Of a stretch of 64,000 nucleotides of DNA, positions 1-64,000 are shown piece after piece (positions within the stretch are counted from its first letter, which is position 1; every line of letters starts with the position of its first letter). Origin of the DNA: Acidimicrobiales bacterium (GTDB taxonomy: Bacteria; Actinomycetota; Acidimicrobiia; Acidimicrobiales; Acidimicrobilacustridaceae); the NCBI GenBank assembly GCA_025455885.1, contig JALOLR010000008.1, forward strand, positions 62,001 through 126,000, read 5' to 3'. Under the pieces are notes generated by a model. It saw only the letters and a list, made by a program, of their open reading frames with translations. It was not told where the DNA came from and searched no databases. The translations under genes and the position numbers were made by a program.

Positions 1-138
1 ACCTCCACCCTGCCTCCTCTGTGGTCGGGCGAGCCGGACCCCGTCCGGCGCCGCGAGCAACCTAACAGAGGCGTCAGGTAGCCGGTCAGGGCGCCCGGCG
101 ATCAGCCCGGTGGGTCGACCGGGTCGGGTCCCTGCCGA

Positions 139-1173
139 TCAGGCCGCTCGACCGGGCCGCTCGGGCGGTGCGAGGCCGACGTCGATCACGGCGGCGCCGG
201 TGACACGGTCGGCGGCGAGGTCGGCGAGCGCCCGAGCGGCGTCGTCGAGCCCGTAGGGCGTCACCGTCGTGCGCACGCCGATCCGGGCGGCCAGGGCGAG
301 CAGCTCCTCGCCGTCGGCGCGGGTGTTGGCGGTGACGCTGCGGACCTGGCGCTCCTGGAAGAGGTGGCGCTGGTAGTCGAGGGGCGGCACGTCGCTCAGG
401 TGGATCCCGGCGATGGCCAGCGTGCCCGCCCGATCGAGGGCCTCGAGCGCCACGGGAACCAGCTCGCCGACCGGGGCGAACAGGATGGCGGCGTCGAGGG
501 GCACCGGAGGGCGGTCCGTGGCGGCCCCCACCGACGCCGCGCCGAGCTCCACCGCCAGGGACCGGGCCTCGGCCGAGCGGGTGAGGACGTGCACCTCGGC
601 ACCCTCGGCGATCGCGATCTGGGCGGTGATGTGGGCCGATCCACCGAAGCCGTAGATGCCGAGCCGTCCTCCCTCGGGCACCTCGGCACGGCGCAGCGCC
701 CGGTAGCCGATGATCCCGGCGCAGAGCAGCGGCGCCACGTGGCGGTCATCGATGCCCTCGGGCAGCCGGCAGGCGAAGCGCTCGTCGACGACCGCAGCCT
801 CTGCGAACCCGCCGTCGGCGTCCCACCCGGTGAACCCCGGGTCGAGGCAGAGGTTCTCGGCGCCCCGACGGCAGAACCGACAGAGACCGCACGTGTGGCG
901 CAACCAGGCGATGCCGATGCGGTCCCCGACCGCGAACCGAGTGGCCTCCGGCCCCACCTCGTCGACGACCCCGACGATCTCGTGGCCGGGTACGACGCCG
1001 TGCCGACGGGGGGCGAGGTCGCCCTCGGCGAGGTGGAGGTCGGTGCGGCACACCCCGCACACCGACACCCGGACGCGCACTTCGTGACCGCTGGGCTCCG
1101 GCACGTCGCGGGTGACGAGGCGCAGGGGGCCCTCGGCCGCCGGGCCCGGCTGCTCGACGATCCAGGCCCTCAT
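139..1173 (-). CDS. Zinc-dependent alcohol dehydrogenase family protein
   Basis: A medium-chain dehydrogenase of 344 aa that should oxidise alcohols or reduce aldehydes with NAD(P) in the cytosol. A GroES-like N-terminal domain carries the catalytic-zinc residues Cys42 and the His64-Glu65 pair. Four cysteines at about 95, 98, 101 and 109 form the structural zinc lobe. A Rossmann half follows, with a glycine-rich [10 protein letters not shown] motif near residue 172. Length and architecture match the AdhA/AdhP-like group of zinc alcohol dehydrogenases. It starts with ATG. It stands alone: the next gene on the same strand is an unrelated lipoprotein 26 bp upstream. The exact substrate cannot be read from sequence. 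Confidence 0.9.
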
Positions 1174-1199
1174 GGCGTCTCCCGGCGTCGGTCGGGCGA

Positions 1200-1898
1200 T
1201 CAGCCGGCCACGACCATTGGCAGCGCGGCGACGTCGCCGGGATCGGACTCGAGGCCCGTACCGCCCTGAGCGACGATGGCCACGACGTCACCGGGCCGGG
1301 CTGCCTCGACGGCGACCGTCGTGGTGAACGGCTCGAGCGTGCCGAGTGAGCCGCCCTGCACCACGACCGACGTCGGCGCCACGTCGGGACGGGCGGGCAG
1401 GTAGGCGGTGACGACGATCGTCCCCTCGAAACCCCGCCCGCGGCCTTCGACGGTGATCGGCCCGGCCGGCACCTCGGCGTTCGTCTCGGGCACGGTGATC
1501 TCGACCCCCTCACTCACCGCGCCGATGACGAACCACCCTTCGCCCAGCTGGCGGACGAAGAGGGTGGAGCGGACCAGGGGATCACCTGTTGCGTCCTCAC
1601 CGGCGAACAGCACGTCGATCTCCCCGCTTCGGGCGTCGCCCTGGCGGAAGTCGCCCAGGGCGGCCGTGGAGCCCAACACCTCCGTGACGAACCCCTGGGC
1701 CGCCTCTTCGGGGCCGGCGAGCACGACGTCCGGCGCCGGCCACACGGCCGGCTGGAGATCCTGGGGTTCCACCGTCGAGCCCGACGGGGCGGCGGCCGTC
1801 GACGTCGTGGTGCCGGCACCGTCGTCGTCACCGCAGGCCGAGAGCGTCGTCGCCGCCACGACCGCGATCAGAACGACGAGAAACCGTCGAACCGTCAT
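1200..1898 (-). CDS. Lipoprotein with Gmad2-type immunoglobulin-like domain
   Basis: A 232-aa predicted lipoprotein. Residues 1-20 form a signal peptide ending in a lipobox (TTLSAC). A Thr/Ser/Ala-rich linker follows, then a domain of about 90 residues of unknown type. The C-terminal half resembles the Gmad2 Ig-like domain, with [19 protein letters not shown] followed by a GFEGTIVV strand. Proteins of this type are exported and tethered to the outer face of the membrane, and Gmad2 domains are often linked to sporulation or cell-surface proteins. The start at 1898 is chosen because GGAGG lies 9 nt upstream and the signal peptide begins there. The frame stays open much further upstream but gives no plausible protein. 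Confidence 0.8.
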
Positions 1899-2117
1899 AC
1901 CGAAGCACCTCCGAGGCCTGCCGCCGGACATCGTCGACATCCTTCGTACCGACGACCAGGTGGGGAGGGAAGGGCCGAACGTCACCAAGGGGGTGGATGG
2001 GGACGCCCCGCCGTCCACGAACCCGCGGTGCGACGATCCCTGCGGTGAGGAGGGGACCGACCGGATCTCGGGCATCCTGATCACCCCGGCCCGTGCCCCC
2101 GACCCGAAGGTCCCGCG

Positions 2118-3107
2118 ATGTCCGTTCCTCTCTCGATCCTCGACCTGGCGATCATCGGCAAGGGCGAGACGGCGCGGTCCAGCCTCGACGGCAGCGTGGC
2201 GCTGGCCCGCGCCGCCGAGGCCCACGGCTACCAGCGGGTCTGGTACGCCGAGCACCACAACATGGCGGCCGTGGCGTCCTCGGCCACGGCGGTGCTCATC
2301 GCCCACGTGGCCGCCCACACCGAGCGCATCCGTCTCGGCGCCGGGGGGATCATGCTCCCGAACCACTCGCCGCTCACCGTCGCCGAGCAGTTCGGCACGC
2401 TCGAGACGCTGCACCCCGGGCGCATCGACCTGGGCCTCGGACGGGCACCGGGGAGCGATCAGCCCACCATGCGGGCCCTGCGCCGCGACCCTCGCGCCGC
2501 CGAGTCGTTCCCGCGTGACGTCCAGGAGCTCCAGGGCTACCTCGGCGACGAGAGCCTGGTCCCCGGCGTGGACGCCGTGCCCGGCAAGGGCACCCGCGTG
2601 CCGCTCTACATCCTCGGGTCCTCGCTCTTCGGCGCGACGCTCGCCGCCGCCCTCGGGCTCCCGTTCGGCTTCGCCTCGCACTTCGCTCCCGGGTCGTTGA
2701 CCGAGGCGGTGGCGCGGTACCGACGGGAGTTCCGGCCGTCCGCGCAGCTCTCCGAGCCCTACGTGCTGGCGGGCGTCAACGTCGTGGCCGCCCCCACCGA
2801 GGCCCAGGCCGAGGCCAACCACCAGGCCGTGAAGCGCAGCCGCATCTCGCTCTTTGTCGGTCGCGGTCGCACCTTCACCGACGACGAGGCCGACGCGCTC
2901 CTCGCCTCACCCCAGGCCCGCCCGTTGCAGGAGATGATGCGCTACACGGCGGTCGGACCGCCGTCGGCTGTGGGCGCCTACCTCGAGGACTTCGCCCGCC
3001 ACGCCGACGCCGACGAGCTGATCGTCGCCCACCAGGCACCGACCCTCGACGATCGGCTGCGGTCCGTGGCGCTCGTCGCCGAGGGCGCGGGGCTCGTCGC
3101 CGCCTGA
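2118..3107 (+). CDS. LLM class flavin-dependent oxidoreductase
   Basis: A 329-aa luciferase-like (bacterial luciferase/LLM) TIM-barrel protein that should use reduced FMN or F420. The family signatures are present: WYAEHHN near residue 42, the stretch with [14 protein letters not shown] near 75, and [10 protein letters not shown] near 110. It belongs to the short MsnO8-like group often annotated as alkanal monooxygenase-like, but no specific substrate can be inferred. The start is the ATG at 2118. It lies on the opposite strand from both neighbours and appears to be a single-gene unit. The 219-bp gap before it is shared with the divergent lipoprotein gene and shows no recognisable operator. 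Confidence 0.9.
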
Positions 3108-3146
3108 CGGCCCTGCACGCCGATCCGGCACACCCCCGGGATCCGG

Positions 3147-4292
3147 TCAGGCCACGCCGAGCAGCTCCACCGCGGCGTCGGTGAGGGTCTTGCGCCCCAC
3201 CATCACGTGCTGGGTGGCGGCGTTCATGTCGCGGAAGCAGCGTCCGAGCACGCTCGGGTTGCGCAACGACTCGGTACCGGCCTCGCGGTAGGCCCACTCG
3301 ACCGCCTCCGCGGCGGCGGTCGTGGCCCAGGTGGTGGCGAGGCGGGTGAGGTGGTTCGTGCGCGCCGAGAGCCGCTCCCCCGAGGCGACCTCGGCCTCGG
3401 CGGCGGCGAAGGTCTCGAGGACGAACGCCCGGGCGGCGCGCACCTTGGCCTCGGCCTCGGCGAAGCCCACCTGGAACACCTGCTGCTCGCCGAGGAGGCT
3501 GTCACTCATCCGGACCTTCGTGGCGGCGATCGACGCGATCTCGTCGAGCGCCCGGCGCGCCACCCCCAGCGCCCACCCCGCGTGACCGGCGGCAGTGAGC
3601 ACCATCACGCCGAGGCGGTGCATGTCGGACCCGCGTTCGGGGACCTCGGTGAAGATCGAGAACACCTCGCCGGCGCCGACGCGGATCGGAGCGATCTCGT
3701 AGTCGACGCTGGCCGTGCCCGAGAGCCCCATGACGTCCCAGTTGCCCTTGAACTCGACCTTGTCGTTCGGGACCACGGCGGCGACGACATCGGGCATGCC
3801 GTTGTCGCGCATGACCATCTCACCGTCGCGGTAGACGAGGCACCCCCCGAGCATGTGGGTGGTCTGGTCGGACCCGGAACCGAAGCGGTAGCTGCCGGAG
3901 ATCACGTAGCCGTCGCCGTCGACGTCGGCACGACCCATCGGGGCCAGCTGACCGGCGAGGATGGCCCCCCGGTCGGTGCCGAACAGCGCCCGAGCCACGT
4001 CGTCGCTGGTGTAGATCGCGCTGAACGCGGTGCTGACCGACGCCGCCATCGTCGACCAGCCGACGGACCCGTCCTGGCGGGCGAGCTCCTCGATCACCTC
4101 GATGGTCCCGACGATCCCGAGCTCGTCGCCACCGAACTCCTCGGGGACCATGAGGTGGATGGCCCCCGATTCGCGCACCGCCGCAGCGACCTCGTCGGTG
4201 AGCGCCGCCCGGTGCTCCATCTCGTCCGCGGAGGCCTCGACCATGGGGGCCAGCGCCCGCACCCGCTCCAGCAACGACGGCGTCACGTCCAT
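3147..4292 (-). CDS. Acyl-CoA dehydrogenase family protein (HsaA/DszC-like monooxygenase type)
   Basis: A 381-aa protein with the acyl-CoA dehydrogenase fold. The N-terminal helical domain includes PEEFGGDELG near residue 47. A middle beta domain includes GSYRFGSGSD and VMGLSGTAS, and the C-terminal helical bundle ends with an RDMNAATQHVMVG-type motif. The combination of a WSTMA active-site region with ARTNHL and RDMNAATQH near the end is typical of the flavin-dependent hydroxylase branch (HsaA, DszC, HpaB-like), where the fold works as an FMNH2-dependent monooxygenase. I therefore do not call it a beta-oxidation enzyme. The start at 4292 precedes MDVTPSLLERV. The open frame beyond it is low-complexity shadow sequence. 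Confidence 0.85.
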   Translation of the reverse strand: MDVTPSLLERVRALAPMVEASADEMEHRAALTDEVAAAVRESGAIHLMVPEEFGGDELGIVGTIEVIEELARQDGSVGWSTMAASVSTAFSAIYTSDDVARALFGTDRGAILAGQLAPMGRADVDGDGYVISGSYRFGSGSDQTTHMLGGCLVYRDGEMVMRDNGMPDVVAAVVPNDKVEFKGNWDVMGLSGTASVDYEIAPIRVGAGEVFSIFTEVPERGSDMHRLGVMVLTAAGHAGWALGVARRALDEIASIAATKVRMSDSLLGEQQVFQVGFAEAEAKVRAARAFVLETFAAAEAEVASGERLSARTNHLTRLATTWATTAAAEAVEWAYREAGTESLRNPSVLGRCFRDMNAATQHVMVGRKTLTDAAVELLGVA

Positions 4293-4453
4293 CGCGCAAC
4301 GGTAGCCATCGCGGTGCTCGCCACCCGAACTGGGCGGGCACCCCGTCCGCCCGGGTCCCCCGGGGTCGGCGCCGGCGACCGACGCGACCGCCCTGCCGAT
4401 GATGTGGCATCGTCGGGTACGCCGTCGGACGACACCACGAGGAGGAGCCATCC

Positions 4454-5548
4454 ATGTGGACCGGTCGCGGTCGGATCGTCGGCGCGATCGTGGTGGGTCT
4501 CCTCCTCGCGACGAGCGGTTGTTCAACCGGCGACGACACGCGGATGGCCGAGTCGACGACACCCGACTGCCGCGCCGCGGTCGGCGGATCGGCCCGCATC
4601 GCCTCGCTCGTGTTCGCCTCGCTCGACGACGGCACCGTGGAAGAGCTCGACCGGGTGCTCGGCGCCGGTGTGGGCGGGATCGTCGTGACCGGCGCGGCCG
4701 TCGACCTGGCCGGCGACGGCACCCTCGCCGCCATGCTCGCCGGTTCCGACCTCCCTCCCCTCGTCGGCGTCGACGAGGAGGGCGGACGGGTCCAACGGAT
4801 GGCGCCCGTGCTCGGCGACCTGCCCAGCGCCCGGGAGGCGGCGCGCACACTGAGCCCCGCCCAGATCCGGGAGACGGCCCGGACCCACGGAGAGGCGATG
4901 CGGGCGCTCGGGATCACGGTCGACTTCGCCCCGGTGGCCGACGTGTCCGAGGAGCCCGACTCCGGACCGATCGGTGACCGGAGCTACTCCGACGACCCCG
5001 AGGTCGTCACCGCGGCGGCCGGCGCCTTCGCGGCGGGGCTGCGCGATGCCGGGGTCCTGCCCACGCTCAAGCACTTCCCCGGCCACGGTCGGGCGTCGGG
5101 CGACTCCCACGAGGGGCTGGTGACCACGCCGCCCATCGACGACATGGCCGCGGACCTGGCTCCCTTCCGCACCCTGACCGGCGAGGGAGAGGTGGCCGTG
5201 ATGATCGGCCACCTGGCGGTGCCGGGACTCACCGAGGGCGAGGCCGCGTCGCTGTCCCCGGCGGCGATCGAGGGGCTCCTGCGCGACGAGATGGGGTTCG
5301 ACGGTCTCGTGGTCACCGACGACCTCGGGGCCATGGACGCCATCCGGGACCGGTACTCGGTGGCCGACGCCGCCGTCCTGGCCGTCGTGGCCGGTGCCGA
5401 CATGGTCCTGGTCCCCGCCAGCTCGATCACCGCCGTCGCCGACGCCCTGGACGCGGCGGTCGACGACGGGCGGCTCCCCGAGGGCCGCTTCGACGAGGCC
5501 GCCGGCCGGGTGTTCCGGGCCCGGGGCGGCTGCCCGGGCCCCGGCTGA
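4454..5548 (+). CDS. Glycoside hydrolase family 3 lipoprotein (NagZ-like)
   Basis: A 364-aa exported beta-N-acetylhexosaminidase-like enzyme that probably trims GlcNAc residues of cell-wall fragments. A signal peptide ends in the lipobox TSGC at residues 20-23, so it should be membrane-anchored on the outside. GH3 landmarks are clear: GVDEEGGRVQR near 105, the diagnostic KHFPGHG at 206-212 followed by DSH at 217-219, and the VVTDDLGAM loop with the nucleophile Asp at about 289-290. A GAGG-type Shine-Dalgarno sequence (GAGGAG) lies about 9 nt before the ATG. The length fits single-domain NagZ enzymes. The actinobacterial homologues with a lipobox are known as surface beta-N-acetylglucosaminidases. 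Confidence 0.88.
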   Translation: MWTGRGRIVGAIVVGLLLATSGCSTGDDTRMAESTTPDCRAAVGGSARIASLVFASLDDGTVEELDRVLGAGVGGIVVTGAAVDLAGDGTLAAMLAGSDLPPLVGVDEEGGRVQRMAPVLGDLPSAREAARTLSPAQIRETARTHGEAMRALGITVDFAPVADVSEEPDSGPIGDRSYSDDPEVVTAAAGAFAAGLRDAGVLPTLKHFPGHGRASGDSHEGLVTTPPIDDMAADLAPFRTLTGEGEVAVMIGHLAVPGLTEGEAASLSPAAIEGLLRDEMGFDGLVVTDDLGAMDAIRDRYSVADAAVLAVVAGADMVLVPASSITAVADALDAAVDDGRLPEGRFDEAAGRVFRARGGCPGPG

Positions 5549-5569
5549 GACCGCGGACGCCGGCGGCGG

Positions 5570-6031
5570 TCAGGGCCGGGAGAAGTCGCGGTCGGGCGAA
5601 CGGGGCGGGAACTTCATCCCCGGAGGGGCCTGCCAGCCCGAGGCGGCGAGGTCCTCGAGGACCTGGGCCATGTTGAGCACGTCCTCTTCGTAACGGAACT
5701 TGCCACCGCCGGCGTGGAGCAGGGTGGTGTACCCCGACTGCTGGCGACCGTCGGGGAGGACCTGTCGGTACTTCACCACCACCTCGTCGCCGTCGACGTA
5801 GACGTGGTCGACCGGGAAGGTCCAGTCCTCGATGCCGGTCATCGAGTCGACGAGGAACTCCCGGACGGCGTCGATGCCCTCGATCCGACCCCACGCCGGG
5901 TCGACGAACACCATGTCGTCGGTGAAGAACTGGACGAGGTCGGACCATGGCGCCCGACCCTCGTCGACCTCACGCCGGAAGGCCAGGTAGCGCTCGAGCG
6001 TGGCCGCCAGCTCAGGCGATGCGTTCTCCAT
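5570..6031 (-). CDS. Nuclear transport factor 2 (SnoaL-like) family protein
   Basis: A 153-aa small alpha+beta-barrel protein of the NTF2/SnoaL superfamily. The typical pattern is seen: an N-terminal helix with ERYLAFRREVDEG, the FFTDDMVFVDPAWG strand-turn, the IEGIDAVREFL helix, and a C-terminal beta sheet containing the VVVKYRQVLPDGR strand. Members include polyketide cyclases, hydrolases and many proteins of unknown role, so no reaction can be assigned. A G-rich Shine-Dalgarno stretch (GGGGGG) lies 6 nt before the ATG. The gene converges on the glycosidase gene with only about 20 bp between them. Confidence 0.75.
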   Translation of the reverse strand: MENASPELAATLERYLAFRREVDEGRAPWSDLVQFFTDDMVFVDPAWGRIEGIDAVREFLVDSMTGIEDWTFPVDHVYVDGDEVVVKYRQVLPDGRQQSGYTTLLHAGGGKFRYEEDVLNMAQVLEDLAASGWQAPPGMKFPPRSPDRDFSRP

Positions 6032-6070
6032 CTCGGACCCCCCGGTGCCGTGGTGCGGGCACCCTAGCGG

Positions 6071-6283
6071 TCAGAGCGCGGTGCCTCCCTCGGTCGCCTT
6101 CTGCCATTGGCGGTAGTCGGCGATCGAGGCGCCCCAGTCGAGCGGCGAGTCGCACGTCGGGCACTGGGCGTCGTCGTCGGTGATCGCCGCCGTGCAGTGC
6201 GAGCAGCGCAGGATCGGCTCGGGGGCGGCCTCGAACACGGCCGTCGCCCGTCCGGCCGGGGTGATCGGTGCGGCGTCGCTCAT
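6071..6283 (-). CDS. Small zinc-ribbon protein
   Basis: A 70-aa hypothetical protein. Residues 27-45 hold two CxxC pairs (CSHC and CPTC) separated by 11 residues, a classic zinc-ribbon knuckle. A short acidic/tryptophan-containing tail (DWGASIADYRQWQ) follows. No enzyme domain is present, and it may be a protein- or nucleic-acid-binding adaptor. The start at 6283 is supported by a GAGAGGA Shine-Dalgarno sequence 7 nt upstream. It lies 39 bp upstream of the NTF2-like gene on the same strand and may be co-transcribed with it. Confidence 0.7.
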   Translation of the reverse strand: MSDAAPITPAGRATAVFEAAPEPILRCSHCTAAITDDDAQCPTCDSPLDWGASIADYRQWQKATEGGTAL

Positions 6284-6397
6284 CGCGTGGTCCTCTCTCA
6301 CAATCGGATCGTTCGACCCTCTCCCGGCCGACGGGGCGGCCACCACGGCCGAAAGTCCCCTCCTCCGATCGCGCCGTGCGGAGTCGGCCCGACGAGG

Positions 6398-6418
6398 GCG
6401 GCGCCCCGGAGGCGCCGC
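6398..6418. other. GC-rich hairpin in divergent intergenic region
   Basis: A perfect 8-bp inverted repeat (GCGGCGCC / GGCGCCGC) with a 5-nt loop lies between the divergent zinc-ribbon and enoyl-CoA hydratase genes. It could be a transcript 5'-leader structure or simply a GC-rich palindrome. No U-tract follows. Confidence 0.4.
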
Positions 6419-6490
6419 TCCCCTAGCCTGCGGGCCGGCCCGACCGCACGGCGGCGGGCCATCGACCACGTCCTGGGGGGGGGTTCCGGC

Positions 6491-7171
6491 ATGACCGGCT
6501 TCGTGAGGATCGACCGACCCGGGGAAGCCACGGTGGTGCTCACGATCGATCGAGCCGAGCGACGCAACGCCCTCTCGATCGCGGTGCGCGACGAGATCAG
6601 CGATGCCCTCGACGAGCTCGCCGCCGACGAGTCGGTGCGGGTGCTGGTGATCACCGGGGCGGGCTCGACCTTCTGCGCCGGCTTCGACCTCGGGGAGTTC
6701 GAGGTGGCGGCGGCCGACGGCGAGTTCGCGACCCGCCTCTGGGCGTCGAGCGACCGCTACCACCGCACCCTGGCCTCCTTCCCGCTGCCCACCGTCGCGG
6801 CGGTGAACGGCCCGGCCGTCGCCGGCGGATTCGATCTCGCCGTGCTCTGCGACCTCCGGGTGGTCTCCTCCACGGCCCGCTTCTCCCACCCCGAGCGGAC
6901 CTTCGGCGAGGTCGTCTACGGCCCGTTGCGCGAGCTGGTGGGTGGGGCCGTCGCCCGCGACCTCACGCTCACCGGCCGCACCCTCGACGCCGAGGAGGCC
7001 CTCGTCCTGGGCGTCGCGACGAGGGTCGCGCCGCCCGATGAGGTGTACGGCACCGCCCTGGCGCTCGCCGCCCGGATCGCCGAGGCGCCCCGGGCCCAGC
7101 TCGTGGGCCACAAGGCGAAGATCCTCCGGCAATCGGGGCGGGACCCGTCGACGGGGACGCTCGACCTCTAG
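6491..7171 (+). CDS. Enoyl-CoA hydratase/isomerase family protein
   Basis: A 226-aa crotonase-fold protein that probably acts on a CoA thioester. The oxyanion-hole motif FCAGFDLGEF lies near residue 59 and the second glycine-rich helix motif GPAVAGGFDLAVLCD near 108. Of the two classical catalytic glutamates, the first position is Asp (GFDLA) while the second is retained in SHPERTFG. Hydratase activity may therefore be altered, and isomerase or hydrolase chemistry is possible. The protein is about 30 residues shorter than typical members, with the C-terminal helical region truncated. It is preceded by an unusual run of nine G residues at about 6476-6484 that may serve as the ribosome-binding region. 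Confidence 0.85.
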   Translation: MTGFVRIDRPGEATVVLTIDRAERRNALSIAVRDEISDALDELAADESVRVLVITGAGSTFCAGFDLGEFEVAAADGEFATRLWASSDRYHRTLASFPLPTVAAVNGPAVAGGFDLAVLCDLRVVSSTARFSHPERTFGEVVYGPLRELVGGAVARDLTLTGRTLDAEEALVLGVATRVAPPDEVYGTALALAARIAEAPRAQLVGHKAKILRQSGRDPSTGTLDL

Positions 7172-7245
7172 CCCCTGCCCGGCACGACCACCACGATCGC
7201 GACCGGACCGTGGACGCACGGTGACGGCGCTGTTAGAACGCTTCC

Positions 7246-8241
7246 ATGACCCGCATCTACTACGAGGCCGAAGCCGACCTCTCGGTTCTCGACGGCCGAC
7301 AGGTCGCCGTCGTGGGCTACGGCAACCAGGGCCGCAGCTGGGCGCTCAACCTTCGCGACAGCGGTGTCGACGCGCAGGTGTGCGTCCGCGACGACGCCTC
7401 GCGCGCCCTGGCCCTCGCGGAGGGCTTCGCCGCCGCCGAGCTCGAGGCCGCCGCCGACGCCGACGTGATCTGCCTCCTGGTGCCCGACGACGCCATCCCC
7501 ACGCTGCCGATCAGGCCACGCGACGACGCGCTCACCATCGTGGCCTCCGGCTACACGCTGGCCTTCGGGCGTTTCGACCCGGCCGGCGACCAGGCGATGG
7601 TCGCCCCCCGGATGCTCGGCCCCGAGGTGCGGCGCTGCTTCGAGGAGGGCTGGGGCTTCATCACCGGGCTCGGGGTCCACAAGGACGTGACGGGGACCGC
7701 GCTCGCCCGCACCCTCGCCGTCGCCCTCGGCATCGGGGGCCTCCGCCAGGGGGCGATCGAGATGTCACCCCGCCAGGAGGCGGTCGTCGACCTCGCCGTC
7801 GAGCAGGTCCGGTCCCCGGCCCTCGCCCACGTGAACGAGGCCTTCGTCCGCCTCATGCTCGAGAACGACGTCCCGCTCGAGGCGATCATCACCGAGCTCA
7901 TGCTCTCGGGCGAGGTCGAGCGCAGCTACGCGCTGGTCCGCCAGGTCGGGTTCGTCGGCCAGCTCGGGTTCCACTCCCCCACGAGCCAGTACGGACAGCT
8001 CAGCCGCCGGGGCGCCTACGCCGACGTCGACCTCCGGTCCCGGATGGCCGAGCTCCTCGACGAGATCACCTCCGGACGGTTCGCCGACGAGTGGGACGAG
8101 CAACGCGACGCCGGCCACCCCCGACTCGCCGAGCTCTGGGAGGAGTTCGCCAACGACGACATCGCCGCGTTCGAGCTGGACCTGCGTCGACGCCTCGGCG
8201 AGAAGGTCACCGCATCCGGTCCGGCGCCCGCCGGCGACTGA
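7246..8241 (+). CDS. Divergent ketol-acid reductoisomerase-like protein
   Basis: A 331-aa protein with the class I KARI layout. The N-terminal Rossmann domain has VVGYGNQGRSWALNLRDSG near residue 23. A knotted C-terminal helical domain is recognisable from DLAVEQ near 185, TELMLSGEVERSY near 225 and SPTSQYG near 245. Key positions of true KARI are changed. The APKGPGH substrate/NADPH loop reads APRMLGP, the GHG motif before it reads ASGYT, and one of the metal-ligand glutamates is not in register. The Asp of DLxxEQ and the Ser of the SxTxxxG loop remain. It is not beside ilvB/ilvN/leu genes. It is probably a paralogue with another oxidoreductase role rather than the biosynthetic IlvC. Confidence 0.75.
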   Translation: MTRIYYEAEADLSVLDGRQVAVVGYGNQGRSWALNLRDSGVDAQVCVRDDASRALALAEGFAAAELEAAADADVICLLVPDDAIPTLPIRPRDDALTIVASGYTLAFGRFDPAGDQAMVAPRMLGPEVRRCFEEGWGFITGLGVHKDVTGTALARTLAVALGIGGLRQGAIEMSPRQEAVVDLAVEQVRSPALAHVNEAFVRLMLENDVPLEAIITELMLSGEVERSYALVRQVGFVGQLGFHSPTSQYGQLSRRGAYADVDLRSRMAELLDEITSGRFADEWDEQRDAGHPRLAELWEEFANDDIAAFELDLRRRLGEKVTASGPAPAGD

Positions 8242-8268
8242 GCGCCCCGGTCGGCGCCGGCCCACCGG

Positions 8269-8274
8269 TAGCGT
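8269..8274 (+). promoter_or_regulatory. Probable leaderless -10 box (TAGCGT)
   Basis: TAGCGT fits the actinobacterial TANNNT extended -10 consensus and ends 7 nt before the ATG at 8282, so transcription would begin at the start codon. No Shine-Dalgarno sequence is visible upstream of that ATG. Confidence 0.5.
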
Positions 8275-8281
8275 CCCCCCG

Positions 8282-9259
8282 ATGCGCGCCTGGCAGGTCC
8301 ATCGCAACGCCGCACCGCGGGATGCGCTGCGCCTGGTCGAGATCGACGAACCCGAGCCGGGACCCGGCGAGCTGCGCCTGCGCGTGCACGCCGCGGCGAT
8401 CGGGATGCCGGACGCCTTCCTCTGCCGGGGCCGCTACGCCTTCCGGCCCCCGATCCCGTTCGTGCCCGGGCAGGAGGTCTGCGGCACCGTCGACGCCGTC
8501 GGCGAGGGCGTCGAGACGGCCGTCGGCACCCGGTTGATGGCGGTGACCAGCTTCTACGACGGCCGGGGCGGGTTCGCCGACGCGACCGTCGCCCGGGCCG
8601 ACACTGCGTTCAGGGTGCCCGACGCCATGAGCGACACCTCGGCGGCGGCCTTCCGCATCGGCTACTCGACGGCCTGGATCGGGCTCGTCCGGCGGGGTGG
8701 TCTCCGTGCCGGCGAACGCCTGCTGGTGCTCGGCGGCGCCGGTGGGTCGGGCACGGCGGCGATCGAGGTCGGTCGAGCCCTGGGGGCGTCGGTCATCGCC
8801 GTCGTGGGCGGGGCGGAGAAGGAGGACCTGTGCCGTCGCCTCGGTGCCGAGGTCGTGATCGACCGCACCGAGGTGGACGTCCCCGAGGCCGTACGCGGGG
8901 CGACCGGCGGTGCCGGGGTCGACGTGGTGTACGACCCGGTCGGCGGCGCCGCCGCCGACGCCGTCGCCGGGTGCCTACGGCCGGGCGGACGGCTGCTCGC
9001 GGTGGGCTTCGCCAGCGGCACGTGGGCCCGGCCGGACACCGCAGCGCTGGTCCGGTCCAGTGCCTCGCTGGTCGGCGTCTACGCCGGCGGGGGCACACGC
9101 GACGAGGACGCCGCCGACCACGAGGCGCTGCTCGGCCTCTTCGCCGACGGCCGTCTCACCGTCGCGGTGACCCCGGTGCCGTTCGGGTCGCTCCCCGACG
9201 CGGTCGCCCGGGTGGACGCCGGCACGGCGGTCGGCAAGCTCGTCGTCGAGGTGGGCTGA
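8282..9259 (+). CDS. Quinone oxidoreductase-like MDR family protein
   Basis: A 325-aa zinc-free medium-chain dehydrogenase. The GroES-like half has IPFVPGQEVCGTV near residue 59 and lacks the zinc cysteines of alcohol dehydrogenases. The Rossmann half has LLVLGGAGGSGTAAIEVGRALGA around 140-165, the AAGGVG-type motif of NADPH:quinone oxidoreductases. The family reduces quinones, alpha,beta-unsaturated carbonyls or acyl-CoA-type substrates with NADPH. It is followed by the APH-like kinase and SDR genes on the same strand, giving a plausible three-gene transcription unit (gaps of 57 and 26 bp). Confidence 0.88.
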   Translation: MRAWQVHRNAAPRDALRLVEIDEPEPGPGELRLRVHAAAIGMPDAFLCRGRYAFRPPIPFVPGQEVCGTVDAVGEGVETAVGTRLMAVTSFYDGRGGFADATVARADTAFRVPDAMSDTSAAAFRIGYSTAWIGLVRRGGLRAGERLLVLGGAGGSGTAAIEVGRALGASVIAVVGGAEKEDLCRRLGAEVVIDRTEVDVPEAVRGATGGAGVDVVYDPVGGAAADAVAGCLRPGGRLLAVGFASGTWARPDTAALVRSSASLVGVYAGGGTRDEDAADHEALLGLFADGRLTVAVTPVPFGSLPDAVARVDAGTAVGKLVVEVG

Positions 9260-9316
9260 GCAGGCGTCCCGGTCCCGGCCACAGCCTGGCTACGATCCCG
9301 CCGGGGGGCGAGCGGC

Positions 9317-10693
9317 ATGACACTGCAACACGATCTGCCCGAGGGGATGGTGGAGTGGATCGCGTCCGTCGGCGGGGGCGAGATCACCCGCCTCGAACGC
9401 CACGTCGCCCGGCGTGAGGCGTGGGTGGTCGACGTGACCCGGCCCGACAGCTCGGTGCTGGAAGGCTTCCTCCGCCTCGACCGACACGACGTCCCCGCCG
9501 ACTCCTCCACGTCGCTGGTGCGCGAGACCAAGGTCATCCAGGCCCTCGCCGACACCGACATCCCCGTCCCCGACGTCTACGGCCGCAACGACGAGCTGCG
9601 CTGCACCCTCTTCGAACGGGTACGGGGCCGCTCCGACATCGACAAGGTCGACGACCCCGTCCAGCAGCGGGCGGTGATGGAGGACTTCATCCGGGTGATC
9701 GCCCGGATGCACACCCTCGACCTCGACGAGCTCGACCTGGCCGAGCACATGCCCTACCTGCCCCGCACCCCGGCCGAGGCCGCGCTCAACGACGTGGATC
9801 TGGCCCTCGAGCAGTGGAAGGGCTTCCTGGCCACCTACACCGAACCGCTCATCACCTACGGGGTGAGCTGGCTGCGCCGCCACGCCCCCACCGAGCTGGC
9901 CCGCCTGTCGCTCGTGCAGGGCGACACCGGGCCGGTGAACTTCATGTTCGACGGCAACGAGGTCACCGCCCTGATCGACCTCGAGTGGGCGCACTTCGGC
10001 GACCCGCTCGAGGACATCGGCAACATCTGCGTGCGGGAGTTCTGGAACCCCTCGGGCGGGCTCACCGGCCTGTTCCACCTGTACGAGGCCGAATCGGGCA
10101 TCCCCTACACCCGCTTCGCGGCGCAGTACTACCGGGTCCAGCAGAACGTACGGGGCATGATCCCCATCCACTACATCAGCGAGCACGCCCACCCCCGGGA
10201 GTCGCTCGCCTGGTACCTCTGCTACCGCTACCTCGGCGACCGCGCCACGTGTGAGTCGCTGGCCGAGGCCGCCGGGTTGCGCGTCGAACGACCCACCATG
10301 CCCACCGAGATCGGCACCGCCGACGTCGTGGCACGCGCCGCCGCCTACTCCATCGAGCGCGACGTGGTCCCCAAGGTGACCGACCCCTTCGCCCGGTCAC
10401 GCGCCGAGGACGCGGTGCGCCTGGTCGAGGTCATGGAACGACGCCGGCGCTTCGGCCCGGCGCTCGACGAGGCAGAGTGCGACGAGCTCGGCGCGGTGCT
10501 CGGGAGCCGGCCGGCCTCCAGGGCCGAAGGGCTGGCGGCGCTCGACCGGCTCATCGACGACGGCGACCTCGACGCCGGGACCGACGCCGCGGTGATCACC
10601 TATCTGACCCGACGCGCCTACCGAGACGAGTGGCTCCACCAGCCGGTCGTGTCGCTGTACCCCGAGCGCACCTGGTCGGCGCTCGACACCTGA
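9317..10693 (+). CDS. Phosphotransferase (aminoglycoside phosphotransferase-like) family protein
   Basis: A 458-aa protein with an APH/choline-kinase fold. The catalytic loop is LVQGDTGPVNFMFDG near residue 200 and the metal-binding motif is ALIDLEWAHFGDPLEDIGNI near 218-236. The HxDxxxxN loop reads QGDTGPVN, with the catalytic Asp and Asn present and the leading His replaced by Gln. A further ~180-residue helical C-terminal domain is fused. Proteins like this next to dehydrogenases in actinobacteria are often linked to acyl-CoA dehydrogenase (ACAD10/FadE36-like) lipid metabolism, but that link is an inference. A GGGGGGCGAG Shine-Dalgarno region precedes the ATG. Confidence 0.85.
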   Translation: MTLQHDLPEGMVEWIASVGGGEITRLERHVARREAWVVDVTRPDSSVLEGFLRLDRHDVPADSSTSLVRETKVIQALADTDIPVPDVYGRNDELRCTLFERVRGRSDIDKVDDPVQQRAVMEDFIRVIARMHTLDLDELDLAEHMPYLPRTPAEAALNDVDLALEQWKGFLATYTEPLITYGVSWLRRHAPTELARLSLVQGDTGPVNFMFDGNEVTALIDLEWAHFGDPLEDIGNICVREFWNPSGGLTGLFHLYEAESGIPYTRFAAQYYRVQQNVRGMIPIHYISEHAHPRESLAWYLCYRYLGDRATCESLAEAAGLRVERPTMPTEIGTADVVARAAAYSIERDVVPKVTDPFARSRAEDAVRLVEVMERRRRFGPALDEAECDELGAVLGSRPASRAEGLAALDRLIDDGDLDAGTDAAVITYLTRRAYRDEWLHQPVVSLYPERTWSALDT

Positions 10694-10719
10694 ACCGAAC
10701 CGACGACCCGAAGGGCCTC

Positions 10720-11526
10720 ATGAGCACCGACCCCGATCCCACCATCACCGGACGCCTCGCCGGCAAGGTGGCCCTCGTCACCGGCGCCGCCCGTGGCCAG
10801 GGTGAGGCCGAGGCCCGCCTCTTCGCCGCCGAGGGCGCCCAAGTGGTCCTGGCCGACGTCCTCGACGCCGAGGGCGAGGCGGTGGCCGCCGACATCGGGC
10901 CGGCCGCCCGCTACGTGCACCTCGACGTGTCCCGCGAGGACGACTGGCGCGACGCGATGGCCGTCGTCGCCGAGATCGGACCGCTCTCGGTGCTCGTCAA
11001 CAACGCCGCCATCCTCCGCTTCAGCGCCATCACCGACACGAGCCTGGAGGACTACCTCCGGGTCATCATGGTGAACCAGGTGGGCACCTTCCTCGGCATG
11101 AAGGCGGCGATCGGACCGATGACCGAGGCCGGCGGCGGCTCGATCGTCAACATCTCCTCCATCGACGGGATCGGCTCCAAGAACTCCCTGGTCGCCTACT
11201 CCAGCTCGAAGGGGGCCATCCGGTCGATGACGAAGACCGCCGCGCTCGAACTGGGCCAGTTCGGGATCCGGGTCAACTCGGTGCACCCCGGTGGTGTGTT
11301 CACCCCGATGAACGGCGACATCGCGAAGGATGTGTTCGATGCGGCCCACCGCCAGCTGCCGCTGGCCCGGTCGGCCATGCCCGAGGAGATCGCCACCATG
11401 GTCCTCTTCCTGGCCTCCGACGAGGCCAGCTACTGCACGGGCGCCGAGTTCGTCGTCGACGGCGGCTGGCTGGCCGGCGACATCCACCCGATGCTGCCCG
11501 GCGCGCCGCCGCGAGCCCCGCGCTGA
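10720..11526 (+). CDS. SDR family NAD(P)-dependent oxidoreductase
   Basis: A classical short-chain dehydrogenase of 268 aa. The cofactor motif TGAARGQG is at 21-28, the NNAA motif near 94-97, catalytic Ser147, and the YxxxK pair Tyr160/Lys164. An Asp follows the second strand (LADV, residue 46), which favours NAD(H). The C-terminus ends with the usual VDGGW loop. The pattern resembles 3-alpha/20-beta-hydroxysteroid dehydrogenase-like enzymes, fitting the P450- and CoA-transferase-rich neighbourhood, but the substrate is not determinable. The start at 10720 lies 26 bp after the preceding kinase gene. The longer open frame upstream is shadow sequence. Confidence 0.92.
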   Translation: MSTDPDPTITGRLAGKVALVTGAARGQGEAEARLFAAEGAQVVLADVLDAEGEAVAADIGPAARYVHLDVSREDDWRDAMAVVAEIGPLSVLVNNAAILRFSAITDTSLEDYLRVIMVNQVGTFLGMKAAIGPMTEAGGGSIVNISSIDGIGSKNSLVAYSSSKGAIRSMTKTAALELGQFGIRVNSVHPGGVFTPMNGDIAKDVFDAAHRQLPLARSAMPEEIATMVLFLASDEASYCTGAEFVVDGGWLAGDIHPMLPGAPPRAPR

Positions 11527-11576
11527 GCCGAGCCGACCTGGGCCGACCTGGGCCGAACCGAGCCGGCGTCCCGGGC

Positions 11577-12248
11577 TCAGCGACCGGCCTGACGGGCCCG
11601 CACTTCGGCCAGGCGTCGGTCGATGACCTCCCGCACCAGCGGCGAGCGGGGCATGTTCGAGTGCCCGACGTCGCCTTCAACCAGCTCCAGCCCGGGGAAC
11701 TCCCGGGCCAGCTCGACGTGGTCGCGTTCGGGGGCGATGCAGATGTTCGTCGCCCCCGGCACCATCGCCGTGGTGAGCTGCACCACGCGGTCGCCCCGCC
11801 CGGTGATCGAGGTGAGCATCGTCCGGTCCTCCTCGGGGAGGGCGGCGAACGCCTCGGTGACCTCGTGGAGGAAGCGGCTCTCCGACGCCATCGACCTCAG
11901 CGCGGCCCCGAGTGGGTACCACGTCTGGCACAGCAGGGCTCCCGCCCACGGTCCGGCGAGCATCACCGGGGGCAGGTACCAGTCGGGTCGGAACAGCCAC
12001 AGCCACACCACCACGAGCGCGCCCTGCGAGTGCCCGACCAGCTCGACGGGTTCGTCGAAGCGCTTCCGGCAGTAGCGGTGGACCCGCAGCGCGGAGTCAC
12101 GGGTGTTGGCCATCCCGAAGTGCTTGAGGGCCAGCACCGCCGCCTGCTCGCGGTCCTCGACGAGCGGGGTGTACCAGCGCTCCGCTCCCCGTCGCGGGGC
12201 GAAGGTCCCGGCCACCACGACGAAGGGTCTCGAACCGGTCTCCGTCAC
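11577..12248 (-). CDS. Alpha/beta hydrolase (lipase-like)
   Basis: A 223-aa probable serine hydrolase. The nucleophile elbow GHSQGALVVVW lies near residue 78 and a late GHSNM histidine near 197 could complete the triad. The hydrophobic stretch after the elbow and FVVVAGTFAP at the N-terminus are typical of alpha/beta hydrolases. The protein is short, so a minimal lid is expected. It begins with GTG, 28 bp downstream of the P450 gene stop on the same strand, so the two are probably co-transcribed. The partner P450 suggests joint action on a lipid or ester substrate, but this is inference. Confidence 0.75.
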   Translation of the reverse strand: MTETGSRPFVVVAGTFAPRRGAERWYTPLVEDREQAAVLALKHFGMANTRDSALRVHRYCRKRFDEPVELVGHSQGALVVVWLWLFRPDWYLPPVMLAGPWAGALLCQTWYPLGAALRSMASESRFLHEVTEAFAALPEEDRTMLTSITGRGDRVVQLTTAMVPGATNICIAPERDHVELAREFPGLELVEGDVGHSNMPRSPLVREVIDRRLAEVRARQAGR

Positions 12249-12276
12249 GACCGCCCCCGGGATCCGTCGGCCCCGA

Positions 12277-13488
12277 TCAGCCCTGTGCGCCTTCGCGGGG
12301 TGACGGGGTGAATCGCACGGGCATGCCCTCCGGTCCGGTGATGAAGTTCGACGCCCGGTACTCGAGCGGCTCGTCGGTGGCCAGCTCGATGTCGGGGAGG
12401 CGGCGGAGCAGCTCGCCGAACATGGTCTTCAGCTCGAGTCGGGCGAGCGACGCGCCCATGCAGAAGTGGGGGCCGAACCCGAAGGCGAGGTGGTTGTTCG
12501 GCGTGCGGCCGACGTCGAGCCGGTCGGGGTCGGCGAACACCTCCTCGTCGCGGTTGGCCGAGGGGTAGAAGAGCATCACCTGGTCGCCCTCGTGGAGCTG
12601 CTGTCCGCGCAGCTCGAGGTCACGGGTCACGGTCCGGGCCATGTTCTTGATCGGCGACACCCACCGCAACAGCTCCTCGACCCCCGACTCCAGGAGGCCC
12701 GGGTCGGCGACGAGGCGGTCGCGCTGGTCGGGGAAGTCGAGGAGGGCCAGCATCCCGTCGGTGATGACGTGGCGGGTGGTCTCGTCGCCGCCGATGAGGA
12801 TGAGGAGGCTCTCCTGCACGAGGGACTCGTCGTCGAGGCGCTCGCCGTCGATCTCGGCATGGCAGAGCGTGCTCACCAGGTCGTCCTGACGGGGCTTGGA
12901 GCGGCGGTCGGCGATCACCTCGAGCTGGAACTCGCGGAAGGCCAGACCGGCCTCCATCGCCGCGGTCTGCACCTCGACGGTCGGCGTGCCGGTGGTGCCC
13001 TTGATGAGGTCGTCGGACCACCGCAGCAGGTCGTCGTAGCTCTCCGGGGGGAAGCCGAGCATGTCGGCGATCACCAGCAGCGGCAGCGGGGCGGCGATGT
13101 CCCAGACGAAGTCGCACTCGCCGTCCTCGCAGACCCGGTCGATGATCGTGGTGCACAGGGCCTCGATGGTGCCGGCGTGGCCCTGGACCTTCTTCGGGGT
13201 GAACCCGCGGTTCACGAGCGAGCGCCGCTTCTGGTGCTCGGGGTTGTCCATCGAGATCATCATCGGGAGCGGGTCGCCGTGGGGGCGAGGGGCGCGCGCC
13301 GAGGAGTACGTCCGGGGGTCCTTCTCGATGGCCAGGACGTCGTCGTAGCGGGTGATGCCCCAGACGTCGTTGGGTTCGTCGTAGTACACGGGGGCGTTGC
13401 GGCGCATCCAGGCCCACTGCTCGTAGGGGCGGGCGGCGTACCAGTTGCCGTCGAGCAGGTCGATGTCGTCTCGGACCGCGTGTGCCAT
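12277..13488 (-). CDS. Cytochrome P450
   Basis: A 403-aa bacterial soluble P450. The I-helix oxygen-binding motif GGDETTRH lies near residue 235, the ExxR motif EELLR near 272, and the haem loop FGFGPHFCMG carries the thiolate Cys343. The length and the MDNPEHQKRRSLVNRGFTP region match actinobacterial class I P450s (CYP107/CYP125-like range) that need ferredoxin and ferredoxin reductase partners, none of which is encoded nearby. A GGGGGAG Shine-Dalgarno sequence lies 5 nt before the ATG. The downstream hydrolase gene is likely in the same operon. Confidence 0.95.
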   Translation of the reverse strand: MAHAVRDDIDLLDGNWYAARPYEQWAWMRRNAPVYYDEPNDVWGITRYDDVLAIEKDPRTYSSARAPRPHGDPLPMMISMDNPEHQKRRSLVNRGFTPKKVQGHAGTIEALCTTIIDRVCEDGECDFVWDIAAPLPLLVIADMLGFPPESYDDLLRWSDDLIKGTTGTPTVEVQTAAMEAGLAFREFQLEVIADRRSKPRQDDLVSTLCHAEIDGERLDDESLVQESLLILIGGDETTRHVITDGMLALLDFPDQRDRLVADPGLLESGVEELLRWVSPIKNMARTVTRDLELRGQQLHEGDQVMLFYPSANRDEEVFADPDRLDVGRTPNNHLAFGFGPHFCMGASLARLELKTMFGELLRRLPDIELATDEPLEYRASNFITGPEGMPVRFTPSPREGAQG

Positions 13489-13584
13489 GTCGCTCCCCCG
13501 GGTGGCGCCCGGGTCTGGAACGCCGGGTCGGGAGCGAACCTACCGTCCCGACGACCCCCGTCAGGGCCGGGGAGGGCGGCCCGC

Positions 13585-14742
13585 TCAGTCGGCGACCCGG
13601 GGATGCTCGATCCGGCGGTTCTCGATCACGAAGGTGACGAAGACGACGACGTCGACGACCACCACCACGACGAGCCCGTTCCAGGACGTGGCGCCGAGCA
13701 GGACCGCGGCGAGCGCCCCGAGGGCGACGAGGCGCTCGATCGGGACGGCACGGAAGGCCCGCCACACGCTGACCGCGATCCCCACGACCATGAGCACCAG
13801 ACCGCCCAGGAGCATGACCCTGAACTGCTGGGGGACGGGGTCGGTGGGATGGAGGGCGATCTCCTCGAGGGCAGCCGCCGAAAGGATCACCCCGGCGACG
13901 ACGGGGGCGTGGGCCCAGGTGTACACGTCGCGCACGTAGCGGCCTCGTTCCCGGGCCCCGACGAGCGACTCGGCCCGGTGCTCGAGGGCCGGTGAGGGAC
14001 GGTCGAAGTAGCCCCACCAGAGGAGCCCGGCGAAGACCCCGGCGGCGACGAGGACCGCCACGGTGCTGCCGGGCACGCCACCGCCGGCCTCGAGCGAGCT
14101 CACCACCGGGAGGCCGAGCGCCACGATGACCTCGCCCAGGGCGACGATGACGATCAGTCCGTGGCGTTCGGCGAAGTGGCCCGTGCGGATGATCCACTCC
14201 CCCCGCCCGGCGGCGATCATCGCCCCGATCGTGATGAGCACCGCCACGATCCACAGGACCGTGCGCCCGGCGCCGTCGACGAAGGATCCGCCGACGATCA
14301 CGGCCAGGCCGACGACGTTGGGTGCGGCCCATCGCACCACCGATCCGAACTCCGAGCTCGAGCGGTCGTGGCCGAGGAGCTGGGTCGCCAGGCCGATCAC
14401 CATGATCACCCCGAGCGAGAGGGCGAAGACGGGCCCGCCGGGCCCGAAGGCCGTCGAGATCGAAGCGGCCATCGGCACGCTCGCCACCGTGGCCACGAGG
14501 AAGAACACGCGGACGGTGCGCCCGTTGCCCGACACGGCGTTGGCCGACCACGTGAACTGCTGCCACGGGAGCCACAGCAGGAGGAAGAGCAACGTGACCC
14601 GCCCGACTCCCTCCCAGTCGGGCTCGGCGATGAGCCGCCCGACCAGCTGGGAGAAGGCGAAGACATAGGCGAGGTCGAAGAACAGCTCGACCGGGTCGGC
14701 CGTGAAGTCCTCGGTCCGCTCCGGTACCTCGATCCCCCGCAT
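13585..14742 (-). CDS. Low temperature requirement protein A (LtrA) family membrane protein
   Basis: A 385-aa polytopic membrane protein with about ten hydrophobic segments. The family signature is near the N-terminus: DPVELFFDLAYVFAFSQL followed by a second segment containing LPWQQFTWSANAV. LtrA proteins were first linked to growth at low temperature in Listeria, but their transport or enzymatic role is not established. A conserved charged EERHGLI-like loop (FAERHGLIVIVALGEV) lies near 175. It stands alone between the P450 and the WS/DGAT gene, separated from the latter by 44 bp. Confidence 0.85.
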   Translation of the reverse strand: MRGIEVPERTEDFTADPVELFFDLAYVFAFSQLVGRLIAEPDWEGVGRVTLLFLLLWLPWQQFTWSANAVSGNGRTVRVFFLVATVASVPMAASISTAFGPGGPVFALSLGVIMVIGLATQLLGHDRSSSEFGSVVRWAAPNVVGLAVIVGGSFVDGAGRTVLWIVAVLITIGAMIAAGRGEWIIRTGHFAERHGLIVIVALGEVIVALGLPVVSSLEAGGGVPGSTVAVLVAAGVFAGLLWWGYFDRPSPALEHRAESLVGARERGRYVRDVYTWAHAPVVAGVILSAAALEEIALHPTDPVPQQFRVMLLGGLVLMVVGIAVSVWRAFRAVPIERLVALGALAAVLLGATSWNGLVVVVVVDVVVFVTFVIENRRIEHPRVAD

Positions 14743-14786
14743 GGGGAGGAGCGTAGGGGCCGCCGACCGCTCCGGGCGCCTGCTGC

Positions 14787-16214
14787 TCAGGCCGTGGCGT
14801 CGTCGGCGGCGGTGCGTTCCCGGGCGGCGGTGAGGAGCTCGTCGAGGGCGAGCTCGATGCCCTCGGCCAGGCGCCAGGGTTCGGGGACGAGCTCGCGACA
14901 GACCATGAAGCCGAAGTCGATGGTCCCCGTGTAGCTGAGGACGGTGATGTTCACCCCGGTGCCGTAGAGCAGCGGCCCCATCGGGTAGAGCGCCTCGATG
15001 CGGGCCCCCGCGCAGTAGAGCGGGAACGGCGGGCCGGGCACGTTCGAGACGATCAGGTTCATGATCGGCGGTGTGAGCGAGTCGAGCCCGGCGAGCGTGT
15101 ACATCCGCGCCGCCAGGTTGATCAGGCCCGGTGCGGCGAGCTCGGTGAGGCCCATGATCTTGTCGGCGGCAAGGGCGTGCTGCATCTCCTTGGCGCTCTG
15201 GGTGCTCTCGTGGATCTGGTGGAGCCGGGCCACCGGGTCGTCCTCGTGGGTGGCCAACGAGGCGAACATGGCACCCACCTGGGTGCCCACCGAGTTGTTG
15301 TCGCCCTCGGCGCGCAGCGACACCGGGACCTGGGCGATGAGCGGTGCGTCGGGGAGCTCCTCACCGGCCTCGAGGTAGCGCCGGAGGGTGCCGGCGCACA
15401 GCGCCAGGACGACGTCGTTGAGCTTGACCCCGAACGCGTCCTTGATCTCGCGGACGTCGTCGAGGGCCACGTTCGTGAACGCGAAGCGCCGGTACGGGGA
15501 CAGCTCCGCGTTGAACGAGGTCCGCGGGGCCTGGAACGGCCCCGACGGAGGGTTGGGCCGGCGTTGGAAGCCGACGAAGCTGAACGCCTGGCGAACCGTC
15601 TGGTCGGCGAACCGGACGACGCGGTACGGCGAGAGCATCATCCGCCCCACCCCGCGGGCCACCAGCTCGACCGGGTGGGGCACGGCCTCGAGCACCCGCG
15701 AGGCGACGTCCTCGGGCGGGGGCGGGTCGGCCGGCTCGGGTTCGAAGTCGAACATGATCTGGGCGAGCTCGGTCCCCGAGATGCCGTCGACGATCGAGTG
15801 GTGCACCTTGGCGAGGACGGCGACCCGCCCGTCGGCCAGCCCCTCGATCACCCACATCTCCCAGAGCGGGATGCTCCGGTTGAGCTTGTAGCCCACGAGG
15901 TCGCCGATCAGCTCCCCGAGCTGCACGGGTCCACCCGGAGCGGACAGCCCCACGTGGTGCACGTGGTAGCCGATGTCGAAGTCGGGGTCCTCGACCCAGC
16001 CGGGCCGGTCGAGGCCGAAGGGGACCTCCACCAGCTTCCACCGGAACTGCGGCGTCAGGTGGAGCCGCTGCTCGAGCCGGGTCACGAAGTGCTCGAAGCT
16101 GAAGCCGTCGGGCATGTCGCTCGGGTCGAGGACGATGACGGCCGACACGTGCATGTGCCACGACGGCGTCTCGCCGTAGAGGAATGCCGCGTCGACCCCG
16201 CTCATCCGCTTCAC
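14787..16214 (-). CDS. Wax ester synthase/diacylglycerol acyltransferase (WS/DGAT) family O-acyltransferase
   Basis: A 475-aa condensation-domain acyltransferase that esterifies acyl-CoA to alcohols or diacylglycerol, making storage lipids at the membrane surface. The catalytic motif HHSIVDG is at 138-144. The family-typical N-terminus MSGVDAAFLYGE and the C-terminal NLIVSNVPGPPFPLYCAGA region are present, as is the PLWEMWVIEG motif near 116. I prefer the GTG at 16214 because a GGGGGA Shine-Dalgarno sequence sits 5 nt before it. The ATG nine bases later, which gives MSGVDAAF, is the alternative. Length agrees with bacterial WS/DGAT enzymes (about 460-480 aa). Confidence 0.93.
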   Translation of the reverse strand: MKRMSGVDAAFLYGETPSWHMHVSAVIVLDPSDMPDGFSFEHFVTRLEQRLHLTPQFRWKLVEVPFGLDRPGWVEDPDFDIGYHVHHVGLSAPGGPVQLGELIGDLVGYKLNRSIPLWEMWVIEGLADGRVAVLAKVHHSIVDGISGTELAQIMFDFEPEPADPPPPEDVASRVLEAVPHPVELVARGVGRMMLSPYRVVRFADQTVRQAFSFVGFQRRPNPPSGPFQAPRTSFNAELSPYRRFAFTNVALDDVREIKDAFGVKLNDVVLALCAGTLRRYLEAGEELPDAPLIAQVPVSLRAEGDNNSVGTQVGAMFASLATHEDDPVARLHQIHESTQSAKEMQHALAADKIMGLTELAAPGLINLAARMYTLAGLDSLTPPIMNLIVSNVPGPPFPLYCAGARIEALYPMGPLLYGTGVNITVLSYTGTIDFGFMVCRELVPEPWRLAEGIELALDELLTAARERTAADDATA

Positions 16215-16376
16215 GTCGATCCCCCGTCCACCCGGCGGACTGCGCCCGGTTCGACCATCTTCTAGCCGATGTCGGCTCCTCGGCGGGACGCGACGGCGGT
16301 GAGGGCGTCGATCAGCGGGCGGACCCGGGTCCACCTACGGTGGGGAGGTACGCCTGAACCCCTCCGGGAGGACGCA

Positions 16377-17486
16377 ATGCAGACCCCGCTGTGCGACGCC
16401 TTCGGCATCGAGTACCCGATCTTCGCCTTCACCCACTGCCGTGACGTCGTCGCCGCGGTCAGCAAGGCCGGGGGGATGGGGGTGCTCGGGGCGGTGGGCT
16501 TCTCGCCCGAGCAGCTCGAGATCGAGCTCGACTGGATCGACGAGCACGTCGACGGCAAGCCCTACGGGGTCGACACCGTCATGCCCCAGAAGGCGGTCGA
16601 CGTGGAGGGCGCGAACCCCGACGAGATGCTCGCCCAGATCCGGTCGATGATCGACGCCAACCACTGGCGCTACGTGGACGAGCTCATGGATCGCTTCGAC
16701 CTCCCACCGCTGCCCGAGGGCGAGGAGGCGGGCGGGGTGCTGGGCTGGACCGACGACGTGGCCCACCGCCACGTGGAGATCGCCCTCGCCCACCCGATCT
16801 CGCTCATCGCCAACGCCCTCGGCTCGCCGCCCAAGGACGTGATCGACCTGGCCCACGCCCACGGCGTGAAGGTGGCGGCGCTGGCCGGCAAGGCGGTCCA
16901 CGCGCAACGTCACGTGAACAACGGCGTCGACATCGTCGTGGCGCAGGGCTACGAGGCCGGGGGGCACACCGGCGAGATCTCGACGATGGTTCTCGTCCCC
17001 GAGGTGGTCGACGCCATCGCCCCGGCACCGGTGCTGGCCGCCGGCGGCATCGGCAACGGCCGCCAGATCGCCGCCGCCCTGTCGCTCGGCGCCCAGGGGG
17101 TGTGGCTCGGCTCGCTGTGGCTCACCACGGCCGAGAGCAGCGCCAGCCCCGCGGTGCTCGAGGCCTACCTGGGTGCGACGTCGGCCGACACGGTGCGGTC
17201 GCGCTCGTACACGGGCAAGCCGGCCCGCATGCTGCGCAACCAGTGGACCGACGCCTGGGCCGACCCGGAGGGACCGGGGCCGCTGGGCATGCCGTTGCAG
17301 AACATCCTCACCTCCGAGGCCAACGCCCGGATCGCCCGTTCGGGGCGGGCCGATCTCCAGTTCGCGCCGGTCGGCCAGATCGTCGGCTCCATGAACGAGG
17401 TGCGCCCGGTGCGCGACGTGATGTTCCAGCTCGTGGAGGAGTACATCGAGGCCGTCGAGCGCCTCGGTCAGGGCCTCGAGGTCTGA
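16377..17486 (+). CDS. NAD(P)H-dependent flavin oxidoreductase, nitronate monooxygenase family
   Basis: A 369-aa TIM-barrel FMN protein of the nitronate monooxygenase/2-nitropropane dioxygenase-like family. The FMN phosphate-binding stretches LAAGGIGNGRQIAAALSLGA (near 222) and GVWLGSLW are clear. The catalytic-His region reads VAQGYEAGGHTGEIST near 187-202. Compared with the plain family, an additional C-terminal extension (about 60 residues) is present. GGGAGG lies 5 nt before the ATG, which fixes the start. It is followed 21 bp later by a CoA-transferase gene, suggesting a joint catabolic unit. In actinobacteria such enzymes often act as enoyl reductase-like oxidoreductases in degradation gene clusters. 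Confidence 0.9.
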   Translation: MQTPLCDAFGIEYPIFAFTHCRDVVAAVSKAGGMGVLGAVGFSPEQLEIELDWIDEHVDGKPYGVDTVMPQKAVDVEGANPDEMLAQIRSMIDANHWRYVDELMDRFDLPPLPEGEEAGGVLGWTDDVAHRHVEIALAHPISLIANALGSPPKDVIDLAHAHGVKVAALAGKAVHAQRHVNNGVDIVVAQGYEAGGHTGEISTMVLVPEVVDAIAPAPVLAAGGIGNGRQIAAALSLGAQGVWLGSLWLTTAESSASPAVLEAYLGATSADTVRSRSYTGKPARMLRNQWTDAWADPEGPGPLGMPLQNILTSEANARIARSGRADLQFAPVGQIVGSMNEVRPVRDVMFQLVEEYIEAVERLGQGLEV

Positions 17487-17507
17487 GCGGGCTCGGAGGG
17501 GACGTCG

Positions 17508-18737
17508 ATGTGGGGTGAGGACGGCCGCGCCGACGGCGACGGACCGGCGGCCACGGGGCCGCTGGCCGGCGTGAAGGTGCTCGACCTGTCGATCGCGCTG
17601 ACCGGCCCGTACGCCGTCGCCCTGATGGCCGATCAGGGCGCCGACGTCGTGAAGGTCGAGCGCCCCGGCATCGGCGACATCGCCCGCTGGGTGGGGGTGG
17701 CGGTGAACGACATGAGCGCGTTCTACCTGGCCTGCAACCGGGGGAAGCGGTGCATCGCCGTCGACCTCGGGACCGACGAGGGCCGTGCGATCGTGCTGCA
17801 GCTGGCCGCCGAGGCCGACGTGGTGGTGCAGAACTTCCGGCCGGGGGTGATCGACCGGCTCGGGCTCGGCTACGACGCCGTGCGGGCGATCAACCCCGAG
17901 GTGGTCTACGCCTCGATCTCCGGCTACGGCCCCGTCGGCCCGTACCGCGACCGCAGCGCGTACGACACCTCGATCCAGGCCTACGCCGGGTTCGCCGCCA
18001 ACCAGGCCGACCCGAACGGCGGTCCGCCGACCTTCCTCCGTCAGAACGGTGCCGACAAGGTGAGCGCCCTGTTCGCCTTCCAGGCCGTCACCGCGGCGCT
18101 GTTCGCGCGTGCGACGGGCCGCGGGGGCCAGCACCTCGAGCTCGGGATGGCCGACGCGTGCGTGTCGTTCCTGTGGGCCGAGTCGGCGGGCAACGAGGTG
18201 CTGTTGGCCTCCGACGGGTCCATGCCGTCGAGCTTCAACGCCGGCTTCCAGCCCATGCGCTTCCTCGACGGTTGGGGCATCGTCGTGCCCACCACCGACG
18301 CCGACTTCGCGGGCATGTGCAAGGCCCTCGACGTGCCCGGATGGGACGACCCCCGCATCCGGACGGTGGCCGAGCGCCGCAAGCACCGCGACGTCCTCGA
18401 GCCGGTCATGGACATGTGCTACGCGATGGCCGCCAACCTCACCCAGGACGAGGCTGTCGCCCGCTTCGAACGCGAACGGGTGGCGTTCGCCATGGTGCTG
18501 TCGGCCGCGGAGATCGTCGACGACCCCCACGCCGTGGCCATCGGGATGTTCACCGAGTTCGACCACCCCGTCGTCGGTCCGGCCCGCCTCCCCCGCCACC
18601 CGACCGCCTTCCACGGCACTCCGGCGACACTCGGCGGACCGGCGCCGGCCCTCGGCCAGCACACCGACGAGGTGCTCGCCGAGCTCGGGCTGGCCGGGCG
18701 AACGGCCGAGCTGCGCGCCACCGGCGTGGTGGCCTGA
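17508..18737 (+). CDS. CaiB/BaiF family (family III) CoA-transferase
   Basis: A 409-aa family III CoA-transferase, expected to move CoA between carboxylic acids in the cytosol as an interlocked dimer. The N-terminal motif LAGVKVLDLSIALTGPYA, the KVERPGIGD loop near 49 and NFRPGVIDRLGLGY near 109 are typical. The catalytic Asp is Asp153 in SAYDTSIQA. The ATG is preceded by GGAGGGG at 6 nt. It lies 21 bp after the flavin oxidoreductase gene. The pair could activate and reduce a branched or cyclic acid, as CoA-transferases do in steroid or terpenoid side-chain degradation. The substrate is unknown. Confidence 0.93.
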   Translation: MWGEDGRADGDGPAATGPLAGVKVLDLSIALTGPYAVALMADQGADVVKVERPGIGDIARWVGVAVNDMSAFYLACNRGKRCIAVDLGTDEGRAIVLQLAAEADVVVQNFRPGVIDRLGLGYDAVRAINPEVVYASISGYGPVGPYRDRSAYDTSIQAYAGFAANQADPNGGPPTFLRQNGADKVSALFAFQAVTAALFARATGRGGQHLELGMADACVSFLWAESAGNEVLLASDGSMPSSFNAGFQPMRFLDGWGIVVPTTDADFAGMCKALDVPGWDDPRIRTVAERRKHRDVLEPVMDMCYAMAANLTQDEAVARFERERVAFAMVLSAAEIVDDPHAVAIGMFTEFDHPVVGPARLPRHPTAFHGTPATLGGPAPALGQHTDEVLAELGLAGRTAELRATGVVA

Positions 18738-18757
18738 GGACCTTCACTCGACGCCCT

Positions 18758-18775
18758 GGCCCGCGCCAGCGGGCC
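18758..18775. terminator. Hairpin between convergent genes
   Basis: A 7-bp perfect stem (GGCCCGC / GCGGGCC) with a 4-nt loop lies between the converging CoA-transferase and lipoprotein genes. It is suited to act as a bidirectional GC-rich terminator, without a U-tract. Confidence 0.5.
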
Positions 18776-18786
18776 GACGTCCCGCG

Positions 18787-19653
18787 TCAGCGGGCCAGCG
18801 CGCCTCGGCCGAGCAGGTCGATCGGGACCCAGGCCGACCGGTTCCTCGTCCAGGCCTGCCCCGACTCGGGGTCGTACTCGCTCGGCAGGTCGACGCCCTC
18901 GGGGACGTCGGCGGTGAGGCCCGCGGCCCTCGCCGTCAACAGGCAACGCACCGCGTGGTCGGCGAAGCACAGGACCCCGGCATGGCCGGGGTCGATCCCG
19001 GCGTCGCGAGCCAGGGTGAGTCCCTTGGCCGCCACGCCGGCGGTGCTGAGGTAGGTGACGGTCCCGTCGGGGGCGATGTCCGGCTCGACCGAGATCACGT
19101 TTGCGACCCCCATGTCGTCGAGGATCCGGGCGACCTCCCACTGGGCGATGATCGGCACCGGGTGCTCGTCGACGAACTCGGCGGCCAGGCGGGCCAGCTC
19201 CTCGTTGGTGGGGCCGGGGGCGAGGTCGGACATCGCCGGCACCGCTCCGCCGGCCTGCACCGCCTCGGCGTCGACGCCCGGGGCGAACCGGTAGCCGTAG
19301 GAGAACACCCACAACGAGTCGACCTCGTCGGCCGGCACGGTCGACGGGGTGTAGGACAGCGCCGGGCTGGCGGCGATGTCGCCGTCGGCGAGCACGACGA
19401 GGGCCTCGACCGTGCCGTCGTCGAGCCCGGCGACGACCGTCGTCGCCAGGGCCTCGTCGTCGAGCTCGGCGGCGAGTCGCCGGGTGAGCTGGCTGCGGTC
19501 GTCCATCGGCAGGTCGGGAAGAGGTTCGGTCGTGGTGGCGGACAGGCCCTGCGTCGTCGGCGCCCCGCTCGACTCCGTGGTCGCATCGGAGCACGCGACG
19601 CCGATCGTCGCCATCACCACGAGGATCCCCGCCGTCGCTGCTCTCAGGCGCAC
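18787..19653 (-). CDS. Predicted lipoprotein of unknown function
   Basis: A 288-aa exported protein. A signal peptide with lipobox VAC near residue 21 is followed by a Thr/Ser-rich linker and a globular domain of about 240 residues. The domain contains YGYRFAPGVDAEAVQAGGAVP, an internal YLSTAGVAAKGLTLARDAGI segment and a single pair of cysteines (VLCFADHAVRCL) that could form a disulfide. The alternation of strands and helices is faintly like YdcF/DUF218 proteins, but I could not line up the family motifs and do not assign it. The GTG start is supported by a TAGCTT box 6 nt upstream that fits leaderless transcription. Confidence 0.7.
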   Translation of the reverse strand: MRLRAATAGILVVMATIGVACSDATTESSGAPTTQGLSATTTEPLPDLPMDDRSQLTRRLAAELDDEALATTVVAGLDDGTVEALVVLADGDIAASPALSYTPSTVPADEVDSLWVFSYGYRFAPGVDAEAVQAGGAVPAMSDLAPGPTNEELARLAAEFVDEHPVPIIAQWEVARILDDMGVANVISVEPDIAPDGTVTYLSTAGVAAKGLTLARDAGIDPGHAGVLCFADHAVRCLLTARAAGLTADVPEGVDLPSEYDPESGQAWTRNRSAWVPIDLLGRGALAR

Positions 19654-19659
19654 CGACCC

Positions 19660-19665
19660 AAGCTA
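19660..19665 (-). promoter_or_regulatory. Probable leaderless -10 box (TAGCTT)
   Basis: On the minus strand TAGCTT ends 6 nt before the GTG at 19653. No Shine-Dalgarno sequence is present, which fits a leaderless mRNA for the lipoprotein. Confidence 0.45.
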
Positions 19666-19792
19666 TCCGCCGGTGTCGAGCGCTCCGGCACGACCCGGTC
19701 CACCTGCGGAAGGCGACCGGCAGCCCATCGGTGTCGCCGCGCCGCACCGCGCTCGCGCTCCCGAACGCGTGACCGGCCGGCGCCGTGCCGGC

Positions 19793-20824
19793 TCACCCGG
19801 CAGGGCCGAGCTTGACGATCTCGTCGCCGGTGGTGATCGTGCCGGCCACGACGACACGGGCGCAGATGCCCCGCAGCCGGTGCTCGCGCCCGGCACGGCT
19901 GTTGACCCACCGGTGGGCGGCGACCCCGAAGCGGCGGGCGAACTTGGCGCACCCGGTGTGCGGCTTGGCGGTGACCTCGATGACCGCCGAGCCGATGCGC
20001 AGACGGGTACCGGTGGGGAGGTTCCCGGGTGACAGGTCGAGGTCGACGAAGAGCTGGTCGCCGGCCAGGGCCATGCGATCGTCGCCGTCGGCCACCAGGC
20101 GGGCGCAGCGCGAGTTCATGATGTTGAGCTGGGCGGCCGGATCGGCCGCTCCGTCGGCGGTCGAGCGGCTGCCCCGGACCGACCAGCTGTCACCGACGAG
20201 GCCGACCTCCGGATCGAGCTCTCCGGTGGTGACGACCTCGCGGTCGTCGACGTCCGGGCGGCGCACGATCAGGTCGAGGCGCCCCCGGTCGGACGGCGAG
20301 CGACGCACCTCGGCCAGCCACGCGTCGGGCTCGGGCGTCGGGTGCGGTTGTTCGCCCGACGACCAGTAGCCGGCCATGAGCTCGGTGCTCCACCGCGGTT
20401 GGAGGACGTCGCCACGGGGGCCGAACTCGGCCATGTAGGGCTTGACGTCGAGTACCGGGGTCCCGTCGATGGCGTCGAGGCCCCGCACCTCGAGCACCCC
20501 GCCCGAGCGGACCGCGAGGAGCTCGCAGACCGTCGTGCCGATCCGGTTCGGCCGGTTCCGGGCGCGCTGGGCGAGGATCCCGACCTCGGGCCAGGCCCGG
20601 TTGCCCCGGGGACGCCGGGTCCCGTGCTCCACCTCGGCGGGGTCGACCCGGTCGAACACGTAGACCACCTCGATGTGGGAGAAGGACCCGAGGCCCACGA
20701 CGGCGTCGACCCCGAGCACGTCGAGGTCGAGGTGGATGGCGCTGTCGACGTGGTCCCAGTCGTCGTCGGTGGCCTCCGTCCGCGCGCTGCGCACCGTGCC
20801 GAGAGGCGTCATCACGTAGCTCAT
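19793..20824 (-). CDS. TrmO (TsaA)-MOSC fusion protein
   Basis: A 343-aa two-domain protein. Residues 1-160 match the TsaA/TrmO family: GTVRSARTEATDDDWD, the LGSFSHIEVVYVFDRV strand, RPNRIGTTVCEL, and the diagnostic GLDAIDGTPVLDVKPYMAEF. TrmO methylates t6A37 of threonine tRNA using SAM. Residues about 190-340 form a MOSC domain, seen in DLSPGNLPTGTRLRIG, the KPHTGCAKFARRFG segment with the conserved Cys, and RGICARVVVAGTITTGDEI. MOSC domains handle sulfur from a persulfide or bind molybdenum cofactor. Having both in one chain is unusual to my knowledge. The start at 20824 precedes MSYVMTPLGTV, with GGGGGA 10 nt upstream. The gene is divergent from the sulfatase. Confidence 0.85.
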   Translation of the reverse strand: MSYVMTPLGTVRSARTEATDDDWDHVDSAIHLDLDVLGVDAVVGLGSFSHIEVVYVFDRVDPAEVEHGTRRPRGNRAWPEVGILAQRARNRPNRIGTTVCELLAVRSGGVLEVRGLDAIDGTPVLDVKPYMAEFGPRGDVLQPRWSTELMAGYWSSGEQPHPTPEPDAWLAEVRRSPSDRGRLDLIVRRPDVDDREVVTTGELDPEVGLVGDSWSVRGSRSTADGAADPAAQLNIMNSRCARLVADGDDRMALAGDQLFVDLDLSPGNLPTGTRLRIGSAVIEVTAKPHTGCAKFARRFGVAAHRWVNSRAGREHRLRGICARVVVAGTITTGDEIVKLGPAG

Positions 20825-20896
20825 GGCCACAGTGTCCCCCACCGACCTCTCTGAGCCGACGCACGTTTCCGCCGCGGTGTCGACGCGATGGGCCGG

Positions 20897-20928
20897 CCCG
20901 GCCGGCCGGTAACCGCCCGCCGGCCGGG
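20897..20928. other. Long GC hairpin in divergent promoter region
   Basis: A perfect 10-bp inverted repeat (CCCGGCCGGC / GCCGGCCGGG) with a 12-nt loop lies between the TrmO-MOSC gene and the sulfatase gene. It could be a transcript leader structure or a protein-binding palindrome. Purely GC palindromes are common at this base composition, so its role is open. Confidence 0.4.
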
Positions 20929-21040
20929 CGACGCCGGAGCGGACAGACTGTCGCCCACGCGGCGCGCTCAACGGGCCGCACCGAAGGGGCACGATGCGAG
21001 ACGAGACGACGGTGAACGGTTCCGCAGGGCGGTGGAGGGC

Positions 21041-23320
21041 GTGAGCGGCCCCGACCGCCCCCCGGGCTTCGACGGCACCATCGGCCGCACGCTCGCCGAG
21101 TCCCGGCCCTCGTGGCCGGATCCCCGCCACCCGGGCGCGCAGGCTCCCAACGTCCTCGTGGTCCTCTTCGACGACCTCGGGTTCTCCCACTTCGGCTGCT
21201 ACGGCTCGGACCTGCCGACGCCGAACATCGACCGGCTGGCCGCCGGCGGGGTGCGCTACACGAACTTCCACGTCACCGCGCTCTGCTCGCCGACCCGGGC
21301 GGCGCTGCTCACCGGCCGGAACCCTCACGAGGTCGGCATGCGGGCGGTCGCCAACTTCGACACCGGCTTCCCGCACATGCGCGGCCGTATCAGCGACCAG
21401 GCGACGACGATGGCCGAGGTGCTCCGCGACGCCGGCTACGCCACCTTCATGCTCGGCAAGTGGCACTTGTGCCCGATGGGCGAGGCCTCCGCGGCCGGCC
21501 CGTACGACGCGTGGCCGCTCCAGCGCGGTTTCGACCGGTTCTACGGGTTCCTCGACGGCGAGACCGACCAGTTCACGCCTGACCTCGTCTACGACAACCA
21601 CCGGATCGACCCGCCCCGGACGCCGGAGGAGGGCTACCACCTCACCGAGGACCTCGTCGACAGGACCCTCGAGTTCGTCAACGACTCCGTGTCGATCCGA
21701 CCCGATCGGCCGTTCTTCGCCTACCTCGCCCTCGGGGCCACCCACGCCCCCCACCAGGCGCCGGCCGAGTACCTGGCCCGCCACCGGGGCCGCTACGACG
21801 ACGGGTGGGACGAGGCCCGCGGGCGGTGGTTCGCGCGCCAACGCGACCTCGGCATCCTTCCCCCGGGCACCGACCTGGCCCCCCGCAACCCGGGTGTCGA
21901 TGCGTGGGACGACCTGTCCGACGCCGGTCGTCGCCTGGCCGCTCGCCTCCAGGAGGCGTTCGCGGCGTTCCTCGAGCACACCGACGACCAGATCGGACGA
22001 CTGGTCGACGGCCTCGCCCGGATGGACCTGCTCGACGACACGGTGATCGTCGTGCTCTCCGACAACGGCGCCAGCCGGGAGGGGGGCCCGTTCGGGGTGC
22101 TGCACGAGATGAAGTTCTTCAACTTCCTGCTCGAGACGCCCGAGGAGGCCGTCGCCCACCTCGACGAGGTCGGCGGGCCGCGCAGCCACTCGAACTACCC
22201 GTGGGGCTGGGCCCAGGCCGGCAACACCCCGTTCAAGTGGTACAAGTCGAACAACCACGAGGGTGGGGTCCACGTACCGTGCATCGTGCACTGGCCCAAC
22301 GGGATCGACGACGTCGGCGCCATCCGTCACCAGTTCCACTTCGTGACCGACATCGCACCGACCGTCTACGAGCTCGCCGGCGTCGAGGCCCCGGAGGTGT
22401 ACCGGGGGGTGCCGCAGCTCCCGATGGCGGGGACCTCGATGGCGTACACGTTCGACGTCGGCGCCGCCGGCGAGCCGAGCCGGCGCACCGCACAGCACTT
22501 CGAGATGATGGGCCATCGGGCCATGGTCCTCGACGGGTGGAAGGCCGTCACCCTCCACCGCGAGGGGAGGCCGTTCGACGACGACGTGTGGGAGCTCTAC
22601 GACCTCACCACCGATCCGTCCGAGTGCCACGACCTCGCCGCCGAGCACCCGCAGCGCCTGGCGGCGCTCGTCGACGCGTGGTGGGAGGAGGCCGAGGCCC
22701 ACGGCGTCCTTCCCCTCGACGACCGCACGGTGGAGCTGTTCTCCGCCCGTTTCGCGGACCACACCCCCCACCGCGCCGACCGGCGCTACACCTACCGGCC
22801 GCCGATGTCGTACCTCCCGGCGCAGGTGACGGCGGCCGTCGGAGGCCGTAGCTGGGACCTCACCGCAACGGTGGAGCGGGGACTCGGCGAGGGCGGCGTC
22901 CTCTACGCACTCGGCAACGGCAACGCCGGGCTGTCGCTGTTCGTCCTCGGCGACCGGCTGGTGTTCGACTACAACGCCTTCGGCGACCACACGATCGTCG
23001 AATCGGAGGGGCCGCTGCCCGCTGGGCCGTGCGTGCTCGGCGTCCGGTTCCGCCGCATCGAGGACGGGGGCGTCGCGACCCTGACGGTCGACGACCGGGC
23101 GGTGGGGTCGGCGGAGGTCCCGTTCGTGATGCGGGTCGTGTCGAGCGTCGGGGGCAGCGTGGGCCGCGACCACGGGATGGCGGTGAGCGACCGCTACACG
23201 AGTCCGTTCCCGTTCGAGGGGGTCCTGCACTCGGTGGTGGTCCAGCTCGTACGCGTCTCCGACGGCCGGGACGGCGACGTCGCCGCTGCCGAGCAGCGGT
23301 CGGCCATGGGCCGGCAGTAG
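21041..23320 (+). CDS. Arylsulfatase-type sulfatase
   Basis: A 759-aa type I sulfatase that hydrolyses sulfate esters. The catalytic site motif CSPTR (Cys82 from the chosen start) would be converted to formylglycine. Metal ligands are in LVVLFDDLGFSHFGCYG near 39-54, and later motifs GKWHL, THAPHQAP and VVLSDNGAS are all present. After the catalytic domain (to about 590), a beta-rich C-terminal domain of about 160 residues resembles the concanavalin-like extension of large actinobacterial arylsulfatases. The start is uncertain. GTG at 21041 begins just before the conserved PPGFDGTIGRT; GTG at 21032 and a longer frame are alternatives. No signal peptide is visible, so it is probably cytosolic. 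Confidence 0.9.
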   Translation: MSGPDRPPGFDGTIGRTLAESRPSWPDPRHPGAQAPNVLVVLFDDLGFSHFGCYGSDLPTPNIDRLAAGGVRYTNFHVTALCSPTRAALLTGRNPHEVGMRAVANFDTGFPHMRGRISDQATTMAEVLRDAGYATFMLGKWHLCPMGEASAAGPYDAWPLQRGFDRFYGFLDGETDQFTPDLVYDNHRIDPPRTPEEGYHLTEDLVDRTLEFVNDSVSIRPDRPFFAYLALGATHAPHQAPAEYLARHRGRYDDGWDEARGRWFARQRDLGILPPGTDLAPRNPGVDAWDDLSDAGRRLAARLQEAFAAFLEHTDDQIGRLVDGLARMDLLDDTVIVVLSDNGASREGGPFGVLHEMKFFNFLLETPEEAVAHLDEVGGPRSHSNYPWGWAQAGNTPFKWYKSNNHEGGVHVPCIVHWPNGIDDVGAIRHQFHFVTDIAPTVYELAGVEAPEVYRGVPQLPMAGTSMAYTFDVGAAGEPSRRTAQHFEMMGHRAMVLDGWKAVTLHREGRPFDDDVWELYDLTTDPSECHDLAAEHPQRLAALVDAWWEEAEAHGVLPLDDRTVELFSARFADHTPHRADRRYTYRPPMSYLPAQVTAAVGGRSWDLTATVERGLGEGGVLYALGNGNAGLSLFVLGDRLVFDYNAFGDHTIVESEGPLPAGPCVLGVRFRRIEDGGVATLTVDDRAVGSAEVPFVMRVVSSVGGSVGRDHGMAVSDRYTSPFPFEGVLHSVVVQLVRVSDGRDGDVAAAEQRSAMGRQ

Positions 23321-23405
23321 CGCCGCCGACCGGCGGGTGGCCTGGGCCGGCGTTCCCTCCCTCGCGGCGTTTCCGGTGACGACGAGACCGCGCCAGGATG
23401 GAGCC

Positions 23406-24920
23406 ATGGGGGACACGACGGACGACACCACCGGAGACCCGGACGCCGAACCCGGCACCGGCGCGACCGTGCCGGGCCGGCGCGGTCGGCGCATCGCCGT
23501 GATCGGGGCCGGTCCGGGAGGGATCAGCACGGGTCACTACCTGCGAGAGGCGGGCTACGAAGACTTCACGATCTTCGAACGCGACGGCGACGTGGGCGGC
23601 ACGTGGCAGCGCAACCGCTACCCGGGCCTGGCGTGCGACGTGTGGAGCCACGTCTACTCGTTCACCTTCGCCCTGAACCCCGGCTGGAGCCGTTCCTACG
23701 CCGCCCAGCCGGAGATCCTCGCCTACATGAGGGCGACCGTCACCGAGCTCGACCTGTGGCCGCACATCCGCCTGAACACCGGCATCGCCTCGGCCCGTTG
23801 GGACGACGACGCCGCCGTCTGGGTGCTGACCACGGACGCCGGCGAAGAGGTGGTGGCGGACGTGGTCGTCAGCGGCCAGGGGATGTTCGGCGAGCTGAAG
23901 TTCCCCGACATCGAGGGCCGCGACTCGTTCGAGGGGATCGCCATGCACACCGGGGCGTGGGACGACTCGGTCGACCTCACCGGGCGACGGGTGGCGGTCA
24001 TCGGGTCGGCGGCCAGTGCGGTGCAGAGCATCCCCGAGATCGCGAAGGTCGCCGGCCGGCTGCACGTGTTCCAGCGGTCGGCCAACTGGGTGCTGCCCAA
24101 GGAGGACGTGGAGCACACCCCCGAGCAGCTCGAGCAGTTCACCGATCCCGACGCCCTGCAGGAGTACCACGACGGGATCATGTCGTTCATCGGTCCGAGC
24201 AACCCGTTCTCGAACCCGGAGATCAACGGTGCCGCGGAGTGGATCGCAGCCTGCGCCATCGAGGTGGTGGAGGACCCCGCCACCCGACGGAAGCTCACCC
24301 CGACGACGCCGTGGGGGTGCCTGCGGCCGCTGTTCTCGAACGACTACTACCCGACGTTCAACCGCCCGAACGTGGAACTGGTCACCGACCCGATCGAGCG
24401 CATCACCCCGACCGACGTCGTGACCTCCGACGGCACCGAGCGGGAGGTCGACGTGATCGTGTTCGCCACCGGCTACGTGGTCGACAAGTTCGCATCGCGC
24501 ATCCCCATCACCGGGCGGGGCGGCCTCGCGCTGTCCGAGGCGTGGGCCGACGGCGCCCGGGCGTACATGGGCGTGACCACGACGGGGTTCCCGAACCTGT
24601 TCATGCTCTACGGACCCAACACCAACGCCGGCTCGCTGATCCCGATGATCGAGTACCAGGCCCGCTACGCCGTGAAGGCCCTCCAGGCGATGGACGCCGC
24701 CGGGATCACGTGGATCAACGTGCGGCGTGAGGTGATGGACGCCTACAACGACGAGCTCCAGGCCGGGATCGACGGCGTCGAGGTGTGGAAGGGCGGGTGC
24801 AGCCACTACTACCTGAGCGACTCGGGCCGGGTCGTGACGCAGTACCCGTGGTCGATGTTCCGGTTCCGCGACGCGGTGGCCGAGCCGAACCTCGACGACT
24901 TCGAGGTCGGTACCCGCTGA
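23406..24920 (+). CDS. Flavin-containing monooxygenase (Baeyer-Villiger type)
   Basis: A 504-aa FAD/NADPH monooxygenase. The FAD Rossmann motif AVIGAGPGGISTGHYL is near residue 30, followed by GGTWQRNRYPGLACDV near 63-80, a hallmark of Baeyer-Villiger monooxygenases. The fingerprint region reads FEGIAMHTGAW near 178, close to the FxGxxxHxxxW pattern. The second Rossmann motif VAVIGSAASAVQ is near 198, and VIVFATGY near 355. Such enzymes insert oxygen into ketones, turning them into esters or lactones. It follows the sulfatase by 85 bp on the same strand, so the two may process one sulfated, oxygenated natural product, although that is speculative. Confidence 0.92.
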   Translation: MGDTTDDTTGDPDAEPGTGATVPGRRGRRIAVIGAGPGGISTGHYLREAGYEDFTIFERDGDVGGTWQRNRYPGLACDVWSHVYSFTFALNPGWSRSYAAQPEILAYMRATVTELDLWPHIRLNTGIASARWDDDAAVWVLTTDAGEEVVADVVVSGQGMFGELKFPDIEGRDSFEGIAMHTGAWDDSVDLTGRRVAVIGSAASAVQSIPEIAKVAGRLHVFQRSANWVLPKEDVEHTPEQLEQFTDPDALQEYHDGIMSFIGPSNPFSNPEINGAAEWIAACAIEVVEDPATRRKLTPTTPWGCLRPLFSNDYYPTFNRPNVELVTDPIERITPTDVVTSDGTEREVDVIVFATGYVVDKFASRIPITGRGGLALSEAWADGARAYMGVTTTGFPNLFMLYGPNTNAGSLIPMIEYQARYAVKALQAMDAAGITWINVRREVMDAYNDELQAGIDGVEVWKGGCSHYYLSDSGRVVTQYPWSMFRFRDAVAEPNLDDFEVGTR

Positions 24921-24942
24921 CGTCGAGACGGCGGCGACACCA

Positions 24943-24998
24943 CCCGAACTGTTGAGTCCCGGGATCGCCTGAGCGAGCTGGGGACTCAACAGTTCGGG
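24943..24998. terminator. Perfect 18-bp inverted repeat between convergent genes
   Basis: Arms at 24943-24960 and 24981-24998 are exact reverse complements over 18 bp, separated by 20 nt. The arms contain an AACTGTTGAGT core that is less GC-rich than its surroundings. The position between the converging monooxygenase and peptidoglycan-hydrolase genes suits a bidirectional terminator. No U-tract is present. Confidence 0.7.
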
Positions 24999-25029
24999 AG
25001 GGACGTTCGATCCGGTTCGATCGGAACGG

Positions 25030-26373
25030 TCAGGTGGCGGCGCTGCGTTGGGCCACGAGCCAGCCGAGCATGCGGTCGTACTGGCTGAGGATGCGGGGCC
25101 CGTAGTTGGGGTCGGTGGCCCACACGCCCCCGAGCTCGTTCCACGTCTGGCAGCACCCGCGCGGCCCGTTGAGGTTGGGGGCGGCCCGCGGGAGGTCGTA
25201 GGTCGGGTTGGCCTCGGCGTACGACTCGAGCAGTTGGATCTGGGCGAGCACGCCGATGTCGGCCGTGGCGAACGGGAACCCCGCGGCGCACGCCGAGCAG
25301 TGTCCGATGCCGGCGAAGTTGTTGGCGGTGATGGTGTCGCGGTTGGCGAACCAGCCGGTCTCGTGGATCGCCTGGGCGAAGGCCATGTCCCCCCGGATCC
25401 CCTCGGCCGTGCCGTGGTCGACGAAGAGCCGGACGAGCTCGGCGACGGGCACCGACGCCCGCGAGCCGCGACCCTCGCCCTCGTACCACCTGGTCAGCTC
25501 GTCGGCGGTGAACAGCGTGGGGCCCTGGAGGGAGAGCTGCCACGACGATCTCGGGCTCGCCTCTTCGGCCGACGCCGTGCGCAGCTCGGTCCGAGCGTCC
25601 ACGAGCGCGGTCGACGCCAGCTCGACCCGACCGTCCTGGTCGGCGGCGGCCTGCCGGGCGCGCTCGAGGGCCTGTTCGGCGGCGTCGACGCCGGCGACGG
25701 AACGCGCCACGGCGCGCTCGGCGCTCGTGACCTGGCGCTTGTGGTGATCGACGGCGGCTGCGAACAGGCGCCGCTCCTGCTCGCCGGCGGTGGCGTCGCC
25801 GCGGAGCGCGGCGACGAGGTCGCGGCCGGGGGTGTGCATGTAGGCGTAGATCGCCGTGGAACCGAGCTGCTCGCGGGCGGCCTCGAGCCGGCGTCCCGCG
25901 GCGGTGCGGGCCGCCTCGGCGTCGTCGACCGCGGCCCGGGCGCCGGCCTCGACGTCGCGGGCGGCGGTGGCCGCCGCCTGCTGCTCGGCCAGGACCTCCT
26001 GGGCGTCGATGACGGCGAGGCGGGCCAGCGACACCCGGATGCGCGGCGACGGGTCCGGTTCGGGCGGGCCGGGCGCCACCGGTGACTCGTTGATCAGCGG
26101 GGGCACCGGGGCGCCGGGGGTCGTCGGGATCTCCGGGACGAACTCGGTCACCGGGTCGTCGACCGGCACGGGCGGATCGGGAGCCACCGGCGGATCCGGC
26201 GTGAGGGGCACCGGGGGGGCCGTGGTGGTCGTGGGCTCCTCGACGGACTGGCCGACGGCGTCGCTCACGCCCACGGTCCCGCTCGCCGCCACGATCGCGA
26301 GCACGGCGAAGACCCGTCCCCACGACCGGGCGCGTGCGCCGACACGGGCTCGCTGTGGTCGCACGCCGGCCAT
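25030..26373 (-). CDS. Secreted cell-wall hydrolase with coiled coil and glucosaminidase-like domain
   Basis: A 447-aa exported protein. A basic N-terminus and hydrophobic segment (about 18-42) form a signal peptide. A Pro/Thr-rich linker (about 45-110) follows, then an Ala/Glu/Arg-rich coiled coil (about 115-270) like those in CwlO/RipC-type hydrolases. The C-terminal domain (about 300-440) is of the LYZ2/mannosyl-glycoprotein endo-beta-N-acetylglucosaminidase class: AFAQAIHETGWF with the probable catalytic Glu, then NNFAGIGHC, and GCCQTWNELGGVWATDPNY. It should cleave peptidoglycan glycan strands during growth or separation. The start at 26373 gives MAGVRPQRARV, but the Shine-Dalgarno sequence is weak. 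Confidence 0.85.
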   Translation of the reverse strand: MAGVRPQRARVGARARSWGRVFAVLAIVAASGTVGVSDAVGQSVEEPTTTTAPPVPLTPDPPVAPDPPVPVDDPVTEFVPEIPTTPGAPVPPLINESPVAPGPPEPDPSPRIRVSLARLAVIDAQEVLAEQQAAATAARDVEAGARAAVDDAEAARTAAGRRLEAAREQLGSTAIYAYMHTPGRDLVAALRGDATAGEQERRLFAAAVDHHKRQVTSAERAVARSVAGVDAAEQALERARQAAADQDGRVELASTALVDARTELRTASAEEASPRSSWQLSLQGPTLFTADELTRWYEGEGRGSRASVPVAELVRLFVDHGTAEGIRGDMAFAQAIHETGWFANRDTITANNFAGIGHCSACAAGFPFATADIGVLAQIQLLESYAEANPTYDLPRAAPNLNGPRGCCQTWNELGGVWATDPNYGPRILSQYDRMLGWLVAQRSAAT

Positions 26374-26535
26374 GATCGCCCGTTCGCCGCACGGCCCGCA
26401 AGGGCCCCTCGTGTCGGCGCCGCTCGCGTCGGCGGCGGGACCGCCGACCCCCGGACTCGAGCCGCACAGTACCGTCGGGACCGGCGACCGCAGGGCGGAC
26501 ACCACGACGAGCCCGGGGACAGGGGAGCACCAGGG

Positions 26536-27435
26536 ATGGCCGAGCGCATCACCTACGACGAGTTCGCCTACTTCGCCGACAACGCCGCGGAGTACGGCAT
26601 CCCGTACGACGGTCCGCCGACCGTGCGTCGCGAGCGGGTGGAGGTGGCGCCGGGCCGGCACCTCTCGGCCCTGGTGTGGGGGGACGCTCCACCCGAGCTG
26701 GTGCTGCTCCACGGCGGCGCCCAGAACGCCCACACCTGGGACACCGTCGCCCTGGCCCTCGGGCGTCCCCTCGTCGCCGTCGACCTGCCCGGTCACGGCC
26801 ACTCCGACGGCGGCATCGCCGGCAGCCTCGACGTCGGGCGCAACGCCGACGACGTGGCCACGGTCGTCGGGGCGCTGGCCCCCGGCGCCAGCACGGTGGT
26901 CGGCATGTCCCTCGGCGGGATGACCGCCCTGGCCCTCGCCGACCGGCACCCCGCCCTGGTGCGGCGCCTCGTGCTGGTCGACGTGACCCCCGGGGTGGAC
27001 GGCCCGAAGGCCCAGTCGATCGTGGCGTTCGTCGACGGGCCCGAGAGCTTCCCGAGCTTCGAGGAGCTGCTGGCCCGGACCATCGAGTTCAACCCCACCC
27101 GCACGGAGTCGTCGCTGCGGCGCGGCATCCTGCACAACGCCGAGCAGCGCGAGGACGGCAGCTGGGTGTGGCGCTACCGGCGCTTCCGGGAGGAGGGGGA
27201 GGTGGGCGCCCACCCGGAGTTCACCGACCTGTGGGGGGCGGTCTCCCGGCTGGGGGTCCCGCTGATGCTCGTCCGGGGCCTGCGCGAACAGTCGGTCGTG
27301 GACGACGCCGACGAGGCCGAGCTGGTCCGCCGCCGCCCCGACGCCCGGGTCGAGCACGTCGCCGAGGCCGGGCACAGCGTCCAGGGCGACACCCCCGTGG
27401 AGCTGGCCCGTCTGCTCGACGACTTCGCTCCCTGA
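26536..27435 (+). CDS. Alpha/beta fold hydrolase
   Basis: A 299-aa alpha/beta hydrolase. The oxyanion-hole motif LLHGGAQNAHTW lies near 57-68, the AVDLPGHGHSDG loop near 81-92, the nucleophile elbow GMSLGG with Ser125, and the terminal histidine in AEAGHSVQGD near 283. The sequence type matches the large group of esterases and C-C bond hydrolases that includes proline iminopeptidase-like and MhpC-like enzymes, so substrate assignment is not possible. A Shine-Dalgarno-like GGGGAG lies before the ATG. A TACCGT sequence at 26470-26475 could be its -10 box. It is divergent from the cell-wall hydrolase. Confidence 0.9.
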   Translation: MAERITYDEFAYFADNAAEYGIPYDGPPTVRRERVEVAPGRHLSALVWGDAPPELVLLHGGAQNAHTWDTVALALGRPLVAVDLPGHGHSDGGIAGSLDVGRNADDVATVVGALAPGASTVVGMSLGGMTALALADRHPALVRRLVLVDVTPGVDGPKAQSIVAFVDGPESFPSFEELLARTIEFNPTRTESSLRRGILHNAEQREDGSWVWRYRRFREEGEVGAHPEFTDLWGAVSRLGVPLMLVRGLREQSVVDDADEAELVRRRPDARVEHVAEAGHSVQGDTPVELARLLDDFAP

Positions 27436-27463
27436 CCGGCGGGGCGGCGGGTGCTGCGGCGGG

Positions 27464-28093
27464 CTACGCCCGGGCGAGGATCGCCACGACCTCGTCGTCG
27501 TCGACCTGGGTGAAGTCGTCGTAGAACTGCCCGACGGCGCGGAACGAGGACGGGCGACGGAGGGCGACGACCTCGTCGGCCTCGTCGGCGAAGCGCGCCT
27601 CGACGTCGGGCGGGGCCACCGGGACGGCGAGGACGACCCGGGTGGCGCCGTGGGCGCGGGCGATCCGGCAGGCGGCGCGGGCCGTCGATCCCGTCGCCAC
27701 GCCGTCGTCGACCACCACCGCGGTCCGCCCGGTCAGGTCGACTCGGGGACGGCCGGCGCGGAAGCGCTGCGCCCGCTGGGCCAGGACCTCCCGTTCGGAG
27801 GCCTCGACCCGTTCGAGGTCTGCGTCGCCGACGCCGGCCATGGCCATCACCTCGGGGTCGAGGACGCGGATGCCGCCTTCGCCGATCGCGCCCATGGCCA
27901 GCTCCCGGTGGCCCGGCAGGCCGAGTTTGCGCACCAGGACCACGTCGAGGGGTGCGCCCAGGGCCTTCGCGACCTCGAAGGCCACCGGGACCCCGCCTCG
28001 GGGCAGGCCCAACACGACGACGTCGTCGTCGTCGAACCGGCCGACCAGCGCCTCACCCAACGCCGTTCCCGCCTCCACCCGGTTCCGGAACAC
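27464..28093 (-). CDS. Phosphoribosyltransferase family protein
   Basis: A 209-aa type I phosphoribosyltransferase. The PRPP-binding motif VVVDDGVATGSTA lies near residue 124-136, with the two acidic residues followed by the GSTA loop. An upstream LGLPRGGVPVAFEVAKALG region (27-45) is typical of the stand-alone family often seen in stress or dormancy clusters of actinobacteria. The hood domain is minimal and the base substrate is unknown. The GTG start at 28093 is chosen because AAAGGGG lies 6 nt upstream and the protein then begins MFRNRVEAG, the family norm. The frame beyond it is shadow. Confidence 0.85.
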   Translation of the reverse strand: MFRNRVEAGTALGEALVGRFDDDDVVVLGLPRGGVPVAFEVAKALGAPLDVVLVRKLGLPGHRELAMGAIGEGGIRVLDPEVMAMAGVGDADLERVEASEREVLAQRAQRFRAGRPRVDLTGRTAVVVDDGVATGSTARAACRIARAHGATRVVLAVPVAPPDVEARFADEADEVVALRRPSSFRAVGQFYDDFTQVDDDEVVAILARA

Positions 28094-28211
28094 GTCGCGC
28101 CCCTTTCGGTCCCGTCCAGTGTCCCCCTCCTCACCGCCCCACGTCACGGCCGAACGGCCCGAGTCGGTGAGGCGTGGCCGCTCGCCGGGGCGCGTGCGCT
28201 GATGGGGCGGC

Positions 28212-28254
28212 CCGACCGGCACCGACGGCGAACGGACGCCGCCGGTGCGGTCGG
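28212..28254 (-). terminator. GC-rich hairpin after the Pro/Ser-repeat gene
   Basis: A long, slightly bulged stem (outer CCGACCGGCACCG against CGGTGCGGTCGG, inner CGGCG against CGCCG) with a 6-nt loop lies just downstream of the stop codon at 28266. It fits an intrinsic-type terminator for that minus-strand gene. Confidence 0.6.
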
Positions 28255-28265
28255 TGGGGGGCTCG

Positions 28266-28676
28266 TCAGTCGATGCTGCCCACCGACGGCGCGCTGGCCA
28301 CCGACGGGGCCGAGACGACGGAGGGGGCGCTGACGACGGACGGCGCCGGGGGTGGCGAGGCGATCGACGGGGCGCTCATGATCACCGGGGCCGGCGGGGC
28401 CGACACCACCGACGGGGCCGAGTCGATCGCCGGAGCGGGCGGGACGGGCGGCAGCGGAGGGACCGGCACGCCGAAGTCGGGGGCGGGCGGGATGCCCACG
28501 ACCTCCGGGGGCAGCAGCGAGGTGGTCGGTCCGGGCACCGACGCCTGCAACTGGACCTCCTGGGGTGTCGGCCGGGGGCTGTCGGCGCCGGCGAGGGTCA
28601 GCGTGCCGAAGCCGGCGCCGAGTGCGACGCCACCCACGATGGCGATCTTCCAGTTGAGCTTGGGGTTCTGCTTCAT
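28266..28676 (-). CDS. Small proline/serine-rich envelope protein with SAPSV repeats
   Basis: A 136-aa hypothetical protein. Residues 10-30 form a hydrophobic segment (IAIVGGVALGAGFGTLTLAGA) that acts as signal peptide or anchor. A Pro-rich region follows (PPAPDFGVPVPPLPPVPPAPA), and the last about 50 residues are degenerate pentapeptides of the form SAPSV/SAPPA. Such tails usually span or decorate the cell wall. The start at 28676 has a GAGGAGGA Shine-Dalgarno sequence 6 nt upstream; an in-frame ATG at 28718 is less well placed. The 11-bp-phased TGAG operator array lies 55-90 nt upstream, so it probably belongs to the regulon of the nearby two-component system. Confidence 0.75.
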   Translation of the reverse strand: MKQNPKLNWKIAIVGGVALGAGFGTLTLAGADSPRPTPQEVQLQASVPGPTTSLLPPEVVGIPPAPDFGVPVPPLPPVPPAPAIDSAPSVVSAPPAPVIMSAPSIASPPPAPSVVSAPSVVSAPSVASAPSVGSID

Positions 28677-28730
28677 GTCGTGTCCTCCTCGGGACTCGGG
28701 GTTGATGTGGGTGATCATCCGGGTCGGGCG

Positions 28731-28766
28731 TGAGCGGGATCTGAGGTCCGGATGAGAAGTTCCTCA
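28731..28766. promoter_or_regulatory. Operator array A: TGAG repeats with 11-bp period
   Basis: On the plus strand TGAG occurs at 28731, 28742 and 28753, exactly 11 bp apart. The last copy is followed by CTCA at 28763, giving the centre TGAGA-N5-CTCA. Seen from the minus-strand gene at 28676 the array reads CTCA-N7-CTCA-N7-CTCA. Direct repeats spaced by one helical turn are what tandem OmpR/PhoB-type regulators bind. The array lies between the APH-like gene stop and the Pro/Ser-repeat gene. Confidence 0.75.
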
Positions 28767-30020
28767 GACCGCACCCGAGATGGCGGGGAACATCCGGTCG
28801 AGCCCCGCACGGCGTTCGGCGACGGCGAGCACGGCGTCGGTCAGCTCGCGCCACCCACGGATGCGACTGCGGAACGGGCCGGTGGCGAGGCCGACCAGCA
28901 CGGCGGCCACCGTGACGTCGAGCGCCTCGGTGCCGTGGATCGCCGCGAACCGTGCACCGAGCTCGTCGATGTGGGGGCGCAGCCGGGCGGCGATCTCGTC
29001 GCCGGACGTGAGGGCCCGGTACTCCAGGTGGCCGAGCAGCACGGCCGGGTCGTCGAGCGGGTCGCCGGGTCCCAGGTCGTCGAGATCGATGATCCCGGTG
29101 AGGGTGCCGGTGTCGTCGACGAAGAGCTGGGCTTCGTGCAGGTCGCCGTGGACGACCGGTCCGCGGCGCCGACCGACCTGCTCCCGCGCGTCCTCGAACC
29201 TCGACCCGAGCGGGGCGAGCCGCCCGGCCAGATCGGGGGCGACGGAGACGAGGAACGCGACATGCGCGAGGGCATCGTGCGTCCTCGGCGCCCGGCCGGA
29301 TGTCACCGGCCCACCGGGGGCCACCGCGCCGAGCCGGCGGAACAGGTCGGTGAACGACTCTGCGTCGGGCCAACGATCGCGGCCCGACCGGATGTGGTCG
29401 CGCAGCGTGGCACCCGGCATCGCCGACAGGAGCAGCAGCCCTTCGTTGGTGTCGACATGGAGCACCTCGGGCACGCGGAGGCCCGCCGCCCGCAGTGCGT
29501 CGTGGCGGGCGGCGACGCCGGCGACCTCGGATGGCGGCAACGCCTTGAGATAGGAGATCCGTCCGCGGGCGTCGGTGACCCGGGCCACGGCCCGTCGGGT
29601 CGGGTGGTAGGCCACCACCTCGACCTGCAGCGGGCCGGCCACCACCCCGTCGAGACGGCGGGTGAGCTCGGCCGGCGTGGTGGCGACGGGGAGACCGGTG
29701 ACGACCGGGTCGAACGGCCAGCGCCAGACGCAGGCGTCGAGGACCGAGGTCGGCGTCGCCGCGGTGACCGCCACGGTGCCGGGGAGCGGCGCGCCGGGGG
29801 TCGCCGCGGCGAGGAGCACCTCTGAGGTCCGGCCCGTCGGCCAGGTGACGTCGCAGTCGTAGCGGGCCACCATCTCCCGGCCCGGCAGGTAGTGGACCTC
29901 GGTGCAGGTGGCGTGGTGGATCGTCCCGCCGGCGGCGGTGACCGCCGGTCGGAGGACGTCGATGGCGGCGTCGCCGTACAGCTCGCGGGCGGCGGGCAGG
30001 TGGGGGTCGTCGATGTGCAC
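28764..30020 (-). CDS. Phosphotransferase (APH-like) family protein in the envelope regulon
   Basis: A 418-aa protein with an APH-type kinase fold in its C-terminal two thirds. VLHVDTNEGLLLLSAMPG lies near 215, the complete catalytic loop VVHGDLHEAQLFVDD near 297 (HGDLHxxQ), and the metal motif GIIDLDDLGPGDPLDDPA near 317. The N-terminal about 170 residues are less conserved. It may phosphorylate a sugar or other small hydroxyl compound. I place the start at GTG 30020 because the upstream ATG at 30080 falls inside operator array B. With 30020 the array ends 23 nt upstream. No clear Shine-Dalgarno sequence is present. It is divergent from the two-component operon, with which it shares array B. 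Confidence 0.8.
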   Translation of the reverse strand: MHIDDPHLPAARELYGDAAIDVLRPAVTAAGGTIHHATCTEVHYLPGREMVARYDCDVTWPTGRTSEVLLAAATPGAPLPGTVAVTAATPTSVLDACVWRWPFDPVVTGLPVATTPAELTRRLDGVVAGPLQVEVVAYHPTRRAVARVTDARGRISYLKALPPSEVAGVAARHDALRAAGLRVPEVLHVDTNEGLLLLSAMPGATLRDHIRSGRDRWPDAESFTDLFRRLGAVAPGGPVTSGRAPRTHDALAHVAFLVSVAPDLAGRLAPLGSRFEDAREQVGRRRGPVVHGDLHEAQLFVDDTGTLTGIIDLDDLGPGDPLDDPAVLLGHLEYRALTSGDEIAARLRPHIDELGARFAAIHGTEALDVTVAAVLVGLATGPFRSRIRGWRELTDAVLAVAERRAGLDRMFPAISGAV

Positions 30021-30043
30021 GGGTGCAGGTTCGGTGTTCCCGA

Positions 30044-30101
30044 TGAGGCCGCAGTGAGAGCGAGATGAGAGCCTTCTCATGTGCCTCTCACGTCCGGCTC
30101 A
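30044..30101. promoter_or_regulatory. Operator array B: bidirectional TGAG/CTCA repeats with 11-bp period
   Basis: TGAG occurs at 30044, 30055 and 30066. The mirrored CTCA occurs at 30076, 30087 and 30098. All intervals within each half are exactly 11 bp. The centre is the palindrome TGAGA-N4-TCTCA (30066-30079). Each half points CTCA-N7-CTCA-N7-CTCA towards its own gene: the minus-strand APH-like gene (start 30020) and the plus-strand operon that encodes the sensor kinase and regulator (start 30140). This is strong evidence for autoregulation by an OmpR-family protein. Confidence 0.8.
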
Positions 30102-30139
30102 CCGGCGCCGCCGAGGGTTTCCGACGTGAGGTCCCGACG

Positions 30140-30496
30140 GTGACGCGTGCGCTGCGCTACGGCGCCGTCGTGGTCGTGGCCGTGCTGGCGGCAGGGCTGA
30201 CCGCCGGGGCGCTGAGGTGGGTCGCCGGGGGCGACGGCCCCGTCCTGCCGACGCCGATCGTGCTCGACTCACCCGCACCGACCCCCGCTCCGGCCACCGT
30301 CGCCCCACCCGACCCGATCGAGGTGCGCCCTGCGCCGGATCTGCTCACGGAGCCGGCCCCGCCCCTCCCGGCACCGCCATCCCCTGCGCCGCCGCTCCCG
30401 GCACCGCCACCCCCACCTCCGCCGGATCCCGGCGACGACGGCGACGACGGCGACGACCCCGAGGACCAGGGCGACGACGAGAGGGACGACAGCTGA
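30140..30496 (+). CDS. Small membrane-anchored Pro-rich protein with acidic tail
   Basis: A 118-aa hypothetical protein. Residues 8-30 are a hydrophobic segment (AVVVVAVLAAGLTAGALRWVAG) serving as signal anchor. A Pro/Ala-rich stretch (about 45-98, with runs of consecutive prolines) follows, and the tail (99-118) is almost pure Asp/Gly/Glu. The likely location is outside the membrane, with the acidic end possibly binding cations. The GTG start at 30140 has GAGGT 8 nt upstream and lies 38 nt after operator array B. Its stop overlaps the sensor kinase start by one base (TGATG), so it is translationally coupled to the kinase and may modulate it. Confidence 0.75.
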   Translation: MTRALRYGAVVVVAVLAAGLTAGALRWVAGGDGPVLPTPIVLDSPAPTPAPATVAPPDPIEVRPAPDLLTEPAPPLPAPPSPAPPLPAPPPPPPPDPGDDGDDGDDPEDQGDDERDDS

Positions 30497-31953
30497 TGAG
30501 CACCGCGGGGCTGTCCCGCCTCTGGTCCTCGGCTCGGGCCCGGGTGCTGATCGGCGCCCTGGCGCTGCTGGCGGCGACGATCGCCGTGTCGATCCTCGTC
30601 GACCGGGCCGTGCTCGTGGCTCGGCTCGACGATCGCCTCGACGCGGAGCTCGTCCAGGAGATCGACGAGTTCCGGCGACTCGTCGGGGAGGTCGACCCAG
30701 CGACCGGCGCGCCGTTCGGTTCCGACCTCGAGGCCATCGCCGATGCCTTCCTCGCCCGCAACGTCCCGGGCGAGGACGAGGTGTTCCTGGCCATCGTGGA
30801 CGGCGCACCCTACGGGCGGAGCGCCGACGCGCCCTACCCGATCGAGGACCTGACGCCCCTGGTGGACACATGGGCCACGACCGCGTCACCCCAGCTGCGC
30901 ACCGACGACACGCCCGCCGGCGCTCTGCGCTCCCTCGCGGTGCCGGTGGTCACGGGGGACGGCGAGTCCCGGGGGGCCTTCGTCGTGGCCCGGTTCCCCG
31001 CCGGCGAGCGCGCCGAGATCGACGATGCCGTCCGGGTCGCCGCCGTCGTCGGGGCGGCGGCGTTCGTGGTCGCCGCCCTGGCGGCGTGGGCGATCGCCGG
31101 GAGGGTGCTGTCGCCGCTGCGGAACCTGGCCACCGCCGCCGGGGAGATCGACGAGCGGGACCTGAGCCACCGCATCGACGTCGAGGGCTCGGGCGAGCTC
31201 GCCGACCTCGGCCAGCGGTTCAACGCCATGCTCGACCGGGTCGAAGGAGCCTTCGACACCCAGCGCGCCTTCCTCGACGACGCCGGCCACGAGCTGCGCA
31301 CCCCCATCACGGTGCTGCGCGGACACCTCGAGCTCGTCGAGCCCGGCGCGCCGCTGCCCGCCGACACCCGGGCGCTGCTGCTCGACGAGCTCGACCGCAT
31401 GAGCCGGATCGTCGAGGACCTGGTCACCATCGCCAAGGCCGAGCGCCCGGACTTCGTCACCCCGGCCCCCGTCGACGTCGCCGACCTCACCCTCGACATC
31501 GCCGAGAAGGCCCGGGCCCTGGCGCCACGCGACTGGCAGGTCGCCGCCGACGCCGTCCTGGTCGCCGACCTCGATCGCCAGCGCATCGTCCAGGCCTGGA
31601 TGAACCTGGCCCGCAACGCCGCCCAGCACACCGCCGAGGGCGACACGATCACCGTGTTCGGCCGCGAACGCGACGGCGCGCTCGAGCTCGGGATCGCCGA
31701 CACGGGCGAGGGCGTCGCCGACGCCGACCGGGCCCGGGTGTTCGAGCGCTTCGGTCGCGGGGCGTCGGCGCGCCGCACGAGCGCCGACGGCGCCGGGCTC
31801 GGCCTGGCCATCGCCGACGCGATCGCCGTCGCGCACGGCGGATCGATCCGACTCGACGACACCCCCGGCGGAGGCGCCACCTTCACCATCGAGCTCCCGC
31901 TCGACACCGAGCCCACACCGACCGAACCGGAGGACGCATGGCCCGCATCCTGA
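30496..31953 (+). CDS. Sensor histidine kinase (MprB/TrcS-like layout)
   Basis: A 485-aa membrane sensor kinase. Transmembrane segments lie at about 18-38 and 181-203, enclosing an extracytoplasmic sensor region of about 140 residues with many acidic residues. A HAMP linker (about 204-255), a HisKA domain with phospho-acceptor His265 in FLDDAGHELRTP, and an HATPase domain with NLARNAAQH, DTGEGVADADR and GAGLGLAIADAIA follow. It should autophosphorylate and pass phosphate to the next gene product. It overlaps the upstream Pro-rich gene by 1 bp and the regulator gene by 16 bp, so the three are one operon under operator array B. Confidence 0.93.
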   Translation: MSTAGLSRLWSSARARVLIGALALLAATIAVSILVDRAVLVARLDDRLDAELVQEIDEFRRLVGEVDPATGAPFGSDLEAIADAFLARNVPGEDEVFLAIVDGAPYGRSADAPYPIEDLTPLVDTWATTASPQLRTDDTPAGALRSLAVPVVTGDGESRGAFVVARFPAGERAEIDDAVRVAAVVGAAAFVVAALAAWAIAGRVLSPLRNLATAAGEIDERDLSHRIDVEGSGELADLGQRFNAMLDRVEGAFDTQRAFLDDAGHELRTPITVLRGHLELVEPGAPLPADTRALLLDELDRMSRIVEDLVTIAKAERPDFVTPAPVDVADLTLDIAEKARALAPRDWQVAADAVLVADLDRQRIVQAWMNLARNAAQHTAEGDTITVFGRERDGALELGIADTGEGVADADRARVFERFGRGASARRTSADGAGLGLAIADAIAVAHGGSIRLDDTPGGGATFTIELPLDTEPTPTEPEDAWPAS

Positions 31954-32597
31954 TCGTGGAGGACGAGGACCGCATCGTGTCGTTCCTGGCCCGCGGCCTC
32001 GAGGCCAACGGGCACTCGACGATGGCGGTGGGCGACGGCGTCACGGCGGCAGCCGTGGCCCGCGACACCGACTTCGACCTCTTGATCCTCGACGTCGGAC
32101 TCCCCGGCCAGGACGGCTTCGCGGTGCTGGCCGAGATCCGCAGGCGCGGCGAGCGCCTCCCGGTGATCGTACTGACCGCTCGAGACCAGACCGCCGACAC
32201 CGTGGCCGGCTTCGACGCCGGAGCCGACGACTACGTCACGAAGCCGTTCCGCTTCGAGGAGCTCCTCGCTCGGGTGCGGGCCCGCCTCCGCGACCAGGGC
32301 ACCACCGAGGCCACGATCCTGCAGGCCGGCGCATGCCTGCTCGACCTCCGGCGCCGGACGGCCGGGGTCGACGGCCGCACGGTCGAGCTGTCGGCCCGGG
32401 AGTTCGCGCTCGCCGAGACCTTCTTCCGCCACCCGGGCCAGGTGCTCTCACGAGAGCAGCTGCTGTCGATGGTCTGGGGCTACGACTTCGAACCCGGGTC
32501 GAACATCGTCGAGGTGTACGTCGGTTACCTGCGCAAGAAGCTGGGCGCCGACCTGATCGAGACGGTGCGGGGCATGGGCTACCGGCTCACGGCCTGA
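31938..32597 (+). CDS. OmpR-family response regulator
   Basis: A 219-aa transcription factor. The receiver domain (1-115) has the acidic pair Glu8-Asp9-Glu10, phospho-acceptor Asp52 in LLILDVGLPG, and Lys102 in VTKPF. The winged-helix domain (about 125-219) ends with ETVRGMGYRLTA. GGAGG lies 5 nt before the ATG, inside the kinase gene. Tandem winged-helix proteins of this family bind direct repeats spaced about 11 bp, exactly the design of arrays A-C nearby, so it is the best candidate for their regulator. Its last 12 codons, stop and following 7 bp are duplicated at 41374-41419. Confidence 0.95.
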   Translation: MARILIVEDEDRIVSFLARGLEANGHSTMAVGDGVTAAAVARDTDFDLLILDVGLPGQDGFAVLAEIRRRGERLPVIVLTARDQTADTVAGFDAGADDYVTKPFRFEELLARVRARLRDQGTTEATILQAGACLLDLRRRTAGVDGRTVELSAREFALAETFFRHPGQVLSREQLLSMVWGYDFEPGSNIVEVYVGYLRKKLGADLIETVRGMGYRLTA

Positions 32598-32603
32598 CCA
32601 GGG
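32558..32603. repeat. Left copy of 46-bp perfect direct repeat
   Basis: The sequence from CGAGACGGTG to CTGACCAGGG is identical to 41374-41419 over 46 bp and diverges immediately on both sides. This copy is the functional 3' end of the response-regulator gene (codons for ETVRGMGYRLTA and the stop). The two copies bracket the kdp segment. Confidence 0.95.
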
Positions 32604-32651
32604 GACGACGCGGGGGCGGTGCGCTTGAATGGGTCGTTCTCGGTGAGCAGG

Positions 32652-32671
32652 GCCTCGCAGGCGGTCGAGGC
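32652..32671. terminator. Short hairpin between convergent regulator and kdpE genes
   Basis: A 6-bp perfect stem (GCCTCG / CGAGGC) with an 8-nt loop lies in the 77-bp gap between the converging response-regulator and kdpE genes. It is a weak candidate for a terminator. Confidence 0.35.
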
Positions 32672-32674
32672 GAC

Positions 32675-33369
<695 letters not shown>

Positions 33370-33373
<4 letters not shown>

Positions 33374-35898
33374 CTCGGCACCCCCGCCGGCGGGCGGCCC
33401 TCCGCCGGCTCGACCAGCGGGAGGGTCAGGACCACGGTGAGGCCGCCGCCGGGGGTGTCCTCGACGGTGAGCTCACCGCCCATGGCCTGGGTGAACCCTC
33501 GAGCCACCGCCAGTCCGAGGCCCACTCCGGTGGGGCTCGAGTCCCCCAGTCGCTGGAACGGATCGAACATGCGCTCGCGGTGGTCGGCATCGATCCCCGG
33601 GCCCTGGTCGGCGATCCGGACGATCGCTCGACCCCCGTGGGCGGCGGCCTGCACCCGCACCGGCGACGTGGGCGGGGCGTGCTCGACGGCGTTGGCCACC
33701 AGGTTGGCGACGACCCGTTCGAGGAGACCCGCGTCGGCGAACGCCGTCGGGAGGTCCGCTCCGATCTCGACGACCACGTTGGCGGTCGGTCCGGAGAGGC
33801 TGTCGAGGGCGGCGGCGATGACCTCCTCGAGGCCGACGGGACGCGACGTGAACTGCACGACCCCGGCCTCGATCCGGCTCATGTCGAGAAGGTTCGCAAC
33901 GAGGCGGTCGAGGCGGTCGGCCTCCTCGTCGATCGTACGGGCGAACTCCTTGCGCTCGGCCCCCGTCCATTCCACGTCGTCCTGGAGGAGGCTGGTGGCG
34001 GAGGCCTTGATCGAGGCCAAGGGGCTGCGCAGATCGTGGGACACGGCCCGGAGGATGGCGGTGCGCAGCTCGTCGGCTCGGCCGCGCACGGACGCCTCAC
34101 GCGCGAGCCGTTCGAGGTCGCGTCGTTCGAGCGCGTCTGCGAGGCGGTTCGTGAAGGCGTCGAGGAGGCGACGATCCTCTCCGGAGAGCCGACCGGGGAC
34201 GATCACGAGCGTCATGCCCTGGCCGATCTCGATCCGCTCTCCTGCGTCGACGGTGTCGGGCGGGTCGGCCCCGTCGACGGCCGCTCGTTCCCACTCGCCC
34301 TCGGAGGTGCGAGCGAACAGGGCGATCGCGTCCTGTCCGAAGGTGATGCGGAGGTGGGCCAGCATGGCAGCGAGGGGGTCCTGATCAGCAGACAGGCGGG
34401 CCGCGGCGACGGCCAGGACCTCGGCCTCGGCACGTGCCCGCTGTGCCTCGGCCGAGTGCCGGGCGCTCTGGCCCACGAGCACGCTGACCAGCGCCCCGCT
34501 CGCGATGAACACCACGATCGCCACGATCTGGTCGGCGTCGTCGATGACGAACGTCCCGTACGGCTGCGTGAAGAACCAGTTGGTCGTCGCCGAGGCGAGC
34601 AGTGCGACGGCCAGCGCCGGTCGGAGCCCGCCGATCGCCGCCACGATGGTGACCAGCAGCAGGTAGAGGAGCAACACCGTGGGGAGCCCGACGGTGTCAC
34701 GCACCACGGCGAGCCCAGCCGTCAGGAGCGGCAGGCCGATGAGAGCGACGCCCCAGCCGACCACCTGTCGGCGCCGGTTCAGCGGGGACCGTCGTCGTGG
34801 CGCTTGCGGCAACCGCCGTGCCTCGTCGCCCTCGTAGGAGATCACGTGGACGTCGATGTCGCCGGAGAGGCGGATCGCCTTGTTGATGACCGAGCCCCGC
34901 ACGAGCTCGGTCGTGCGGCGACGGCGCGTCGAGCCGAGGACCAGCTGCGTGGCCTTGACGGACCGGGCGAAGGCGGCGAGGCCGTCCGCCACGTCGTCGG
35001 CCACGACCTCGTGGTAGGTGCCTCCGAGATCGCAGAGCAGTTGTTGGCCGTCGAGGAGCGCCTGGCTGACACCGGAGGCGAGCCCCTCTCCCGCCTTGAC
35101 GTGAACCCCGATCAGGTCGGCGTGGGTTCGCTGCGCCATCCGCGCGGCGCGACGTATGAGGTGCTCCCCGCTGGGCGCGCCGGTGACGGCGACGACCACC
35201 CGCTCACGGGTCTCCCACGTCCCGGTGATCCCGTGGTCGTCCATGTAGCCCTGGAGGGCGTCGTCGACCTTGTCCGCCACCCAGAGCAGCGCCAGCTCGC
35301 GGAGCGCCGAGAGGTTGCCCGGCCGGAAGTAGTTGGTGAGGGCGGTGTCGACCTTGCCGGCGTCGTAGATGTTGCCGTGGGCCATTCGGCGACGCAGGGC
35401 CTCGGGGGTCATGTCGACGAGCTCGACCTGGTCGGCCTCGCGGACCACCCTGTCGGGGACGGTCTCGCGTTGGTGGATCCCGGTGATCGTCTCGACGACG
35501 TCGTTCAGCGACTCGAGGTGCTGGATGTTGACCGTGGAGATGACGTCGATGCCGGCGTCGAGCAGGGCGTGCACGTCCTCCCATCGCTTCTCGTGAAGCC
35601 CCCCGGGCGCGTTCGTGTGGGCGAGCTCGTCGACCAACGCGACAGCCGGTCGACGGGCCAGGACCGCGTCGAGGTCCATCTCCTCGAAGGTCGTTCCGCG
35701 GTAGTCGACGCTGCGCCGTGGCACGGTCTCCAGATCGCCGATCTGCTCCTCGGTGTTGGCACGACCGTGGGTCTCGACCACCCCGATCACGACGTCGGTG
35801 CCCCGTGCGGCCCGTCGGCGGCCCTCGCTGAGCATGGCGAACGTCTTGCCGACGCCCGGTGCGGCGCCGAGATAGATGCGGAGGTGGCCGCGGCTCAC
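33370..35898 (-). CDS. kdpD: Sensor histidine kinase KdpD
   Basis: An 842-aa turgor/potassium sensor kinase. The N-terminal KdpD domain has the Walker-type motif GAAPGVGKT at 11-19 and DELAHTNAPG near 91. A universal-stress-like domain follows (about 230-360, with VTGAPSGEHLIRRAARMA). The four-helix DUF4118 membrane region spans about 385-480, then a GAF-like region, a HisKA domain with His621 in AVSHDLRSPLASIK, and an HATPase domain (NLVANAVEHA, DQGPGI, GVGLGLAVARG). Length is near the family norm. It starts with GTG and lies 22 bp downstream of kdpC. It phosphorylates KdpE and is known in other bacteria to respond to low K+ and, through its N-terminal part, to second messengers. Confidence 0.96.
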
Positions 35899-35920
35899 GA
35901 CCGGAGTGTACGGAGCGCCC

Positions 35921-36502
35921 TCACGGCCGGCCCCCCGCTTCGTCGACCGCGAGGTTGAGGAGCACGACGTTCACCCCGGGGTCGCCGAGCACTCCGAGCG
36001 GCCGCTCGTCGGTGTTGTCGTCGATGAGGTCCAGGACCTGGTCCACGGAGAGCCCCCGGGCCTCGGCGACTCGGGGCGCCTGGAGCCGAGCGTTCGCCAC
36101 TGAGATGTGAGGGTCGAGGCCCGATGCCGATCCGGTGACCGCATCGATCGGCACCGCGACCTCGGCGGGCAACCCGTTCCGAGCACGGTAGGCATCGACC
36201 CGTTCCCTGACCGCGTCGATCAGCTCGGGGTTGGTCGGGCCGAGGTTCGATCCCGAGCTCGAGGTCGCGTCGTAGCCCTCACCGGCCGAGGAGGGTCGTG
36301 GCTCGAACCACTCGGGCCCGTCGAAGGGCTGGCCGATCAACTCCGACGCCACGGGTGTCCCGTCGATCTCGACGAGCGAGCCGTCGGCCTGGCGCGTGAA
36401 GGCCAGCTGCGCCACACCGGTCACGACCAGGGGGTAGGCGACACCGAGGAGGACCGTCATCGTCAGGAGCACGAGGAGGGCGGGCAGCAGCTGACGGCGC
36501 AT
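35921..36502 (-). CDS. kdpC: Potassium-transporting ATPase subunit C
   Basis: A 193-aa single-span membrane subunit that stabilises KdpFABC. One N-terminal transmembrane helix (about 8-28, [21 protein letters not shown]) is followed by an extracytoplasmic domain. The domain has the family motifs [19 protein letters not shown] near 53-71, [13 protein letters not shown] near 82, and SGLDPHIS near 127. Its ATG overlaps the kdpB stop by one base (TGATG), so expression is coupled. The size matches typical KdpC proteins (about 190 aa). Confidence 0.96.
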
Positions 36503-38589
36503 CAGGAGACCCCCAGGGCGGTGAGGAGCAGGTCGATGAGCTTGATGCCCACGAACGGAGCGACCAGGCCTCCGAGTCCGTAGACCGTGATGTTGCGGCG
36601 CAGCACGTCGGCCGCGCCCACGGCGCGGAACCGCACGCCGCGCAGCGCGAGGGGGATGAGGGCCACGATGATCAGCGCATTGAAGATGACCGCCGAGAGG
36701 ATGGCCGTGCGGGCGGACTCCAGTCGCATCACGTTCAGCGCCTCGAGCTCCGGGTAGGCGACGAGGAACATCGCCGGGATGATCGCGAAGTACTTGGCGA
36801 CGTCGTTGGCGATCGAGAAGGTGGTGAGCGATCCACGGGTGATGAGCAACTGCTTGCCGATCTCGACGATCTCGATGAGCTTCGTGGGATCGGAGTCGAG
36901 ATCGACCATGTTCCCGGCTTCCTTGGCAGCCTGGGTGCCGGTGTTCATCGCCACGCCGACATCCGCGGCGGCCAGCGCAGGCGCGTCGTTGGTGCCGTCG
37001 CCTGTCATCGCCACCAGCCGTCCCCCGCTCTGCTCCCGGCGGATGAGCGTCATCTTGTCCTCGGGCGTCGCCTCGGCGAGGTAGTCGTCGACGCCTGCCT
37101 CTCCGGCGATCGCCTGCGCCGTGAGCGGGTTGTCACCCGTGATCATCACCGTGCGGATCCCGAGTGCCCGCAAGTCGTCGAACCGCTCACGCATCCCGGG
37201 CTTCACCACGTCCTTCAAGTGGACGACCCCGAGCACCCGCTCGCCATCGGCCACGACGAGCGGCGTTCCACCGCTGTTCGAGATGTCCGTGACGAAGGAG
37301 AGCAGCTCGGGCGGGACCTCACCCCCCTGCTCGGTGACCCAACGGCGGACCGAGTCGGTGGCGCCCTTGCGGATCCGACGCCCGTCGGGCAGGTCGACAC
37401 CGCTCATCCGGGTCTGTGCGGTGAAGGGAACGAGCTCCGAAGCCGTCGTGCCGGGGATCTCTACGTCGTAACGGTCCTGGACGAACTGCACGATCGAACG
37501 CCCCTCGGGGGTCTCGTCGGCCAGGCTGGTGAGAAGCGCCGCAACGGCCATCTCCCGCTCGTCGACGCCGTGCACCGGGTCGAGAGCGGCAGCCTGGCGG
37601 TTCCCGAAGGTGATCGTGCCGGTCTTGTCCAGGAGGAGCGTGGACACGTCCCCCGCAGCCTCCACGGCCCGACCGCTCATGGCCAGGACGTTGCGCTGGA
37701 CGAGCCGGTCCATGCCGGCGATCCCGATGGCCGAGAGCAGGCCTCCGATGGTCGTCGGTATGAGGCAGACCAGCAGCGCGGTGAGCACCACGAGACTCTG
37801 CTCGTCCCCCGAGTAGATGGCGAAGGGCTGGAGCGTCACGACGACGAGCAGGAAGATGATCGTCAATCCCGACAGGAGGATGCTGAGCGCGATCTCGTTG
37901 GGGGTCTTCTGCCGCTCGGCGCCCTCGACGAGCGCGATCATCCGGTCGAGGAAGGACTCGCCGGGCCGTGCCGAGATGCGCACGACGATGCGGTCGGACA
38001 GGACGGTCGTGCCCCCGGTGACCGCTGACCGGTCACCGCCCGACTCCCTGATGACCGGGGCGGACTCGCCGGTGATCGCCGACTCGTCGACGCTGGCGAT
38101 GCCGTCGATGACGTCTCCGTCGCCGGGGATGACCTGGCCGGCGACGACCTCGACCTCATCCCCCACCTCGAGGGCGGTGGAGGGCACCTGTTCGAGGCGC
38201 CCGTCGCGCCCCCGCCGGTTGGCGGTCGTCTCCTGGCGGGTCTTGCGAAGTGAGGCCGCCTGCGCTTTCCCTCGCCCTTCCGCCATGGCCTCGGCGAAGT
38301 TGGCGAACAGAACCGTGAACCACAGGAAGACGACGACGAGCCCGGTGAACAGCGTTCCCTCCCCGGTGTCGTCACCGAGCTGGGTGAAGAAGAGGAGGCT
38401 GGTGACTGCTGCTCCAACCTCGACCACGAACATCACCGGGTTGCGGGCCATGGCGCGCGGGTCGAGCTTTCGGAAGCTGTCGAAGAGCGCGGTGCCGATG
38501 ATCTGGCCGTCGAAGAGCGCTCTCGTCGACGACCGGTTCGGGTCGTGCGTCGCCCCCCGTTCGGCGACAGGGTCGGAGGTGAGTGCCAC
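36502..38589 (-). CDS. kdpB: Potassium-transporting P-type ATPase subunit B
   Basis: A 695-aa P-type ATPase catalytic subunit that powers high-affinity K+ uptake. The actuator-domain motif TGES is at 173-176, the phosphorylated Asp321 is in DKTGT, and [13 protein letters not shown] is in the hinge of the P domain near 525. Transmembrane segments lie at about 55-70, 83-100, 238-258, 265-290 and in the C-terminal part (about 590-690), as in other KdpB proteins. It lies 9 bp after kdpA and overlaps kdpC. All active-site residues I checked are intact, so the pump should be functional. Confidence 0.97.
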
Positions 38590-38598
38590 GTAGAGCTC

Positions 38599-40335
38599 CT
38601 AGGACATCATCAGCTGCTCGACCACCGGGCCGAGAGCGAGCGCAGGGAAGAAGGTGAGCCCGGCCACGATGAGCACCACGCCCGTGACGAGCCCGGCGAA
38701 GATCGGACCGTCGGTGGGGAACGTCCCGACCGTCACCGGCACGCGCTGCTTGCGGGCCAGGCTCCCGGCGATCGCCAGCGCCGGGATGATCAGCGCGAAC
38801 CGACCCGCCAGCAGGGCGATGCCCCCGCTCGTCGTCATCCACGGGGTGTCCGCGGTGAAACCGGCGAACGCCGAACCGTTGTTGTTGCCCTGCGACGCGA
38901 AGGCGTAGAGCACCTCGCTCAACCCGTGCGGTCCGGGATCCTGGATCGAGGTGTCGAGCACGGTGCCCAGGCGGATGCTGATCGCCGAGAGGGTCAGGAC
39001 CGTGAGCGGCATCACGGCGATGAAGAGCACGACGAGCTTCATCTCGGTGGCCTGGACCTTCTTTCCGAGGTACTCCGGCGTCCGCCCGACCATCAGCCCG
39101 GCGATGAACACGGCGAGGAGGGCGTAGACGAGCAACCCCATCAGTCCCACACCGACGCCTCCGGGGCTGACCTCGCCGAGGAGCATGTTGACCATGGCCA
39201 CGCCACCGCCGGCCGGCGTCATGGAGTCGTGCATGCAGTTGACCGAGCCGTTGGAGGTCCCGGTCGTGCTCCCCGCCCAGAGCGCACAGGTGGCGGGCCC
39301 GAAGCGCACGTCCTTGCCCTCCATGTTCCCGCCGGGCTGTGTGGCGACCACGCTCTGGTCGGCGCCCACGTCCGCGAGCAACGGGTTGCCACTCGTCTCC
39401 GCCGCGGTGGCGACGAGCACCGATCCCAACCACAGGACCACCATCACCGCCAGCAGCACGCTGCCCTGCCGACGGTCCTTCGCCATCCGTCCGTAGGCCA
39501 GCGGGATCGCCAGCGGGAGGGCGACGATCGCCCACGTCTGGACCAGGTTCGACCATGCGTTCGGGTTCTCGAACGGGTGAGCGGAGTTGACGTTGAAGAA
39601 GCCACCCCCGTTGGTCCCGAGCTGCTTGATGGCCACCTGCGATGCAGCCGGCCCGCCGGGGAGCTCCTGGGCACCGCCGGCGACCGCGATCACCTCGGTC
39701 GTACCCGAGAAGTTCTGGATGACACCCTGGCTGACGAGCACCACGGCGACGAGGAGCGAGAGCGGCACGAGGATTCGCACGACCACCCGGGTGAGGTCGA
39801 CCCAGAAGTTGCCGAGGGTGGCCGAGCCCCGACGGGTCAGTCCTCTGATGACGGCGACGATCACCGCCATCCCGGCGGCGGCCGACACGAAGTTCTGCAC
39901 CGTGAGCCCCAGCATCTGGGAGAGGTGGCTCATGGTCGTCTCGCCGCCGTAGGCTTGCCAGTTCGTGTTCGTGACGAACGAGATGGCGGTGTTGAACGCC
40001 ACTCCGGGGCTCACCGCCTCCTGCCCGTCCGGGTTGAGCGGGAGCCAGGCCTGGAACCGGAGGAGCGCGTACAGGGCGAGGACGGACAGGGCGCTGAAGG
40101 CCAGCAGGGAGAGGGCGTAGGTGGTCCAGCGCTGTTCTGATCGCGGGTCGATGCGGCACACCCGGTAGATCAGCCGCTCGACGGGCAGGAACAGCCGGTC
40201 GCCGGGCGTGGCCTGAGGCACACCGTGGTGCTCGGGGTCGCCGAACACCCTCGCCAGGTAGCGACTCAACGGGGGCACCGTGACCGCAAGCACTGCGAGG
40301 AAGAGGACGAGCTGGAAGAGCGCCGATGGCGACAT
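38599..40335 (-). CDS. kdpA: Potassium-transporting ATPase subunit A
   Basis: A 578-aa channel-like subunit with about ten transmembrane helices, related to the Trk/Ktr superfamily. Selectivity-filter-type segments are visible: [16 protein letters not shown] near 113-128, [23 protein letters not shown] near 229-251, and [15 protein letters not shown] near 474-488. Length and motif order match typical KdpA. Its ATG overlaps the kdpF stop by one base (TGATG). It forms the K+ pathway of the KdpFABC complex in the cytoplasmic membrane. Confidence 0.97.
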
Positions 40336-40424
40336 CAGAACCGCTCGGGGAAGAAGAGGGAGACGGCGAGGTACACGAGCACGACGCCGGCGATGACGAG
40401 GCCGACGACGTTCTCCGGCGTCAT
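40335..40424 (-). CDS. kdpF: Potassium-transporting ATPase subunit F
   Basis: A 29-aa single-helix peptide: [13 protein letters not shown] leads into a hydrophobic helix ending [11 protein letters not shown], the typical KdpF end. KdpF is a small lipid-like stabiliser of the KdpABC complex. Its stop overlaps the kdpA start by one base. Its own ATG overlaps the stop of the preceding 47-aa gene (ATGA), so the whole series is translationally coupled. Such short genes are often missed in automated annotation. Confidence 0.9.
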
Positions 40425-40564
40425 CGATCGACCACGTCGGTGGGCTCGCCGGTGATCGCAGCTGCCGTTTCGTCGGGACCGACGAGACGGTCGCACAGGC
40501 GAACGAGCCCGACGAGCGCGGCGAACGCCACGAGGACGGTCAACACGTAGAGCACATCGGCCAT
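40421..40564 (-). CDS. Small membrane protein leading the kdp operon
   Basis: A 47-aa peptide. Residues 3-22 form one transmembrane helix ([20 protein letters not shown]), followed by a short charged tail with CDRLVGPDE and a Thr/Asp-rich end. It ends in an ATGA overlap with kdpF, so it is the first gene of the coupled series. I recall short uncharacterised membrane peptides at this spot in other actinobacterial kdp operons, but have no database proof. It may be an accessory or regulatory subunit of the Kdp complex. No Shine-Dalgarno sequence precedes its ATG. A TAGACG sequence 7 nt upstream could indicate a leaderless transcript. Confidence 0.7.
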
Positions 40565-40709
40565 GAGGAGACGTCTACGCCGCGACGACCCTCCGTGGAA
40601 CCCGGTTGACGTCGTCTTGAGGGCGATCGGGCCGATCTTGTCGAGACCTTCACGTCCACACACCCACGCACGACGCCCTCCGCGCCTCGATCCCGTCGAA
40701 CCGGGACCC

Positions 40710-40721
40710 GGTGACGTCACC
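40710..40721. promoter_or_regulatory. 12-bp perfect palindrome upstream of kdp
   Basis: GGTGACGTCACC is a perfect 12-bp palindrome in the 240-bp region between the kdp operon and the VOC gene, about 145 bp upstream of the first kdp codon. It could be an operator for either divergent gene. No known regulator is implied. Confidence 0.4.
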
Positions 40722-40804
40722 TCGGGGAGGTCCTCGGGTTCGGATGGCCGGGTGGGGTGCCCCGACCCGTTGACGGCATCGGGGGCGGCGAGGACGATGG
40801 ACCG

Positions 40805-41317
40805 ATGCCTCCCCCCTCGCTCCGCCTGGGTCACCTCGACCACGTCCACATCCGGGTTCCCGATCGGGTCGAGGCGGCAGCGTGGTACGCCGAGCACCTC
40901 GGGTTCGAGCCCGTCGAGGAGTACCGGTTCTGGGCCGAGGGTTTCGGGGGTGGACCCCTCCAGATCACCGGGGACGGAGGGGGGACGAGCCTCGCGTTGT
41001 TCGAGGCGAGCGAGACCCACCCGATGGCACCCAACCTCGCCGGGGTGGCGTTCAGCGTCGACCACGAGGCCTTCGTGGCGTTCGCCCGCTCGCTGCCCGG
41101 TGTGATCCCGAACGTCGGGGGAACACCCCTGGCCAGCGACGAGCTCATCGACTTCGACCTCTGCTGGGCCTACGAGTTCGCCGACCCGTGGGGCAACCGG
41201 TACGAGCTCAACTGCTACGACTACGACGAGGTCCGACTCGACCTGATCGAGCGCGACCGGATCCGGCCGGTCAGGTATTGGCCACGCGAGCTGTACGACG
41301 AATGGCGACAGGCGTAG
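40805..41317 (+). CDS. VOC (glyoxalase/dioxygenase-like) family protein
   Basis: A 170-aa vicinal oxygen chelate fold protein with two beta-alpha-beta-beta-beta modules. LGHLDHVHIRVPDRVEAAAWYAEHLGF (about 7-33) supplies the first metal-ligand His, and YEFADPWGNRYELNCYDYD near 122-140 has the DPxGNxxE motif with the last Glu ligand. These proteins can be glyoxalases, extradiol dioxygenases or resistance proteins, so no function is assigned. It is the only plus-strand gene in the kdp segment and lies next to its right-hand repeat. A GAGGA sequence lies about 10 nt before the ATG. Confidence 0.85.
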   Translation: MPPPSLRLGHLDHVHIRVPDRVEAAAWYAEHLGFEPVEEYRFWAEGFGGGPLQITGDGGGTSLALFEASETHPMAPNLAGVAFSVDHEAFVAFARSLPGVIPNVGGTPLASDELIDFDLCWAYEFADPWGNRYELNCYDYDEVRLDLIERDRIRPVRYWPRELYDEWRQA

Positions 41318-41373
41318 CCACGACGGCATCAGGGACCCGCGCGCGGAACGGGGAGGCTCGGCCCTCTCACGAG

Positions 41374-41419
41374 CGAGACGGTGCGGGGCATGGGCTACCG
41401 GCTCACGGCCTGACCAGGG
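41374..41419. repeat. Right copy of 46-bp perfect direct repeat (response-regulator gene remnant)
   Basis: Identical to 32558-32603. It encodes the last 12 residues of the response regulator (ETVRGMGYRLTA) plus the stop, with no promoter or start, so it is a gene fragment. It lies 10 bp from the stop of the convergent glycosyltransferase gene. That is where the intact regulator gene would have ended before the kdp segment came in. Confidence 0.95.
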
Positions 41420-41429
41420 CGGGTCTCGC

Positions 41430-43247
41430 TCACCTGACCGTCGACCGCCGCGGCACGAGGAACAGCCGGCGGTCGACGTGGTCGCCGTAGAACCACATCA
41501 GTCCGGCGACACAGGACCCCACGAAGCCTGCCGCGACGGCGCTCGCCCAGAGGCCGGCGTCGAGGAACACGGCCGCCCATCCGAACTGGTAGCAGACGAA
41601 CAGCACCTCGGCGGCGACGTAGGGCGGGTGCACCCGGACCTTCGCCCGCCGTGGGGGCCGGTCGCCGCCCGAGGCCGCGGTGCGGGTGGCCCCCGTGTCC
41701 GCGACGGTCACGGTGGCGACCTTCGGGGTGCGCTCGAACTCGCTGTGCATCGGCCCGAAGAGGCCTTCGGCGAAGGCGCTGAACTGGTGGGGCAGCATGC
41801 CGGTGTTGATGACGGCGTAGGGCACCACCCGGGTCATCCGCCGGGCCAGCACCGACCACGTCCGGGGGCCGGGGTAGGAGCGCCGGGTCTCGATGGTGGC
41901 GACGACGGTCGCCGCCGTCAGCCACAGGACCATCGGGGCCACGTAGACGCCGAGCCCGACGCCGACGCCGAACGTCCCGAGCCACACGCCGTTCCAGATG
42001 CCGATCGGCAGCACCAGGAGCCAGAGCCCCCACAACGCCCACTGCCACGGGATGCACATGTGGTACAGGAGGTGGGCCCGGCGCAGCGGCGTGGTCTCGT
42101 AGCTCCGGAGCAGTGTGCGTAGGTGGATGCGTTGGAGCTGCATCCATCCCTGCGTCCAGCGCTTCTGCTGGGCCTTGTAGGCCGTGTAGGTCGCCGGCAG
42201 CTCGGAGGGGGCCACCACCTCCTTGACGAAGCGTGTCCGGTACCCGGCGAAGAGGTGCCGGAAGCTCAGCTCGCAGTCCTCGACGAGGCTCGCCGCCCGC
42301 CAGCCGCCGGCCCGCTCGATCGCCTCGGCCCGCCAGATCCCCGCCGTCCCGGTGAAGTTGACGAAGCCCCACTTCTCGGACCGCCACGACATCTGGACCG
42401 TGTGGTGGTCGTCGACCCAGAGCGACTGGGCACGCGTGAGCGGCGACTCGTCGTGGTTGAGGTGGCCCCACTGGGTCTGCACGAGCGCCAGGTCGTCGAT
42501 CCAGCGGCCCTCGTCGTCGAAGAAGTAGCCGACCGCCCCGGCCAGGAAGTCCGGTCGGGGCAGGAAGTCCGAGTCGAAGATCACGATCAGGTCGGCGGAC
42601 GTCATGCGCCGACCCACCTCGAGCGCCCCCGCCTTGTAGCCGTCGCGGTTCGACCGGCGGACCAGCCGGCAGTCGACGCCCGAAGCCCGCATCCGGTCGC
42701 ACACCCGCTCGACGAGCGCTCGGGTGTCGGGGTCGGTCGAGTCGTCGAGCACCTGGACCTCGAGGCGATCGCGCGGCCAGTCGAGCGAGCAGGCCGCGTC
42801 GATCGCGCGCTCGGCGACGGCGTCCTCGTTGAACATCGGGAGCTGCACGCACACCGTCGGCAACGCCGCCGGCAGACGACCGGGCCGGTTCGTCGCCCGT
42901 CCCCGCCAGAAGTAGCCGACCCGTTCGATCAGCCCGGCGAGGAGGAACGCCCCGATGGCGGCGACCGGCAGGTGGAACGCGGCCACCAGGACCCACCACC
43001 AGCCGGGCCCGACCTCGGCCAGGTCGACCGATCCGTTCGACACGGCCAGGGCCAGGCCGGTGCCGGCGGCGAGAGCGAGACCCAGGTTGGGGAGCCACCA
43101 CCGCCCGCCGAGCGAGCCGGGCCGAGCGGCCGCGGTCGCGGGACGCCCTTCGCCGGTGGGGTCGTCGGTGGGGTCGTCAGGGGGCGGGTCGGGTGGGAGC
43201 CCTCGTCCGGACGTGATGACCTCGTCGACGACCTCGTGGAGTGCCAT
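41430..43247 (-). CDS. Membrane glycosyltransferase family 2 (cellulose synthase/CslA-like)
   Basis: A 605-aa processive-type GT2 enzyme. Two N-terminal transmembrane helices lie at about 48-70 and 82-105. The catalytic domain has VCVQLPMFNED, DDSTD near 167, the metal-binding DxD in FDSDF near 217, the acceptor Asp in EDCEL, and QQKRW near 335. Several C-terminal membrane helices follow. The layout matches beta-glucan/mannan synthases that polymerise and export polysaccharide. I choose ATG 43247, not the ATG at 43280, because 43280 lies inside operator array C. From 43247 the array begins 25 nt upstream, matching array B and the APH-like gene. It is therefore a probable regulon member. Confidence 0.9.
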   Translation of the reverse strand: MALHEVVDEVITSGRGLPPDPPPDDPTDDPTGEGRPATAAARPGSLGGRWWLPNLGLALAAGTGLALAVSNGSVDLAEVGPGWWWVLVAAFHLPVAAIGAFLLAGLIERVGYFWRGRATNRPGRLPAALPTVCVQLPMFNEDAVAERAIDAACSLDWPRDRLEVQVLDDSTDPDTRALVERVCDRMRASGVDCRLVRRSNRDGYKAGALEVGRRMTSADLIVIFDSDFLPRPDFLAGAVGYFFDDEGRWIDDLALVQTQWGHLNHDESPLTRAQSLWVDDHHTVQMSWRSEKWGFVNFTGTAGIWRAEAIERAGGWRAASLVEDCELSFRHLFAGYRTRFVKEVVAPSELPATYTAYKAQQKRWTQGWMQLQRIHLRTLLRSYETTPLRRAHLLYHMCIPWQWALWGLWLLVLPIGIWNGVWLGTFGVGVGLGVYVAPMVLWLTAATVVATIETRRSYPGPRTWSVLARRMTRVVPYAVINTGMLPHQFSAFAEGLFGPMHSEFERTPKVATVTVADTGATRTAASGGDRPPRRAKVRVHPPYVAAEVLFVCYQFGWAAVFLDAGLWASAVAAGFVGSCVAGLMWFYGDHVDRRLFLVPRRSTVR

Positions 43248-43271
43248 GGGCGCCACGGTCGCGGCGGCGGC

Positions 43272-43307
43272 TGAGCCCACCGTGAGAGCGGCCTGAGAAC
43301 GCCCTCA
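43272..43307. promoter_or_regulatory. Operator array C: TGAG repeats with 11-bp period
   Basis: TGAG occurs at 43272, 43283 and 43294, exactly 11 bp apart. CTCA at 43304 gives the same TGAGA-N5-CTCA centre as arrays A and B. Towards the minus-strand glycosyltransferase gene it reads CTCA-N7-CTCA-N7-CTCA. On the far side the mirrored half is decayed (CTCG at 43315, no match at 43326). Confidence 0.78.
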
Positions 43308-43401
43308 TCGCCCGCTCGCCCACCGTCAGGGACTCCCGGAGCGCGACCGGTCGTGCCCGGGCGACGGCCACGACCGGATCGGTCGCCATGCCGGCACCAG
43401 G

Positions 43402-45042
43402 TCACGCCAGGGGGCGACGCAGCTCGCTCGGCAGGGACTCGACGGCCTTGGTGAGGGCGGTGATCCGCCGTCCCTGCTCGACGCCGAGCGCATCGAGCAT
43501 GGCGCGGGCGACGGTCAGCTCGGCGGCGCCGGTGGCGTCGATCACCCGAACCCCGTCGTGGCCGGAGGCCCGGTCGGCGCTGGCCGGGTCGCGGACCCAG
43601 GCCAGCACGGGAACGCCCTCGGCATCCGAGCCCCGTGCGTCGAGCAGCACCTGCAACGCGGCCGGGTCGAGATCCATGGCGACCACCAGCGCGGCGTCGT
43701 CGGGAACGGTGTCGGACGCGGCCGTGACGACCACCGGGTTGTCGAGACCCGCCTGCTCGACGCTGGCCGTGAGCAGGGCCCGCGCCCCCGCCCCGCCTCC
43801 CACCACGACGACCGGCGGGACCGGTGGGGCGGCCGGGGCGCGGCCGCGGGCGACCGCCCGTCGTTCGATGAGCGCACCGAGGCGCCGCCCGCCCGCGTCG
43901 AGCACGGGAGTGAGGATGAACAACAGCACGGCGGTGGCGATGAACGCCTGGGATCCCTGCTCGCCGACGCCGGCCGGGGTGAGCCCTTCAGCCCGTCCGC
44001 TCTGCTCGAGCACGAACGAGAACTCACCGATCTGGGCGAGGAGGAGCGCGGAGGTGGCGATCACCGGTCCGGGTCGTGAGAAGACCTTGGCGGCGGTGGA
44101 GGTGGCGACCACCTTGATCACCACGGTGCCGACGGCGAGGACGAGGACGAGCTGCCATCGGTCGAGCACGAACCCGATGTCGAGGAGCATGCCGATCGAG
44201 GCGAAGAAGATGGCCGAGAAGAGCATCTGGAACGGGGTGATGTAGCGCAGGGCCCGCTCACGGTGGCGGCTCGAGGAGATGACGAGGCCGGCGATGAACG
44301 CCCCCAGCGAGTCGGTGAGGCCCAGCAGGCTGGCGCCGTAGGCCACGGCCAGTGCGAACGCCGCAACGGTGAGGAGGAACACCTCGTCGGTCGAACGCTC
44401 GGCGACGCGGTCGAGGGCGCGGGGGACGAACCATCGGGTGGCGCCGAGGACGAAGACGATGACGACGAGGGAGCGCAGCAGCGCGCCGAGGACGTCGCCG
44501 ACGCCCCCCGACGACCCGGGCCCCAACATGGGCACGAGCAGCACCATGATGACGACGGCGAGGTCCTGGAAGATGAGGAAGGACACGGCCACCTCGCCCA
44601 CCGGGGAGGAGGTCTGGCGGCGGTCCGAGAGGATCTTGAGCACGATGGCGGTGGAGCTGAGCGACACGAGGCAACCCGTGTAGATCGCGGTCTTGGTGTC
44701 GACGCCGAACAGGACGCAGCCGGCGGTGACGAGTCCGATGGTGAGCAGGACCTGGACCGCGCCGCCGCCGAAGAGCAGCGCCCCGAGGGATCGGAGGCGG
44801 TCGGCGCTCAGCTCGAGGCCGATCCCGAACAGCAGGAAGATGACGCCGATCTCCGCGGTCTGCTCGACGAGCTCGACGTCCTCGACGATGCCGAGCGCGA
44901 AGGGCCCGACCAGCGCGCCGGCCAGCACGAACCCGACGATGGGCACGAGCCCGATCCGGGTGCACAGATAGGAGATGGCGGCCGCCGCGAGGAGGACGAC
45001 CGCCATCTCGGCCACCAGCGGCGGCACGGTCACGGCGAGCAC
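43402..45042 (-). CDS. Cation:proton antiporter, CPA2 family
   Basis: A 546-aa membrane antiporter. About twelve transmembrane helices occupy residues 8-390. Family motifs include LVPIVGFVLAGALVGPFALG near 32-51, IFLLFGIGLELSADRL near 68-83, and the SSTAIVLKILSDR region near 129-141. The last about 150 residues form a cytosolic Rossmann-like domain (VVVVGGGAGARALL near 427) that resembles a degenerate RCK/TrkA-N regulatory domain. The group includes KefB/KefC K+ efflux systems and Na+/H+ exchangers; the ion is not determinable. It lies 15 bp after the SCP2-like gene and may be co-transcribed. Its start among several GTG codons is uncertain. Confidence 0.9.
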   Translation of the reverse strand: MLAVTVPPLVAEMAVVLLAAAAISYLCTRIGLVPIVGFVLAGALVGPFALGIVEDVELVEQTAEIGVIFLLFGIGLELSADRLRSLGALLFGGGAVQVLLTIGLVTAGCVLFGVDTKTAIYTGCLVSLSSTAIVLKILSDRRQTSSPVGEVAVSFLIFQDLAVVIMVLLVPMLGPGSSGGVGDVLGALLRSLVVIVFVLGATRWFVPRALDRVAERSTDEVFLLTVAAFALAVAYGASLLGLTDSLGAFIAGLVISSSRHRERALRYITPFQMLFSAIFFASIGMLLDIGFVLDRWQLVLVLAVGTVVIKVVATSTAAKVFSRPGPVIATSALLLAQIGEFSFVLEQSGRAEGLTPAGVGEQGSQAFIATAVLLFILTPVLDAGGRRLGALIERRAVARGRAPAAPPVPPVVVVGGGAGARALLTASVEQAGLDNPVVVTAASDTVPDDAALVVAMDLDPAALQVLLDARGSDAEGVPVLAWVRDPASADRASGHDGVRVIDATGAAELTVARAMLDALGVEQGRRITALTKAVESLPSELRRPLA

Positions 45043-45057
45043 GGCGATGGACCGGGG

Positions 45058-45462
45058 TCAGGCCGTGAGGGCCCTGATCTCGTCGTCGAGCGCGACGGCC
45101 TCGGGGTTGCCGATGCGGTTCGACCACCACGACCGGAGGGCGGCGGTGTCGCCGTCGATGCGCAGCGTGCCCGAGGCGATGGCCTGCTCGAGGACGTCGT
45201 AGCCGGGATCGAGCACGAGCTCGCGGGCCAGCGCGTAGTCGACGGTGAAGGCGAGCCGCGCGTCGGAGGCGTGGCCCGCCTCCCACCCGATGACCGGGCC
45301 GTGGCCGGAGTGCAGCTCGCGGGTGGCCTCGCCGAAGGGGACGCCGGTGATCGTGGCGTTGACCACCATCCCCGGTTCGTCGACGGGGTTCCCCGCCCGG
45401 CGGGCCTTGACCGACCGGGTCTGCTCGATCCAGTCGTCGGAGAGGAAGGGATGGGTGGTCAT
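45058..45462 (-). CDS. SCP2-like sterol/lipid-binding domain protein
   Basis: A 134-aa small protein resembling actinobacterial SCP2 sterol-carrier-like proteins. The N-terminus HPFLSDDWIEQTRSVKAR is followed by a strand with NATITGVPFG, the DARLAFTVDYALARELV segment near 70, and a terminal helix with IASGTLRIDGD near 95-105. These proteins bind lipids in a hydrophobic tunnel, but the ligand is unknown. It starts 14 bp after the stop of the upstream lipoprotein gene and ends 15 bp before the antiporter gene, so a three-gene operon is likely. Confidence 0.75.
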   Translation of the reverse strand: MTTHPFLSDDWIEQTRSVKARRAGNPVDEPGMVVNATITGVPFGEATRELHSGHGPVIGWEAGHASDARLAFTVDYALARELVLDPGYDVLEQAIASGTLRIDGDTAALRSWWSNRIGNPEAVALDDEIRALTA

Positions 45463-45476
45463 GGTGCTCCCGGGCG

Positions 45477-45971
45477 TCAGGCGGCGTCGGCGTCGACGGT
45501 GGTGGCGGTGACCGACGGGCAACCGGCCTTGGCGGCCTCGACGAGGTCGTTCCATGCCGAGTCGACGGCCTCCGTGGCGGCGCGGACCTGGTCCCGACGG
45601 TCCACGGGGAGCGACGACGACGTCAATGCGGTCCCGAGGTCGTCGAGCGACGTCGTGAAGGCGTCGACAGCCGGTTCGAGTTGGGCGTCCGCCGCCTCGG
45701 CGAGTTGCCGGGCGGCGGTCTCGAGCTCGTCGAAGTAGCTCCGCACGCTGTCGAGCCCCCCGTTCACGATGTCGATCTCGTCGTAGGCCTCGAACGCGCT
45801 GATGAGCGACGACCATGCGTCGCAGTAGTTCTGCGCAGCGTCGACGGTGGTGGCCGTCGTGCTGTCGTCATCGCTCGAACAGGCGGCAAGGGCCCCGAAG
45901 GACGCCACCACGACGACGACGGCGCCGGCGGTCAGCCGGACCCGCCGGAGGGTGGAGGGGGTGTGACGCAC
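45477..45971 (-). CDS. Predicted lipoprotein
   Basis: A 164-aa exported lipoprotein. A basic N-terminus and hydrophobic segment end in a lipobox (ALAAC near residue 31). A Ser/Asp/Thr-rich linker and a helical domain of about 120 residues follow, with Cys residues in NYCDAWSSL and KAGCPSV that probably form a disulfide. No family was recognised. The GTG start at 45971 has GAGGAGA 6 nt upstream. About 70-85 bp upstream lies a pair of GCAC repeats 11 bp apart, linking it to the second two-component system, whose regulator gene lies just beyond. Confidence 0.75.
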   Translation of the reverse strand: MRHTPSTLRRVRLTAGAVVVVVASFGALAACSSDDDSTTATTVDAAQNYCDAWSSLISAFEAYDEIDIVNGGLDSVRSYFDELETAARQLAEAADAQLEPAVDAFTTSLDDLGTALTSSSLPVDRRDQVRAATEAVDSAWNDLVEAAKAGCPSVTATTVDADAA

Positions 45972-46039
45972 GCAGGATCTCCTCGTTCGATGGTGGTGTG
46001 AGTGGACCGTCCGGCGGCACCGACGCGGGTTCCGTTTCG

Positions 46040-46054
46040 GTGCAGATGAGGTGC
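46040..46054. promoter_or_regulatory. Paired GTGC operator repeats with 11-bp period
   Basis: GTGCA occurs at 46040 and 46051 (read TGCACC from the minus strand), 11 bp apart, between the second response-regulator gene and the lipoprotein gene it should control. The motif matches the GCACC arrays at 48486-48535. Confidence 0.55.
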
Positions 46055-46088
46055 AACCGTGGCAACCGGCACCCTGCACCGCGCGCGG

Positions 46089-46805
46089 TCAGGTGGGGAC
46101 GCGACCCCGGTAACGGTATCCGAACCCCCGCACGGCCTCGATCGGCGAGGTGTCGGGGTCCTGCCAGCCGAGACGCTTGCGCAGGCGGAGCACCGCGAAC
46201 TTCACCCGTTCGGGTCCGACCCCGAGGGGGTCGGACCAAGCGTGCTCGAGGAGCTGCTCCCGGGAGAGCACCTGGCCGGGGTGACGCAGGAACGTGACGA
46301 GCAGCTGCCACTCCGTGGGCGACAGGTCGACCGGCTCGTCGGCGAGGTGGACGGTCTTCGCCCGGAGGTCGACCACGAGGTCGCCGTCGGCGATCCGCTC
46401 GACGACGTCGGCCCCACCGCCGGTCGTGGAGCGGCGCAGGAGGGCGATCACCCGAGCGAGGAGCTCGGCGTTCGAGAACGGCTTGGTGACGTAGTCGTCG
46501 GCCCCCAGGAGAAGGGCGTCGACCTTGTCGCGCTCGAGGCCCCGGGCGGTGAGGACGAGCACCGGGAGGTCGGTCATGTCCCGAAGCCGCCGCAGGACCT
46601 CCATGCCGTCGAGGTCCGGGAGGCCGAGGTCGAGGATCACGGCGTCGGGCCGGCTCTCGAACGCCCGCCGCAGCGCCTCGCGTCCGGAGGCGGCCAGGAG
46701 CACGTCGAGTCCGGCACGACGCAGCACCTCGGCGAGCACGGCGCGGATGTCGTCGTCGTCGTCGACGACGAGCACCCGCCGGGCGGGCCCGGTGATCGCC
46801 GTCAC
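46089..46805 (-). CDS. OmpR-family response regulator (second system)
   Basis: A 238-aa transcription factor. The receiver domain has a run of aspartates at 15-19, phospho-acceptor Asp59 in VILDLGLPDLDG and Lys108 in VTKPF. The winged-helix domain contains LSPTEWQLLVTFLRHPGQVLSREQLL and ends with RGFGYRYRG. Its GTG start overlaps the kinase stop (GTGA), so the pair is translationally coupled. The 11-bp-phased GCACC repeats next to this pair are its most likely binding sites, including one set in front of its own operon. Confidence 0.94.
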   Translation of the reverse strand: MTAITGPARRVLVVDDDDDIRAVLAEVLRRAGLDVLLAASGREALRRAFESRPDAVILDLGLPDLDGMEVLRRLRDMTDLPVLVLTARGLERDKVDALLLGADDYVTKPFSNAELLARVIALLRRSTTGGGADVVERIADGDLVVDLRAKTVHLADEPVDLSPTEWQLLVTFLRHPGQVLSREQLLEHAWSDPLGVGPERVKFAVLRLRKRLGWQDPDTSPIEAVRGFGYRYRGRVPT

Positions 46806-48394
46806 GACGGCTCCGGGGAGAGGTCCGCCATCTCGCAGCGCACCCGGGTCCCTCCCCCGGGGGAGTCGTCGATGGTGACCGTCCCACCGTGGAGGCCGAC
46901 GAGGCCCTCCACGATGGCCAGGCCCAGGCCGGCGCCGGGGACACCGGCGCGCTCGGCGTCGGGGGTGCGCACGAAGCGGCCGAGCACCGAAGCGCGCTGG
47001 TCGGCGGGGATGCCGGGGCCGTGGTCGACGACGTCCAGGAACCACCGGCTGCCGACGCGGTCGGCCCGTACCGTCACGTCGCACCCGGGCGGCGAGAACT
47101 TGACGGCGTTGTCGACCAGGTTCTCGACGATCTCGGTGAGGCGCCGGCGGTCGGCGGTGACCACCAGCCCCTCCCCGACCTCCACCCGGACGGTGACCGA
47201 GCGGCGTGCGGCGGTCGAGGCGAACGACTCGGCAGCTTCGGCGAGGAGCGGGGCGACACGGATCTCGGTGGGCTCGAGGGTCAGCATCCCGGCGTCGAGA
47301 CGCCCGACGAGGAGGAGGTCCTCCACCATGGAGCGCAGGCGATCGACGTTGCGCCCGATGATCCCGAGGTGGCCCATCGCCGTCTCGGGCACCTCCGGGT
47401 CGGACTGCAACAGCTCGGTCGCGCCGGCGATCGCGGTGAGCGGGGTGCGCAGCTCGTGCGACACGCCGGCCACGAAGTCGTTGCGCAGCCGGTCGTAGGC
47501 CTCGAGTCGTTCCGCCTGCTCCTCGGCCACCCGGCGGGCCTGCTGTTCGAGCTCGAGCAGCGCCTGCTGGCGGCGTTCTTCGTCGCGTCGCGCCGTGTCG
47601 TCGGTGAAGAGCCAGAGCCGGCCGTGGTCGGCGTCCGCCCCGCGGATGGGGATGACCTCGACGCGGACCTCGCGACCGGTCGACAACACGAACGGGAAGA
47701 CCGAGCGGGTCCGGTGGTCCACCTCGGCGACCCTCGGCAGCGGCGTCGGACCCGCCAACCCGGTCGCCAGCCGAGCCACCAGCTCGTCGCGGTGCGATCC
47801 GACGAACGCCGCGGCCGGGCCGTCGACGAGGAACATCTCGCAGAGGCGCTCGTTGGCGAACAGCACCACCCCCGATGCGTCGTCGATGAACGCACCCTCG
47901 CCGAAGCTCGCGACCAGCGCCTCGAGCCGGGCCTGTGACTCGAGGAGGGCCTGGGCGCGCTCCTCGGACTCGGTGACGTCGCGGGAGAAGGCCACGCGGC
48001 CCTGCACGCCGGGGACGTCGTGCAGGTCGGCGACGACGGTCTCGAGCCACCGCCACTCGCCCGTTCCGGAACGGACGCGGTAGCGGAACGCCTTCGTGGG
48101 ATCGAAGGGCTCGCCACGTGCTTCCCGCCCGGCGAGGTCGGATCGGTGGGCGTGGATCCGTTCCCGGTCGTCGGGGTGCACGAACAGCCAGCCGTCGGCG
48201 GGCTTGCGGAAGCTGTCGTCGAACCCGAGGAGCCGCAGGCCCGCCTGGTTGACCATCTGCTGGCGACCGTGGGCGTCGGTGATGGTGATGATCTCGGGGG
48301 CCCGCTCGAAGAGGACCTCGAGGTCCGGTGCGAGGGGCAGCACGACCGGGGTGGATCCTGCCGGCCCCTCCCCGGTGGTGGGCTCGTCACCCAT
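46802..48394 (-). CDS. Soluble PAS-domain sensor histidine kinase
   Basis: A 530-aa kinase without transmembrane helices, so it should sense a cytoplasmic signal. Two PAS modules are visible: about 25-145 (LEVLFERAPEIITITDAHGR, with a PAC-like end WRWLETVVADLHD) and about 150-270 (FIDDASGVVLFANERLCEMF). A coiled linker (275-305) leads to HisKA with His313 in GVSHELRTP and an HATPase domain (NLVDNAVKFSPPG, DHGPGIPADQR, GAGLGLAIVEG). GGAGGGG lies 5 nt before the ATG. It is divergent from the DUF2252 gene and shares with it a GCACC operator array. Confidence 0.93.
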   Translation of the reverse strand: MGDEPTTGEGPAGSTPVVLPLAPDLEVLFERAPEIITITDAHGRQQMVNQAGLRLLGFDDSFRKPADGWLFVHPDDRERIHAHRSDLAGREARGEPFDPTKAFRYRVRSGTGEWRWLETVVADLHDVPGVQGRVAFSRDVTESEERAQALLESQARLEALVASFGEGAFIDDASGVVLFANERLCEMFLVDGPAAAFVGSHRDELVARLATGLAGPTPLPRVAEVDHRTRSVFPFVLSTGREVRVEVIPIRGADADHGRLWLFTDDTARRDEERRQQALLELEQQARRVAEEQAERLEAYDRLRNDFVAGVSHELRTPLTAIAGATELLQSDPEVPETAMGHLGIIGRNVDRLRSMVEDLLLVGRLDAGMLTLEPTEIRVAPLLAEAAESFASTAARRSVTVRVEVGEGLVVTADRRRLTEIVENLVDNAVKFSPPGCDVTVRADRVGSRWFLDVVDHGPGIPADQRASVLGRFVRTPDAERAGVPGAGLGLAIVEGLVGLHGGTVTIDDSPGGGTRVRCEMADLSPEPS

Positions 48395-48485
48395 GGGTAC
48401 CCCTCCGTGGTCGCCTCGGACGAAGCCGAGCGGCGGTCACCGCCGACCCATCGGCCCACGCTACGACCATCGCGGACGGGCACCG

Positions 48486-48535
48486 GTGCGGATCGGGTGC
48501 AGGAGCGGAGCACCCGCCTCGCACCCGATCCGCAC
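48486..48535. promoter_or_regulatory. Bidirectional GTGC/GCACC operator array with 11-bp period
   Basis: On the plus strand GTGC lies at 48486 and 48497, and GCACCCG at 48510, 48521 and 48532, each interval within a half exactly 11 bp. The left half faces the minus-strand kinase gene; the right half faces the DUF2252 gene, whose ATG is 34 nt further on. The sequence differs from the TGAG/CTCA arrays but the geometry is the same, which suits the second OmpR-family regulator. Confidence 0.7.
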
Positions 48536-48569
48536 CCGGCGCACCCCGCCGCGGCGCGATCCTGGCGCG

Positions 48570-49949
48570 ATGCCCCCCACGACCGAGGTCCCGCGCCCGG
48601 ACGCCGACGCCGGCCGCGCCGCCCGACGGACGACGCCCCGATCGGCGATCGGCGACTGGCACCCTGCCGCCGACCGCCCCGACCCCGTGGCCGTCCTCGC
48701 CGCCCAGGACGCCGACCGGGTCCCGGGGCTGGTCCCGCTGCGCCATGCCCGCATGGCGGTGAGCGCCTTCACCTTCTACCGGGGCGCGGCGGCGATCATG
48801 GCCGCCGACCTCGCCGGGACCCCCACGTCCGGGCTGGAGGCGCAGCTGTGCGGGGACGCCCACCTGAGCAACCTGGGTGTCTTCGCGTCGCCGAGCCGGG
48901 AGCTGTTGTTCGACCTGAACGACTTCGACGAGACCGCCCGGGGCCCGTGGGAGTGGGATCTGCTGCGCCTCGCCACCAGCTTCACGATCGCAGCCGGCGA
49001 TCGGGGGTTCCCCCCGGCGACGGCGCGGGATCTGTCCGCCACCGTCGCCTCGGCGTACCGCAGCGCCATGCGCGACTTCGCCGGATGGAGCCCGCTCGAC
49101 ATCTGGTACGCCCGGCTGGACACCGAAGCCGTCCGCAAGGCGTTCGCCGCCAGGCGCAAGGCCGCCCGAAGGGTCGACGAGGGCATCGGGGCGGCCCGGC
49201 GGCGAACCAGCCTCCAGGCCGTGCGCAAGCTCACCGAGCAGGTCGACGGCGGGCGCCGCTTCCGGGCCGATCCCCCGGTGCTCGTGCCCCTCGGCCAGGT
49301 CGGCACCGACGCCGACCCCGAGGTGCTCGCCGACGCCATACGGTCCACGTTCGCCGGCTACCGGACGACGGTGGCCGACTCCCACGCCGCCCTGCTCGGC
49401 CGGTACCGGATCACCGACATCGCCCACAAGGTGGTCGGCGTCGGCAGCGTCGGCCTGCGGGCCTTCGTGGTGCTCCTGGAGAGCGACGCCGGCGACCCGC
49501 TCGTCCTGCAGTTCAAGGAGGCCGCGCACTCGGTGCTCGAGCCCCACGTCGCGCCCGGGCGCTACGACCATCCCGGTCAGCGGGTGGTCGAGGGGCAGCG
49601 CATGATGCAGGCCGCCAGCGACATCTTCCTCGGGTGGAGCACCTCGGCGCTCGACGGTCGCCACTACTACTGGCGCCAGCTCCGCGACATGAAGGGGTCC
49701 GCCGACGTCGAGGCGATGTCGGCGACCGCCCTCGCCGTCTACGCCCGGATGTGCGGATGGTCCCTGGCCCGGGCCCACGCCCGATCCGGCGAACCGGCCG
49801 CCATCGCCGCGTACCTCGGGCGCTCGACCCGCTACGACGAAGCCGTCGCGACCTTCGCCGAACGCTACGCCGACCTCAACGCCGCCGACCACGCCCGCCA
49901 TGCGCACGCCGTCGCCGACGGCGAGCTGCCCTCCGGCGATCTCGCCTGA
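48570..49949 (+). CDS. DUF2252 domain-containing protein
   Basis: A 459-aa protein covering the full DUF2252 family length. Family landmarks are RMAVSAFTFYRGAAAIMAADL near 53-73, LCGDAHLSNLGVFASPSRELLFDLNDFDET near 86-115 (the GDxHxxNxG and DxNDFD motifs resemble the catalytic and metal sites of APH/choline-kinase folds), and QFKEA near 314. The family is thought to be kinase-like, but its substrate is unknown. The start at 48570 lies 34 nt after the GCACC array, with no Shine-Dalgarno sequence. It is a likely target of the second two-component system. Confidence 0.88.
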   Translation: MPPTTEVPRPDADAGRAARRTTPRSAIGDWHPAADRPDPVAVLAAQDADRVPGLVPLRHARMAVSAFTFYRGAAAIMAADLAGTPTSGLEAQLCGDAHLSNLGVFASPSRELLFDLNDFDETARGPWEWDLLRLATSFTIAAGDRGFPPATARDLSATVASAYRSAMRDFAGWSPLDIWYARLDTEAVRKAFAARRKAARRVDEGIGAARRRTSLQAVRKLTEQVDGGRRFRADPPVLVPLGQVGTDADPEVLADAIRSTFAGYRTTVADSHAALLGRYRITDIAHKVVGVGSVGLRAFVVLLESDAGDPLVLQFKEAAHSVLEPHVAPGRYDHPGQRVVEGQRMMQAASDIFLGWSTSALDGRHYYWRQLRDMKGSADVEAMSATALAVYARMCGWSLARAHARSGEPAAIAAYLGRSTRYDEAVATFAERYADLNAADHARHAHAVADGELPSGDLA

Positions 49950-49966
49950 CCGAACCGAGGACGATC

Positions 49967-50239
49967 ATGGATGTCTGGACCGGATGGATGCTGTTGGAGC
50001 TCGCCGCGTTCCTGCTGAAGGTCTGGGCACTGGTCAGCGTCCTGCGCTTCCCGGCGTGGGCGTGGTCGCAAGCGGGGAGGTCACGAGGGCTCTGGCTGGT
50101 GTTGATCCTGCTGTCCTTCTTCCTGCCGTTCATCGGGCTGGTCATCGCGTTGACCTTCCTCCTCTTCCCCTGGCCGGCGGTGCGGCGCATGCGGGCCCTC
50201 GGCGCCCCGGTGGGCTTCCCCGGCCAGGGCAGGATCTGA
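49967..50239 (+). CDS. Small membrane protein with two transmembrane segments
   Basis: A 90-aa hypothetical protein. Two hydrophobic stretches lie at about 8-25 (LLELAAFLLKVWALVSVL) and 44-68 (LVLILLSFFLPFIGLVIALTFLLF), joined by a basic loop and followed by a positively charged tail. GAGG lies 6 nt before the ATG. It lies 17 bp after DUF2252 on the same strand and so is probably co-transcribed from the GCACC-controlled promoter. No family was recognised with confidence. Confidence 0.7.
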   Translation: MDVWTGWMLLELAAFLLKVWALVSVLRFPAWAWSQAGRSRGLWLVLILLSFFLPFIGLVIALTFLLFPWPAVRRMRALGAPVGFPGQGRI

Positions 50240-50264
50240 ACCCTCGCCCGACGCTCCACCCAGG

Positions 50265-50293
50265 GTGACCGACGAGGAGTCGGTCGGTACCGT
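50265..50293 (+). promoter_or_regulatory. Leaderless promoter (-35 GTGACC, -10 TACCGT)
   Basis: GTGACC and TACCGT are separated by 17 bp, and TACCGT ends 7 nt before the GTG at 50301. This places the transcription start at that GTG and argues against the upstream GTG at 50265, which is part of the -35 box itself. Confidence 0.5.
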
Positions 50294-50300
50294 GGCCGGG

Positions 50301-51203
50301 GTGACAGACGATGCGAACGGTCGGCGGTCGTTCCCCCACCTCGAAGGGCGAGACCTCAAGGGTCGGGTCGTGGCGCTCCCCGACGCGTTCGACGGCGATC
50401 GCAACGTCGTGATCGTGGCGTTCCGCCGTGAGCACCAGACGCTCGTCGACTCGTGGGTCCCGTGGCTGGAGGCCCGGGCCGCCGCGGACCCTGGTCTGCG
50501 CTTCTACGAGGTCCCCACCATCGGCACGAAGTGGTCGCCCGCCCGGCGCGTGATCGACGGCGGCATGGCCGGCGCGATCCGCGATCCGGTGGTGCTGCGC
50601 CGCACCATCACGGTGTACACCGACGTGCGCCGGGTGACCGACGGGCTGGGCATCGAGTCCACCGGCACCGTCGGGTTGTTCCTGGTCGACGCCACCGGCG
50701 CGGTGCGCTGGCGGGGTCGGGGGGCCTTCGACGCCGCCACGGCCGTTCGCCTGGGCACGGCCCTCGATCGGACGGCGGGGCGGGACGGCGACGCCCCGGG
50801 ACCGGAACGCGTCCGGCAGTTCGACTTCGCCTTCGATCGCCGCACCCGCCCGCTGCTGGCGGCGCTCGGGGTGGTGCCGTCGACCGCGCACGTCACCCTC
50901 GACGGTGATCGCCTGGTGGCCCGGTTCGGGCCGTGGTCGTGCGAGACGACGGCCGACAACGTCGTTGACGTCGAGCTGACCGGGCCCTACCGGGCCCATC
51001 GCGCCATCGGCGCCCGGGCATCGCTGGTCGACCGTGGCCTGACCTTCGGCACCACCACCGCCGGCGGGGTGTGCCTGTGCTTCCGCGAACCGGTCCGGGG
51101 CCTCGACCCGTTCGGCGCCGTCGCCCACCCCGGTCTCACCGTGACGGTGGCCGACCGGGAGGGCTTCGCGGCCGCGGTGCGTGCCGCCGCCGGTCTGACC
51201 TGA
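50301..51203 (+). CDS. ATP10/thioredoxin-like domain fused to an uncharacterised C-terminal domain
   Basis: A 300-aa two-part protein. Residues about 8-145 look like a peroxiredoxin-fold domain of the ATP10 type (FPHLEGRDLKGRVVALPDAF, then VVIVAFRREHQTLVDSWVPWL, and a late GIESTGTVGLFLVDATGAVRWRG strand-turn) but without the redox cysteines. Residues about 175-300 form a second beta-rich domain (RPLLAALGVVPSTAHVTL, RFGPWSCETTADNV, FREPVRGLDPFG) that I do not recognise beyond a pleckstrin-like feel. ATP10 proteins act in ATP-synthase assembly in mitochondria; a bacterial role is unknown. The start follows the leaderless promoter at 50265-50293. Confidence 0.65.
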   Translation: MTDDANGRRSFPHLEGRDLKGRVVALPDAFDGDRNVVIVAFRREHQTLVDSWVPWLEARAAADPGLRFYEVPTIGTKWSPARRVIDGGMAGAIRDPVVLRRTITVYTDVRRVTDGLGIESTGTVGLFLVDATGAVRWRGRGAFDAATAVRLGTALDRTAGRDGDAPGPERVRQFDFAFDRRTRPLLAALGVVPSTAHVTLDGDRLVARFGPWSCETTADNVVDVELTGPYRAHRAIGARASLVDRGLTFGTTTAGGVCLCFREPVRGLDPFGAVAHPGLTVTVADREGFAAAVRAAAGLT

Positions 51204-51235
51204 GCCCGAGCCCTGCGCGACCGGCCGGCGTCGTC

Positions 51236-52744
51236 CTAGTCGTCCTGGTCGACCCAGTCGAAGGTGCGGGTGACGGCCTTCTTCCACCGGGCGAGCTCGC
51301 GCTCGCGGGTGGCCTCGTCCATCTGCGGGAGCCAGCGCTGCCCCTCCACCCACTTCGTCCGCAGCGCGTCGGTGTCGGGCCAGAACCCGACGGCGAGACC
51401 GGCGGCGTAGGCCGCGCCGACGGCCGTCGTCTCGGCCAGCGTCGGCCTGACGACGGGGATGCCGAGGATGTCGGCCTGGAACTGCATCAGCAGATCGTTG
51501 GCGACCATGCCGCCGCCGACGCGCAGCTCCCGGAGGGTGACACCGGAGTCGGCCTGCATGGCGTCGACCATCTCGCGGCCCTGGAAGGCGGTCGCCTCGA
51601 GGGCGGCCCGGGCGATGTGCCCGCGCTCGACGAAGCGGGTGAGCCCGACGATCACCCCTCGGGCGTCGTCGCGCCAGTACGGGGCGAAGAGCCCGGAGAA
51701 CGCCGGGACGAAGTAGCAGCCCCCGTTGTCGTCGACGGTGCGGGCCAGCGCCTCCACCTCGCTCGCCGAGTCGATGATGCGGAGGTTGTCGCGCAGCCAC
51801 TGCACCAGGGCGCCGGCGATGGCGATCGACCCTTCGAGGGCGTACACGGGCGGTGCGTCGCCGAGTCGGTAGCCGACGGTGGTGATGAGGCCGTTCTCCG
51901 ACCGCACCGGTGAGGTGCCGGTGTTGAGCAGCAGGAAGTTGCCGGTGCCGTAGGTGTTCTTGGCGTCGCCGACCGAGAAGCACGTCTGACCGAAGAGGCC
52001 CGCCTGCTGGTCGCCGAGGGCGCCGGCCACCGGCACTCCGGCCACCGCCTCGAGGCGGGCCTCGCCGTACACCTCGCTCGACGAGCGGATCTCCGGGAGC
52101 ATCGACGCCGGGATCCCGAGGGCCGCCAGGTTGTCGGGGGCCCAGTCGAGGGTCTCGAGGTCCATCAGCAGCGTGCGGCTGGCGTTGGTGACGTCGGTGA
52201 GGTGGAGCCCGCCGTCGACGCCGCCGGTGAGGTTCCAGATGAGCCAGGTGTCGATCGTGCCGAACAGCAGGTCGCCAGCCTCGGCGCGGGCGCGGGCCCC
52301 GGGGACGTTGTCGAGGATCCAGGCGATCTTCGGGCCGGAGAAGTAGGTGGCCAGCGGGAGGCCGGTGGAGCTCCGGAACCGGTCGGGACCCCCGTCGGCG
52401 GCCAGGTCGCGGCAGAGCTGGTCGGTGCGGGTGTCCTGCCAGACGATGGCGTTGGCGACCGCCTCGCCGGTACGGCGGTCCCAGACGACGGTGGTCTCGC
52501 GCTGGTTGGTGACCCCGATGGCGACGAGGTCGGCGGCGGTGAGGCCGGCGGCGTCGAGGGCGTCGGTGACGACCGCTCGGGTGCGGGCCCAGATCTCGTC
52601 GGGCCGGTGCTCCACCCAGCCCGGCCGGGGGTAGATCTGCTCGTGCTCCTCCTGGGCCGTCCCCACCGGCTGCCCGGCGGCATCGAAGATCACGAAGCGG
52701 GTGCTGGTGGTGCCCTGGTCGATGGCGGCGACGTAGTGAGACAT
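51236..52744 (-). CDS. glpK: Glycerol kinase
   Basis: A 502-aa FGGY-family kinase that phosphorylates glycerol to sn-glycerol 3-phosphate with [18 protein letters not shown] near 7-21 is the N-terminal phosphate-binding motif. [12 protein letters not shown] near 84 and WQDTRTD follow, and [13 protein letters not shown] near 240, [13 protein letters not shown] near 264, and the [11 protein letters not shown] end are typical of GlpK. Length agrees with the family. It is divergent from the glpD gene with 68 bp between them, an arrangement that allows shared control of glycerol catabolism. Confidence 0.97.
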
Positions 52745-52800
52745 GGTGGTCCGCGGAGATTAGGCCGCCCTCGCCTCACGGGCCGGCGGGACCTCGTTGC

Positions 52801-52806
52801 TACCGT
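52801..52806 (+). promoter_or_regulatory. Probable leaderless -10 box (TACCGT) of glpD
   Basis: TACCGT ends 6 nt before the glpD ATG at 52813 with no Shine-Dalgarno sequence between them, consistent with leaderless transcription. No clear -35 box was found. Confidence 0.5.
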
Positions 52807-52812
52807 GGCCCG

Positions 52813-54450
52813 ATGACGCTGCGGGCGACGAACATCGGCCGCCTGCGCGGCGGCACCTTCGACGTGTTCGTCGTGGGCGGGGGCATCAACGGTGCGGTGG
52901 TGGCCGCGTCGCTGGCCGGACGGGGTGCGAACGTCGCCCTCGTCGACCGGGGCGACTTCGCGTCGTTCACGAGCCAGGAGTCGTCGAACCTGGTGTGGGG
53001 CGGGTTCAAGTACCTCGAGAACTACGAGATCCCGTTGGTGCGCAAGCTCTGCCGGTCGCGCAACCGGCTGATGCGGGCCTACCCCGACAACGTCCAGGAG
53101 ATCCCGTTCCTGGCGGCGCTCGACGAGTCGTCGCCGTACCCGCCGTGGCTGAGCGCCCTCGGCGCCACGGCGTACTGGGCGCTCGGGAACTTCCGCACCC
53201 GTGCGCCCCGCCTCCTCAGCGCCCGCCGGATCCGCGCTGCCGAACCGGTCATCGACACCACCTCGGTGCGCGGCGGCATCGAGTACCGGGACTGCCTCCT
53301 GAAGGACAACGACGCCCGCTTCGTGTTCTCGTTCGTCCGCTCGGCGATCGAGGCCGGGGCCACGGTCGCAAACTACGTCGAGCTGACCGCCGCCGAGCAC
53401 GATCGAGACGGCTGGAGGCTGGGGTTGCGTGACCGCGAGACCGACGAGGTGCTCGAGTGCCGCGCCCGGATCGTCGTCAACGCCGCGGGGCCGTTCGTCG
53501 ACGGCCTGAACGGCGACCTGGGGGTGCAGACCGAGCATCGCATCGTCTACTCGAAGGGCATCCACCTGGTGGTGCCCCGGCTGACCACCGGCGACGACGA
53601 GCGGGTGCTGGCGTTCTTCGACGACACCCAGCGGCTCTTCTACGTGATCCCCATGGGCCTGCGCTCGGTGATCGGCACGACCGACACCCGGATCGACACC
53701 CCGTACTCGGAGGTGGACGGCGAGGACCGCGCCTTCCTGTTGGCCCAGATCAACGCCCGCCTCGACCTCCCCGAGCCGCTCACCGTCGACGACGTGATCG
53801 CCGAGCGCTGCGGGGTCCGCCCGTTGGTGGTGACCGCCGACGGTGGCGACACGAGCGACGTCGACTGGACGTCGCTGAGCCGCAAGCACGAGATCGAGGT
53901 CGACCGGCGCCGCCGCGCCGTCACCGTGTTCGGCGGGAAGCTCACCGACTGCCTGAACGTCGGGGAGGAGGTGGCCGACGCCGTCGAGTCCCTGGGGCTG
54001 GTCCTGGAGCCCGACCTCGGCAACTGGTACGGCGAGCCGGCCGCGCAGACCCGCGCCGAGTTCCACCGCCAGGCTCGGCTCATGCGCCTCGACGACCGGC
54101 GGGACCGCCCGGGTGTCGAACCGCTGTCGGACCGGCTGTGGCGGCGCTACGGACGTCGGGCCTTCGCCATGTTGGAGGCCGTCCGCGCCGACCCGACCAT
54201 GGCCGACGACGTGCTCGGGGGCACCGACTACCTGCGGGTGGAGCTCCACCTGGCGGCGTCGACGGAGATGGTCACCCGCCTCGAGGACTTCATGCGCCGC
54301 CGGTCGAAGATCGAACTGGTCGTGCCGGCCGAGGACTACCTCTTCGCGGACGGGCTCGACGAGGTCGCCGAGATCCTCTTCGGCGACGCCGCCTCGGCGA
54401 AGGTCGAGGAGTACCGCGCCTCGCACCCCGCGAGCGGGCGCACCGGCTGA
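52813..54450 (+). CDS. glpD: Glycerol-3-phosphate dehydrogenase (FAD-dependent)
   Basis: A 545-aa flavoprotein that oxidises sn-glycerol 3-phosphate to dihydroxyacetone phosphate and passes electrons to quinone at the membrane. The FAD motif FVVGGGINGAVVAASLAGRG is near residue 18-37. The GlpD signatures SSNLVWGGFKYLENYE near 57-72, VINGAGPF-type VVNAAGPFVD, and FVIPMGLRSVIGTTDT near 276 are present, and the C-terminal GlpD helical domain ends near residue 540. It is paired with the divergent glpK and, at its other end, converges on a P450 gene with a 7-bp gap. Confidence 0.95.
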   Translation: MTLRATNIGRLRGGTFDVFVVGGGINGAVVAASLAGRGANVALVDRGDFASFTSQESSNLVWGGFKYLENYEIPLVRKLCRSRNRLMRAYPDNVQEIPFLAALDESSPYPPWLSALGATAYWALGNFRTRAPRLLSARRIRAAEPVIDTTSVRGGIEYRDCLLKDNDARFVFSFVRSAIEAGATVANYVELTAAEHDRDGWRLGLRDRETDEVLECRARIVVNAAGPFVDGLNGDLGVQTEHRIVYSKGIHLVVPRLTTGDDERVLAFFDDTQRLFYVIPMGLRSVIGTTDTRIDTPYSEVDGEDRAFLLAQINARLDLPEPLTVDDVIAERCGVRPLVVTADGGDTSDVDWTSLSRKHEIEVDRRRRAVTVFGGKLTDCLNVGEEVADAVESLGLVLEPDLGNWYGEPAAQTRAEFHRQARLMRLDDRRDRPGVEPLSDRLWRRYGRRAFAMLEAVRADPTMADDVLGGTDYLRVELHLAASTEMVTRLEDFMRRRSKIELVVPAEDYLFADGLDEVAEILFGDAASAKVEEYRASHPASGRTG

Positions 54451-54457
54451 GGCACCG

Positions 54458-55795
54458 TCACCGCCCGCTCGATGCCACCCGGCCGGCAGACGGACCGTCG
54501 GCGGCGTGCAGCTCCACGGGGAGGTGGCGGAAGCCGGTGTGCTTGTTCGACCGGGTCCGTTCGACAGGCCCGGTGGCGGTGACCGACACGACGCGGTCGA
54601 GGAGCGCGTCGAAGAGGAGCCGAAGCTCGAGGCGGGCGAGGTTGGCGCCGAGGCAGAAGTGGGATCCGAGCCCGAAGGCGAGGTGCGGGTTGGGGTCACG
54701 CCCGATGTCGAAGCGCATCGGGTCGGGGAACGCCCGCTCGTCGAAGTTGGCGGCCTGCCACCACAGCACCACCTTGTCGCCGGCCCGGATGGTGCGGCCG
54801 TGGCGCTCGACGTCGCGGGTGGCGGTGCGGCGGTTGTAGGTGGTCGACGACGCCCAGCGCAGCATCTCCTCGACGGCGCCCGGCAGCAGACCGCGGTCCT
54901 CGCGGAGGGCCTGCCACTGGTCGGGGTTGTCGATCAGCGCGAGCAGGCCGGCGGTGGCGGTGTTGCGGGTCGTCTCGGAACCCGCGGCGATCAACAGGCT
55001 GAAGAACATCTGCTGCTCGAGGTCGGTCAGCGGGCCGCCGGGGTCGGCCTCGCCGGGCAGTTCGGCGGTGGCGATGACCGACACCATGTCGTCGGCGGGG
55101 CACCGCCGCTTCTGCTCGAGGAGGTCGCGGCCGTAGGCGGTGACCGCCGCACCGGCGTCACGGCTGCGCGCCGACTGCTCGCCGGGGTCGCGGTCGTCGT
55201 AGTCGAGGGTGGTGTCGGCCCACTCCATGAACCTGTGCCGGTCCTCCTGGGGCACCCCGAGGAGGGCGGCGATGGCCTGGAGGGGGAACTCGGCGGCGAC
55301 GTCGACGAGGAAGTCGCAGGTGCCGGCGGCGACGGCGGCGTCGAGGATCTGTTCGCTGCGCTGCCGCAGCTCGGCCTCCATGTCGCGGAGCCGACGCGGG
55401 CTGACCGCAGGCGTGACGAGTCGGCGGATGTGGTGGTGGCGGGGGTCGTCCTGCATGTTGAACAGGACGCCGGCGGCCAGCCCGAGCGGGAGGTCCTCGA
55501 TGAGGGTCCCGCCGCCGTCGCGCCCCCCGCCGGTGCACGACGAGAACGTCGCCGCGTCACGGGCCGCCCAGGCGACGTCGGCGTGGCGGGTGAGACACCA
55601 GAACCCCTCGCCGTCGGGGGTGTGCCCGGTGGGCTCGTGCCAGTACAGCGGCGCCTCGTCGCGCAGCGTCGCGAACGCGGCGTGCGGGGGTCCGTCGGCG
55701 AAGAGCGACAGGTCGGTGAGGTCGAGGTCGCGCAACCGCTCGGGCGTCCTCGACGATCCGGTCGCAGCGGGGGACGGCTTCTCGCGCCCGCTCAC
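54458..55795 (-). CDS. Cytochrome P450 (CYP125/142-like range)
   Basis: A 445-aa soluble P450. The I-helix motif LIAAGSETTRN lies near 283, ExxR in EEMLRW near 318, and haem loop FGLGSHFCLGANLARLE with the thiolate Cys381. The N-terminal FWCLTRHADVAWAARDAATFSS and FNMQDDPRHHHIRRLVTPAVSPR segments resemble the sterol-side-chain P450s of actinobacteria (CYP125/CYP124/CYP142 group), which oxidise terminal methyl groups of steroids or branched lipids. The GTG start overlaps the stop of the upstream epimerase gene (GTGA), so both belong to one operon. No ferredoxin partner is adjacent. Confidence 0.92.
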   Translation of the reverse strand: MSGREKPSPAATGSSRTPERLRDLDLTDLSLFADGPPHAAFATLRDEAPLYWHEPTGHTPDGEGFWCLTRHADVAWAARDAATFSSCTGGGRDGGGTLIEDLPLGLAAGVLFNMQDDPRHHHIRRLVTPAVSPRRLRDMEAELRQRSEQILDAAVAAGTCDFLVDVAAEFPLQAIAALLGVPQEDRHRFMEWADTTLDYDDRDPGEQSARSRDAGAAVTAYGRDLLEQKRRCPADDMVSVIATAELPGEADPGGPLTDLEQQMFFSLLIAAGSETTRNTATAGLLALIDNPDQWQALREDRGLLPGAVEEMLRWASSTTYNRRTATRDVERHGRTIRAGDKVVLWWQAANFDERAFPDPMRFDIGRDPNPHLAFGLGSHFCLGANLARLELRLLFDALLDRVVSVTATGPVERTRSNKHTGFRHLPVELHAADGPSAGRVASSGR

Positions 55796-56832
55796 GGTGC
55801 CGCCTTGCCGGCGTGTGCGGGGGTGATGGTCCCGGACGCGACCAGCCCCTGGATGGTGTCGCGGATGGTCTCGAACGGGTCGCGGAACGTGACGCCGAGC
55901 TCGTCGACGGTACGGGTGTCGTCGACGGGCACGGCGCGGGTCAGGTACACCATGGCGTCGCGGGTGAAGGTCGTGGCGCTGCGCACGACGCGGCTCAGCC
56001 GTTCGCTCAACCCGCCCATGGCGACCAACGCCGAGACCGGCACCGGTACCCGCCACATGGCTCGCCCGGTGGCCCGTTCCATGAGGGTCACCGCCTCACC
56101 GGTGGCGAGGAAGTGGCCGCCGCAGGTGTAGCGGCGGGGGCCGAGGCCGGGGCGCATCGCCGCGACGTGCACCGAGGCCACGTCGCGGACGTCGACGGTC
56201 GACCAGTACCCGACGTCGGTGACGACCCGGGAGCGCAGGAAGATCGGGAGGGCGCCGGCGGACTCCCCGGCGCGCTCGCCGGCCGGTGGGCCGAGCACCA
56301 TCATCGGATACGTGCACACGACGGGGGCGCCGGCCTCCTGGAGCTCGCGGGCGAAGCGCTCGGCGGCCACCTTGGACGCCGCGTACGGTCCGAGGCCCTC
56401 GACGAGGGGGCTGTCGGGGCCCACCACCGGCTCGTCGGTGGGGTAGAGCACGCTGCCGCTCGACACGTGGACGATGGGGTCGAGGCCCATCTCGACGGCG
56501 GCGCCGAGCACGGTGCGGGCGCCGTGCTCGTTGGTGGCGGTCATGGCCTCGGCGCCGTCGGCCCCGGTGCCGACGACCGCGGCGGCGTGGAGCACGGCGT
56601 CGCAGCCGTGGAGGGCCCGGCGTACGGCGGGGGCGTCACCGACGTCGCCGAGCACCACGTCGTCGAGGGGCACGCCGAGCGCACCGGCGGTGCGCTCGAG
56701 GCGGCCGCGGTCGCGCACCAGGAAGCGCACGGGGTGGCCGGCGTCGACGAGGGCACGGGCGCTGTGGGCGCCGATGAACCCCGATCCACCGGTGACGAGC
56801 ACGCGCCGAGACGCCACCCGACCCGTCGTCAC
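55792..56832 (-). CDS. NAD-dependent epimerase/dehydratase family protein
   Basis: A 346-aa extended-SDR protein. The cofactor motif VLVTGGSGFIGAHSARAL begins near residue 10, VLHAAAVVG lies near 79, a catalytic Ser in HVSSGSVLY, and YAASKVAAE supplies the Tyr/Lys pair near 148-152. The overall type is close to 3-beta-hydroxysteroid dehydrogenase/isomerase-like and dihydroflavonol reductase-like enzymes, which fits its coupling to a sterol-type P450. The start is uncertain. GTG 56832 is used; a GTG 21 bp downstream, immediately before ASRRVLVTGG, is the alternative. It is translationally coupled to the downstream P450. Confidence 0.85.
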   Translation of the reverse strand: MTTGRVASRRVLVTGGSGFIGAHSARALVDAGHPVRFLVRDRGRLERTAGALGVPLDDVVLGDVGDAPAVRRALHGCDAVLHAAAVVGTGADGAEAMTATNEHGARTVLGAAVEMGLDPIVHVSSGSVLYPTDEPVVGPDSPLVEGLGPYAASKVAAERFARELQEAGAPVVCTYPMMVLGPPAGERAGESAGALPIFLRSRVVTDVGYWSTVDVRDVASVHVAAMRPGLGPRRYTCGGHFLATGEAVTLMERATGRAMWRVPVPVSALVAMGGLSERLSRVVRSATTFTRDAMVYLTRAVPVDDTRTVDELGVTFRDPFETIRDTIQGLVASGTITPAHAGKAAP

Positions 56833-56912
56833 GTCCTCCCCCACCACCGCATGGTCGCACCTTCCGGCCCCGGGGAACAGGGCGTTCGCGCCGATGGCAA
56901 CGGACGGGTGGT

Positions 56913-57401
56913 TCAGGCGGGCGCGTCGGTGCCGGACGGGCGGGGCTCGAAGAGGACGACGGGGGCGTCGGCCAGTCGCGACCCGTCGTAGGCGTCGAGA
57001 CCCTCGTCGAGGTCGGCCCACCACCGCCAGAGGCGGTCACGCTCCTCGCCCAGCGCGCGACGGGCGCGCACCGGGCACTCCGGTCGGCCCTTGAGGCGGA
57101 TGACGGCGTCGGGGTGCGCCTCGAGGTTCAGCCACCACGCCGGTTGCCCCTCGTCCCAGCCGTTCATCGCCAGCACCACCGGGACCGAGTCGTCCTCCAG
57201 ATAGCCGAGGATGACGCCCCGGGGTTGCCCGCTGCGACGGCCGGTGGTGGTGAGGTGCAGCGCCCCCCAGCCCCGCTTGCCACCGGGACGCCACAGCGCT
57301 CGGTCGCCGACGAGCCGGTAGGCGCCCCGGTGCGCCTTCCAGAAGAGGTGCTTGAACCACACCGGCGGCAACTTCGGTGGCCGGGTGCCTTGGTCGCCCA
57401 T
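56913..57401 (-). CDS. Nitroreductase/quinone reductase family protein (Ddn-like, F420-type)
   Basis: A 162-aa split-barrel protein of the deazaflavin-dependent nitroreductase group. Signature segments are LHLTTTGRRSGQPRGVILGYLED near 48-70 and PAWWLNLEAHPDAVIRLKGR near 86-105. Family members use coenzyme F420 to reduce quinones or nitro compounds, and are frequent in actinobacteria. The start at 57401 is chosen from a GGAAGGGG Shine-Dalgarno sequence just upstream and the family-typical N-terminus leading to WFKHLFWKAHR. The 247 bp upstream of it contain no other supported feature. Confidence 0.85.
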   Translation of the reverse strand: MGDQGTRPPKLPPVWFKHLFWKAHRGAYRLVGDRALWRPGGKRGWGALHLTTTGRRSGQPRGVILGYLEDDSVPVVLAMNGWDEGQPAWWLNLEAHPDAVIRLKGRPECPVRARRALGEERDRLWRWWADLDEGLDAYDGSRLADAPVVLFEPRPSGTDAPA

Positions 57402-57648
57402 CCTGTCCCCTTCCCCACGCGTCGACACGATGGTCCGCCCCGGTGATCTCAGGGGGTAGAGCCCAACGACCGTTCGGCGGACCCGAGCGTCGGTGCGCTC
57501 GCTTCTGGCGGGCGTGTCGGCACGTCGTGGGAGAGCGGCAGGGGGCCGACACTCGATCGAGCCGGTGACGTCGCGGGGAACCGGGGGGGGTTGGAGGTGG
57601 AGCGGGGTGATCTCGGCCGGGCGCCCGTGGTGATGCACCCGAGCGGTG

Positions 57649-57822
57649 TCAGGGTGCGGTGCCGACGCCCTCGCTGGGCTCTGCGGCCACGGCCTGGACA
57701 GGAGGCTCGTCGGGGTCGGAGCCGGCCAGCCGGCCCAGGGCCAGCCCGCCGCTGATCACCGCCCCGTAGACGGTGATGGCGAAGATGACGGACCCGATCA
57801 CGAAGATGGCGAGCTCGCTCAT
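57649..57822 (-). CDS. Tiny membrane protein, second of a coupled pair
   Basis: A 57-aa single-span peptide. Residues 3-30 are one hydrophobic helix (LAIFVIGSVIFAITVYGAVISGGLAL) and the rest is a hydrophilic Pro/Glu/Ala tail. Its ATG overlaps the stop of the upstream tiny membrane gene by four bases (ATGA), so the two are made in step and may form a small heteromeric membrane complex or a regulatory subunit. No family recognised. Confidence 0.65.
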   Translation of the reverse strand: MSELAIFVIGSVIFAITVYGAVISGGLALGRLAGSDPDEPPVQAVAAEPSEGVGTAP

Positions 57823-58034
57823 GAGTTCACCCCCGACCGCTCGACGGCGGGCTGTTCGAGGCTGCTCAGCACCAGCGTCCCGAGCGAGTGGATGGAGGGA
57901 ACCCACAGACCGACGAAGATGCCGGCGGTCGTGTCGTCGGCGACGAAGTACAGGTAGACGGAGAAGAGGAAGGACAGGAAGCCGGCAACCAGGAAGGGCA
58001 ACCTGCGGCGGAAGGACGGGGTGAGAGTTGGCAC
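57819..58034 (-). CDS. Tiny membrane protein, first of a coupled pair
   Basis: A 71-aa peptide. Two hydrophobic stretches lie at about 12-32 (LPFLVAGFLSFLFSVYLYFVA) and 36-56 (TAGIFVGLWVPSIHSLGTLVL), separated by a DD-containing turn. The GTG start has GGAG about 5 nt upstream. The stop overlaps the ATG of the next gene. About 40 bp upstream of the start is an unusually AT-rich palindrome (58075-58091), which probably lies in its promoter. No family recognised. Confidence 0.65.
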   Translation of the reverse strand: MPTLTPSFRRRLPFLVAGFLSFLFSVYLYFVADDTTAGIFVGLWVPSIHSLGTLVLSSLEQPAVERSGVNS

Positions 58035-58074
58035 GGGTGCTCCAGGGTCATCGGTGTGGACCTCCGTCTGAACC

Positions 58075-58091
58075 TGATTTAGTGCTAATCA
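58075..58091. promoter_or_regulatory. AT-rich palindromic operator candidate
   Basis: TGATTTAGTGCTAATCA has exact TGATT / AATCA ends and a nearly symmetric TTAG-TG-CTAA core. It is conspicuous because the surrounding DNA is very GC-rich. It lies between the divergent tiny-membrane-protein pair and the SnoaL-like gene, a good place for a TetR- or MarR-like repressor site overlapping a -10 region. Confidence 0.5.
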
Positions 58092-58200
58092 ATTCCCGGC
58101 AGCCGTCGGTGACGCACCTGCCCGACCCCGGGGCGCCCCACGGATCGGGGCACGGCCCGGCCATAGGGTGGGCGCACGCCGCACCGTGGGGGGACCACCG

Positions 58201-58752
58201 ATGATGCTCGACCCGAACCGGATCTGGGCCCTCCTCGAGGAGCGCCTGGCCGCCGAGTCCGATCCGGTGGTACGTCGCAACCTCGAGCTGGTCATCGCCC
58301 ATGGCAGGGCGGAGGCGAGCCTCGATCTCGACGGCGTCCTGGCCACCCTGTGCCCGAGCCCCCGCTACGTCGCCCACTCCAGCCCCGACCTGGCCCTGGT
58401 CAACCCCACCTCGACCGAGGGTGTGCGGGCCTTCTACCAGGCGACGATCGTCGACACCGATGCCCACCGCATCGAGCACGACGTCGACCGGGTCATCGCC
58501 GACCGCTCCGGCGTCTACACCGAGGGCATGGTCAAGATCGCCTACCCGGGGCGGGTGCTGGCGGCCCGTGGGATCGCCGTCGACGACCCCGACGCCTACT
58601 ACCTGTACCAGGCCCGCATGGCCATCGTGTGGCCCGCCGACCCCGAGACCGGTCTCCTCATCGGCGAGGAGAGCTGGGTGGAGGGTGACGGCTTCGCGGG
58701 CATCGCGGAGCGCAGGATCACCCTCGACGACGTCGTCCCGGTGCGGGCCTGA
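58201..58752 (+). CDS. SnoaL-like/NTF2 family protein
   Basis: A 183-aa small-barrel protein. Helical N-terminus (IWALLEERLAAESDPVVRRNLELVIAHGRAE) is followed by LDGVLATLCPSPRYVAHS, the STEGVRAFYQATI helix, and strands including RIEHDVDRVIADR and RITLDDVV. This is the usual SnoaL-like/NTF2 order, but with a longer than normal N-terminal helix. No catalytic residue can be assigned. The ATG at 58201 is immediately followed by a second ATG. A GGGGGGA stretch lies 7-8 nt upstream. It is divergent from the tiny membrane pair. Confidence 0.7.
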   Translation: MMLDPNRIWALLEERLAAESDPVVRRNLELVIAHGRAEASLDLDGVLATLCPSPRYVAHSSPDLALVNPTSTEGVRAFYQATIVDTDAHRIEHDVDRVIADRSGVYTEGMVKIAYPGRVLAARGIAVDDPDAYYLYQARMAIVWPADPETGLLIGEESWVEGDGFAGIAERRITLDDVVPVRA

Positions 58753-58755
58753 CGA

Positions 58756-59055
58756 TCACCGAGGCCGCAACGGCGACAGGGACTCCCGGCCGTCGACCGG
58801 CCCGAGCACCTCTCGCGCCTCGGCCAGAAGCGTCTCGACGTCGACCCGATGGGCGCGGGCATCGGTCTCGGGCGCCGGCGGGAGGGCCCCGGTCGCGCCG
58901 TCGGTCGGGCCGACCTCGACCAACGCGTCGAGGGTAAGCAGGCGCAGTCGGCCGAAGAGCTTCGCGTCCACCGCGATCGCGATCGAGAAGTCCGCGGCAC
59001 CACGAGGCAGATGGGCGTCGGCCCGACGAGTCAGCCGCTCCCGCCGCCGGCGCAC
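58756..59055 (-). CDS. Hypothetical protein, end of a four-gene overlapping cluster
   Basis: A 99-aa protein without a recognised family. The N-terminus is arginine-rich (RRRRERLTRRAD) and is followed by one alpha/beta-looking segment (AADFSIAIAVDAKLFGRLRLLTLDALVEVGP) and a Pro/Ala-rich tail. The GTG start at 59055 lies 4 nt after the stop of the gene before it, supporting co-translation. Codon usage looks like the rest of the window. The coding call rests on spacing and composition and is tentative. Confidence 0.45.
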   Translation of the reverse strand: MRRRRERLTRRADAHLPRGAADFSIAIAVDAKLFGRLRLLTLDALVEVGPTDGATGALPPAPETDARAHRVDVETLLAEAREVLGPVDGRESLSPLRPR

Positions 59056-59059
59056 CGCG

Positions 59060-59452
59060 CTACTCCGTCGTGCGTCGTTCGAGGAGCGGGCCCATGGTGG
59101 CCAGGCGCTCGAACTCCTCGAAGCGGTCGTCGATCCCCCGCCCGGTGTCCCCGGCGGGTGTGACCTCGGGGCCGAGCCTTCGGCGGGTCGGATCGTGCTC
59201 GTCGTCCGCACCGCGCTGGTCGGTCTCGCTCGTCACGGCTCGACCACCACCATCGCCCGCACCTCGGTCGTCGTCCCGTGGCCCGGGGTGGGGGCGGTCC
59301 GCAGGTCCGGCGGCGCGTCCCCCCGCGGCATAGTGCTCGAGGGCGGCCGCGAGGCGCTGCGAGCCCGACACGATCTGGCGGTAGCGGCCGCGCCCCGCTC
59401 TGGTGCCCGCGACGTAGCCGACGCCGAGCGCGACGAGCACGCTCGCCTTCAC
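59060..59452 (-). CDS. Small hypothetical protein with N-terminal hydrophobic segment
   Basis: A 130-aa protein. The N-terminal 18 residues are hydrophobic (ASVLVALGVGYVAGTRAG) followed by RGRYRQIVSGSQRLAAALEHY. This YtxH-like start is frequent in small actinobacterial membrane-associated proteins. The remaining about 90 residues are charged and disordered-looking. Its GTG overlaps the stop of the upstream gene (GTGA). The downstream gene starts right after its stop, giving a tight cluster. Confidence 0.6.
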   Translation of the reverse strand: MKASVLVALGVGYVAGTRAGRGRYRQIVSGSQRLAAALEHYAAGGRAAGPADRPHPGPRDDDRGAGDGGGRAVTSETDQRGADDEHDPTRRRLGPEVTPAGDTGRGIDDRFEEFERLATMGPLLERRTTE

Positions 59453-59610
59453 GACGACTCGCGCCGGACCGATGCCGCCGCGCTCAGGGCGGTGGCGGCC
59501 ACCGCCGCCCCGAAGATCCCGAGGATCGGCTTCCCGCCCTTGCGGGCGACCAGCACGGCGGGAGCCACCATGCGCAGCCAGGGGCTCTTCTTCTTGCGGA
59601 AGTTCATCAT
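59449..59610 (-). CDS. Small hydrophobic/basic hypothetical protein
   Basis: A 53-aa peptide: MMNFRKKKSPWL, then a basic-hydrophobic stretch with APAVLVARKGGKP and a hydrophobic segment GIFGAAVAATALSAAA. It may insert into the membrane. GGAG lies 7 nt before the first ATG. Its start overlaps the stop of the long coiled-coil gene (ATGA) and its stop overlaps the next start (GTGA), so it sits in the middle of a translationally coupled series. No family recognised. Confidence 0.55.
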   Translation of the reverse strand: MMNFRKKKSPWLRMVAPAVLVARKGGKPILGIFGAAVAATALSAAASVRRESS

Positions 59611-60734
59611 CGTCGCGCTCCGTTCGATCGACGGGTGGTGGGGCTCAGCGAGGAGAGGGCCTCGATGAGGTCGTGCTTGGTCATCGACGACCGGCCCTCC
59701 ACGTCGGCGTCGGCGGCCAGCTGGAGGAGCTCGGCCTTCGTGTGGTCCTCCAGCTCGTCGCGCGGGATGACGGCCGCCGCGCTCGCGGAGGTGACGGCCG
59801 CCTCGGCGTCGGATCGGTCGTCCCATCGGAGGCGATCGGCGGTGCGGGTGGCCGCCTCGGCCATCTCCTCGGCAGCGCGGCGGGCCTCGGCGGCGAGCTC
59901 TCGGGCCTGGCCCACGGCGTCGTCGGCGATGGCGAGGGCCTGCTCGGCGCGATGCGTGCTCTCCTCGGCCTGCTCCCGGGTGGACGCCACCTCTCGGTCG
60001 AGCTGGTCGCCGAGCTTGCGCAGTGCCTCCGCGGCGGCCTGCTCGACCTCGGCGCGGACCCGTTCGGTCTGCTCCCGGGCTTCCTGTTCGGCGCGACGGA
60101 TCCGCTCGGCTCCGGCTTCCTCGACGGCTTCGAGCCTCGACTGGATCATCGCCTCGGCATCGGCCTGGGCGCCGGTGCGTCGCTCCTCGGCCGCCTCGGC
60201 GGTGCGACGGGCCAGATCGGCCGTCCGTCGGGCCTCGTCGGCCCGCCGCATCGCCTCGTCCTCGGCCGACGACGCCAGCTCGGCAGCCCGTGCCGCCCGC
60301 TGGACCAGCTGCTCCACGGACCCCTCGCTCCGGAAGTGCCCGATCCCCGACGGCGTCACCTGGCGCACCGCCCGGCGTCCCCTCGTGGCGGCGGTCCCGA
60401 GGGCGTCGGTCGCCTCGTGCGCCACCTCCTCGACGGGGTGCAGCGCCTTCGACAGTGCCCACGCCGCGTTCCGGGGCAGATCCTTCACCCCGGTCACGGC
60501 CAGCTCTCCGAGGCTGTGCCGCCGGTGGCCGGCGCCGTTGCCGCCCGACTTCCGGGTGCCCGGACGACCGGAGCCCGACGAGGTCACGCTCTGGCCTGCT
60601 GAGGTGCTGCGGCCGGCCCCGTCACGCGTGCCGCGCCTCGAACGGTCCACTCCGTCGCCGGTGGTGCCACTCCCTCGACGTTCGACCTTCGTCTCGACGG
60701 TGGTGGTCTCGACCGTCCGCTTCTGCTTCGCCAT
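59607..60734 (-). CDS. Long coiled-coil protein with Rho-N/SAP-like C-terminus
   Basis: A 375-aa protein. An N-terminal disordered region (1-70, Arg/Ser/Gly/Thr-rich) precedes LAVTGVKDLPRNAAWALSKALHPVEEVAHEAT (about 78-110). A very regular Ala/Glu/Arg coiled coil of about 170 residues (about 140-315) follows. The end, DELEDHTKAELLQLAADADVEGRSSMTKHDLIEALSSL, is a Rho-N/SAP-like helix-extended-helix motif that often binds nucleic acid. A scaffold or nucleoid-type role is possible but unproven. GGAGGT lies 7 nt before the ATG at 60734. It heads the four-gene overlapping cluster. Confidence 0.7.
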   Translation of the reverse strand: MAKQKRTVETTTVETKVERRGSGTTGDGVDRSRRGTRDGAGRSTSAGQSVTSSGSGRPGTRKSGGNGAGHRRHSLGELAVTGVKDLPRNAAWALSKALHPVEEVAHEATDALGTAATRGRRAVRQVTPSGIGHFRSEGSVEQLVQRAARAAELASSAEDEAMRRADEARRTADLARRTAEAAEERRTGAQADAEAMIQSRLEAVEEAGAERIRRAEQEAREQTERVRAEVEQAAAEALRKLGDQLDREVASTREQAEESTHRAEQALAIADDAVGQARELAAEARRAAEEMAEAATRTADRLRWDDRSDAEAAVTSASAAAVIPRDELEDHTKAELLQLAADADVEGRSSMTKHDLIEALSSLSPTTRRSNGARR

Positions 60735-60848
60735 GTGCACGACCTCCGGTACTCTCGACGCCGCCACCTACCCGCGAGCGGGGCCGATCATGCGAAGCGC
60801 GGCTGCACGACCGCCGCGCCTCGCTCGTGCCGATGCCGGCCCGTCGGG

Positions 60849-63329
60849 TCAGCGCAGGCAGCGCACCGCGACGACCGCGATGTCGTCGTCGGTTCGGTCG
60901 GCGGGGGCGACGTCGACGACGTGGAGCGCCTCGACCAGGTCGGTCATGGTGCCCTGGTCGAACGCCGCGATCCGGGCGGCCAGCTCGTCCATCGAGACGT
61001 CGATGGTCTGCGACCGGCGCTCGATGAGTCCGTCGGTGTAGAGCACCAGCACGTCGCCGGGGCCGAAGGTCGTGCACTCGGCGCCCGGCAGGGGCTGCGG
61101 CCCGAGTCCGAGCAGGGGGCGGCGCCCGCCGACGACGAGCTCCGAAGTGCCGTCGGTGCGCCGGATGACGGCGTAGAGGTGCCCGGCGTTCACCGAGTGG
61201 AGCTGGTGTGCATCGAGGTCGACCTCGGCGACGAGGGCGCTGGCGAGGACGCCGCGACGGGCCAGGACGAGGTCGGCGGGGTCGAACACGGTGTCGAGGG
61301 GGACGTCGGAGCGCAGCGCGTGGTGCAGGACCGAGGTCAGCTCGGCCATGGCGGCGACGGCCTCCGAGCCGTGGCCGGTGATGTCGCCGACCACGAGGTA
61401 CGTGCGACCGGCATCCGAGGTGAGGACGTCGTAGAAGTCGCCGCCGAGCCCGACGACGCTCATGGCGGGCTGGTAGCTGACGGCGATCTCGAGTCCCTCG
61501 ACGGTCGGCGTGGGTGGGAGCAGGTCGCGTTGGAGCTGGACGATGACGCGGTGGTCCTGGTCGGCTCGGGCGGCTCGGGCGAGGGACTGGGTCACCAGCT
61601 CGGCGAGGGTGCCGAGCACGGCGCGCTGCGTCGGGCTCGGAGCCCGGCCGGGGGCCCATGCCACCTCGAGCGCCGCCGGCGGCAGGCCGTCGCCCACCCG
61701 CAACTCGACGCGCACCACGTCGTCGCCTCGGCCGGTCACTCGGGGAGCGGGGTCGGACCTCGGGTCGCGCAGCTCGAGGTCGGCCCGGACCGCCTCGACC
61801 AGGGGCGGGACCTCGCGTCGGACGGTGATGGCGACCTCGTCGGGCGTCGTGGCCGAGGCCAACGCCTGGGCGAACGTGCTCAGGCCGACGGCCTGGGCCC
61901 TGGCCTCCTCGGTGACGATGGCACGCTCGAGGGCACCGCCGCCCAGCTCGGCGATGGTGGTGGCCGCCGCGATCCGTTCCCCGACCTCGTCGGGGGCCAT
62001 GGGATCGGCCCACCCGAAGGCGATGGTCCCCGCCCGGGCCCGGCCTTCGAAGGCGAACGGCACGCAGACGAACGAGCGGAGGCCAGCGGCGGTGAGGGCG
62101 GCGGGGTCCGCCCAGTCGGCCACGTCGGCCACGACCGTCGGTTCGGCGTCCCGGTGCCGGCCACCGGCAACGTCACCCAGCCAACGGCGGGCGGCCCGGT
62201 CGCGGGCAGAGGGCTCGTCCGCGCTCCCCTCGGTGTCGACGACGACCGACGGCTCGTCCACGGGATGATGGACGAGGACCGCCCAGGTGGACCCCATGAC
62301 GTCGGCCGCATGGCCGGCCAGCTCTGCCACGACGTCGGGCGGTTCGGCCAGCGCCGCGAGCCTCTGACCGAGGTCCGCTATGGCGCGGCTGCGTCGAGCA
62401 CGGCGGGCGAGGCGGTCGCGCTGGCGACGGTCCCGGAGCGAGGCCCACGCCACGGCGAGGGCCAGCGCGGCCGTGCCCACACCGATGAGGAGCGGCATGA
62501 GCAGGCTCGTCCCACCGGCGCCGTGCGCCACGACCTCGAAGGTCCGACCGGCGACCTCGAACGTCCTGGACGCACCACCGGTCGGCGAGCCGGCCAGGTC
62601 CTCGCCGTTCAGCGTCAGGTGGAAACCGTCGAGCTCCGTGGTGTCGACACCCGCGTCGGCCACGAACTCGGCGATCGCGAGCCCGCTGGTGACGAAGCCG
62701 ATCGGGGTGCCGTCAGGGGTGCGGACCGCTTGGACGACGGACACGCCCGGGAGGCCTCCCCCCGCCGTCGCGGTGCGATCGGACAGCACCGGCGTGGGCG
62801 AGCCTGCCGCCGATTCGGCGGCGCGCCGCCGAATCGGGTCGCCGGCGAGGTCGAACCCCATGACCGCCTGGGTGCCTTCGTTGCGGGGATAGGCGTCGAC
62901 CACCACGTAGGAGAGGTCCCGCGGTGTCGCCGGCACGAAGCCCCCGACACCGTCGGTGTCGCGGATCTCCAGTCCGGTCACTGCGGTGAAGCGGGCGCGG
63001 TCGCCTTCGGGCACGACCTGGGCGTAGGCCAACGCCGGATAGCGCGAGTTCTCCACGACCCCGCGGGCGAAGGCTGCGAACTCGTCGCTGTCGACCGTGG
63101 CGTCGACGGCGAGCGAGTCGACGCCCCGGAGGGAGCCCACCACTTCCTCGAAGGCCGTGCTGAGCCGGATGGCGGCCAGCTCGGCGGCCCGTTCGTCGGC
63201 TTGGCGAGCGCCGTCCCGCGCGTCGCCGAAGGCGAGGAGCGTCGCCACGATCCCGAGCGCGACGAGACCGTAGAGCCCGATCGTGCTCGCCGATCGACGG
63301 CGAGTGCCCCGACCCCGTGCCACGGGCAC
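60849..63329 (-). CDS. CHASE-GAF-PP2C (SpoIIE-type) serine phosphatase
   Basis: An about 826-aa membrane signalling protein. An N-terminal transmembrane helix (about 14-30) is followed by an extracytoplasmic CHASE-like sensor region (about 75-230, RYPALAYAQVVPEGDRARF and YPRNEGTQAVMGFDL), a second helix (about 270-290), a GAF-like domain (about 315-450, LRSFVCVPFAFEG), and a linker. A PP2C/SpoIIE domain occupies about the last 230 residues, with LQRDLLPP, VGLGGDFYDVL, VVGDITGHGSEAVAAM, LVLYTDGLIERR and RTDDDIAVVAVR. The metal-binding aspartates are present. It should dephosphorylate a serine/threonine target such as an anti-sigma antagonist. Several GTG starts are possible; 63329 is used. Confidence 0.88.
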   Translation of the reverse strand: MPVARGRGTRRRSASTIGLYGLVALGIVATLLAFGDARDGARQADERAAELAAIRLSTAFEEVVGSLRGVDSLAVDATVDSDEFAAFARGVVENSRYPALAYAQVVPEGDRARFTAVTGLEIRDTDGVGGFVPATPRDLSYVVVDAYPRNEGTQAVMGFDLAGDPIRRRAAESAAGSPTPVLSDRTATAGGGLPGVSVVQAVRTPDGTPIGFVTSGLAIAEFVADAGVDTTELDGFHLTLNGEDLAGSPTGGASRTFEVAGRTFEVVAHGAGGTSLLMPLLIGVGTAALALAVAWASLRDRRQRDRLARRARRSRAIADLGQRLAALAEPPDVVAELAGHAADVMGSTWAVLVHHPVDEPSVVVDTEGSADEPSARDRAARRWLGDVAGGRHRDAEPTVVADVADWADPAALTAAGLRSFVCVPFAFEGRARAGTIAFGWADPMAPDEVGERIAAATTIAELGGGALERAIVTEEARAQAVGLSTFAQALASATTPDEVAITVRREVPPLVEAVRADLELRDPRSDPAPRVTGRGDDVVRVELRVGDGLPPAALEVAWAPGRAPSPTQRAVLGTLAELVTQSLARAARADQDHRVIVQLQRDLLPPTPTVEGLEIAVSYQPAMSVVGLGGDFYDVLTSDAGRTYLVVGDITGHGSEAVAAMAELTSVLHHALRSDVPLDTVFDPADLVLARRGVLASALVAEVDLDAHQLHSVNAGHLYAVIRRTDGTSELVVGGRRPLLGLGPQPLPGAECTTFGPGDVLVLYTDGLIERRSQTIDVSMDELAARIAAFDQGTMTDLVEALHVVDVAPADRTDDDIAVVAVRCLR

Positions 63330-63460
63330 GACGCTAGCCACCGCGGCGCGTCGCGCCGGTGGGAGCGGCGGCCGACCGCGGAGCGCGTGGCACCGGCTCC
63401 CCACGAGCTGCCATCGGGAGCCCCTCCCACCGGACAGTGGGTGAGATTGCCGGCGGAGGG

Positions 63461-64000
63461 TCAGGTGCCGGTGTTCAGCGCGCCGACGAGTCCCCCGTCG
63501 ACGCGGAGGTCGCAGCCGGAGACGAACGCCGCCGCGTCCGAGCACAGGAACGCCACGGCGGCGGCGATGTCGCCGGTGAGCCCGGGCAGCACGACGTCGG
63601 GCGGGGTGCGGTCGCCGCCGACCGGGGTCTGTTCGGCCAGCCACGTCTTGATGGGGTTGTGGACCAGTTCGAGCCGGCCCATGGCGGTGTCGATGAGCCC
63701 GGGCGACAGCGACACCACTCGCCCCCCGCGTGCTCCCCAGGTGACGGCGGCGCGTTCGCACAGCCGGATCACACCCCGCTTGGCCAGGCGGTAGGTCGCC
63801 CCGGGTTCGGGCTCGTCGCCCGCGACGGCCCGGAACCGGGACTCGAGGTCGGGGGCGAGGGGGTCGTCGAGCACTGCGTCGACGGCCGGGTCGAACGAAC
63901 CCATGTGCCCGGAGATCGAGGCGAAGCACACCGCCACGCTGCCGGGCACCACGAGCGGGGCGAACGCGTCGAGCAGGCGGGCGGTGGCCACGAGGTCGAC
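63461..64000 (-). CDS. SDR family oxidoreductase (5' end beyond window)
   Basis: The C-terminal about 180 residues of a short-chain dehydrogenase. The frame stays open to the window edge, so the N-terminal nucleotide-binding motif is missing here. SVAVCFASISGH supplies the Ser region, YRLAKRGV gives the Tyr/Lys catalytic pair, LSPGLIDTAMGR is the usual loop after strand 6, and the end VSGCDLRVDGGLVGAL is the SDR C-terminal signature. A longer than usual insert (about 25 residues with PAVDAVLDDPLAPDL) separates the Ser and Tyr, as in some 3-alpha-hydroxysteroid dehydrogenase-like proteins. Substrate unknown. Confidence 0.85.
   Translation of the reverse strand, partial: VDLVATARLLDAFAPLVVPGSVAVCFASISGHMGSFDPAVDAVLDDPLAPDLESRFRAVAGDEPEPGATYRLAKRGVIRLCERAAVTWGARGGRVVSLSPGLIDTAMGRLELVHNPIKTWLAEQTPVGGDRTPPDVVLPGLTGDIAAAVAFLCSDAAAFVSGCDLRVDGGLVGALNTGT

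Follow-up and report, generated by a model that had tools for sequence, protein, structure and literature searches.

The window, i.e. the whole stretch of 64,000 nucleotides analysed here from the genome of an Acidimicrobiales bacterium, contains an APH-like kinase gene that diverges from an operon for a small protein (small protein 1), a histidine kinase and an OmpR-family response regulator, with the six-site tetramer array A2 between them; a second small protein gene follows the APH-like gene (these genes are called the cassette below), and a glycosyltransferase gene lies farther away (table 1). Receiver and Trans_reg_C domains in the regulator as well as HisKA and HATPase_c domains in the kinase place this pair among the OmpR/PhoB-family two-component systems. 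The APH-like protein scores 32.6 bits against the APH(3') family NF033068, the cut-off of which is 205, and belongs to the broad family PF01636 only. Its mechanically called open reading frame starts at 30080, inside A2; we put the start of the gene at GTG 30020, because its orthologs are predicted to start at the same place. Neither small protein has a Pfam match.

Further signalling genes are found in the surroundings. A KdpD-type kinase and an OmpR-type regulator (32675-40335) adjoin the cassette and are convergent with it, with open reading frames beyond them that by eye resemble KdpC, KdpB and KdpA. A second kinase–regulator gene pair, with a recognition helix unlike the cassette type, lies at 46089-48394.

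Table 1. Arrays, candidate promoter elements and genes, in positions of the window.
Feature	Position	Strand	Basis or remark
A2, six-site operator (putative)	30044..30101	.	sequence; same array in genome G093
A1, four-site operator (putative), faces small protein 2	28731..28766	-	putative -10 GATGAT, 28719-28714
A3, four-site operator (putative), faces glycosyltransferase	43272..43307	-	putative -10 GACCGT, 43260-43255
Putative -10 of small protein–kinase–regulator operon, GAGGGT	30113..30118	+	register, A at +13 and T at +17
Putative -10 of APH-like gene, GAACCT	30027..30032	-	operator register
Small protein 2, exported type, 136 aa	28266..28676	-	relatives have comparable small proteins there
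APH-like kinase gene, 418 aa from GTG 30020	28764..30020	-	PF01636, 47.8 bits
Small protein 1, 118 aa, one hydrophobic segment then Pro/Asp-rich tail	30140..30496	+	GTG 30140, chosen start
Histidine kinase	30496..31953	+	HAMP, HisKA, HATPase_c
OmpR-family response regulator, proposed operator reader	31938..32597	+	Response_reg, Trans_reg_C; recognition-helix comparison
Membrane family 2 glycosyltransferase, proposed third target	41430..43247	-	PF13632 and others

Architecture of the arrays

A2 consists of three TGAG tetramers (30044-30047, 30055-30058 and 30066-30069) and three CTCA tetramers (30076-30079, 30087-30090 and 30098-30101), which follow each other in 11-bp steps within each half and at 10 bp between the central two. 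The mirror axis lies at 30072.5 and the centre is the palindrome TGAGA-GCCT-TCTCA (30066-30079); half-sites repeated at 11 bp are a trait of the OmpR/PhoB family. A preliminary description of this DNA had reported the six tetramers of 30044-30101, which can indeed be read directly in the sequence, and had placed them on one face of the helix, in agreement with simple arithmetic, by which the site centres fall within 1.5 bp at 10.5 bp per turn. Sequence comparison also upholds its assignment of one half to the APH-like gene and of the other to the regulator's own operon.

An important question is whether such an array could have arisen by chance. The spaced pair TGAG-N7-TGAG occurs eight times in the 64-kb window, where 1.21 occurrences are expected and none of 100 shuffles reaches eight, and all eight fall into three arrays, i.e. 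A2, 28731-28766 (A1) and 43272-43307 (A3). The palindrome alone is weaker evidence, with three places at up to one mismatch against 0.80 expected and three shuffles that reach this number. Three TGAG in a row at 11 bp are found four times in the entire genome (3,285,463 bases on 33 contigs), always within the three operators of the window and never with the reversed control; in the family sample, where 26 matches in 14 of 37 other genomes compare with 12 for the reversed control, this triple is unspecific by itself. A dyad with one direct repeat was counted 29 times for TGAG, as against zero for every one of the 11 permuted words, in a total of 309,227 bases, which comprise the window plus cassette and array loci and thus DNA selected for carrying the operator or its system. 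Chance as the origin of A2 is rejected by these shuffle, reversed-pattern and permuted-word controls.

With up to three mismatches, the six-site pattern occurs in only three of 395 genomes of the class, namely the genome of the window, G093 and G580, and all six sites are exact in the first two, which are two families apart. The G580 match (locus L260, G580:C65:21148-21271) is a perfect 11-bp tandem repeat that imitates the array at three mismatches and is unrelated; a tandem-repeat artefact as the origin of A2 was likewise rejected.

The putative working unit of these arrays is TGAG-N6-CTCA-N7-CTCA-N7-CTCA-N12-ANNNT, the last part of which would be a -10 element. By sequence, A2 consists of two four-site units with one common palindrome, which face the APH-like gene and the small protein–kinase–regulator operon, respectively. 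A1 and A3, on which the preliminary description was silent, are sister arrays with the -10 register of A2. The full promoter pattern, searched with up to three mismatches in the 3.29-Mb genome, has four matches, all exact and all in the window, and none with the reversed control; A1, A2 and A3 are the only such operators found there. With up to one mismatch, the three-site core has 12 matches in this genome (reversed control, one): four are exact, three more overlap A3 and five have one mismatch. None of these five is recovered by the full promoter pattern at up to three mismatches, by which they were discarded as further operators. Among the 298 genomes of the order sample, the four-site unit has 20 matches in 12 genomes, and none when the pattern is read backwards. 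Genome G060 has three near-identical four-site arrays (L081, L089 and L093), on three contigs other than that of its kinase.

Promoter register

The window, the order sample and loci from a GTDB scan supplied 96 different four-site operators for alignment on the last CTCA, with only identical copies and operators too near a locus end left out; some of the genomes are related. An A stands at +13 in 81% and a T at +17 in 89% of these operators, and ANNNT starts at +13 in 75 of the 96, as against a mean of 2.48 and a maximum of 7 (one base on) for other offsets. This ANNNT is probably a -10 element, which would lie 11 bases away from the operator and direct transcription from about +24; the 96 operators show no conspicuous -35-like column next to it. 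ATG or GTG codons between +18 and +39 are commonest at +24 (12 cases) and +25 (15 cases), which suggests leaderless starts.

All four promoter directions of the window carry a -10 in register. Transcription of the small protein–kinase–regulator operon would start at about 30125 and that of the APH-like gene, probably leaderless, at 30020, where its GTG codon begins, and the glycosyltransferase ATG at 43247 is one base past the start deduced in the same way. Small protein 2 would be transcribed from about 28707. Across cassette loci, 26 of the 32 palindromes with a further CTCA were in register, compared with 2 of the 36 without, of which many are these palindromes taken in the opposite reading direction. 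A reverse -10 accompanies four of the seven operators with a far-side TGAG, among which A2 and its G093 counterpart count twice each, versus 2 of 89 operators without; against this regularity, the plus side of the G093 array has its -10 one base out of register. The operator thus stands at a fixed distance from the presumptive -10 and over the -35 region, as expected of class II activation.

These data also bear on the earlier proposal of a six-site layout that drives two promoters at once. Since each half ends at its own -10, in the register of 75 of the 96 operators, control of both promoters at once is the natural reading. The six-site layout is present as described, but the working unit appears to be a one-way four-site element, two of which share the palindrome of A2. 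The original observation is confirmed and its main idea holds, with the interpretation partly supported by the sequence comparisons.

Co-occurrence with the cassette

Taking the operator scan and the kinase search, the sizes and genome labels of which agree, as one sample of 298 genomes of the order, with the kinase called present at E <= 1e-60, we found the kinase in 24 genomes. Ten genomes have both operator and kinase, 2 only the operator, 14 only the kinase and 272 neither (Fisher P 9e-11). In the two with an operator and no kinase, the distance between the array and another OmpR-type regulator is 2.0 kb (G079) and 7 bases (G130). As evidence to the contrary, the exact four-site pattern is missing from 14 of the 24 genomes with the kinase. 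Upstream of the kinase, the TGAG-N6-CTCA palindrome is present in either orientation at 16 of 28 loci, or at 16 of 23 if loci with at least 1.1 kb of upstream DNA are counted, but the exact three-site core, i.e. with a further CTCA 11 bp towards the kinase, occurs at 12 of the 28 only, and in G022 the extended arm of the unit points away from the kinase.

In relatives, the five genes of the cassette recur, arranged in one direction or split. Four loci (L096, L118, L129 and L131) carry TGAGA-N4-TCTCA in the interval that separates the regulator gene from the APH-like gene. In six loci (L112, L115, L118, L126, L128 and L131) and in the window, an array overlaps the end of the APH-like gene and precedes the gene for the second small protein. 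The gene layout of G093 matches that of the window, with a six-site array and one sister array in corresponding places. Overall, then, the four-site unit is a candidate promoter operator that keeps a fixed distance to the -10, precedes the cassette transcription units and co-occurs with the cassette system.

The kinase of the window is 65-66% identical to those of G093 and G164, from another family, but 45% identical to the best-matching one from a genome of the same genus (loci L031, L055, L054 and L032). This pattern may stem from horizontal transfer of the cassette or from different paralogs.

A GTDB scan with an 18-base version of the operator yielded at least 119 stretches, 80 of which were analysed as loci. 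By record title, these 80 comprise 70 from Actinomycetota, 7 from Chloroflexota and 3 others. A profile of 12 cassette regulators finds matches in 41 of the 80 loci (of at least 119 stretches), 37 of them scoring at least 225 bits and 28 at least 300 bits. As the genome of the window encodes 13 regulators with this type of DNA-binding domain, about 3.4% of 8-kb stretches would arithmetically be expected to contain one; this base rate derives from one genome, yet even at 10% the tail probability of 41 in 80 is 2e-20. On the other side, 39 of the 80 loci show no cassette-type regulator, though many of the arrays are near a locus edge. Genes downstream of the operators in these loci encode small acidic exported proteins and APH-like proteins (by eye) and, confirmed by Pfam in one fragment each, a Streptomyces carbonic anhydrase and a Brachybacterium phosphoketolase. 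Five Streptomyces loci (L146, L174, L193, L197 and L208) have the operator flanked by the regulator gene and a gene for carbonic anhydrase, the latter identified by Pfam in L146 and by eye in the rest.

The candidate reader and its kinase

Regulators near the operator mostly share the recognition helix SN[VI]V[DE]VY[VI]xYLRRK, and those beside other kinases in the same genomes mostly read FTNTVRVTVGTLRRK at this place. The helix alone is insufficient, since three loci (L044, L047 and L072) have a same-helix regulator and no exact core in the DNA examined. In family f48, three regulators next to kinase orthologs (L069, L070 and L071) have the altered helix SKKLEVY, and no TGAG operator was found in the two with upstream DNA. 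An altered f48 operator, sought in L069, L070 and L255-L257, was not upheld, as an ATGG/CCAT ladder is present in G126 (L070 and L255) and was not seen in G158 (L256). The helix comparison, with its few cases, agrees with the cassette regulator as the probable reader.

The outer domain of the kinase, predicted from 22 sequences with a mean pLDDT of 93.4, probably adopts a Cache/PAS-like fold, with mixed matches. The best VIA-align rows for this model include WalK at Z 10.0 to 11.3, the top one being an integrative model, and CusS at Z 9.4; no Foldseek match was obtained at E 0.001 or below. Structures of metal sensors are among the structural matches, i.e. CzcS with Foldseek and CusS with VIA-align. 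Across the 22 sequences, no His, Cys or Met in the sensor domain is near-invariant, and metal sensing was set aside for want of a conserved ligand residue.

Discussion

The architecture of A2 belongs to a known kind, elements of which are found in three OmpR-family systems. According to the portion of the source consulted, PhoP of Mycobacterium tuberculosis recognizes 7-bp direct repeats with a 4-bp spacer and the motif TCACAGC (PMC4832192). Its 11-bp direct repeats, bound head-to-tail and cooperatively with up to three and four motifs, resemble the arms of A2, whereas the motif differs and that portion gives no palindrome (PMC4832192). The E. coli CusR box, AAAATGACAAnnTTGTCATTTT as quoted in PMC11195947, matches the centre of A2 in its 5-4-5 geometry, with TGACA-N4-TGTCA as compared to TGAGA-N4-TCTCA, and in lying between a pair of divergent operons that includes the regulator's. 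Unlike A2, it differs by one base pair per half, serves copper and silver genes and, in the form quoted, is without 11-bp direct repeats (PMC11195947). A2 shares the 5-N4-5 palindrome with CusR, CopR and CzcR, but the regulator reaches 200 bits against TIGR01387 (cut-off 279.2) and the kinase 199.2 bits against TIGR01386 (cut-off 292.55).

Both elements are combined in the AgrR box of Cupriavidus metallidurans, where, as described in the extracts used here, an inverted repeat with N4 is joined by in-phase direct half-sites upstream or downstream, repeat and half-sites both contributing, and where the OmpR-family regulator is a proposed type II activator with positive autoregulation (PMC7380067). 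AgrR also has a divergent intergenic target; it departs from A2 in its half-site (ATTACA rather than TGAGA), in its imperfect and fewer direct repeats and in its metal-resistance targets, and these extracts contain no fully mirrored six-site array (PMC7380067). MprA of Corynebacterium glutamicum belongs, in the sections consulted, to the OmpR-family systems of actinobacteria; it is positively autoregulated and has envelope targets, but its published motif TKTTAAGAAM is unrelated to TGAGA-N4-TCTCA (PMC12113857), and an MprA-type site was excluded by comparison with the consensus here. In the literature searched we found no description of the motif, the cassette or the exact two-way form.

With PhoP-like repeats, a CusR-like palindrome and the precedent of AgrR for combining both, we read A2 as probably a bidirectional class II activator operator of the adjacent OmpR-family two-component system. 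With transcription counted from +24, the four sites fall near -59 to -56, -49 to -46, -38 to -35 and -27 to -24; the three on the promoter side are direct repeats at 11 bp and the far pair forms the palindrome. The phosphorylated regulator would bind the central TGAGA-N4-TCTCA as a head-to-head pair. Further subunits would then line up head-to-tail on both arms, one every 11 bp, and those closest to the promoter, near -37 and -26, would contact RNA polymerase instead of a -35 element. Because both arms of A2 are complete, one nucleation site would feed two promoters, such that the kinase–regulator operon and the APH-like gene would rise together, with positive autoregulation. A1 and A3 would act likewise in one direction, on small protein 2 and the glycosyltransferase. 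More speculatively, and in our estimate with odds against it, A2 may exemplify the composite operator of a widespread, unnamed signalling cassette: the palindrome would nucleate a head-to-head regulator pair, head-to-tail extension in both directions would switch two opposed promoters in step, and the exported small proteins would act back on the kinase.

The same regulator could, in contrast, repress both promoters, with the site nearest each -10 blocking polymerase until signalling releases or rearranges the regulator. Polymerase would cover the last site (about -27 to -24), which fits this idea, but the lack of a -35-like column in the 96 operators, and the fact that a site occupies the -35 place as in AgrR-type class II activators, make repression unlikely. 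It is similarly improbable that the palindrome and the nearest direct repeat suffice, with the outer sites of A2 as remnants or chance and a single promoter controlled. Relatives often have two or three exact sites only with the -10 still in register, as such a minimal site would predict; yet all six sites are exact in both G093 and the window's genome, two families apart, and a -10 is present on both sides, even if one side in G093 is one base off.

That some other regulator of the cell reads the arrays would be conceivable in a genome with 13 regulators of this DNA-binding type, one of them encoded by the neighbouring KdpE-like gene (32675-33373). We give this very little weight, since the operator co-occurs with the cassette kinase, the three arrays are confined to the cassette region in their own genome, and the KdpE-like regulator is disfavoured by its different recognition helix. 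As an inverted repeat the palindrome might also act in RNA, as a hairpin or terminator; this we regard as hardly credible, because it lies upstream of both deduced transcription starts and a hairpin leaves both the direct repeats and the -10 register unexplained.

If A2 is indeed a two-way class II activator operator, it would offer a natural bidirectional promoter for studying how symmetric and tandem assemblies of OmpR-family regulators are combined. The operator code, which by pattern spans Acidimicrobiia, Nocardioides, Streptomyces, Arthrobacter, Jiangella, Chloroflexota and others, would place an APH-like kinase and small exported proteins that lack annotation under a common signal. This code is testable, and it may allow the targets of such systems to be read from sequence in the genomes of uncultured bacteria.
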